A stretch of 32,273 bases of DNA from Burkholderiales bacterium. GTDB lineage: Bacteria > Pseudomonadota > Gammaproteobacteria > Burkholderiales > Burkholderiaceae_C. Each line of letters starts with the position of its first letter. Position 1 is the stretch's first letter. The stretch spans positions 1-32,273 of the forward strand of contig JANXYH010000098.1 in the NCBI GenBank assembly GCA_025350145.1. Reading direction: 5' to 3'. A program made the position numbers and the translations under genes. The notes beneath the pieces are model-generated. The model worked only from the letters and a program-made list of their open reading frames with translations. It had not been told where the DNA came from and did no database searches. Shown in pieces: positions 1 through 32,273 of this stretch.

Positions 1-142
1 ACCCCGGCCCTTCGGGTAAGCCCCGAATTCAAACCCACTCGGCGTTGCAATGCTCGATGGGTCCACCAACCCGTCTGCGCTTTGCGCTGGGCTTGAATTC
101 GGGGCTTACGCGGGTGCATGGGATTGCCTCTCAGCCTCTCAG
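1..142 (-). repeat. Copy A of a structured intergenic repeat, cut by the window edge
   Basis: These 142 bases are identical to 20736-20877 except for one base (T at 82, G at 20817). They contain a long inverted repeat: 16-37 pairs with 88-109 over 22 positions with one imperfect pair, enclosing a loop of about 50 nt. The end 109-139 equals the right terminal inverted repeat of the complete copy at 20614-20877. The left half would lie upstream of base 1 and is not visible. The element lies downstream of the solute-binding protein gene, and its last bases supply that gene's TGA stop (139-141). No coding potential is evident. It could be a non-autonomous mobile element, a REP-like element or a transferable 3'-end hairpin. 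Confidence 0.9.
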
Positions 143-1725
143 TGCGAGTGCCTGACCCAGCGCAGCTCCATCTGGTCATTGGGCCATTGCAGCGCCTGCA
201 CCTGCTTGGCCATCGCCCAGTTCAGTTTGCGGCGGTACAGCGGCAGGTAGGCGATGTCGTCGCTGGCCAGGCGCAGGGCCACGCCGACCCGGGCGCGGCG
301 CCGGGTCAGGTCGGGCTCGGTCCGCACCGCGTCGATCAACACATCCAGCGCCGGGTTGTTGTAGCGCCCGGCGTTGAAGCTGCCGCCGCCCTTGGGATCC
401 CAACTGTGCAGCAGGCCGTTGAGCGTAGACCAGGCGTCCACCGCCGGTGTCCAGCCGAATTCGATCAGGCTGGCCTGGGCACCCGAGAGCTTGGGGAAGA
501 ACACATTGGTCGGCGACGAGCGCAGCGTCGCGCGGATCCCGACCTGGGTCAGCATCGCCGTCGCCGCCTGGCAGACCGCCTCACGGTAGGCGACATTGAC
601 GCAGTCCAGCGTCACCCCGAAGCCCTGCGGGTAGCCGGCCTCGGCCAACAAGGCCTTGGCCCGGCCCGGGTCATAGGGGATGCGCTTGTCCAGCTCCGGC
701 AGGTAGCCATCGACCTGCGGCGAGACCATGGAACCGGTCACTGTCGCCTGGCCGCGCAGCACCTTCTGCACGATCAGCTCGACGTTCAGCGCATGGGCCA
801 CGGCCTGGCGAACCCGTTTGTCCTTGAACGGGTTGCGGTCCTTGACATCGCCGTGCAGCAGCTCGTTGCGGGCATGGTCGAAGCTCAGGTACTGGGTGCC
901 GATGTCGGTCATGGACAGCACCGTCAGCCTGGGGTCCTGGCGCAGCCGTTCTACATCTTGGAACGGCGGGTCCATGACCATGTCGACCTCGCCAGAAGCC
1001 AGGGCCGCCAGCCGGGTGGCATCGGACTTGATGCTGATGTAGCTGGCTTGGCCGATGTTGCCGCTGCGCGGGTCCGAGTGGCCCCACCAGGCGTCATGTC
1101 GGGTCAACACGGTGCGCACGTCGGGCTGGTAGCTGTCGAGCTTGAACGGGCCGGTGCCGTTGGCATTGCGCACCGCAAAGGTCTCTTGCTTGCCGTTGTA
1201 GTCCTGCGCCTTTTCGATGCCATGGGCGCGCGCCCAGGCCTGGCTCATGATCGCCACCTGCAGCAGCTTGTCGGGCAGCACCGCGTCGGGCGAGGAGAGT
1301 GCGAAGTCCAGCGTCAGGTCGTCAATCTTTTTCACCGCGCTGATCGCCTGGAGGGTGAACGAGCGCTGCGACGTGGGCCCCTGGGCCCGGGCGATTGAGA
1401 ACACCACATCGTCGGCGCCCAGCGGCGTGCCGTCGTGGAAGACCACACCCGGCCGCAGCTTGAAGCGCCAGAGCTGCGGGTTGAGCATCTGCCAGGACTG
1501 CGCCAGCGCCGGCTCCAGCTTGAACTGGGCATCGCGGTTGACCAGGCTCTCGTAGATCTGGGTGCTGATCCGCGAGTGGTAGAGCAGGGCCAGCGCGTGC
1601 GGGTCCATGGTCTGCGGGTCGAAGGCGCTGGCCACCCGCAGCGCGGCCGTGCCGGCGCTGCTGGGCGCGGCCGACAGCAGCGTCAACGCGGTGAGCAGCC
1701 CCGCCAGCCAGGCGTGCAGCGACAT
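139..1725 (-). CDS. ABC transporter substrate-binding protein, family 5 (peptide/opine type)
   Basis: Predicted periplasmic solute-binding protein of the SBP family 5 (OppA/DppA-like), 528 residues, usual for the family. The first 24 residues form a Sec signal peptide (charged start, Leu/Ala-rich core, small residues before the cut). Family features follow: an N-terminal stretch on a drug- or peptide-like target date ('DPQTMDPHA'), the 'LAQSWQ' segment and the 'FKLRPGVVFHDGTP' motif. The start at 1725 is favoured over upstream in-frame starts because AGGAGG lies 7 nt before it. No permease or ATPase genes adjoin, so it is an orphan binding protein here; upstream is a PEP-CTERM gene behind a terminator. 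Its stop codon lies inside the repeat copy A. Substrate cannot be told: peptides, opines or glutathione are possible. Confidence 0.9.
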   Translation of the reverse strand: MSLHAWLAGLLTALTLLSAAPSSAGTAALRVASAFDPQTMDPHALALLYHSRISTQIYESLVNRDAQFKLEPALAQSWQMLNPQLWRFKLRPGVVFHDGTPLGADDVVFSIARAQGPTSQRSFTLQAISAVKKIDDLTLDFALSSPDAVLPDKLLQVAIMSQAWARAHGIEKAQDYNGKQETFAVRNANGTGPFKLDSYQPDVRTVLTRHDAWWGHSDPRSGNIGQASYISIKSDATRLAALASGEVDMVMDPPFQDVERLRQDPRLTVLSMTDIGTQYLSFDHARNELLHGDVKDRNPFKDKRVRQAVAHALNVELIVQKVLRGQATVTGSMVSPQVDGYLPELDKRIPYDPGRAKALLAEAGYPQGFGVTLDCVNVAYREAVCQAATAMLTQVGIRATLRSSPTNVFFPKLSGAQASLIEFGWTPAVDAWSTLNGLLHSWDPKGGGSFNAGRYNNPALDVLIDAVRTEPDLTRRRARVGVALRLASDDIAYLPLYRRKLNWAMAKQVQALQWPNDQMELRWVRHSH

Positions 1726-1846
1726 CGACAACCTCCTGGGCATAGCCGACTCCGGTCCGTGTGCATTCGCGCAGGCAAGGGCAGACGATAAGTCCTTCGG
1801 ACCAGCGCGGCGACTGGCCAAGGCCTTGGCAACCCCCGCCGCCATG

Positions 1847-1873
1847 AAAAACGCCCCGCAAGCGGGGCGTTTT
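1847..1873 (-). terminator. Rho-independent terminator after the PEP-CTERM gene
   Basis: ACGCCCCGC (1851-1859) pairs with GCGGGGCGT (1862-1870). It is flanked by AAAA on one side and TTT on the other, so it can work in both directions. On the minus strand it lies about 50 nt past the PEP-CTERM stop and separates that gene from the solute-binding protein gene. Confidence 0.8.
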
Positions 1874-1883
1874 GCTGGCTCAG

Positions 1884-1913
1884 ACTCCGGGCGCGGCTGG
1901 CCGCGCCCGGAGT
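1884..1913. other. Perfect 13-bp stem-loop beside the terminator
   Basis: ACTCCGGGCGCGG (1884-1896) pairs perfectly with CCGCGCCCGGAGT (1901-1913) around a 4-nt loop, 6 nt after the PEP-CTERM stop codon. There is no T-run. It probably stabilises the mRNA 3' end or forms the first of two terminator hairpins. Confidence 0.6.
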
Positions 1914-1919
1914 CGGGGA

Positions 1920-2603
1920 TCAGGCCTTCTTGGCGCGGCGAGCGGCGACCAGACCCATCAGGGCCAGGCCGGCCAGGGCGAACGAGCCCGGCTCGGGGGT
2001 GGGCAGGGTGATCTGGTCGAAACGCTGGCGAATGATCGACTCATCGGCCGTGTCGGTGCCGCCGACGACCAGGATGTTCTTCAGCACATCCAGCGAGTAG
2101 GTGTTGACGGTCAGCGCATTGATGTCGTCAAACAGGTGCGAGGGCACCGAGGCGAACATCGAATAGCCCTGGCTGTGGATGGCGTCATGCAGTGTCTCCG
2201 AGGTCTGTGCCTGGCCACCGGCACCGCCGTCATGGCCGGCGATCAACAGGTGGGCGCTGTGGATCAGGAACTTGCTCGGGTCGGTGACGCTGACCGTGAA
2301 GCCCAGCGACAGGTCGGCGCTGTTGCCGGCAGACGCGTTGATTGCTCCGCTGAACTGGATGCCGAAGCCTTGGGCGTTGGCGTTCAGGCCGTGGACGAAA
2401 ACGCCGGCCGGAGCGCAATGGCCGCCAGCGGTGTGCGAGCAGGTCGCCGAGAAGTCGCTGAAGATCTTGTCGCCAACGGTGAAGGTGCCACCGGCCAGCA
2501 GGGTGTCCAGCGTGACATCGGGAGAAATGAAGACGGCGTTTGCGCTGCCGGCCATCAGGCCGCCGACGGCTGCCAGTGCTGCCAGGATCTTGTTGAATTT
2601 CAT
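1920..2603 (-). CDS. PEP-CTERM sorting domain protein
   Basis: 227-residue exported protein. Residues 1-22 are a signal peptide ending in ANA. The body is Gly/Ala/Ser/Thr-rich and of no family I recognise. The C terminus carries the exosortase signal: PEP at about 203-205, a hydrophobic helix (ALAGLALMGLV) and a basic tail (RRAKKA). In the known PEP-CTERM/exosortase system such proteins are exported, cut near the PEP motif and released or attached to extracellular polymer. The start at 2603 fits the signal peptide and has GGAG 6 nt upstream; the longer in-frame extension would run through the promoter. A near-perfect sigma-54 promoter lies upstream. No exosortase gene is in the window. Role in biofilm or floc matrix is inference. 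Confidence 0.9.
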   Translation of the reverse strand: MKFNKILAALAAVGGLMAGSANAVFISPDVTLDTLLAGGTFTVGDKIFSDFSATCSHTAGGHCAPAGVFVHGLNANAQGFGIQFSGAINASAGNSADLSLGFTVSVTDPSKFLIHSAHLLIAGHDGGAGGQAQTSETLHDAIHSQGYSMFASVPSHLFDDINALTVNTYSLDVLKNILVVGGTDTADESIIRQRFDQITLPTPEPGSFALAGLALMGLVAARRAKKA

Positions 2604-2684
2604 GGGTCGCTCCAATGAGAGAGTTGTACGGTCTGAACTTGCGCCCAGAGACTTGCGTGTTGCCGCTGGGGTTGCGTGGATATA

Positions 2685-2700
2685 AGCAATCACTGTGCCA
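2685..2700 (-). promoter_or_regulatory. Sigma-54 (-24/-12) promoter of the PEP-CTERM gene
   Basis: Read on the minus strand the sequence is TGGCACAGTGATTGCT, which matches the RpoN consensus TGGCAC-R-N4-TTGC-W at every defined position. The -24 element is 2695-2700 and the -12 element 2685-2689. Transcription would start near 2674 and give a leader of about 70 nt before the ATG at 2603. Sigma-54 control together with the PrsK/PrsR two-component system is known for PEP-CTERM genes in other betaproteobacteria. Confidence 0.8.
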
Positions 2701-2709
2701 GAAGGAAGA

Positions 2710-2732
2710 AAGTCGTGCAATTTCAACGACTT
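2710..2732. promoter_or_regulatory. Inverted repeat just upstream of the sigma-54 promoter
   Basis: AAGTCGT (2710-2716) and ACGACTT (2726-2732) are perfect arms around a 9-nt centre. The centre begins 10 nt upstream of the -24 element. It is a candidate activator or repressor operator. Enhancer-binding proteins usually bind farther upstream, so the role is open. Confidence 0.4.
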
Positions 2733-2778
2733 GGCTGTGGCCGGCGGCCTGAGCACGGAGCGCCCTGCGATCGGCTGT

Positions 2779-2803
2779 AAAAAATCCCGACAGCGTGATC
2801 GGG
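2779..2803 (-). terminator. Rho-independent terminator of the arginase transcript
   Basis: On the minus strand CCCGA pairs with TCGGG (2799-2803 with 2786-2790) and is followed by A and a run of six T (2779-2784). It lies 26 nt beyond the arginase stop and before the sigma-54 promoter, so it insulates the PEP-CTERM gene. A further inverted repeat, CGTTCGC/GCGAACG (2805-2811, 2822-2828), lies between it and the stop. Confidence 0.65.
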
Positions 2804-2829
2804 CCGTTCGCGACAAAGTTGGCGAACGC

Positions 2830-3744
2830 TCACGCCCGCATCAAGGTGCTTTTGCCGAACAGGCTCTCGACCAGGTCGACCGCCAATTCGGCGGTGCGGT
2901 TGCGGATGTCCAGCGCCGGGTTCAACTCCATCAGGTCCAGCGATGCCAGGCGGCCGGTGTCGGCGACCATCTCCATGCAGAGTTGGGCCTCGCGGTAGCC
3001 CGGGCCGCCGCGCACGGTGGTGGCCACGCCGGGCGCGATCTCGGGGTCGAGAAAGTCGACATCGAAGCTCAGGTGCAGGTGGGTATGCTCGTCCAGCGTG
3101 GCCAGCGCCAGGGCCATCGCATGGCGCATCCCCATCTCGTCGATGAAACGCATGTCGAAGACCTCCAGCCCGATCTGCTGGACCAGCCTTTTTTCACCCG
3201 CGTCGACGCTGCGGATGCCGATCTGGCGCAGCCACTTGGGGTTGATTGCCGGCGCCTGGCCGCTCATGCCGATGAGCGCGGGCGGACCGAGGCCACACAG
3301 GCAGGCCACCGGCATGCCGTGGGTGTTGCCACTGGGCGTCAGCTCACGGGTGTTGAAGTCGGCGTGGGCGTCCAGCCACAGCACACGCAATTTCTTGCCC
3401 TGCGCCCGGCAATGGCGGGCGACCGCACTGACCGAGCCGATTGACAGGCAATGGTCGCCACCGAGCAAGATCGGCAGTTGGCCCGCCTGCAGTTCGCGCA
3501 GCACGGTGTCGTGTACGGCCTGGTTCCAGGCCACGACCTCGGCGAGGTGGCGGTAGCCGCCGTCCGCAGGCAGCCAGGGGTTGGCCGGGCCATGGAGGTT
3601 GCCACAGTCGGTGACGGCCACGCCGTGGCCCTCGAGCGCGGCTTGCAGGCCCGCCACCCGCAGCGCCTCTGGCCCCATCCTTGCGCCTCGGCTGCCGGCG
3701 CCGATGTCGGTGGGCGCGCCGATCAGCGATACGGCGCAACTCAT
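2830..3744 (-). CDS. rocF: Arginase
   Basis: Cytoplasmic binuclear manganese hydrolase that splits L-arginine into ornithine and urea; 304 residues, normal for the family. All metal ligands are present with arginase spacing: H98 in GGDHC, D125/H127/D129 in WLDAHADFN, and D228/D230 in SFDVDFLDP. The N-terminal 'GAPTDIGAGSRGARMGP' segment and the residue order suit arginase (RocF) better than agmatinase or formimidoylglutamase. The ATG overlaps the stop of the LOG-family gene in the 4-nt junction ATGA, so the two are probably translationally coupled. A terminator follows at 2779-2803. No other arginine or urea genes adjoin, so the physiological role (arginine use, polyamine supply) is inferred. 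Confidence 0.93.
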   Translation of the reverse strand: MSCAVSLIGAPTDIGAGSRGARMGPEALRVAGLQAALEGHGVAVTDCGNLHGPANPWLPADGGYRHLAEVVAWNQAVHDTVLRELQAGQLPILLGGDHCLSIGSVSAVARHCRAQGKKLRVLWLDAHADFNTRELTPSGNTHGMPVACLCGLGPPALIGMSGQAPAINPKWLRQIGIRSVDAGEKRLVQQIGLEVFDMRFIDEMGMRHAMALALATLDEHTHLHLSFDVDFLDPEIAPGVATTVRGGPGYREAQLCMEMVADTGRLASLDLMELNPALDIRNRTAELAVDLVESLFGKSTLMRA

Positions 3745-4643
3745 CGGTGCTCTCGTGCATCGCCCGCCCGGGCGGCGTCAAAACCATAGTGGTCGGACAA
3801 CACCTGCCAGGCCTGCTCGGCGGTTTCGACGTAGGTGAACAGGGCCAGGTCGGCCGCGCTGATCATGCCGGTCTCGACCAGCAGGTCGAAGTTCAGCAGT
3901 TTTTGCCAGAAGTCGCGCCCAAACAGCAGGATCGGCCGCTGCCGGCTTTTGCCGGTCTGGATCAGGGTCAGGGTTTCAAACAATTCATCGAGCGTGCCAA
4001 ACCCGCCCGGGAAACACACCAGGGCAATACTGCGCATCAGAAAATGCATTTTGCGCAGCGCAAAGTAGTGGAATTGAAAACACAGCTCGGGGGTGATGTA
4101 GGGGTTGGGCTGCTGCTCGTGCGGCAGCACGATGTTCAGGCCGATGCTCTTGGCGCCGACCTCGAAGGCGCCGCGGTTGCCGGCCTCCATGATGCCGGGG
4201 CCGCCGCCGGTGACGACGTAGATCGGAGCGGTCAGCGCCCGCGAACGCTCGCTGACCAGCCCTGCGAAGCGTCGCGCCTCGTCGTAGTAGGGGCTCATCG
4301 CCAGCAATGACTGGGCGCGGGCGATGGCGGCCGGATCGCCGCCCAGGCGGGCCGCCGCCAGGCCCTGACGGGCATCGTCGGGGGAGGGTATGCGGGCGCT
4401 GCCGAAGATCACGATGGTCGATTCAACGCCCTGCTCGCGCTGGACCAGCTCGGGTTTGAGCAATTCCAATTGCATCCGCACCGGCCGCAATTCATCGCGC
4501 AGCAGAAAGTCGGCGTCGGCAAAGGCCAGCCGGAAACTGCTTTCGGCACCGCGATACCGTGGCGTGGGCTCGGCGTGGAGCAAGTCTTGCTCGGCCGAGC
4601 GAAAGTTGCGCGCCGCCAGGGGCGGTTTTTTCGACCTGTCCAT
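3741..4643 (-). CDS. LOG-family (TIGR00730) nucleotide 5'-monophosphate nucleosidase-like protein
   Basis: 300-residue cytoplasmic Rossmann-fold protein of the LOG/lysine decarboxylase-like family. The two signature loops are intact: GGGPGIMEAGNRGA at 146-159 and PGGFGTLDELFE at 212-223. Family members hydrolyse the N-glycosidic bond of nucleoside monophosphates (cytokinin-nucleotide hydrolases, PpnN-type enzymes). The old 'lysine decarboxylase' name is unsupported. It carries an N-terminal extension of about 75 residues before the core, as in the longer bacterial subgroup. The ATG at 4643 has no clear Shine-Dalgarno sequence. It follows the ThiF-like gene by 37 nt and overlaps arginase by 4 nt, so the three may share a transcript. 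Substrate specificity is not visible. Confidence 0.88.
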   Translation of the reverse strand: MDRSKKPPLAARNFRSAEQDLLHAEPTPRYRGAESSFRLAFADADFLLRDELRPVRMQLELLKPELVQREQGVESTIVIFGSARIPSPDDARQGLAAARLGGDPAAIARAQSLLAMSPYYDEARRFAGLVSERSRALTAPIYVVTGGGPGIMEAGNRGAFEVGAKSIGLNIVLPHEQQPNPYITPELCFQFHYFALRKMHFLMRSIALVCFPGGFGTLDELFETLTLIQTGKSRQRPILLFGRDFWQKLLNFDLLVETGMISAADLALFTYVETAEQAWQVLSDHYGFDAARAGDAREHR

Positions 4644-4680
4644 GAACCGAGCTTAACGCGCGGCCCCGGGGTATCGGGTC

Positions 4681-5484
4681 TCAGCCGGCGCTGCCCGGCC
4701 GGGATCGTGCCAAGGAATTGGGGTTCTGCTGCGGCGGCCGAATGCTGCAAACCGCGCAGCCGGCCTGGCGCGGCAACTTCAGCTCGGTCCAGGCCATCTG
4801 CCGGGCGTCGAGCATTTGCAAGCGACCGGCCAGGGACGAGCCCAGGCCGGCCAGCAGCTTCAAGGCCTCGGCCGCCTGCATCGCGCCGATGATGCCGACC
4901 AGCGGTGCGAACACGCCCATGCTGGCGCAGGCCACGTCCAGGAAGGCCGCGTCGGGCGGGAACAGGCAGGCGTAGCACGGCGCATCGGCCAGGCGGCTGT
5001 CGTAGACCGAGATCTGCGCGTCGAAGCCGATCGCCGCGCCCGAGACCAGCGGCCTGGCGTGGCGCACGCAGGCCGCATTGACGGCGTGACGGGTGGCGAA
5101 GTTGTCGCTGCAGTCAACCACCACGTCGACGCCGGGCACGACCGTGTCCAGCCAGGCGGCGTCGGCACGCAGGCACAGGGCGTTGACGCGCACGTCCGGG
5201 TTGATGGCGGCCACGGCCGCCTGCGCCGACTCCGCCTTGGGCCGGCCGACGCGGGCCAGGTTGTGGGCGATCTGGCGCTGCAGGTTGGTGACATCGACGC
5301 TGTCGGGGTCGGCCACGGTGATCTGGCCGACCCCGGCCGTGCCCAGGTACAACGCCACCGGCGAGCCCAGTCCACCCGCACCAATCACCAGCGCGTGGCT
5401 GGCCAGCAGCCGGTTCTGGCCTTCTATGCCGATGTCGTCGAGCAGGATGTGGCGCGAGTAGCGCAGCAACTGGTCATCGGTCAT
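4681..5484 (-). CDS. HesA/MoeB/ThiF-family E1-like adenylyltransferase
   Basis: 267-residue E1-like enzyme that adenylates the C-terminal glycine of a ubiquitin-fold sulfur carrier (MoaD or ThiS type). The ATP loop GAGGLGSP is at 35-42 and the nucleotide-contacting 'DPDSVDVTNLQRQ' at 59-71. The zinc-binding cysteine pairs are CYAC (170, 173) and CAVC (243, 246). A cysteine at 186 (ACASMG) sits where MoeB and ThiF carry the sulfur-handling Cys. There is no rhodanese domain, so it is the short MoeB/ThiF type; no moa or thi genes adjoin and the pathway cannot be assigned. The start region consists of repeated ATG-containing heptamers (about 5472-5510) and shows no Shine-Dalgarno sequence, so the first codon is somewhat uncertain. 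Confidence 0.88.
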   Translation of the reverse strand: MTDDQLLRYSRHILLDDIGIEGQNRLLASHALVIGAGGLGSPVALYLGTAGVGQITVADPDSVDVTNLQRQIAHNLARVGRPKAESAQAAVAAINPDVRVNALCLRADAAWLDTVVPGVDVVVDCSDNFATRHAVNAACVRHARPLVSGAAIGFDAQISVYDSRLADAPCYACLFPPDAAFLDVACASMGVFAPLVGIIGAMQAAEALKLLAGLGSSLAGRLQMLDARQMAWTELKLPRQAGCAVCSIRPPQQNPNSLARSRPGSAG

Positions 5485-5574
5485 CGGCTATCGGTCATTG
5501 GCCATTGGCCATCGACGCTGGCGGCTGATGTGGATGGCCTCCACGCTCCGGGGGGTCACCGCGCAGCAGGGGGC

Positions 5575-7029
5575 TCACGGCTTGTCTGGCCGGTCGACAT
5601 CGAGCGCGGCCTTGCGCTCGACATGGGTCTTGCTGACCGCCACCGGCTGACCCTTGAGCTGGTTCAGCGCCTGGGCCAGCGGGAAGTCCTCGCCGCTGCC
5701 GAATTCGGGCAGGGGCTTGGGCGGCTCCTTGCTCTTGGCGCTGAGTTCCTCCAACTTGACCCGCGCTTCCTCGCGGGCCTTCTCACGCGCCAGGTCTTTT
5801 TCCTCGGGCGAGGTGGTGTTGCCGAGGTGTTTTTCCAGGTCGGCCTCGCGCATGCGCAGCGCGGCAAAGACGTTGCCCTCGGCAGTTTCGTCAAGCCAGA
5901 CATCGGGGACGATGCCCTTGGCCTGGATCGAGCGCCCGCTGGGGGTGTAGTAGCGCGCCGTGGTGATTTTCAAGGCGGTGTCGCCGGTGAGCTGGCGGAA
6001 GGTCTGGACCGAGCCCTTGCCAAAGGTCTGCGCGCCCATCACGGTTGCACGCTTGTGGTCCTGCAGGGCGCCGGCGACGATCTCGCTGGCCGAGGCCGAG
6101 CCTTCGTTGACGAGCACGATCAGCGGCACCGATTTGAGCGCTGCCGGCAGGGCACGCAGCGGGTCGCCGCTGCCACGGCGGGCGTAGAACTCCGGCGTGG
6201 CCTTGAAGGTGGCCTTGGAATCGGCGATCTGGCCGTTGGTGGATACCACCGTCGCGTCGGCCGGCAAGAACGCCGCCGATACCGCCACCGCAGCGTCGAG
6301 CAGGCCGCCCGGGTCGTTGCGCAGGTCCAGCACCAGGCCCTTGAGCTTGGGTTCGGCCTTGTAGAGATCCTGCAGCTTGCGGGCGAAGTCTTCGACCGTG
6401 CGCTCCTGGAACTGGCTGACGCGGATCCAGCCATACCCCGGCTCGACCACCTTGGCACGGACGCTCTGGACGCGGATTTCCTCGCGCGTGATGGTCACCG
6501 GGAAGCTGCGGTTCTCGTCGCGCCGGACGATTTGCAGCACCACCTTGGTGTTGGGTTCGCCGCGCATGCGCTTGACCGCCTGGTCCATGCCCAAGCCCTT
6601 GACCGCCGTGTCGTCGATCTTCGTGATCAGATCGCCGGACTTGAGCCCCGCGCGAAAGGCCGGTGAGCCCTCAATCGGCGAGACCACTTTGACCAGGCCG
6701 TCTTCCATGCCGATCTCGATGCCGACGCCGACGAATTTGCCGGAGGTGCCCTCGCGGAACTCCTTGAAACCCTTCTTGTCGAGGTAGGCCGAATGCGGAT
6801 CCAGCCCGGCGACCATGCCGCCAATCGCGTCGGCGATCAGCTTCTTCTCGTCGACCACATCGACATAGTCGGTCTTGACCGCGCCAAAGACCACCGCCAG
6901 TTGCTGCAGCTCTTCCAGCGGCAGGGCCGCAAAGCTGTTGCGCGCAAACGCCTGCAACTGCATCGTCGCCAGCGCGCCTGCGACTGCGCCCAAGGCCAGC
7001 AGCCCCGCCACCTTCAATTTGCCGCTCAT
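5575..7029 (-). CDS. S41 family C-terminal processing peptidase (CtpA/Prc-like)
   Basis: 484-residue carboxyl-terminal processing protease. Residues 7-29 form a hydrophobic N-terminal anchor or signal, placing it in the periplasm. A PDZ domain spans about 100-170. The S41 core includes LDLRNDPGG (235-243), the catalytic serine segment SASASE (311-316) and the lysine of TFGKGS (K338), giving the Ser/Lys dyad. The tail from about 390 is charged and Pro/Lys-rich. The start at 7029 has AGGA 7 nt upstream and fits the anchor; the longer in-frame reading (to 7197) lacks these. It lies 90 nt before the ThiF-like gene. The likely role is turnover or maturation of envelope proteins such as peptidoglycan hydrolases, by family analogy. 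Confidence 0.92.
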   Translation of the reverse strand: MSGKLKVAGLLALGAVAGALATMQLQAFARNSFAALPLEELQQLAVVFGAVKTDYVDVVDEKKLIADAIGGMVAGLDPHSAYLDKKGFKEFREGTSGKFVGVGIEIGMEDGLVKVVSPIEGSPAFRAGLKSGDLITKIDDTAVKGLGMDQAVKRMRGEPNTKVVLQIVRRDENRSFPVTITREEIRVQSVRAKVVEPGYGWIRVSQFQERTVEDFARKLQDLYKAEPKLKGLVLDLRNDPGGLLDAAVAVSAAFLPADATVVSTNGQIADSKATFKATPEFYARRGSGDPLRALPAALKSVPLIVLVNEGSASASEIVAGALQDHKRATVMGAQTFGKGSVQTFRQLTGDTALKITTARYYTPSGRSIQAKGIVPDVWLDETAEGNVFAALRMREADLEKHLGNTTSPEEKDLAREKAREEARVKLEELSAKSKEPPKPLPEFGSGEDFPLAQALNQLKGQPVAVSKTHVERKAALDVDRPDKP

Positions 7030-7145
7030 CGTGTCCTGCCTTGGTCGGTAAAGCCGTGTCAAGAAATAGCTGGATCGCTGGGTTTGCCGGCCTGAATTGC
7101 CAGCCTCAAGTGCACTGTCGCCGGCCCCGCACAGCCGTGATTTTG

Positions 7146-7151
7146 AGTATA
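7146..7151 (-). promoter_or_regulatory. Possible -10 element for the protease gene
   Basis: The 207-nt gap between the HlyD stop and the protease start holds one AT-rich island. On the minus strand it reads TTTTATACTCAAAA, and TATACT resembles a -10 box. I see no convincing -35 element at 16-18 nt, so this is tentative. Confidence 0.3.
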
Positions 7152-7236
7152 AAACCGCGCCCCGGCTGGGAGTGGGTGAATTGCCCGAAAGTTGCATTCC
7201 ACAGGCTGCGGGCTGCCAGGCATGGGCGCTGCGCCT

Positions 7237-8451
7237 TCAGCGTTCACGAAAGGCCTCGCGGGCCTTGAGCATGGGCCGCAGCAGAAAGCTCAGCACGCTG
7301 CGCTGGCCGGTGTTGATTTCGGCGCTGCCGGTCATGCCCGGGATCACCGCCAGGGCCTGGCCACCGGACTTGAGCGAGCCGCGCTCGGCCAGCACCGTGG
7401 TGCGGTACCAGGTGGCGTTGCCGGGGTGGTCGGCGTCGCCGCCCATTGCGTCCGGGCTGATCGCCTGGACCCGGCCCTTGAGCGTGCCGTAGACCGTGGC
7501 TTCGTAGGCCGAGAGCTTGATCTCGACCTTTTGTCCGACCTGGATGAAGCCGATGTCGGCGGGTTTGATGCGGGCCTCGATCAGCACCCGCTCGCCCAGC
7601 GGCACGATCTCGATCATCGCTGCGCCCGGGGCGATCACGCCGCCGATGGTGTTGGCGCGGATCGCCTTGACCAGGCCACGCACCGGCGAGGTCAACACGG
7701 TCCGGCGCAGCACGTCGTCGCGGCCGGCGAGTTGCTCGTCGATCACGCTGAGCTCGGTGCGCAGCCGCACCAGCTCGGCGCTGGCATCCTGGCGGAAGCG
7801 GTTGACGCGCTCCTGGGTACCCTGCTGCAGGTCGTTGACCTGGCGCCGCACCCGCATCACCTCGACCTCGCTCATCAGCCCCTTGCCGGCCATGCCTTCG
7901 GCCAGGGCAAGCTCGCGCTCCAGCAGGCGCTGGCTGCGGCGGTTGATCTCCACCGCCTCGTTCAGCGCCCGGCTGCGCGCCTGGTAGGACTCGGTCTCGC
8001 CCTGCACCACGGCGCGTGCGCCCAGCACCTCGGCGGGAAAGGCCAGCGGCCTGCCCAGCGCCTCGGCCTGCAGGCGGGCGATCGCCGCGACCAGTGAAAT
8101 CCGTCTGGCGCGGCCCTCGTTCTGCATGGACTCGAACCGGGTCGGGTCGAGCAGGGCCAGCGGCTGGCCGACCGCCACCTGGTCGCCTTCGCGCACCCGC
8201 AGCTCGCGCAGGATGCCGCCTTCCAGGCTCGAAATCAGTTGCTCGCGGCCATCGGGCACGACCCGCGCCTCGGCCCGCGTGACCATGTCGACATCGACCC
8301 AGCAGGCCCAGGTCAGGGCGCAGACGACGGCCGCCAGCATCAGGTACAGCGCGGCGTTGGCGGCATGCGCCGGCTCAAGCATCTGGGCGGCGGCGACCGG
8401 GCTGATGAAGGGCGCGTCGCCGTGGCGCAGGGCGGCTGGGTTTCGGTTCAC
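7237..8451 (-). CDS. HlyD-family type I secretion periplasmic adaptor (LapC-like)
   Basis: 404-residue membrane-fusion protein that links an inner-membrane ABC exporter to a TolC-like outer-membrane channel. A short cytoplasmic N terminus precedes one membrane segment at about 32-51. Then come the first half of a lipoyl/barrel-sandwich domain ('VVPDGREQLISSLEGGIL', 'VREGDQV'), a helical hairpin from about 110 to 235 with heptad-like repeats, and the second half ('LTSPVRGLVKAI', 'GGVIAPGAAMIEIVPLG'), which carries the usual HlyD C-terminal signature. It starts with GTG at 8451, overlapping the TGA of the ABC gene as GTGA, so translation is probably coupled. It is the last gene of the GT41-ABC-HlyD operon. 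No TolC-like gene is in the window. Confidence 0.93.
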   Translation of the reverse strand: MNRNPAALRHGDAPFISPVAAAQMLEPAHAANAALYLMLAAVVCALTWACWVDVDMVTRAEARVVPDGREQLISSLEGGILRELRVREGDQVAVGQPLALLDPTRFESMQNEGRARRISLVAAIARLQAEALGRPLAFPAEVLGARAVVQGETESYQARSRALNEAVEINRRSQRLLERELALAEGMAGKGLMSEVEVMRVRRQVNDLQQGTQERVNRFRQDASAELVRLRTELSVIDEQLAGRDDVLRRTVLTSPVRGLVKAIRANTIGGVIAPGAAMIEIVPLGERVLIEARIKPADIGFIQVGQKVEIKLSAYEATVYGTLKGRVQAISPDAMGGDADHPGNATWYRTTVLAERGSLKSGGQALAVIPGMTGSAEINTGQRSVLSFLLRPMLKAREAFRER

Positions 8452-10748
8452 AGCGCCGCCTCTCTTTGCTGCGGCTGGGTGCTGGGGTGGAGGTGGACGT
8501 TGCCGGCACCGCGCTCCGTCGCCGGTTTGGCGCCCGACAGCGCGGCCAGCACAGCGGCCTTGGGGCCGTCCATCACGACCCGGCCGGCGTCGACCACGAC
8601 GATGCGCTCAACCAGTTCCAGCACGGCCGGGCGGTGGGTGACGACCACCAGGGTGCAGCCCGGCGCCGCGTCCTTGAGCTGGCGCAGGAAGGCGACCTCG
8701 CTTTGCGCGTCCATCGAACTGGTCGGCTCGTCCATCAGCAGCACCCGCGGCTGGGTGATCAGGCAACGGCTCAGCGCCACCAGTTGGCGCTGCCCGCCTG
8801 ACAGCAGCCCGCCGGCCTCGCCGACCGGCAGATCCCAGCCCAGCGGGTGGCCGGCGACGACCCGGGCCAGCCCGGTCAGCGCGGCGATCTCGGCCAGCCG
8901 GCCGGGCTCGGCACTGGCCCGGCCGAGCAACACGTTGTCGCGCAGCGTGCCGTTGAACAGGCGCGGCTCCTGGCTGACGAAGCCGACCCCGGCGCGGTAG
9001 TCGGTCGGGTCGATCTGGCGCAGGTCTATGCCGTCAACCTCGACCCGGCCGGCGGTCGGCTGGTAAAGCCCGGCCAGCAGGCGCAGGACCGTGCTCTTGC
9101 CGCTGCCGATGCGGCCGAGGATGGCCACCCGCTGGCCCGGCTCGAAGTGCAGGTTCAGGCCCTTTAGCACCTGCGGCGCGGCGTCGTGGCCGGTGGCCGG
9201 GTAAGCGAAGCCGACTTCGGCCAGGGCGATCTGGCCGCTCAACTGGCGCTGCGGGATGTAGCTGCGCTGGGCGTCGCGCTCCTGCGGCTTGGCCATCACC
9301 TTGTCCAGCGCCCGCATTGCCGCGCGCGCGCCCTGGTAACGGGTGGCCAGCGCGACCACGCTGGTCAGCGGGGCGATGGCGCGGGCGGCGAACATCACCG
9401 CGCCGATCAGCGCGCCGCCGGTGATCGCCTTGTCGTCGATCAGGTACACGCCCCAGACCAGCAACACCAGGGTCACGCACTGCTGCGACACCGCCGACAG
9501 GTTCATGGTCCAGGCGCTCAGGCGGCGGGCGCGCAGGGTCGACTCGGCGGCGGCGGCGGTGGTCTGCTCGTAGGCCTGGATGAAGCGGCCCTGCGCCGCA
9601 GCGGCCTTGATGTCCTCCAGCCCCTCGACCGCCTCGACCAAGATGCCGTGCAGATCGGCATGGCTCTGCATGCTCGCGGCGGTGGCCCGGCGCAGCGCGC
9701 CCTGGATCAGCAGCGCGACCGTCAGGATGGCCGGAATCGCCAGCACCAGCACCCAGCCCAGGGGCCCGCCAATGACGAAGGCCATGGCCACGAACACCAG
9801 GATGAAGGGCAGATCGGACAGCGCCGAGAGCGTGGCCGAGGAGAAGAACTCGCGCACCACCTCGATCTGGGCCAGCACATGGGCGTAGGCGCCGGCCGAG
9901 TCTGGCCGGCCCTCCATCCGCACCCCCAGGCTTTGCCGGAACAGCGTGGCGCCGACCAGCAGGTCGGCCTTCTTGCCGGCCAGATCGATCAAATGGGCGC
10001 GCAACTGGCGCGCGCTGAAATCAAACACCAATGCCAGCAGCCCGGCGCTGGCCAGCGCCCAGAGCGTGGTGAAGGCCTGGTGCGGGATCACTTTGTCGTA
10101 GACCACAGCGGTGATCACGCCCGAGACCAGCATCAGGAAGTTCGACAGCAGCGCCGCCAGCAGGGCCGAGCGGTAGTAGGGCATGAAGCGGCGCAGCGTG
10201 CCCCACAGCCAGTGCCGCGCCGGGTCGGCGCCGATCTCGGCCGAGACCGCCGCCGGTGCGGCCTGCAGCCTGGCCACGAGCGCCACGCCGCTGTACTCGG
10301 CAGCGAGTTCGCGCTCGGTGGCCTGCACGGTGGCCTGCACGGTTGCCTGCACGGTCGTGGCCTCGGCCGCTGCCGGCATCACCACGCTGTAGATCGCCGG
10401 CGCGTTGGCCTGCTGGCGCCGCGCCGTGACGATGCAGGCGTCACCGTGGTTGAGCAGCAGCACCGCCGGCAGCATCGCCTCGGGCAGTTCGCCGATCCGG
10501 CGTTGCACCAGGCCGGCGCTGTAGCCGGCCTCGCGCAGCGCCCGCAGCGCCTGGTCGGGACCGAGCGGGCCGTCCAGGCGCTGGCCGTCGAGCAGCGAAG
10601 CCGCCGAGCGCTCGCGGCCGTGGTGGCGGGTCAACCAGACCAGCGCCTGCGCCAGCGCGTCATCGGCCAGCCGCCAGGCCGGCGCGTCCGGCGGCGGCGT
10701 GGCGTGGGGCTCGGGTGGTTCCGCCACGACGGGTTTCAGCACGCTCAA
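8448..10748 (-). CDS. Type I secretion system permease/ATPase (LapB-like, C39-like domain)
   Basis: 766-residue ABC exporter fused in the order C39-like domain (about 25-145), six-helix membrane domain (about 185-470), ATPase (about 500-740). The N-terminal domain lacks the catalytic cysteine of true C39 peptidases, as in transporters of RTX or large adhesins, where it docks the substrate. Walker A GRIGSGKST is at 545-553, LSGGQ at 649-653, Walker B VLLMDE at 669-674 and the switch histidine at 705. The start is TTG at 10748, overlapping the GT41 stop as TTGA; a GTG two codons later is an alternative. A 12-bp unit repeated three times (10321-10356) encodes VQAT repeats in the linker before the membrane domain. 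The likely cargo is a large adhesin, by homology. Confidence 0.93.
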   Translation of the reverse strand: MSVLKPVVAEPPEPHATPPPDAPAWRLADDALAQALVWLTRHHGRERSAASLLDGQRLDGPLGPDQALRALREAGYSAGLVQRRIGELPEAMLPAVLLLNHGDACIVTARRQQANAPAIYSVVMPAAAEATTVQATVQATVQATERELAAEYSGVALVARLQAAPAAVSAEIGADPARHWLWGTLRRFMPYYRSALLAALLSNFLMLVSGVITAVVYDKVIPHQAFTTLWALASAGLLALVFDFSARQLRAHLIDLAGKKADLLVGATLFRQSLGVRMEGRPDSAGAYAHVLAQIEVVREFFSSATLSALSDLPFILVFVAMAFVIGGPLGWVLVLAIPAILTVALLIQGALRRATAASMQSHADLHGILVEAVEGLEDIKAAAAQGRFIQAYEQTTAAAAESTLRARRLSAWTMNLSAVSQQCVTLVLLVWGVYLIDDKAITGGALIGAVMFAARAIAPLTSVVALATRYQGARAAMRALDKVMAKPQERDAQRSYIPQRQLSGQIALAEVGFAYPATGHDAAPQVLKGLNLHFEPGQRVAILGRIGSGKSTVLRLLAGLYQPTAGRVEVDGIDLRQIDPTDYRAGVGFVSQEPRLFNGTLRDNVLLGRASAEPGRLAEIAALTGLARVVAGHPLGWDLPVGEAGGLLSGGQRQLVALSRCLITQPRVLLMDEPTSSMDAQSEVAFLRQLKDAAPGCTLVVVTHRPAVLELVERIVVVDAGRVVMDGPKAAVLAALSGAKPATERGAGNVHLHPSTQPQQREAAL

Positions 10749-12601
10749 GTCCGGGCGGCGCCGCGTGCCGCCAGCGCCAGGCGCTCGAACTCGCGCTCGA
10801 TGTCGCGCACGATCTGCGGCAGGTCAAACAGCGGCGAGGCCCGGCCATGCTCGGCCAGGTAGCGCTTGAAGCTCGCGACCCGCGCCGGGTGGCGCCCGAG
10901 CGTGACCGCCAGGCGCTCGTAGTCGGCCAGCGACTCGGTCACGAGCTCGGGCAGGCCGACCGCGTGCAGCAGGCTGCCGGCCATGCGCGAGATGTAGCTG
11001 CGCCCGGCCAGCGTCAGGATCGGCGTGCCCATCCAGAGCGCGTCGCTGGCGGTGGTGCCGGCGTTGAACGGGAAGGTGTCGAGCATCAGGTCGGCGCGCG
11101 CGAAACGCGCCAGGTACTCGGGCGGTGCGACCCGCGGCGCAAACACCAATCGCCCGGCTGCGACGCCGTGGGCAGCGGCCCGCGCCAGCATGTTGTCGCG
11201 GGCGCTGTCGTTGTCGGCCAGCAACCAGAGCACGCTCGCCGGCACCTGCTGCAACACCCGCATCCAGCAGTCGAAGATGTCCTCGCGGAACTTGAAGTTG
11301 TTGTTGAACGAGCAGTAGACGAAGGCGTCGTCGGCCAGGCCGCAGGCGCTGCGCTGCGGGGCCGGCGCGACGGCGCGCTGGCGGTCGCTGACCTGGTAGC
11401 AGTGCGGCAGGTAGATCGGCCGCTCGGTGACGAAGGGACGCAGCGCTTCGGGCATGACGAAGCGGTCGGCGATCAGCCAGTCAACGCCGGGAAGGGCCGA
11501 GGTGCCGGGCAGGCCGAGGTAGCTGACCTGTACCGGCGCCGGTCGGTGGCCGAGGATCGCCGGGCGGGCGCCCTGGGTCAGGCCTTGCAGGTCGACCAGC
11601 ACGTCGATGCCGGACTCGGCCACCAGGCGCGCGGCGGTGTGGTCGTCGACGCCGCCCAGGCGCACATGCCGGTCCAGCGCGGCCAGCAGGCGGCGGCGCT
11701 GCGGCGTCGCCGACTCTGGCGTCCAGCAAAAGCCGAAGACTTCAAAGCGGCTGCGGTCGTGCAGCTCCAGCAGCTCCGGCACGAGCAGGCCGACGGCGTG
11801 CATGTGCAGGTCGCCCGAGAGGTAGCCGATGCGGATTCGCCCCTGCCGTGGCGGCATGCCGCGGTGCATCGCCTGGGCCGGTGGCGCGGGCACCTTCTGC
11901 TGGGCAAAGCGCAGCGCGGCGAGCAACTGCACGGCCGGGTCATCGGTGGCGCACATCGTCGCCAGCAGCGAGGTGCCGGTGAGCAACTGGTGCGGGCTCA
12001 ACTCGCCCACCGCCGCCTGCGCCGGCCAGGCACATTGCTTCTGTCGCAGGTGGACGTAGTGCTGGACCACGTCGGGTTGCTCGGCGTTGGCCCGCAGGCT
12101 TTGCGCCAGCACCGCCTCGGCCTGGGCAAAGCGGCGCAGCGTTTCGAGCAGCCTGCCGCTGTTGTTGAGGGCATGCTGGCGCAGCTCGGCGCTGCTGTGG
12201 GCGGCGTCTGTCACGGCCTGCCACAGGGCCAGCGCGCCGCTGCTGTCGCCAGCGCGCTCCAGCAAGTGCCCGAGGTTGAGCTGGGCGTGGCAGAAATCGG
12301 GCTGCTCGACCAGGGCCTGGCGGTAAGCCGCTTCGGCCTCGGCGTCGCGGCCCAGGCTGCTGAGCAAGGTGCCCCAGTTGAAGCAGGCGACATGGCGCAG
12401 CGGCGCCGGGCCACGCGCGATCCAGTCGGCGTAGAGCGCCGCCGCCTGCGCCGCCTGGCCGGCTTGCTGCAGGCGCTGGGCCTGGTCGAGCAGGCTGGTC
12501 AGTGGCAGCCGCTCCTGCGCCGGCGCGGCGGGCGGGGCGGGGTTGTGAATGTCGATCTGGGCGTCAATCAGGGCGGCTTCGGGCACAGACACCTCGGGCA
12601 A
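10745..12601 (-). CDS. TPR-containing GT41 (SPINDLY/OGT-like) glycosyltransferase
   Basis: Up to 618 residues. TPR-like helices span about 35-185 ('NWGTLLSSLGRDAEAEAAYR', 'AQLNLGHLLERAGD') and a GT41 catalytic region about 255-600. GT41 landmarks are present: GYLSGDLHMHAVG with the conserved His (266-268 region), 'PAPVQVSYLGLPGT' at 355-367, FNNNFKF with the Lys (437) equivalent to the sugar-nucleotide lysine of OGT, and 'DTFPFNAGTTASDALW' at 508-523. Such enzymes move a sugar from a nucleotide donor to Ser/Thr of proteins. TTG at 12601 gives the longest form; GTG at 12586, preceded by GAGG at 5 nt, is the better-supported start (613 residues). It overlaps the ABC gene by 4 nt and follows cheZ by 84 nt, so its target may be a secreted adhesin or flagellin. 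Confidence 0.9.
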   Translation of the reverse strand: MPEVSVPEAALIDAQIDIHNPAPPAAPAQERLPLTSLLDQAQRLQQAGQAAQAAALYADWIARGPAPLRHVACFNWGTLLSSLGRDAEAEAAYRQALVEQPDFCHAQLNLGHLLERAGDSSGALALWQAVTDAAHSSAELRQHALNNSGRLLETLRRFAQAEAVLAQSLRANAEQPDVVQHYVHLRQKQCAWPAQAAVGELSPHQLLTGTSLLATMCATDDPAVQLLAALRFAQQKVPAPPAQAMHRGMPPRQGRIRIGYLSGDLHMHAVGLLVPELLELHDRSRFEVFGFCWTPESATPQRRRLLAALDRHVRLGGVDDHTAARLVAESGIDVLVDLQGLTQGARPAILGHRPAPVQVSYLGLPGTSALPGVDWLIADRFVMPEALRPFVTERPIYLPHCYQVSDRQRAVAPAPQRSACGLADDAFVYCSFNNNFKFREDIFDCWMRVLQQVPASVLWLLADNDSARDNMLARAAAHGVAAGRLVFAPRVAPPEYLARFARADLMLDTFPFNAGTTASDALWMGTPILTLAGRSYISRMAGSLLHAVGLPELVTESLADYERLAVTLGRHPARVASFKRYLAEHGRASPLFDLPQIVRDIEREFERLALAARGAART

Positions 12602-12646
12602 AGTACCCGGCCATGCTAGGCAGACCGGCCCTGCCCCACTGGCGCA

Positions 12647-12662
12647 AAAAGCCGGGGCTTTC
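12647..12662 (-). terminator. Terminator hairpin after cheZ
   Basis: On the minus strand AAAGCC-CC-GGCTTT continues into further T residues (plus-strand A run from 12647). It lies 24 nt beyond the cheZ stop and upstream of the GT41 gene. The stem is short, so some read-through into the GT41 operon is possible. Confidence 0.5.
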
Positions 12663-12685
12663 GGCCGCTGATCAGGGCTGGTGGG

Positions 12686-13318
12686 TCAAAAGCCCAGGCT
12701 GGCCAGCAGGTCGTCGACCTCGCCCTGGTTGGCCACCACGTCGCTGCGGCCTTCCAGACTGACAACGGGGCCGTTCAGGATGCTCGGGTCGACCTTCTCG
12801 CGCTGCTCCGGCGGCACCACCTGCACCAGCAGCTTGACCAGGCTGTCCTCGAGCTCGTTGGCCAGGGCCACGACCTTGGCCACGACCTGGCCAGTCAGGT
12901 CATGGAAGTCCTGCGCCAGCATGATGTCGGTCAGGTGCGCGTCGATGCTGGCGGTGCGGGTCTCGACCTCGGTGACGAAGTTCAGCACCATGCCCGAGGC
13001 CACCGCTTTGACCGGATTGGCCACCAGCTCGGCGGCCAGCAGCCGGGTCTGGGCAGCGATCCGGGCGTGCTCGGCCTTGGCCTGGTCGACCGAGTTGAGC
13101 ACCTTCTCGGCCGCCACGGCGGTCTTGTTGGCGATGTAGGTCAGGCGGCTGCGGGCATCGGGCAGGCCGTCGGTGGCGACTTGCAGCTTGGGCATCACAC
13201 CGAGCTGCTGCATGGTGTCGTGCAGCAGCCGGGTGATCGAGCCGATCTGCTGGAACACCTCCTTGGGCGTGGCGCCGGTCTGCGCAGGGACCAGGGCAGT
13301 CAAGTCTTCCATCTTCAT
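12686..13318 (-). CDS. cheZ: CheZ, phosphatase of CheY-P
   Basis: 210-residue CheZ, which dephosphorylates CheY-P and ends the motor signal. The active-site helix AQDFHDLTGQ gives D140 and Q144, matching D143 and Q147 of the E. coli enzyme with the same spacing. A long four-helix-bundle region precedes it. After a flexible linker the C terminus QGEVDDLLASLGF is the amphipathic CheY-binding helix. The ATG is 14 nt past the cheY stop, in the same operon. A terminator hairpin follows. The alternative start at Met3 would change only two residues. Confidence 0.95.
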   Translation of the reverse strand: MKMEDLTALVPAQTGATPKEVFQQIGSITRLLHDTMQQLGVMPKLQVATDGLPDARSRLTYIANKTAVAAEKVLNSVDQAKAEHARIAAQTRLLAAELVANPVKAVASGMVLNFVTEVETRTASIDAHLTDIMLAQDFHDLTGQVVAKVVALANELEDSLVKLLVQVVPPEQREKVDPSILNGPVVSLEGRSDVVANQGEVDDLLASLGF

Positions 13319-13332
13319 GTTGGCACGCCCAT

Positions 13333-13734
13333 TCAGGCCGTGGCGGCCATCTTTTGCAGAATCTTCTGCACCTTCTCTTCCAAGGTGGCCTTGGTGAAGG
13401 GCTTGACGATGTAGCCGGCGGCGCCGCTTTGGGCGGCCATCAGGATGTCCTCCTTGCGCGCCTCGGCGGTGACCATCAGCACCGGCAGGTGGCGCAGGTT
13501 GCCGTCGGCCTTGACCGCCTTGAGCAGGTCAAAGCCGTTCATGTTGGGCATGTTGATGTCGCTGACGATGAAGTCAAAGCGCGCGGCGCGCAGCATGTTC
13601 AGCGCCACCGCGCCGTCCTCGGCCTCCTCGGCGTTGAGGCAGCCCATCTCCTTGAGCAGGCCGCGGACGATCCGCCGCATGGTCGAGAAGTCGTCGACGA
13701 TCAGAAACTTCATATCGGTTGGCATGCTGCTCAT
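13333..13734 (-). CDS. cheY: CheY, chemotaxis response regulator
   Basis: Single receiver domain of 133 residues that binds the flagellar switch when phosphorylated. All functional residues align with E. coli CheY at a constant offset of two: D14/D15 acidic pocket, phospho-acceptor D59, T89, Y108 and K111. There is no output domain. The ATG at 13734 gives a 7-residue extension before 'MKFLIVDD', and in-frame ATGs at codons 4 and 8 are possible starts. It lies 92 nt after motB and 14 nt before cheZ. A sigma-28-like promoter overlaps the motB stop, so cheYZ can be transcribed apart from motAB. Confidence 0.96.
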
Positions 13735-13826
13735 GGCGGGCTCTCAGTGCAGGCTTGGGGTGGATGGTGTTTGTCGACAAGGTGGGCTGGAGCCGGTGCG
13801 CCAGGCCAAGCTCGACCGTCTGGGTT

Positions 13827-13853
13827 CTATCGACCGGCGGCCGGCAAACTTGA
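13827..13853 (-). promoter_or_regulatory. Sigma-28 (FliA) type promoter of cheYZ
   Basis: Read on the minus strand: TCAAGTTT (13846-13853), 11 nt, GTCGATAG (13827-13834). The enterobacterial FliA consensus is TAAAGTTT-N11-GCCGATAA, so 7 of 8 and 6 of 8 positions match at exact spacing. The TAG stop of motB is the last three bases of the -10 box. The leader before cheY would be about 85 nt. Confidence 0.65.
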
Positions 13854-14813
13854 CCCTGGCCTGGCTGCTGCGGGCAGCGCCTGGGGCCGGGGCGTGGCCG
13901 GCCCGGCGGGGTTGGCCGCGTCGGCGGTGTCGAGATCGGACACCGGCTTGTTGAAGGCCCGGTCCTCGGCCTCGCGGTTCATCACGATCAGGCTGATGCG
14001 GCGGTTCTGCGGGTCCAGTGGATCGTTGCGGTTGAACGGCTGGCTGGACGCCAGGCCGAGCACGCGCAGCACCCGTTCTTCGGTCAATCCGCCGCCCACC
14101 AGCTCGCGGCGGGTGGCGTTGGCGCGGTCGGCCGACAGCTCCCAGTTGCTGTAGCCCCGGTCGCCGCCGGGAAAGGGCTGCGCGTCGGTGTGGCCCTCCA
14201 GCGTCAAGCGGTTCGGCACCTCGGCCAGCACGCTGCCGATGGCACGCAGGATGTCACGCATGTAGGGTTTGACCAGCGCGCTGCCGGAATCGAACATCGG
14301 CCGGTTCAGTTCGTCGACGATCTGGATGCGCAGGCCGTCGGTGGTCATTTCCATCTTGATCTGCGAGCTGAACTGCGCCAGCTTGGCGTTGTTGCGCAAC
14401 TCATGTTCGACCTGGTCCTGCAGCTCGCGCAGGCGCTGGGCCTCGGCCTTGCGCAGTTCGTCGCGCAGCTTGTGCACATTGATGGTGTGGCGGGGCTGGG
14501 CGATGTCGCCGCGCTTGACCTGGCCCGAGGTATTGGTCAGGTCGGCACCTCCGCCCTTGACGACATGCGAGGAATCGCCCGAGCCCGAGCCGCCGCCCAT
14601 GGCGATGCGCAGTGGCGACTGGAAGTAGTCGGCGATGCCCTTCTTGTCGCCCTCGCTGGTGCTGCCGAGCAGCCACATCAGCAGGAAGAAGGCCATCATC
14701 GCCGTCACGAAGTCGGCATAGGCGATCTTCCAAGCGCCGCCATGGGCGGCGTGGCCGCCCTTCTTGACGCGCTTGATGATGATCGGCTGGAGCTTTTTCG
14801 CGTCGCCGGCCAT
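13827..14813 (-). CDS. motB: MotB, peptidoglycan-anchored stator subunit
   Basis: 328-residue flagellar stator protein. One membrane helix at about 31-50 (YADFVTAMMAFFLLMWLL) carries the proton-binding D34, equivalent to D32 of E. coli MotB. A plug/linker region with a long charged helix follows. The OmpA-like peptidoglycan-binding domain (about 160-285) has LEGHTDAQPF and NWELSADRANATRREL. The tail beyond about 290 is Pro/Ala-rich and low complexity. The Asp and the sequence around it indicate a proton-driven MotB rather than sodium-driven PomB. It begins 9 nt after the motA stop without a clear Shine-Dalgarno sequence, which suggests coupling. Its TAG stop lies within the cheY promoter. Confidence 0.96.
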   Translation of the reverse strand: MAGDAKKLQPIIIKRVKKGGHAAHGGAWKIAYADFVTAMMAFFLLMWLLGSTSEGDKKGIADYFQSPLRIAMGGGSGSGDSSHVVKGGGADLTNTSGQVKRGDIAQPRHTINVHKLRDELRKAEAQRLRELQDQVEHELRNNAKLAQFSSQIKMEMTTDGLRIQIVDELNRPMFDSGSALVKPYMRDILRAIGSVLAEVPNRLTLEGHTDAQPFPGGDRGYSNWELSADRANATRRELVGGGLTEERVLRVLGLASSQPFNRNDPLDPQNRRISLIVMNREAEDRAFNKPVSDLDTADAANPAGPATPRPQALPAAARPGSSLPAAGR

Positions 14814-14822
14814 CAGTTGCCA

Positions 14823-15680
14823 TCACTTCTTCTTGACATGGCCTTCCAGCTCGGAAAAGCTGGGCCGGTCGCCGGAGAACAACACCTTTCGGCCAAATTC
14901 GATCGCCACCGTCGGCGCATAGCCCTGCATGCTGGCCAGCAGGGTGATCTTGATGCACTGCAGCTCCTTGCCGGCGTCCTCGACCTTCTGTTCGAGCAGG
15001 CCGCCGAGTGGTTCGACGAAGCCGTATGCCAGCAAGATGCCGAGGAAGGTTCCGACCAGGGCCGAGCCGATCATCCCGCCCAGCACTGCCGGCGGCTGGC
15101 CGACCGAACCCATGGTGTTGACCACGCCCAGCACCGCCGCGACGATGCCGAAGGCCGGCAGGCCCCCGGCCAGGCGCCCGATAGCGGCGACGGCGGCATG
15201 CTCCTCGGCGTGGTGGGTGTCGATCTCGCTGTCCATCAGGCTCTCGATCTCGTGCGAGTTCAGGCTGCCCGAGACCATCATCCGCAGGTAGTCGGTGATG
15301 AACTCGACCACATGGTGGTCGCCGCTGACCGAGGGGTACTTCTTGAACAGGGCCGAGTTGTGCGGGTCCTCGACATCGCCTTCGATCGACATCAGGCCTT
15401 CCTTGCGGGCCTTCTGCAGGATGTCGAACAACAGCGCCAGCACCTCCAGGTAGCGCGCCTTGCTGAACTTGCTGCCCTTGAAGCAGCGCCCCAATCCCTT
15501 CAGCGTGGCCTTGACGACCTTCATCTGGTTGTTGGCCAGGAACGCGCCCAGCGCCGCGCCGAGGATCGTGATCATCTCGAAGGGCAGGGCGTGCAGGATC
15601 ACGCCGATGTTGCCGCCGTGCGCGATGTACACGCCGAAGATGCAACCCATGGCAAGCAGCCAGCCGACGATGACGAACAT
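14823..15680 (-). CDS. motA: MotA, flagellar stator proton channel
   Basis: 285-residue stator subunit with four membrane helices: about 2-20, 32-50, 170-192 and 202-222. A large cytoplasmic loop carries the charged residues that touch FliG. Family segments are clear: 'GVYIAHGGNIGVILHALPFEM', 'GLPAFGIVAAVLGVVNTMG' with its conserved proline, and 'IGSALVGTFLGILLAYGFVEPLG'. It belongs to the proton-type MotA subgroup of proteobacteria. The ATG at 15680 lacks a purine-rich ribosome site. A sigma-28-like promoter ends about 50 nt upstream and overlaps the end of the methyltransferase gene. It is followed at 9 nt by motB. Confidence 0.96.
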   Translation of the reverse strand: MFVIVGWLLAMGCIFGVYIAHGGNIGVILHALPFEMITILGAALGAFLANNQMKVVKATLKGLGRCFKGSKFSKARYLEVLALLFDILQKARKEGLMSIEGDVEDPHNSALFKKYPSVSGDHHVVEFITDYLRMMVSGSLNSHEIESLMDSEIDTHHAEEHAAVAAIGRLAGGLPAFGIVAAVLGVVNTMGSVGQPPAVLGGMIGSALVGTFLGILLAYGFVEPLGGLLEQKVEDAGKELQCIKITLLASMQGYAPTVAIEFGRKVLFSGDRPSFSELEGHVKKK

Positions 15681-15730
15681 GGTGGAGTGGGGTCAATCTC
15701 AGCCGCGTGGGACGCAGCTTCTAGAGCGAG

Positions 15731-15757
15731 TTATCGGCCATCGCCAGGGCGGATTGA
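15731..15757 (-). promoter_or_regulatory. Sigma-28 (FliA) type promoter of motAB
   Basis: Read on the minus strand: TCAATCCG (15750-15757), 11 nt, GCCGATAA (15731-15738). The -10 element matches the FliA consensus at all eight positions and the spacing is exact; the -35 is weaker (T-AA retained). The TAA stop of the upstream methyltransferase gene is the end of the -10 box. The motA leader would be about 40 nt. Confidence 0.65.
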
Positions 15758-16558
15758 GCCGGAACTTGGCGACCCGATCCGGTACAGCCAGACGGGGTGG
15801 CTGCCCGGCCGGCTCAGCACCACCTCGGCCACCGCACCGGGCACCTCGAACGCCAGGCTCAGCAGCCAACTGCCGCCGGCCATCTCGCGTTGCGCCTTGG
15901 ACCATGCGCCGGCCATCGACTCAGGGCGCTGGAACAGGTAGACCATGGCGCAGCCCGACCAGTCGCGCTGCCACATGTCGCCCTGGCGTACCTGGGCAAA
16001 GCGGCAGCGCAACGCGCAGGCCAGACGCAGCAGCCAGCTCGACTCGACGCCTTCGATCCGCGCCAGTGGCCATTCCCGCTGCAATGCCTTCAGGCCATGG
16101 CCCAGACCGCAGCCGGCGTCCAGGATGCGGGCACCGGCTGGCAGCACGGCCTGCTCGGCCAGGCCCTGCAGGGCAAGCAGCGGGGTCGGGTAGAGCGGGG
16201 CGTCGCGCCAGGCGCGCAGTGGGTAGGCCAGCCACAGCAGGGCCAGCGGCAGCAGCCAGCACCAGGCCGGCCAGGCTGAGAGCGCGCCGCTGGCCAGCAG
16301 TGCCAGCGGAAAGCCGAGTGCGGTCAGCCAGCGCCGCCAGGCGCTGGCCTGTGGCAGCGCCCAGGCCACGGCGCCGCTCAGGGCCATGCCGCAGCACTGG
16401 GCCGGCATGGCCGCAACACCGGCGGCGGGCAGCAGCAGCGTCAGCGCCCAGGCGCCAAACCAGGCCAGCAGCGCAGGCAGCGGCCAGCGCCAGACCCAGC
16501 CGGCCTTTGATCGTGGCCGGGCAGAGGGCGGCCGCGGCCCCACGGTGGTGGCTTGCAT
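15731..16558 (-). CDS. Membrane-anchored class I SAM-dependent methyltransferase
   Basis: 275 residues from ATG 16558. The N-terminal 115 residues are hydrophobic and Trp/Leu/Ala-rich, compatible with three or four membrane helices. A class I methyltransferase domain follows, with motif I ILDAGCGLGHG at about 145-155, the acidic 'IEGVESSWLL' strand and a 'VYLFQRPESM' motif IV-like segment. The active site would be cytoplasmic at the membrane. It lies between the HD-GYP-like gene and motA inside the motility block, an arrangement I believe recurs in Burkholderiales (recollection, not checked). Target unknown: a protein, lipid or small molecule. The longer reading to 16648 needs a TTG start overlapping the previous gene and is less likely. 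The C terminus overlaps the motA promoter. Confidence 0.78.
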   Translation of the reverse strand: MQATTVGPRPPSARPRSKAGWVWRWPLPALLAWFGAWALTLLLPAAGVAAMPAQCCGMALSGAVAWALPQASAWRRWLTALGFPLALLASGALSAWPAWCWLLPLALLWLAYPLRAWRDAPLYPTPLLALQGLAEQAVLPAGARILDAGCGLGHGLKALQREWPLARIEGVESSWLLRLACALRCRFAQVRQGDMWQRDWSGCAMVYLFQRPESMAGAWSKAQREMAGGSWLLSLAFEVPGAVAEVVLSRPGSHPVWLYRIGSPSSGSIRPGDGR

Positions 16559-16644
16559 GGTCCCAGTATGGGCAGCGCCATGCCTGCCCGGTCGCCCGAA
16601 AAGCAGCCCCTTCACCGGGCTCTGCGGGCCAGCCAGCGACAGGC

Positions 16645-17847
16645 TCAACGCGCCGACATCAGTTGCTCATGCACCGGCACCACGCGCACCGCCGTGGTGC
16701 TGACGGCGCACTTGACCTGGTGGCGCCGGTCGGCGGTGTCGCGGATGGCCGGCATGCCCAGCGGCGTTCCGGCGGCGCCGACCAAGGCCGCGACGACCGG
16801 CATGTTGGCCTGCCGGCCGCGGGCTATGACGATGCCGATCTCGCCCGACTGCAATTCGACGCAACTGCCAGGCGGGTACATGCCGATGGCCTTGAGCAAG
16901 GCTGAGCCGATCTCGTCGGGCACGCCGGCCACGCCCAGGCAGGCCTCGCGCGCGGCCTGCACCGGCGACATCGGGATGCGGTTGAAGCGCCGGCTGAGCT
17001 TGGCGATGAAGATGTCCACCCGCCGCAGCAGCCTGGCTGCGCCCTGGGCAGGGTCGAGCTGGGCCAAGGGCTTGGCTTTGAGGCTGTCGTCGTGGTGCAA
17101 CTGCACGATCCGGACCATGGTTTTGTCGGCCGCGCCGGCCTCGGTCAGCATCCGGGCCGAGCGTTCGGCGTGCGACAGGATGTCGGCGCGGACGTCGGCA
17201 CTGATGCGCATGTCGATGGCGGCGAGCCGGTCCATCAGCCGGCGCACCGACACGTTCATCGTCAGCGCCGCCTGCAGCAGGCTCGTGACCAGGCCGGCCG
17301 GCCAGGCCAGGCGCAGCGCCGCCTCGCGCGCCACCAGCATGCACAGCATGCCGTGGCTGCTGCTGTAGCTTTCGGTCGAATGCCCGGCCAGGTAGATGTG
17401 CCAGTACAGCGAGGCATCGGGCCTGCGCTCGTGCAGGCGCACGCTGCGCTCCAGCAAGCCGGGCAGTCGCGCCAGGCTGCTGGGGTCGGTCGGCAGGTCG
17501 CGCAGCAGGTTGTCGAGTGCGCCTACGGTCTCACCCCATTGTTCGGCCAGGCTGGGCTCGCGCACCAGCTTCTTGCCGTTGTCGGCATCGGGCCTGGCGC
17601 CGCTGATGTCCTGCAGCGACGCGTTCTGCATCACCTTGGCGTCCATCGCTGCCGCCAGCCGGCGTCGCCACTCGCCCGACTCGGCCTCGTCGGCGAAGAT
17701 GTCGCCGCCCAGCAGCCCGTTCAGCGTGTCGTCGTTCTCGATGCAGGTACCCGCAGCCAACAGCAACCGACCGGCGCCGTCGCGCAGGCCAAAGGGCAGC
17801 GCATCGTTGAGCCTAAGGTTTTGTTTGGCAAACGGAATCAGGTTCAA
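16645..17847 (-). CDS. Degenerate HD-GYP domain protein
   Basis: 400 residues from TTG 17847. An N-terminal module (about 1-50, 'LRLNDALPFGLRDGAGRLLLAAG') precedes an HD-GYP-like helical domain (about 105-345). The metal-binding HD doublet of HD-GYP cyclic-di-GMP phosphodiesterases is replaced by MN (197-198), and no GYP follows the HH at 251-252, so catalysis is doubtful. The C-terminal 'MYPPGSCVELQSGEIGIVI' is typical of HD-GYP proteins. The TTG is chosen because GAGG lies 5 nt before it and a sigma-28-like promoter lies just upstream; the ATG at 17925 would start before that promoter. It sits between flhC and the methyltransferase, suggesting a sensory or scaffold role in motility rather than c-di-GMP turnover. 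Confidence 0.8.
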   Translation of the reverse strand: MNLIPFAKQNLRLNDALPFGLRDGAGRLLLAAGTCIENDDTLNGLLGGDIFADEAESGEWRRRLAAAMDAKVMQNASLQDISGARPDADNGKKLVREPSLAEQWGETVGALDNLLRDLPTDPSSLARLPGLLERSVRLHERRPDASLYWHIYLAGHSTESYSSSHGMLCMLVAREAALRLAWPAGLVTSLLQAALTMNVSVRRLMDRLAAIDMRISADVRADILSHAERSARMLTEAGAADKTMVRIVQLHHDDSLKAKPLAQLDPAQGAARLLRRVDIFIAKLSRRFNRIPMSPVQAAREACLGVAGVPDEIGSALLKAIGMYPPGSCVELQSGEIGIVIARGRQANMPVVAALVGAAGTPLGMPAIRDTADRRHQVKCAVSTTAVRVVPVHEQLMSAR

Positions 17848-17878
17848 GCCAGCCTCGCATCTGACGTGGTTTGCGGCA

Positions 17879-17906
17879 CTTTCGGCCTGATGGGGGCCAG
17901 ACTTGA
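17879..17906 (-). promoter_or_regulatory. Possible sigma-28 type promoter of the HD-GYP-like gene
   Basis: Minus strand: TCAAGTCT (17899-17906), 12 nt, GCCGAAAG (17879-17886). Each box matches 6 of 8 consensus positions and the spacer is one base longer than ideal. The start site would be some 25 nt before the TTG at 17847, and the flhDC terminator lies just upstream. Confidence 0.45.
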
Positions 17907-17943
17907 GCCAGGGCTGGGACGCCATCGCGCCGGGCCAGCGCAG

Positions 17944-17975
17944 AAAAAAGGCGGATCCCCCGAGGAGGATCCGCC
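17944..17975 (-). terminator. Strong rho-independent terminator after flhDC
   Basis: On the minus strand GGCGGATCC and GGATCCGCC (17967-17975 and 17950-17958) form a perfect 9-bp stem with an 8-nt loop, followed by six T. A smaller hairpin, AGCACA-N4-TGTGCT (17980-17995), precedes it. It lies about 150 nt past the flhC stop and ends the flhDC transcript. Confidence 0.85.
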
Positions 17976-18127
17976 TGAAAGCACAGGGATGTGCTAGGAG
18001 GAGACATGCAGGAACATCGCTGTTCCCTGCTTGTTGTCGGCAGGCAAGCTGGCCGACTGCAGGGTCTGAGGTGTGACCAAGCGCACACCGACAGGAACAA
18101 TCGTTGAATTCGGCGTGCCGGGCTGAC

Positions 18128-18715
18128 TCAGTTGGCCAGGCCTTCGGTCTGCCTGAGGCCGTCGCCGCTGTCTGCCAGGCCCGGCAGGCGGATGGCGCCC
18201 GCGTGGCGGCCCTTGCCGGCGCGAGCCGGTGGGTGGCAAAGGCCGCAGACGTAGTGCTTGGCGATTTCGTGCGGGTGCGTGACAAAGTGGCCGCTGCACT
18301 TGCTGCAACGGGTCATCGTGAGCATGCCGTTGTCGATGAATTTGACCAGCCGCCAGGCCCGTGTCAGCGACAACTGCGGCACCAGATCCTGGGCCCCGAC
18401 CTGCTCCAGGTAGAGCTTGTAGGCCTTGATGACGGTGTCGATCTCCTCGAGTACGGCCACCTTGTTCAGGTACTCGTGGATGTTGAGGAACAGGCTGGCG
18501 TGGATGTTCGGCTGCCAGGTCATGAACCAGTCGGTCGAGAACGGCAATTGCCCCTTGCTCGGGCTCTTGCCTGCGACCTCTTTGTAGAGCCGCAGCAAGC
18601 GCTCGTAGCTCAGGTCGGTTTCACTCTCCAGCACCTGCAGGCGTGCGCCCAGCCGGATCAGTTCCACAGCCGTGTCGATCTGTCGCGCCTCGGTCAATAT
18701 GCTCTTGGTTCGCAT
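18128..18715 (-). CDS. flhC: FlhC, flagellar master activator subunit
   Basis: 195-residue FlhC, which with FlhD forms the heterohexameric DNA-binding activator of early flagellar genes. The four zinc cysteines (CSKC at 137/140 and CGLC at 157/160) stand at the same numbers as in the E. coli protein. The N-terminal helical region ('LIRLGARLQVLESETDLSYERLLRLYKEV') and 'KGQLPFSTDWF' are characteristic. The tail from about 163 differs and is Gly/Arg-rich. ATG 18715 is chosen because AGGAG lies 8 nt upstream; the 17-residue longer reading lacks this. It is 99 nt from flhD. After its stop about 150 nt of 3' region lead to a strong terminator. Confidence 0.96.
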   Translation of the reverse strand: MRTKSILTEARQIDTAVELIRLGARLQVLESETDLSYERLLRLYKEVAGKSPSKGQLPFSTDWFMTWQPNIHASLFLNIHEYLNKVAVLEEIDTVIKAYKLYLEQVGAQDLVPQLSLTRAWRLVKFIDNGMLTMTRCSKCSGHFVTHPHEIAKHYVCGLCHPPARAGKGRHAGAIRLPGLADSGDGLRQTEGLAN

Positions 18716-18774
18716 CTCACTCGCTCCTGGGTTTGATGGCTGTCGCTGCGCAGGGCTGCGCTGCAATTCCAGCG

Positions 18775-18794
18775 GAACCGGTCAACGCCGGTTT
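18775..18794. other. Small hairpin between flhD and flhC
   Basis: AACCGG (18776-18781) pairs with CCGGTT (18788-18793) around a 6-nt loop, with one more possible G-U pair. It lies in the 99-nt gap between flhD and flhC, without a T-run. It could mark an mRNA processing site or set the flhD/flhC ratio; nothing beyond the sequence supports this. Confidence 0.3.
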
Positions 18795-18814
18795 CAAAGG
18801 GGTTTGGCCCGGCT

Positions 18815-19138
18815 TCAGGCGGCCTCTTGGTGTCGGCCCGCCATCAGGATCGAGGCATGCAGCCGCGACACGCCGTCGTTGGCTGCGGCCCTGCCATGGC
18901 TGGTGAGCAGGCCCCAGACCAGGTCGTCGTCGCAGCGCATGCGGCACAGCAGGGTATTGCCGGCGGCGATCTTCATCATTTGCGACGGGGTCAGGGCGGC
19001 GATCAACTCGGCGCTGGACTCGCTCACGCCCAGCCGGAAGAGCGCCTGGTCGCGGTCGGCGCGGATCAGCGACTGGGCCAACATCAGGTAGGACAGATTG
19101 GCTTCGCGGATCTCGGCGAGGACTTGTTCGGTGTTCAT
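18815..19138 (-). CDS. flhD: FlhD, flagellar master activator subunit
   Basis: 107-residue FlhD, partner of FlhC. The conserved N-terminal segment 'EIREANLSYLMLAQSLIRADRDQALFRLGVS' and the helix-turn region 'LTPSQMMKIAAGNTLLCRMRCDD' are clear. The start at 19138 (MNTEQV) has GGAG 6 nt upstream and matches the usual FlhD N terminus; the longer in-frame reading to 19456 has no family similarity. It is first in the flhDC operon and divergent from the receiver-domain gene across 416 nt. It is about ten residues shorter than the enterobacterial protein at the C terminus. Confidence 0.95.
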   Translation of the reverse strand: MNTEQVLAEIREANLSYLMLAQSLIRADRDQALFRLGVSESSAELIAALTPSQMMKIAAGNTLLCRMRCDDDLVWGLLTSHGRAAANDGVSRLHASILMAGRHQEAA

Positions 19139-19554
19139 GCAGTGCTCCAGGTGTTGCGGTGGTGTAAGGGGTGTGTGAAGCGAATGTAGGGGCCTGAAAC
19201 GCAGCCAGGAATCATCCGCTTGCACCTTCTTGAGTCCTGTTTTTTCCGCTCTGCCTGTCAGGCAAATTCCTACACCTCGGCCGTGCCGCCAGGCCCAGTG
19301 GCCGCAGGTGCGGCAAAGCGCACACTGCGGTCGAGCCTGTGTGGGCATGCAACACCTGCTCAGGCTGTGGACAAGGCGGCGCTGGCCGATACCATTGGTT
19401 GAGGCGAGCGTTGTTTGCGCGTCGGGAGCTTGGCAGCGGTGGTCGGGCGGCAACAAACACAGGCCGCACGCTGTTTGCCGGCCTGGATCGCGGCACGCCG
19501 CCCCTGCGTTACTGACCCTGATGCCGAGGCCCAGCCATTGCCATTGCCATCACC
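19139..19554. promoter_or_regulatory. Divergent control region between flhD and the receiver-domain gene
   Basis: 416 nt without a convincing gene. It must hold the flhDC promoter(s) and that of the divergent gene. I find no clear sigma-70, sigma-28 or sigma-54 boxes by eye. A 13-bp palindrome TGCCTG-T-CAGGCA (19252-19264) lies about 115 nt upstream of the flhD ATG and next to an AT-rich stretch with a run of six T (19240-19245), a possible operator. The 3' part has a loose inverted repeat (CGGCAACAAACA at 19449 onward, TGTTTGCCG near 19472) and short CATTGC repeats before the plus-strand start. Confidence 0.6.
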
Positions 19555-20589
19555 ATGCACATGACTGAATTGATCGAGATTGCCGCCGTGCTGGGCGTGG
19601 TTGCACTGCTGGCCGTGGTGTTCGTGCTCAGGGGCGGTCGGCAGAAACCGCAGCGGCCCGCTGTGCCAGCACCGCCGCAAACACGGCCACCGCAGCAAGC
19701 GCCAGCGGGCCGCAGCAGCGCGGCCTCGCCAGCCGTCGCGGCTCGGCCGGCCATGCCGGTGGAACGGCCGATCCAGCGCCAGCCCGCAGTCGCCAAGGCG
19801 GCGGTCGAATCATCCGCACATCGGCCCCAAGCCGCGCCGGTGCAAACGGCCCCGGCATCGACCCGGCCATTGCCTACGCCGACGCTGAAGCAGGCCGCGC
19901 CCGCGCCGCCGCCACTGCCTGCGGCACCTGGCAAGGTGGCTGTCCTGCCCTCGGCCGAGCCGCCACGTGCCCGGGCGCCGCAGGCCCTGCCGCCATTGAC
20001 GCCGGTGGCCAAGGCGCCGCTGGACCGGGCGCCTATGGCGCCGCCACCGGCAGAGCTTCGGGCCGCGCCTCGACCCGCGCCACCCGCGCCACCCGCACCG
20101 CTGCCGCCGTTGGCCGTTCCGCGGCCTTTCGCCACGGCCCAGGCGCCGACGTCGAGCGTGGCTGTGCCCAAGCCCGTGCCGCTGCCCGACGCCCCGCCGG
20201 CGGTGTTGCTGGTCGACGATTCGGCCGTGGTCCGCGTCAAGCTCAAGAAGCTGCTCGACAGTGCCGGCTACCGGGTGGCCGTGGCGCGCGACGGCCTGGA
20301 CGCACTCGAGGTGATGCGCGGCCAAACCTTCGAGCTGCTGATCACGGACCTGGAGATGCCCAACATGGACGGCGCGACGCTGATCGCGGCGGTCCAGTCG
20401 AAGGCCCAGACCCGGGCCATGCCTATTCTGGCCATCACCGGCCACGAGCAACTGCCGGCCGGCCTGCCGTTGGGGTCGTCCAGCCTGCGCCAGGTGCTGC
20501 GCAAGCCCTGGGTCGACGCCGAGGTCCTGGCGCAGATTGCTGCCGCCCTCAACGCCGCACCGGCCTTGCGCCAGGCGGCGCTGGCCTGA
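19555..20589 (+). CDS. Membrane-anchored receiver-domain protein with Pro/Ala-rich linker
   Basis: 344 residues. Residues 5-26 form one membrane helix (LIEIAAVLGVVALLAVVFVLRGG). Residues about 30-215 are a low-complexity Pro/Ala-rich linker with scattered Arg and Lys. Residues 216-344 are a response-regulator receiver domain: acidic pair D221/D222, phospho-acceptor D265 (TDLEMPNMDG), T295 and K307 (RKPW). No output domain is present. The basic RGGRQK after the helix suggests that linker and receiver are cytoplasmic. ATGs at 19555 and 19561 are both possible; no strong ribosome site is visible. It is divergent from flhDC, so a link to motility or chemotaxis is plausible but inferred. No dedicated histidine kinase adjoins. 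Confidence 0.85.
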   Translation: MHMTELIEIAAVLGVVALLAVVFVLRGGRQKPQRPAVPAPPQTRPPQQAPAGRSSAASPAVAARPAMPVERPIQRQPAVAKAAVESSAHRPQAAPVQTAPASTRPLPTPTLKQAAPAPPPLPAAPGKVAVLPSAEPPRARAPQALPPLTPVAKAPLDRAPMAPPPAELRAAPRPAPPAPPAPLPPLAVPRPFATAQAPTSSVAVPKPVPLPDAPPAVLLVDDSAVVRVKLKKLLDSAGYRVAVARDGLDALEVMRGQTFELLITDLEMPNMDGATLIAAVQSKAQTRAMPILAITGHEQLPAGLPLGSSSLRQVLRKPWVDAEVLAQIAAALNAAPALRQAALA

Positions 20590-20613
20590 GCCAGTCAGGC
20601 GCGCTGGCGGTTC

Positions 20614-20877
20614 AGAGGCTGAGAGGCAATCCCATGCGCCCGCGCCGGGGTGACCAAGGGCTCTGAGCAAGGCGCGACGCGACGCCCGCACTGACGTGCG
20701 GGCAAGCGTTGCAACGCCGCGCAGGGCCCTTGGACACCCCGGCCCTTCGGGTAAGCCCCGAATTCAAACCCACTCGGCGTTGCAATGCTCGATGGGTCCA
20801 CCAACCCGTCTGCGCTGTGCGCTGGGCTTGAATTCGGGGCTTACGCGGGTGCATGGGATTGCCTCTCAGCCTCTCAG
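20614..20877 (-). repeat. Complete copy B of the structured element with terminal inverted repeats
   Basis: The ends 20614-20644 and 20844-20874 are inverted repeats of 31 bp with one mismatch. Inside, 20644-20661 and 20726-20743 pair over 18 positions with one mismatch. A hairpin GCCCGCAC-TGAC-GTGCGGGC (20684-20703) and the palindrome GCGTTGCAACGC (20706-20717) lie within that loop. A 22-bp stem pairs 20751-20772 with 20823-20844. The part from 20736 on recurs at 1-142. No ORF and no target-site duplication are evident. It fills the gap between two convergent genes and its right end supplies the TGA of the DUF1841 gene. A non-autonomous (MITE-like) element or a REP-like regulatory hairpin are the main options. 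Confidence 0.85.
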
Positions 20878-21305
20878 CGTGTGGCCCGGCGCCGCACCGC
20901 GTCCAGGTAGGCGTGGCCGTCCGGCGGCAGACCGCTGCGCTGGCTGGCCCAGACCATCTCGCCCAGGCACTCCATCACCTCGTGGTGGGCGGCATGCAGG
21001 TCGCCGCGTCGGGCGACCAGCAGTTCCACCGCCTGGCGGATGCCGCTGGGCTGGTCGATGCTGCATTGCTCGCTGATCGACAGGTGCATGGACAGGTGCA
21101 GGAACGGGTTGGTCTTGCCGTCCTCGACCTGGTAGACGGCCGCCAGCGCAGCGGCCTCGTCGGCCAGCGCGAGGTGGTACTCGGGGTGCTGCCCGATCCA
21201 GCCTGCGGCCAGGCCCTGCATCGCCGACAGCACCGCGCCGTCGCGCTGCTGCTGCCAGGTCTGGCAGAAGAAGCGGCGAACATCGTTTTGCGAGGGCTGG
21301 AACAT
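20874..21305 (-). CDS. DUF1841 family protein
   Basis: 143-residue protein of the DUF1841 family, which is conserved in betaproteobacteria and has no known function. Recognised segments are the start MFQPSQNDVRRFFCQTW, the 'HPEYH' segment, 'DGKTNPFLHLSMHLSISEQ' with several His/Glu residues in the middle, and the C-terminal 'HHEVMECLGEMVWASQRSG'. No signal peptide or membrane segment is present, so it is probably cytoplasmic; the His/Glu pattern would allow metal binding, which is inference. ATG 21305 is chosen because the family begins there; the longer reading only translates the 8-bp tandem repeat upstream. The stop codon is the first three bases of the structured repeat. Confidence 0.88.
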   Translation of the reverse strand: MFQPSQNDVRRFFCQTWQQQRDGAVLSAMQGLAAGWIGQHPEYHLALADEAAALAAVYQVEDGKTNPFLHLSMHLSISEQCSIDQPSGIRQAVELLVARRGDLHAAHHEVMECLGEMVWASQRSGLPPDGHAYLDAVRRRATR

Positions 21306-21330
21306 GCGGCCAATTGTCATTCCAAGGCCG

Positions 21331-21378
21331 GGCGCCTTGGCGCCTTGGCGCTTGGGCGCCTTGGCGCCTTGGCGCCTG
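21331..21378. repeat. Tandem repeat, six 8-bp units (GGCGCCTT)
   Basis: Six contiguous octamers: GGCGCCTT, GGCGCCTT, GGCGCTTG, GGCGCCTT, GGCGCCTT, GGCGCCTG. They also read as two 24-bp units that differ at one base. Each intact unit contains the palindrome GGCGCC. The array lies between the antiporter stop (21406) and the DUF1841 start (21305), in the latter's 5' leader. Length change could alter leader structure or promoter spacing. Confidence 0.9.
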
Positions 21379-21405
21379 GGCACGCTGCCGGCGCAGGCCT
21401 GAGCC

Positions 21406-23256
21406 TCAATCGGCGGCCGACGATTCGTCGTGCCAACCGGCGCGTCGCTGGGCGGACTCGGCGCGCTCGGCCGCCCACATCGATTCCAACTGGTCGCGGC
21501 CTTGCTTGGAGACCGCGATCAGCTTCTCCTGGTCGCCCAGGTGTGGGCGCAGTTGCTCAATCAGGGTGATCGTGTGTTGGCGAAAGCGCAGCGCCTGGTT
21601 GCGTGCCGCATGGGCTTGCCAGCCCAGCGCTTCGAGCACGCTGCGACCGCTCATCAGCGCCGAGTCCAGGGTCTCGCGTTCGACCAGGGTGACTCCGAGC
21701 TGGCGCAGGCGGTTGTAGTGGCTGACGTCGCGCGCCCTGGCGACCAGCACCAGTTGCGGGAAATGGGCTCTCACCAGGCCGGCGACCTTGACGCTTTGTT
21801 CGATGTCGTCAATCGCCAGCACGAACACCCGGGCCCGGGCCGCGCCGGCCACGCGCAGCAGGTCCAGCCGGGTGGCGTCGCCATAAAACACCTTCCAGCC
21901 GAAGCGGCGCACCGTCTCGACCTGGTCGGCGCTGTGTTCCAGCACGGTCGCGGCATAGCCGTTGGCATTGAGCAATCGGCCAACGATCTGGCCGTAGCGG
22001 CCGTAGCCGGCGATGATGATCTGTGCGTCCTGCGACTCGCTGATCTCGGCCGGCAGTGGCTGCGAACCCGCGGCCTGACGCGCCAGCCGGGGCACCCACC
22101 AGCGGTCGGCGGCCAACAGCAGCAGCGGTGACAGCAGCATCGAAATCGCCACCGCCGCGACCAGCAAGGAGGCCGCGTCGGCAGCGATCACCCCCGCCTG
22201 CGCCCCGCCCTGGAAGACCACAAAGCCGAACTCGCCGCCCTGCGCCAGCAGCACCACGAACACCGGCCGCTCGGGCAGCGGCAGGGCCATACGGCCGGCC
22301 ATCAACCACAGCAGCCCAGCCTTCAGCAGCAGAAAGCCGACCACGATCGCCGCCACCAGCAGCGGCGCGCGTGCCACCACCGCAAAGTCAATGGCCATGC
22401 CCACGGCGATGAAGAACAGGCCCAGCAGCAGGCCCTTGAAGGGCTCGATGTCGGTTTCCAGTTGGCGCCGGTATTCGCTCTCGGCCAGCAGCACCCCGGC
22501 CAAGAACGCGCCCAGCGCCATCGACAGGCCGACCGCCTCCATCAATGCCGCGACCGCCAGCACCAGCAGCAGCGCGGCGGCGGTGAAGATCTCCGGCGTG
22601 TCGCTGCGGGCAATCCAGCGCAGCGCCGGTCGCAACAGCAGCCGCCCACCGAAAACGATCAGGGCGATCACCGCCGCCGCCTTGGCACTGTCGACCCAGG
22701 CGGCGCCGGAGGCAAGCTGAGCCTCGGACGAGGCCACCGCCACCGCCAGCAGCGGCACCAGCGCCAGCACCGGAATCGCGGCGATGTCCTGCAGCAGCGA
22801 CACCCCGAGCACGGCCTGGCCCGAGGCGGTGGGCACGAGGTTGCGCTCGGCCAGCGTGCCCAGGCCGATGGCGGTGGACGACATCGCCAGGCCCAGGCCG
22901 GCCAGCAAGGCCAGCCGCCACGGCACGCCCAGGGACATCGCCAAGGCCACCATCAAGCCGGTGGAGCCCAGCAGTTGCAGGCTGCCCCAGCCGAAAATCG
23001 GCCGGCGCAGCGCCCACAGGCGCCGGGGTTCAAGCTCCAGGCCGACCAGGAACAGCATCAGCACCACGCCGATCTCGGCGAACTCCAGCATCGCCTGCGG
23101 TTCGGTCACCAGCCGCAGACCCCAGGGCCCGATCGCGATGCCGGCAACCAGGTAACCAATGACAGAGCCCAGGCCCAGCAGCCGCGCCAGCGGCACCGCC
23201 AGCACCGCCGCGCCGAGGTAGATCAGGCTGGTCAGCAACCAGTGGCTCTGGCCCAT
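21406..23256 (-). CDS. CPA2 family monovalent cation:proton antiporter (KefB/KefC-type)
   Basis: 616-residue inner-membrane potassium efflux or potassium/proton antiporter. About 12 membrane helices form the Na/H-exchanger domain (1-390), with 'GYLVAGIAIGPWGL' and 'EIGVVLMLFLVGLELEPRRLW' near the N terminus and 'SMALGAFLAGVLLAESEYR' in the core. A cytoplasmic RCK/TrkA-N domain follows with the nucleotide loop GYGRYGQ (about 408-414). The C-terminal tail is charged. ATG 23256 is 4 nt after the stop of the KefF-like gene and has GAGG just upstream. The pairing with a KefF-like protein points to a glutathione-gated Kef system that acidifies the cytoplasm during electrophile stress. KefB or KefC cannot be told apart here. 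Confidence 0.92.
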   Translation of the reverse strand: MGQSHWLLTSLIYLGAAVLAVPLARLLGLGSVIGYLVAGIAIGPWGLRLVTEPQAMLEFAEIGVVLMLFLVGLELEPRRLWALRRPIFGWGSLQLLGSTGLMVALAMSLGVPWRLALLAGLGLAMSSTAIGLGTLAERNLVPTASGQAVLGVSLLQDIAAIPVLALVPLLAVAVASSEAQLASGAAWVDSAKAAAVIALIVFGGRLLLRPALRWIARSDTPEIFTAAALLLVLAVAALMEAVGLSMALGAFLAGVLLAESEYRRQLETDIEPFKGLLLGLFFIAVGMAIDFAVVARAPLLVAAIVVGFLLLKAGLLWLMAGRMALPLPERPVFVVLLAQGGEFGFVVFQGGAQAGVIAADAASLLVAAVAISMLLSPLLLLAADRWWVPRLARQAAGSQPLPAEISESQDAQIIIAGYGRYGQIVGRLLNANGYAATVLEHSADQVETVRRFGWKVFYGDATRLDLLRVAGAARARVFVLAIDDIEQSVKVAGLVRAHFPQLVLVARARDVSHYNRLRQLGVTLVERETLDSALMSGRSVLEALGWQAHAARNQALRFRQHTITLIEQLRPHLGDQEKLIAVSKQGRDQLESMWAAERAESAQRRAGWHDESSAAD

Positions 23257-23260
23257 CGCC

Positions 23261-23911
23261 TCAAACGTCCAGGGCGACGGGCCGGGCGTCGCCCGGCACC
23301 GCGCAGGCGGCGCAATCGGGGTAGTTGGCCAGGCGATCCAGCTCCGGCCAGTGCGGATACTGGCGCAGGCGCAGCGCAAACTCGGTCGCATGGTCGGCGA
23401 TCTCGGCGTCGCTGGCGCGGTGCGCGCCATACAGCACCAGCGGCGGCAGAAAGCGCATACCGACCAGCGTCGCGGTCTGCTCGTAGGGCGGCAAGAAGGC
23501 GTCGAAGGCGTAGCGGTTGTAGCCGGCCGGGTGGTACGAGTCCTGCGGCCCGCCGGTTGAGGTGACCAGCCACAGGTCGCGCCCGCGCAGCGCATCGCCG
23601 CCCGGCCCATAGGCCCAGCCAAAGCTCAGCACTTGGTCCAGCCACAGCTTCATCAGCGGCGGCATGGCGTACCAGTGGAACGGGTGCACCCAGACCAGCA
23701 GGCGCACCTGCGCCAGACGTTGCCGCTCGGCCGGGCCGTCAATCAGGTAGTCGGGGTAGCGGGCGTACAGGTCCAGCAGTTCGACGCCATCGTCCGCAGC
23801 TTCGGCCTGGGTTGGCGCCTGCGCTGCCGCCTGCGCTGCCACCATCACCGCCTTGGCTACCCGCGATTGGGCCAGGTCGGGGTGGGCAAGGATCACCAGG
23901 ATGCGTGGCAT
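23261..23911 (-). CDS. kefF: KefF-like NAD(P)H:quinone oxidoreductase
   Basis: 216-residue flavodoxin-fold protein of the NQO1/KefF family. It opens with the FMN-site motif ILVILAHPDLAQSRV; 'LVWVHPFHWYAMPPLMKLWLDQVL' and the 'WLVTSTGGPQDSYHPAGYNRY' segment are characteristic. The known KefF binds to and activates the Kef antiporter and reduces quinones. Between residues 22 and 40 is an Ala/Gln-rich insertion of short DNA repeats (about 23815-23850). The tail is extended with CAAC. The antiporter gene follows after 4 nt, so they form one operon. Upstream, divergent at 83 nt, lies the MaoC-like gene. Confidence 0.88.
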   Translation of the reverse strand: MPRILVILAHPDLAQSRVAKAVMVAAQAAAQAPTQAEAADDGVELLDLYARYPDYLIDGPAERQRLAQVRLLVWVHPFHWYAMPPLMKLWLDQVLSFGWAYGPGGDALRGRDLWLVTSTGGPQDSYHPAGYNRYAFDAFLPPYEQTATLVGMRFLPPLVLYGAHRASDAEIADHATEFALRLRQYPHWPELDRLANYPDCAACAVPGDARPVALDV

Positions 23912-23994
23912 GGCAAGGGAAAGGTCATTGGCAGCAAAGCCAGGGGCGGCTCCCGTAACATAGCAGCAATGTCGAACTCCGCAGGCCAGCGCCC

Positions 23995-24459
23995 GTGAGC
24001 ACCTCGCCGACCCATATCGCCACCCTGGCCAGCTTGGCCGGGCGCGCCGGCCAGCACCTGGCCACCAGCCCCTGGGTCACGGTCAGCCAGGAGCGGATCG
24101 ACCTGTTCGCTCAGGCCACCGGCGACCACCAATGGATCCATGTCGACAGCGAGTGCGCTGCAGCCGGCCCGTTCGGAGCGACGATTGCGCATGGCTACCT
24201 GACCTTGTCGCTGCTGCCCGAACTCTCCGCCGCCGCCTTCAAGATCGACGATGTCAAGATGGGCATCAACTACGGCCTGAACAAGCTGCGCTTTATCAGC
24301 CCGGTGCCCTCGGGCAGCCGCCTGCGCGCCCAGATTGGCCTGAAGTCCTACGAGCCGATTGCCGGCGGCGCGCAACTGACCATGGCGGTGACGATAGAAC
24401 GCGAGGGCGGCGACAAGCCGGCCTGTGTCGCCGAGACCGTGTCGCGCTGTTTCACCTGA
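23995..24459 (+). CDS. MaoC-like (R)-hydratase
   Basis: 154-residue hot-dog fold protein of the MaoC dehydratase family, which adds water to trans-2-enoyl thioesters. The hydratase motif is FAQATGDHQWIHVD with the catalytic D44 and H49; a further family segment is 'FGATIAHGYLTLSLLPEL'. Single-domain, cytoplasmic, normal length. The start is GTG at 23995; no ATG in frame gives a complete N terminus. A 9-codon ATG reading frame ends in the TGA that overlaps this GTG. It precedes the response-regulator gene by 45 nt. Its role (fatty acid or polyhydroxyalkanoate supply) is inferred from the family. Confidence 0.92.
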   Translation: MSTSPTHIATLASLAGRAGQHLATSPWVTVSQERIDLFAQATGDHQWIHVDSECAAAGPFGATIAHGYLTLSLLPELSAAAFKIDDVKMGINYGLNKLRFISPVPSGSRLRAQIGLKSYEPIAGGAQLTMAVTIEREGGDKPACVAETVSRCFT

Positions 24460-24504
24460 ACTGCATCCGCAGCGACTGCAGGCCTGCGGCAGGAGCATGT
24501 CACC

Positions 24505-25332
24505 GTGAAGGTCTTGCTGGTTGACGACCACCCGCTGATCCTGCAGGCCCTGCAGGCTGTGATCAGCACCATCGGCGACGACGTCACCGTGGTCGGGATG
24601 GAGAACGCCGATGCTGCCCGCGCGGCGCTGGCCGAGGAGGCCGATTTCGACCTGGTGCTGCTCGACCTGAACCTCGGCGATGTCGATGGTTTCGAGGTGC
24701 TGGCGCAAATGCGCCATGACCACCCCAAGCTGCCGGTGGTGGTGGTCTCGGCCACCGACAACAGCGCCGACGTGATGCGCGTGATCGACATGGGGGCGAT
24801 GGGCTTCGTGCCCAAGCGCTCATCCAACCGCGAGCTGTTCGAGGCCCTGGCGATGGTCATGAACGGTGCTGTCTACGTGCCGCCGGCGATGCTTGGGCTG
24901 TTGCACCGGCGGCCGGCCGACCCTGCCCAGGACACTGAGCCGGCGGTGATGCGCAATGCCGCCGCGCCGACCCATCCGTTGCCTGGCGCGGGCACGCTGG
25001 CGGCGCCACGGGGAGTGCCTGCGGCGGGCTGGGCCGGGCATGCCGCAGCCGAGGCCGGCCAGGCGATTGCCGGCCTGACGCCGCGCCAGACCGAAGTCCT
25101 GGCGCTGCTGCTCAAGGGCCTGCCGAACAAGCTGATCGCGCGCGAGCTCAATGTCTCCACCGAGACCGTCAAAGACCATGTCGCTGCCGTGCTTCGGGCC
25201 TTGAATGTCAACTCGCGGACTCAGGCCGTGCTGGCCGTCAGCGCCATGACCCAGGCCGGCGGCTTTGCTGCCAGCCCCGTCGGCGGGGCCGGTCCAGGCG
25301 GCTTTTCCATCTTTCGTCCGTCGCAGCGCTGA
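24505..25332 (+). CDS. NarL/FixJ family response regulator (receiver + LuxR HTH)
   Basis: 275-residue cytoplasmic transcription regulator. The receiver domain (1-120) has D7/D8, phospho-acceptor D54 (LLDLNLGD) and K104. An Ala/Pro-rich linker of about 65 residues follows, then a LuxR-type helix-turn-helix ('LTPRQTEVLALLLKGLPNKLIARELNVSTETVKDHVAAVLRALNV', about 191-235). The linker and the Gly/Pro-rich tail are longer than usual. The start is GTG 24505 with AGGAG 9 nt upstream. No kinase is adjacent; the hybrid PAS kinase at 27517-30285 is the nearest. The targets are unknown. Confidence 0.92.
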   Translation: MKVLLVDDHPLILQALQAVISTIGDDVTVVGMENADAARAALAEEADFDLVLLDLNLGDVDGFEVLAQMRHDHPKLPVVVVSATDNSADVMRVIDMGAMGFVPKRSSNRELFEALAMVMNGAVYVPPAMLGLLHRRPADPAQDTEPAVMRNAAAPTHPLPGAGTLAAPRGVPAAGWAGHAAAEAGQAIAGLTPRQTEVLALLLKGLPNKLIARELNVSTETVKDHVAAVLRALNVNSRTQAVLAVSAMTQAGGFAASPVGGAGPGGFSIFRPSQR

Positions 25333-25366
25333 CTGCGACGGCCCCCTTGCCTTCGGAGCCCAGGCC

Positions 25367-27427
25367 ATGGACGCTGCTGTCAATCCGCTGCTGATCGATT
25401 GGGACGCGACCGGCGAACTGCCGCCGTTTGCGCAGGTCCGGCCGGAGCACTTCGGCACGGCCCTGGGCCTGGCCATGGCCGAGCATCGGGCCGAGTTGGC
25501 GCAGATCACCGCCCGACCGGAGCCTGCGGATTTCGCCAACACGCTGGCCGCTTTTGACCGTTCCGGAGCGGCCCTGCAGCGGGTCTCGTCGGTGTTCTAC
25601 AACCTCACCGCCTCGGCCACGTCGCCTGCCCTGCAGGCGGTGCAACGCGAGCTGGCGGCGCCGCTGGCCGCGCACTTCAGCGCGGTCTACCAGGACGCGG
25701 CGCTGTTCGCCCGGATCGAGGCCGTCTACCAGCAGCGCGATCAGTCCGACCTGAGGCCAGACTTGACGCCAGAGCAGCGGCGCCTGGCCGAGCGCTTGCA
25801 TGCCGACTTCGTACGCTCGGGCGCCCGCCTGAGCGGCGCTGCGGGCGACGAGTTCGCCAGCCTGATGCAGCAGCTCGCGACCCTGACCACGGCCTTCGGG
25901 CAGAACGTGCTGCACGACGAGTCTGAATTCGTGTTGCCCCTGCCGACGCCGGCCGAGCAGACCGGGCTGCCCGAGTTCGTGCTCGCTGCGGCGCGCCAGG
26001 CGGCGGCAGAACGGGGCCTGGGCGAGACGCCGGTGGTCACGCTGTCGCGCTCGCTGATCGTGCCTTTCCTCAGCTATTCGACCCGGCGCGACCTGCGCGA
26101 GCAGGCCTGGCGTGCCTGGGTCGGGCGGGGTGAACACCCGGGCGCACACGACAACCGCGACATCGTCCGCCAGATCCTGGCACTGCGCTCGCGCCAGGCC
26201 GCCCTGCTGGGCTATGCCAACTACGCCGACTACAACCTGGCCGACACCATGGCGCAGCGCCGTGAACGGGTCTGGGCCTTGCTCGACGATGTCTGGCAGC
26301 GGGCGCTGCCGGCACTGGCGCGCGAGCGGGCGATGCTGGTTGGGGCGATGGTTGACGCGGCGCTGCCGGCCGACAGCGCGATCGAGCCCTGGGATTGGCG
26401 CTTCTGGGCCGAGAAGGTGCGGGTGGCCCACTATGCGCTGGACGACGCCGAGCTCAAGCCGTTTTTCCCGCTGCCGGCGATGGTGGCCGCTGCCTTCGAC
26501 TGCGCCCAGCGCCTGTTCGGCCTGCGCTTTGTACCGCGCGATGACCTGCTGGCCTACCACCCGGACGTGCGCGTCTACGAAGTGCGCGAGGCCGACGGTG
26601 CATCAGTCGGCCACTTCCTGCACGACAACTTCAGCCGCCCGGCCAAGCGCAGCGGCGCCTGGATGAGCAGCTTGCGGCTGCAGCATGGCAACGGCGGCCT
26701 CAGCCAGCCGGTGGTGTTGAACAACAACAACTTTGCCAAGGGCGCGCCAGGCCAGCCGGCACTGCTCTCGCCCGACGACGTGCGCACCCTGTTCCACGAG
26801 TTCGGCCATGGCCTGCACGGCATGCTCTCGCAGGTGCGCTACCGGCGGCTGTCGGGCACCAACGTGCTGCGCGACTTCGTCGAGCTGCCGTCACAGTTGT
26901 TCGAGCACTGGGCCGAAGACCCGGGCGTGATGCGCCGCTTTGCCCGCCATTGGCAGACCGGCCAGGCAATCCCCGAGGCCATGCTTGAGCGCATCGCCGC
27001 CGCCCGCCAGTTCGGCCAAGCCTATGAAACCCTGCGCTACTGCGCCAGCGCGATCGTCGACATGGCAGCCCATGAGTGCAAGGTTGCAGTCGACGATCCG
27101 GTGGCGTTCGAGCAAACGGTATTGGCCTCACGCGGCCTGCCGCCGGGTGTCGGCCTGAACCACCGCCTGGTGCACTTCCAGCACCTGTTCTCGGGCTCGG
27201 GCTATGCCGCAGGCTACTACGTCTACCTTTGGGCCGAGGTGCTGGATGCCGACGCCTTCGAGGCTTTTGTCGAGGCCGGCGATCCGTTCGACCCGGGCCT
27301 GGCCGGGCAGCTCCGGCGCTGGATCTACGCCAGCGGCGACAGCGTCGAGCCGGGCCAGGCATACCGCAACTTCCGCGGCCGCGATGCGCAGATCACGCCG
27401 ATGCTGCGCGGCCGCGGCCTGCTCTGA
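25367..27427 (+). CDS. prlC: M3 family oligopeptidase (oligopeptidase A / Dcp type)
   Basis: 686-residue zinc metallopeptidase of family M3, cytoplasmic, cleaving short peptides including signal-peptide remnants. The zinc site is HEFGH at 477-481 with the third ligand E506 (VELPSQLFEHW), the standard spacing. The N terminus 'NPLLIDWDATGELPPFAQVRPEHF' matches oligopeptidase A; the 'QPALLSPDDVRTLFHEFGHGLHGML' and 'AAGYYVYLWAEVLDADAF' regions also resemble Dcp, so the subtype is not fully settled. ATG 25367 has GGAG 8 nt upstream; the longer reading overlaps the response-regulator gene. It lies 34 nt after that gene and is convergent with the PAS kinase. Confidence 0.92.
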   Translation: MDAAVNPLLIDWDATGELPPFAQVRPEHFGTALGLAMAEHRAELAQITARPEPADFANTLAAFDRSGAALQRVSSVFYNLTASATSPALQAVQRELAAPLAAHFSAVYQDAALFARIEAVYQQRDQSDLRPDLTPEQRRLAERLHADFVRSGARLSGAAGDEFASLMQQLATLTTAFGQNVLHDESEFVLPLPTPAEQTGLPEFVLAAARQAAAERGLGETPVVTLSRSLIVPFLSYSTRRDLREQAWRAWVGRGEHPGAHDNRDIVRQILALRSRQAALLGYANYADYNLADTMAQRRERVWALLDDVWQRALPALARERAMLVGAMVDAALPADSAIEPWDWRFWAEKVRVAHYALDDAELKPFFPLPAMVAAAFDCAQRLFGLRFVPRDDLLAYHPDVRVYEVREADGASVGHFLHDNFSRPAKRSGAWMSSLRLQHGNGGLSQPVVLNNNNFAKGAPGQPALLSPDDVRTLFHEFGHGLHGMLSQVRYRRLSGTNVLRDFVELPSQLFEHWAEDPGVMRRFARHWQTGQAIPEAMLERIAAARQFGQAYETLRYCASAIVDMAAHECKVAVDDPVAFEQTVLASRGLPPGVGLNHRLVHFQHLFSGSGYAAGYYVYLWAEVLDADAFEAFVEAGDPFDPGLAGQLRRWIYASGDSVEPGQAYRNFRGRDAQITPMLRGRGLL

Positions 27428-27457
27428 GCGCCCCCAGACCTGCCGCTTCGCGTCAGG

Positions 27458-27506
27458 CCCCCCGAGGGGGTCAAGGAAACTCGGGAGCGGCCCTTCGTTT
27501 CCTTGA
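27458..27506. terminator. Bidirectional hairpins between the peptidase and kinase genes
   Basis: TCAAGGAAAC (27471-27480) and GTTTCCTTGA (27497-27506) are perfect 10-bp arms around a 16-nt loop. They are preceded by a C-run/G-run hairpin (27458-27470). They fill the 89-nt gap between two convergent genes and probably end transcription from both sides, although classical T-runs are short. Confidence 0.6.
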
Positions 27507-27516
27507 GAGGCGAACG

Positions 27517-30285
27517 TCAAACCGGCGTCGCCGTTGCCGGGCCGAGCAGGCCGGCCAGCGCGGCGTGGAAGGCGCTGACATCCAGCGGCTTGGTCCAATA
27601 GTCGTCAAAGCCGGCCCGGCGCGCCGCCAGGATGTCCTCGGGCATGGCGTTGGCCGACAGCGCCACGCAGCGCAGCCCGGCGGTGGCCGGATCAGCGCGC
27701 AGTTGTGCCAGCACTTCCAGGCCGTCGATGTCAGGCAACTGCATGTCGACCAGCAACAGCGCGTGGCGCAGGCTGCGGGCCTGGCGCAGGCCGTCGGTGC
27801 CGTCGTCGGCCAGGTCCAGCGCCAGGTCGGGGCGCATCGCGATCAGCCCGGCGACGATCAACTGGTTGACCGGGTTGTCCTCGATGTAGAGCAGCCTTTG
27901 GCTGACCGGCGTCGGCGCGGGCGTGGGCATGGCTGCGGCCGGGCCGGGCGGGGTCTCGGGCCGCGCATCCACCGCCCAGGGCGCGGCTGGCGGCGGATGC
28001 GCGGCGCTGTCGGCCAGGGGCAGGTCAACCTCAAAACAACTGCCCTCGCCGAGCCGGCTGGAGACCTGGATCGTGCCGCCCATGCGCGTCACCAGGGCGT
28101 GGACGATCGCCAGGCCGATGCCGGTGCCGTCGACGCCGTCGCGCTCGCGCCCGAGGCGGTTGAAGGGCTCGAACAGGTGGCTGCACTGCGCCGGGCTCAT
28201 GCCCAGACCGTCGTCGCTGACGCTCAGGCGCAGCCTGCCGTCCACCGGCTGGGCTTCGATCCAGACCCGGCCTTGCGCACGGTTGTACTTGATCGCATTG
28301 CTCAGCAGATTGATCAAGATCTGGCGCAGCCGCACCGGGTCGGCCAGGGCCTGGCCACTGAGCCGGCCAGACTGCAAGGACACGCCGGCGGCGTCGGCCT
28401 GGGTCTGCAGCATCGGCAGCGTGGTGTGGGCAAAGGTCGCCATGCACACCGGCTGCAGGTGCAAGGGCAAGTCGCCGGACTCCAGGCTCGACAGGTCCAG
28501 CACATCGTTGACCAAGGTCAGCAGGTGCTCGCCGGCGGCACGGACATGCTCGACCTGCTGCCGCCACCGGTCGGGGTCAGCGACCGCAGCGTCCGGGTCG
28601 GTCGCCAGCAGCAATTGCGAAAAGCCCAGGACCGCGTTCAAGGGCGTGCGCAGCTCATGGCTCATGCGTGCCAGGAACCGCGACTTGGCCTGGTTCTCGC
28701 GCTGCGCCAGCAGCTTGTCATGCTGCGCCTGCAGCTTGTCTTGCTGGGCTGCAGCGGCGTTGCGGGCCTCGGTCACGTCCCAGTTGATGCCGATCCGGCT
28801 GATGACCTGACCGGCGCTGTCGCGCACCGGCGCCGAGCGCGAGGCCAGCCAGCGCACACTGCCATCGGGCCAGACGACGCGAAATTCGGCCATATAAGGC
28901 AGTCCGGCAAGGGCATTGGCGGATATTTTCTCTGTGATCGCCAGCCGGTCCTCGGGATGGACCCAGCCCAGCATGGCCTGGAGTGTCACGGGGGTGGCCT
29001 GCGGCGCCAGCCCACGCAGGGCGAACATCTGCGCGTCCCACCAGCCCAACTCGGCGTCGGGGCTGGATTCCCAAGTGCCGATGCCGGCCCCGCGGGCCAC
29101 CAGCAAGGCACGTTCGCCGGCCTTGCGCAATTTGGCCTCGGCGGTATGGCGCTCGGTCACGTCCAGCGCCACGCCGACCATGCCCAGCACCGCCCCGGCC
29201 TCGTCAGTCTGCGCCGCGCCGCGCATCAACCAATACCGCCACTGGCCGTCGCGGCGGCGCAGGCGCAATGTCAGGTCGGGTGCCGCCAAGGCACTGGCCT
29301 CGGCCCGCAGCACGCCGTGGCGGCTGGCCTCGGGCAGATCGTCCGGATGCACCAGCGCGGCAAACTCACCCAGCGGCAAGCCTTGCTCGCTGCGCGGCAG
29401 CAGCAACATCTCGCGGCCCTTGGGGTCGAGGTGGATCTCATTGCGCTGCAGATCGCGGCGCCAGACCGTCAACTCGACCAACTCTGCGGCCAGGCGCCAT
29501 TGGGCCTGGGTCTGGCTGACCGAGCGCGCCAGACGGTAGACCTCGGTGTCGTCGCGAACAACGCCCGACATCCGGATTGGCTTGCCGTCCGGGCCGGCCT
29601 GCACCTCCCAGTGGGCGTGGAGCCTGCGTTCCTGGCCGTCGGGCCAGATGACCCGCAATGGCAGGTCACCGAGACCGACGCGGCTGTACGACCCCTGCAG
29701 GGCGCGGCGCAGCAGCAACCGGTCAGCCTCGACCAGGTGCAGCAGGATCTGTTCGACCGTGGGGCCAGTGACCTGCGGCGCCATGCCCCACAGACGCCAC
29801 GTCGCCTGGTCCCAGTGGCCCTGGCCGGTGCGCAGGTCGCGCTCGCACAGGCCGAGCCGGCCGAGATCGCGGGCCAGATCGAGCATGCCGTTGAGACGCT
29901 GCTGTTCAGCCCGCCAGGCAGAGTCGTCGGCGCGGGACTGCAGGGTCAGGACCCAGGCATCGGCCAGGCGCCGGCCGGACAGACGCAGCGGCCAGCCCAG
30001 GCCATCGGCATCGCTGGCGTCGATGTCCAGTGCCGCCAGGGGCTGGTCGCTCTGATTTGCCTGAGCCCAGGCCTGGTCCAGCGCCTGGCGTGAGGCGCCG
30101 TCGGCCGCCAGCGCGTCGGCCAGGTCGCGCCCCAACAGGTCTGCTGCAGAACGGCCGCTTCGGCAGAGGAACGCGGCGTTGCAGGCCTTGATCCGGCGCT
30201 GCCCATCGACCAAGAGCAGCGCCACTTCAACCAAGTCGAACGCCGCGACCAAGTCGAACACTGCAATTTCGGGCGTGCTTGCCAT
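27517..30285 (-). CDS. Multi-PAS hybrid histidine kinase with receiver domain
   Basis: 922 residues, apparently cytoplasmic since no membrane helix is evident. Four PAS-like modules span about 10-115, 135-255, 265-385 and 395-510, the last three with PAC-type ends ('GVVRDDTEVYRL', 'GVALDVTERHTA', 'GINWDVTEARNA'). The HisKA domain has H543 in MSHELRTPLNAVLGF. The ATPase domain has 'LINLLSNAIKYN' (N box), DDGLGMS (G1) and GTGIGLAIV (G2). A Pro/Ala linker leads to a receiver domain with phospho-acceptor D847 (LLVDMQLPDIDG). It is a soluble sensor of an unknown signal. The FDLV segment is repeated near the N terminus. No Hpt protein is in the window. Confidence 0.92.
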   Translation of the reverse strand: MASTPEIAVFDLVAAFDLVEVALLLVDGQRRIKACNAAFLCRSGRSAADLLGRDLADALAADGASRQALDQAWAQANQSDQPLAALDIDASDADGLGWPLRLSGRRLADAWVLTLQSRADDSAWRAEQQRLNGMLDLARDLGRLGLCERDLRTGQGHWDQATWRLWGMAPQVTGPTVEQILLHLVEADRLLLRRALQGSYSRVGLGDLPLRVIWPDGQERRLHAHWEVQAGPDGKPIRMSGVVRDDTEVYRLARSVSQTQAQWRLAAELVELTVWRRDLQRNEIHLDPKGREMLLLPRSEQGLPLGEFAALVHPDDLPEASRHGVLRAEASALAAPDLTLRLRRRDGQWRYWLMRGAAQTDEAGAVLGMVGVALDVTERHTAEAKLRKAGERALLVARGAGIGTWESSPDAELGWWDAQMFALRGLAPQATPVTLQAMLGWVHPEDRLAITEKISANALAGLPYMAEFRVVWPDGSVRWLASRSAPVRDSAGQVISRIGINWDVTEARNAAAAQQDKLQAQHDKLLAQRENQAKSRFLARMSHELRTPLNAVLGFSQLLLATDPDAAVADPDRWRQQVEHVRAAGEHLLTLVNDVLDLSSLESGDLPLHLQPVCMATFAHTTLPMLQTQADAAGVSLQSGRLSGQALADPVRLRQILINLLSNAIKYNRAQGRVWIEAQPVDGRLRLSVSDDGLGMSPAQCSHLFEPFNRLGRERDGVDGTGIGLAIVHALVTRMGGTIQVSSRLGEGSCFEVDLPLADSAAHPPPAAPWAVDARPETPPGPAAAMPTPAPTPVSQRLLYIEDNPVNQLIVAGLIAMRPDLALDLADDGTDGLRQARSLRHALLLVDMQLPDIDGLEVLAQLRADPATAGLRCVALSANAMPEDILAARRAGFDDYWTKPLDVSAFHAALAGLLGPATATPV

Positions 30286-30497
30286 CCTCGATCCGTCGGC
30301 GATTTAAGGCCGCAGCAGGCAGCGTTGGCAACCACCAAGAGTTTAACGGCGACAAACTCAGGACCAGACCCGGGCTTGCACTGCCAGCGGGTCGAACCAG
30401 GGCCAGCGCGACACGCGGGTGCTGACCTTGCGGCTGGGCGGCTTCCAGGGGCCGGCGGCATGAAGTCGCCGCTGCTCGGCCGGCTATGCTCGTGGCC

Positions 30498-31478
30498 ATG
30501 ACACCACTGGCCATCGATTTCGCCGCCATCGCCGCCGCCGCAGCGCGGCTCAAGGGCGTGGCCCACCGCACCCCGGTGCTGCGCCCGCGCAGTGCCGACC
30601 AGCGCTGCGGTGCGAGCGCCTTCTTCAAGGCCGAGAACCTGCAACGCATGGGCGCCTTCAAGTTCCGCGGCGCCTACAACGCCCTGTCGCAATTCAACCC
30701 CGAGCAGCGCCGCGCTGGCGTGATCGCCTTCAGCTCGGGCAACCACGCCCAGGCGATCGCCCTGTCGGCCAGGCTTCTGGGCATGCCCTCGGTGGTGGTG
30801 ATGCCGCATGACGCGCCGGCCGCCAAGCTCGCCGCCACCCGCGCCTACCAGGCCGACCAACCGGGCAGTGAGGTCGTGGTCTACCACCGCTTTCGCGAGG
30901 ACCGCGCGGCCATAGGCGCGGCCATCGCCGCCGAGCGTGGCATGACCCTGATCCCGCCCTACGACCACCCCGACGTGATGGCCGGCGCCGGCACCGCCGC
31001 GCTGGAATTGATCGAAGAGGTCGGCCCGCTGGACGTGTTGCTGGTCTGCGTCGGCGGTGGCGGGCTGATCTCGGGCAGCGCGGTCGCCGCCAAGCACCTC
31101 TGCCCCGACATCCGCGTGATCGGGGTCGAGCCCGAGGCCGGCAATGACACCCAGCAAAGCCTGGCGCGCGGCGAACTGGTCAGCATCGCCGTGCCGCAGA
31201 CCATCGCCGACGGCGCCCAGACCCAGTCCAGCGGCCAGCTCACCTTCCCGGTGATCCAGGCGCTGGTCGAGCGCATCGTCACCGTCAGCGACGATCAACT
31301 GATCCGCACCCTGCGGTTCTTCGCCGAACGGGTCAAGCAGGTGGTCGAGCCGACCGGCTGCCTGGCTGCGGCCGCGTTGCTGGAGGGCGTGGTCGATTTT
31401 CGCGGCCAGCGCGTCGGCGTGATCCTTTCGGGCGGCAACGTCGATCTGCCGCGCTACGCCGGGTATTTGGCGGGCTAG
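30498..31478 (+). CDS. PLP-dependent threonine/serine dehydratase family protein
   Basis: 326 residues, fold type II PLP enzyme. The Schiff-base lysine lies in GAFKFRGAYNAL (K55 from this start), the substrate loop is SSGNHAQA, and the phosphate-binding loop is CVGGGGLISG. There is no C-terminal ACT-like regulatory domain, so it resembles catabolic threonine/serine dehydratase or serine racemase rather than biosynthetic IlvA. The expected products are 2-oxobutanoate or pyruvate plus ammonia; serine racemisation is the alternative. ATG 30498 is preferred; ATG 30486 would add four residues. It is divergent from the PAS kinase across about 210 nt and is followed by the S10 peptidase gene after 73 nt. 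Confidence 0.9.
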   Translation: MTPLAIDFAAIAAAAARLKGVAHRTPVLRPRSADQRCGASAFFKAENLQRMGAFKFRGAYNALSQFNPEQRRAGVIAFSSGNHAQAIALSARLLGMPSVVVMPHDAPAAKLAATRAYQADQPGSEVVVYHRFREDRAAIGAAIAAERGMTLIPPYDHPDVMAGAGTAALELIEEVGPLDVLLVCVGGGGLISGSAVAAKHLCPDIRVIGVEPEAGNDTQQSLARGELVSIAVPQTIADGAQTQSSGQLTFPVIQALVERIVTVSDDQLIRTLRFFAERVKQVVEPTGCLAAAALLEGVVDFRGQRVGVILSGGNVDLPRYAGYLAG

Positions 31479-31551
31479 GCCTGGCCGGCGCTGCCGGATC
31501 GTGATCGTCACAATCGACCGCCAAACCTGAGCAAGCACCAAGGATCCGTGC

Positions 31552-32273
31552 ATGACGACCTCCGCCGACACCCAGCCTGCCGACAGCGCCGACGCCGCCA
31601 ACCCGGCACAAGCCGACAAGCGCCAGCGCGAGCGGGTCGACCGCTTGCTGGCGCGGCCGGCGGTGGTCGGCAGCGGGGCGGTGACGCTGGCCAGTGGCCG
31701 GCATCTGGCGTACAGCGTGCGGGCCAGCTTTGTGCCGGTGGTCGCGGGCGGGCTGGACGCGCAGGCCGGCGAGCCGCAGGCGGCGGTGTTCAGCATCGCC
31801 TATACCGCTGCCGGGGTGCAGACCGGGGCGCCGCGGCCGATCTGCTTTGCCTTCAACGGCGGGCCGGGCTCGGCCTCGGTCTGGTTGCACCTGGGTGCGC
31901 TGGGGCCGAAGCGGGTGGTGATGCCCGAGGACGGCCGCAACCCGGCACCGCCCTGGGGCCTGGTCGACAACCCGCACAGTTGGCTGGAGCACTTCGACCT
32001 GGTCTTCATCGATCCGCCGCACACCGGCTTTTCGCTCTCGGCCAGCGCCAAGGCGCGCGAGGCCCATCTGTCGGTCGACGGCGACATCGCCCTGATGGCC
32101 GAGGTGGTGCGCGCCTGGCTGGCCGCCAATGGCCGCTTCGGCGCGCCGCTGTACCTGGCCGGCGAGAGTTACGGCACGACCCGTGGCGCGGGCATCGCCA
32201 ACCAGTTGCAGGAACTCGGGCTGGCCCTGTCCGGGGTGGTGCTGGTGTCCTGCGCGATGGACCTGCAGAGCAT
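31552..32273 (+). CDS. S10 family serine carboxypeptidase-like protein (3' end outside window)
   Basis: The first 240 codons of an open frame that continues past the window edge; no stop is reached. S10 carboxypeptidase motifs are visible: the oxyanion loop FNGGPGSAS at 101-109 and the nucleophile elbow GESYGTTR with Ser206. 'FIDPPHTGFS' at 152-161 matches the DxPxGTGFS segment of the family. The Asp and His of the triad would be in the missing part. The first 30 residues are Ala/Asp-rich and polar, without a clear signal peptide, so location is uncertain. ATG 31552 has AGGA 7 nt upstream. It could release C-terminal residues from peptides. Confidence 0.88.
   Translation, partial: MTTSADTQPADSADAANPAQADKRQRERVDRLLARPAVVGSGAVTLASGRHLAYSVRASFVPVVAGGLDAQAGEPQAAVFSIAYTAAGVQTGAPRPICFAFNGGPGSASVWLHLGALGPKRVVMPEDGRNPAPPWGLVDNPHSWLEHFDLVFIDPPHTGFSLSASAKAREAHLSVDGDIALMAEVVRAWLAANGRFGAPLYLAGESYGTTRGAGIANQLQELGLALSGVVLVSCAMDLQS

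Follow-up and report, generated by a model that had tools for sequence, protein, structure and literature searches.

A probable MITE of a widespread structural type, with a branched hairpin core and a frequent position at stop codons

Introduction

Structured, dispersed elements include Correia elements, which are found at TA, as well as ERIC and bcr1; we know of no two-module core in any of these and, to our knowledge, ordinary MITEs do not possess a conserved branched core. Tn3-derived TIMEs have Tn3-type ends of 38 bp and a duplication of 5–6 bp.

MITEPsy1 of Pseudomonas syringae, listed as 'IS5?' and inserting at CTAG or YTAA, has been shown to transpose (PMC3189936). Like the element described below it is short, gene-less and bounded by inverted repeats, but it is 100 nt long with 18-nt ends and a 4-nt duplication, and the passages of PMC3189936 that treat it describe no two-module core. 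The same passages list ISPsy19, an IS5-family member that resembles one class of our elements (the GAG-end class) in its ends, GAGGGTGT..., and its 3-nt duplication; it differs in being a coding IS of 1178 bp with a listed target of CHHD rather than TNA. The part of PMC3281130 that deals with the IS427 group gives its members 832–865 bp, mostly 13–18 bp ends, mostly a 2-bp duplication and two overlapping ORFs; these are autonomous elements without hairpin modules. In the sections of PMC2718517 that describe them, the R0 and R2 repeats of P. fluorescens SBW25 are MITE-like, share ends with resident IS and occur in excess between convergent genes, although at 89 and 110 bp they form a single hairpin; this likeness is one of description only. 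The MITEs treated in the passages of PMC4853749 are other elements. Term-based searches of open-access literature yielded no description of the element.

Here we analyse this element in a 32,273-nucleotide stretch of DNA (the window: contig JANXYH010000098.1 of Burkholderiales bacterium assembly GCA_025350145.1), in its source genome and in related genomes.

Results

Anatomy of the window element

A first-pass annotation of the window, made from its letters, had described a noncoding block with terminal inverted repeats. The block is real; its body can be refined to 259 bp, with boundaries given by the inverted-repeat match and by the ends common to copies (Table 1). The 31-bp terminal repeats were recovered (20614–20644 and 20844–20874; 31 nt, 97%), as was an inner inverted repeat, although the 18 positions assigned to it are too few: it spans 25 nt at 92% (20748–20772 and 20823–20847). 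Two more inverted repeats were found, one of 25 nt (88%; 20644–20668 and 20719–20743) and one of 15 nt (93%; 20705–20719 and 20775–20789). The reported recurrence of the right 142 nt at window positions 1–142 also holds, with 99% identity; this second copy is incomplete because the contig begins inside it. To this description we add the flanking direct repeats and the position at a stop codon.

Table 1. Features of the element and its surroundings in the window.
Feature	Position	Strand	Evidence
Second copy, right part, cut by contig start	1..138	+	BLAST, covariance model R1
H2 module of second copy	16-109	-	covariance model R1
TCA adjoining second copy; TGA stop of solute-binding-protein gene 139-1845(-)	139..141	.	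sequence, ORF
Gene on other side of element, response-regulator domain; stop 25 nt before element body	19555..20589	+	ORF, domain match
Left TCA direct repeat, presumed target site duplication	20612..20614	.	sequence; TCA before own-genome H1-side ends
Element body, 259 bp	20615..20873	+	inverted-repeat match, ends common to copies
Left terminal inverted repeat (GAGGCTGAGAGGC...)	20615..20644	+	inverted-repeat search
Hairpin module H1, core AAGGCGC...GCAACGCC	20649..20738	+	covariance model R1, 87.1 bits
Centre CCCTTCGGG separating H1 and H2, predicted mini-hairpin	20743..20751	+	sequence, fold
Hairpin module H2, inverted relative to H1	20751..20844	-	covariance model R1, 39.9 bits
Right terminal inverted repeat	20844..20873	+	inverted-repeat search
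Right direct repeat TCA; on - strand, TGA stop of DUF1841 gene	20874..20876	.	ORF 20874-21383(-)
Gene facing element, PF08897 DUF1841	20874..21383	-	ORF, domain match

The predicted RNA fold of window positions 20600–20890 reaches –215.3 kcal/mol on the plus strand and –204.6 kcal/mol on the minus strand (z-scores –14.3 and –15.1), and none of 200 plus-strand shuffles folded as well. There is no transposase gene in the 259–266 bp elements: ORFs across the window element are mechanical only, and none of more than 126 aa starts or ends inside as a supported gene. Elsewhere in the window are an ORF with an FlhD domain and a long N-terminal extension (18815–19456, minus strand; a mechanical reading) and a gene for a PEP-CTERM protein (1920–2816, minus strand).

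Copies in the source genome

The source genome is a 4.56 Mb draft of 211 contigs, in which BLAST identified 37 pieces of the window element. By distinct flanks these represent at least eight copies, 95–99% identical and nearly all at contig ends; four matches are full-length or nearly full-length. One copy is assembled through, one is a 36-bp remnant and the others stand at contig ends. These are the marks of a repeat with many copies that spread recently and interrupted the assembly.

The first-pass annotation had called for this count, on the reasoning that a genome with just two copies, differing in their end points, would point to a local segmental duplication. Eight distinct left flanks (one of them that of the remnant) and eight distinct right flanks join the element at the same ends, and the situation envisaged does not therefore apply. 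Two copies in one window, 20.7 kb apart, are what such a duplication would leave, but copies with unrelated flanks and the same ends occur on at least 12 other contigs, and we give this origin practically no credence.

All eight H1-side ends are preceded by TCA, and TGA, which is TCA read from the other side, is found at 10 of 11 H2-side ends, one visible only as GA at a contig end. The flanks thus carry a direct repeat of TCA in one orientation, with locus L013 as the exception. The 36-bp remnant (L015:1501-1539, contig C24 of the source genome) derives from an H1-side end, is flanked by TGA and abuts an open frame whose product we take to resemble the C-terminus of an IS91-type transposase. 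The window element had no match in the plasmid and phage collections and one sister element had none in plasmids; another sister element gave two partial matches in the collection search.

Relatives share an architecture

Twelve of 60 close genomes, among them the source genome, contain relatives detected by nucleotide search, some of the matches being partial. The letters of these loci are different but the plan is the same: a stem at the termini encloses two modules of approximately 90 nt with a short centre between them. We aligned 24 modules, each required to have the motif and to match at no fewer than 9 of 20 arm positions (a requirement that inflates both pairing and conservation), and built from them the covariance model R1. 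With a threshold of E up to 0.001 per genome, R1 matched in 36 of the 60 close genomes, in 91 of 369 genomes of the class and in 67 of 398 genomes of the phylum, the source genome being counted in each set; the class and phylum scans scored about ten candidates per genome and their copy numbers are lower bounds.

Ends could be called for 61 two-module elements, selected by end match. Thirty-five are exactly 266 bp long and 50 fall within 264–267 bp; in all 61, 12–14 of the first 14 nt pair between the ends, which is the match used for selection. In 28 elements CCCTTCGGG or its complement is present unaltered as the centre. Most elements carry their modules in opposite orientations, with direct arrangements at L037, L046, L118 and L135, and there are one-module elements of about 165 bp (L108 and L186). 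The motifs AGGCGC and GCAAC occur together in 26 of 32 distinct modules outside the relatives, all of them retrieved with a model whose training modules contained that motif, and in 55 of 71 modules of relatives taken without the AGGCGC filter, some of which are weak opposite-strand matches; in the 61-element set AGGCGC stands at 100% by virtue of the filter used. A similar branched fold is predicted for members from Variovorax, Thiodiazotropha, gamma HTCC5015 and two Acidobacteria records.

The first-pass annotation had proposed a dispersed non-autonomous element, possibly of a new family, and both the same-ended copies in distinct flanks and the relatives of the same architecture, which are spread over many families of bacteria, bear this out.

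Several single loci deserve mention. The Acidobacteria MAG elements (L252:5600-5837 and L267:544-828) share their ends with the other elements and fold into a comparable branched shape, but around a different core that scores at or under the R1 threshold (30.1 bits for L267; L252 unlisted), and are possibly a distant branch or a case of convergence. One module (L205:11277-11367, 69.8 bits) was detected on contig IMGVR_UViG_3300049574_000262, which is viral, and an end TGTTAACAGGCCCTAG lies close to it; a one-module element (L136:1004-1164, genome G034) appears, by eye, to lie within a tRNA gene cluster. Miniature derivatives of 56–88 bp consist of terminal inverted repeats with GGGCCTGTT ends and contain no full module (L279:6362-6424, L255:3128-3215 and L257:7160-7215).

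Insertion sites and candidate transposases

The flanks of the 61 elements are TA/TA in 34 cases and identical TNA in seven, the remaining 20 being without a clean pair of either kind; 18 elements restore CTAG. No true empty site with both flanks was recovered. A 4-bp duplication of CTAG is disfavoured, since the left TA is preceded by differing bases (C 23, T 7, A 3 and G 1 among the 34 TA/TA elements) and the right TA by a base of the element itself. A Tn3-derived TIME can be set aside, the flanks being TA or TNA and not a 5–6 bp duplication.

These ends also bear on the likeness to MITEs or REP/REPIN elements that had been suggested in the first-pass annotation. Likeness to a MITE fits; likeness to a REPIN fails by size and ends. 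Movement by a RAYT (a Y1 transposase) would account for an element that is palindromic, dispersed and intergenic, but a length of 266 bp, ends of about 30 bp and TA/TNA repeats contrast with a 20–40 bp palindrome bearing a tetranucleotide foot, and the IS with matching ends are of the DDE type. We consider this origin highly unlikely.

Scanning named genomes with TAGGGCCTGTTNACAC gave at least 120 matching stretches, 80 of them as loci. With 15 fixed bases we estimate that several hundred matches would arise by chance in a collection this large, and single matches therefore mean little. Among the matches listed, autonomous IS-sized pairs enclosing an IS5 transposase occur at two loci, L251 (2025-2851; 827 bp, Pelomonas sp. 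Root1237) and L271 (6762-7580; 819 bp, an Acidobacteria MAG). Both IS begin and end with TAGGGCCTGTTAACACTA and contain two ORFs, DUF4096 plus DDE_Tnp_1, and the second ORF of this type scores over the cut-off of the NCBIfam IS5 model NF033580. They have the traits of the IS427 group: a DDE transposase of IS5 type, two ORFs, a size of about 830 bp, ends of 14–18 bp and a 2-bp duplication, as far as the group is set out in the relevant part of PMC3281130. Two further IS of this kind were found, L195, in the genus of the window, with one end slightly different, and L330 (G034), with one good and one decayed end. An end pair 1,319 bp apart at L244 encloses ORFs that by eye are IS3-like.

The most likely type of partner is an IS5 element, IS427-like. 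The search for a transposase with matching ends, as the first-pass annotation had advised, was successful for the sister class with GGG ends, but yielded none for the GAG class to which the window element belongs: BLAST detected no IS with the window element's end sequence in its own genome, and in 21 genomes of the genus the matches listed for the GAG-class end pattern were mostly near background or came from the elements themselves. An IS5_3-type transposase is present in only two of 12 element-bearing genomes, and DUF4096 in three of six examined. In G027, 26 of 30 end-pattern matches form 13 short pairs, none IS-sized. The DUF4096 genes of G042 were rejected as partners, being short ORFs for which no flanking inverted repeats were found; the nine (L194 and L197-L204) have open frames of 154–204 aa, one just after a CheW-like gene (by eye), and read by eye as standalone genes that may be domesticated IS5 fragments. 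The DUF4096 locus of the source genome (L196) was likewise rejected: the IS5-like gene there is disrupted, is of another kind and lacks these ends.

Stop codons and neighbouring genes

At six of the eight right ends with a flank in the source genome (L001, L005, L006, L007, L009 and L010) the TGA is the stop codon of the gene facing the element. The exceptions are L008, where a Crp-like frame ends at a TAG 26 nt before the TGA, and L013, with TCA in place of TGA. Among the genes concerned are those for DUF1841 and the solute-binding protein (both in the window) and for ThyA; the others are presumably XdhC-like, amidohydrolase-like and dienoyl-CoA-reductase-like, in part as judged by eye. In relatives without the element the same stop codon is used by 12 of 13 DUF1841 genes (the thirteenth ends one residue later), by 11 of 11 ThyA genes, which by eye are followed by an apparent folA, and by four of four orthologs of the gene at L009. 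This support from orthologs covers L001, L006 and L009; the comparison gave no ortholog for L005, L007, L008 or L010.

For the relatives, occurrence at stop codons was compared to a random choice among the TA/TNA sites of the same gaps. The comparison left out L106, L129, L132, L045 and L034 (unusual ends), unmatched flanking repeats, duplicates and untyped flanks; this retained 34 of the 61 elements, 29 with a converging gene, and 28 once L040 (no site) was removed. Gene calls came from a codon model trained on the window, which is rough for other genomes. The converging gene ends in a restored TAG, TAA or TGA in 23 of the 28, against an expectation of 16.8 (sd 1.45). The excess is modest; the pattern is mostly explained by scarcity of targets together with survival, and a real preference of insertions for stop codons is possible. 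The junction TAG is likewise the stop of the gene preceding the autonomous IS at L271 (ORF 5697-6764; IS from 6762).

Orientation toward the stop is the oddest result. Among 25 elements with one junction stop, the module facing the gene tends to be the same within a sub-group: it is so in 12 of 12 elements of the largest sub-group, in 4 of 5 of a second, and in 2 of 3 of each of two more, while two further elements are uninformative; the sub-groups were drawn by eye and several elements come from one genome. Since TA is symmetric, the target does not explain this bias for TA insertions.

Paired changes in the hairpin core

In the 24 aligned modules 85.2% of stem cells are paired and 30 of 37 pairs show changes on both sides; double-changed cells number 222, compared to 73.5 after shuffling, and sliding the partner by one column reduces pairing to 41–44%. 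On the module's own strand G-T exceeds A-C by 59 to 25 (56 modules below 70% identity; p = 2.7e-4, uncorrected for kinship), and by 52 to 21 in a companion count. When 25 elements are read in the direction of the facing gene's transcript, the asymmetry is absent: 55 G-T against 53 A-C, or 23 against 30 in the module arms alone, and sense and antisense modules do not differ (p = 0.40). Selection at the RNA level, as judged by transcript strand, was accordingly rejected.

These counts bear directly on the idea that the element persists because it works as an RNA or at the 3' end of messages: transcription would run into it from the gene at whose stop it lies, and the folded product would end or protect the message, with mobility secondary. 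Such a role would suit the very stable fold, the location just after stop codons, the bias in which module faces the gene and the excess of G-T on the module strand. It sits poorly with the lack of any such excess on the transcript strand; moreover, the usual inverted arrangement always places one module of the pair antisense to the message. Window positions 20400–21100 contain no terminator-like site (a GC stem followed by a T run), and Rfam gave no match at gathering score in the window. We therefore regard this role as unlikely. Rfam searches of 11 loci at E up to 1 returned six matches, of which one exceeded its cut-off: an sX9 sRNA (L118:79-155; 50.9 bits, cut-off 44), which lies close to an element but not within it. 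A weak mir-485 match falls on an element module (L133).

Paired changes might also arise by quasi-palindrome correction, in which one arm is rewritten from the other through template switching, without selection for the fold. Arms that are wholly different between sub-groups while matching within a copy would follow from such a process, as would the near equality of G-T and A-C on the transcript strand, and the derivatives that consist of terminal repeats alone are consistent with it. Against it stand the constant total length, the inner motif common across families and the G-T excess on the module strand; we hold it possible, though doubtful.

Folding of the modules on their own strand irrespective of the direction of the gene, for example as single-stranded DNA, fits somewhat better than a message-bound RNA, if weakly. 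A bolder proposal, which we put forward tentatively and with well under even confidence, is that the two-module core is a selected, strand-specific nucleic-acid machine (single-stranded DNA or RNA), common to elements with different ends and probably different transposases across the phylum and held in fixed orientation to the stop: a structured-DNA passenger or helper that adopted several IS5-type transposases. The 56–88 bp derivatives speak against any need for the core, since such ends occur in them with no full module.

Discussion

By its anatomy the element is a MITE with a conserved branched core. Taken together, the data lead us to conclude that it probably represents a widespread, previously unrecognised structural type of MITE, mobilised in trans by an IS5-family, IS427-like transposase at TA/TNA.

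We infer that G[GA]G... ends, those of the window's GAG class among them, would be recognised in trans by an IS5-family transposase (IS427-like, perhaps also IS1031-like), which would join them to TA or TNA and duplicate those two or three bases. Because TA and TNA are scarce outside stop codons in GC-rich genomes, surviving insertions would often sit on TAG, TAA or TGA; and because the element starts with G, insertion at TA|G would rebuild TAG and leave the host protein unchanged. The two modules and the terminal repeats would fold as a branched structure, and the role of the core, if it has one, is most likely in folding while the element is single-stranded, as in replication.

If this reading is correct, annotation has missed a common structured element in roughly one in four of the sampled genomes of the class (91 of 369). 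It would also offer a clean case of transposon target choice meeting the genetic code, in which a TA/TNA target combined with an end that starts with G spares the stop codon of the host gene, even inside operons such as thyA-folA. Finally, the elements would constitute a natural experiment on whether the hairpins of MITEs are selected or are copied by template switching, a question that is open for most bacterial MITEs.
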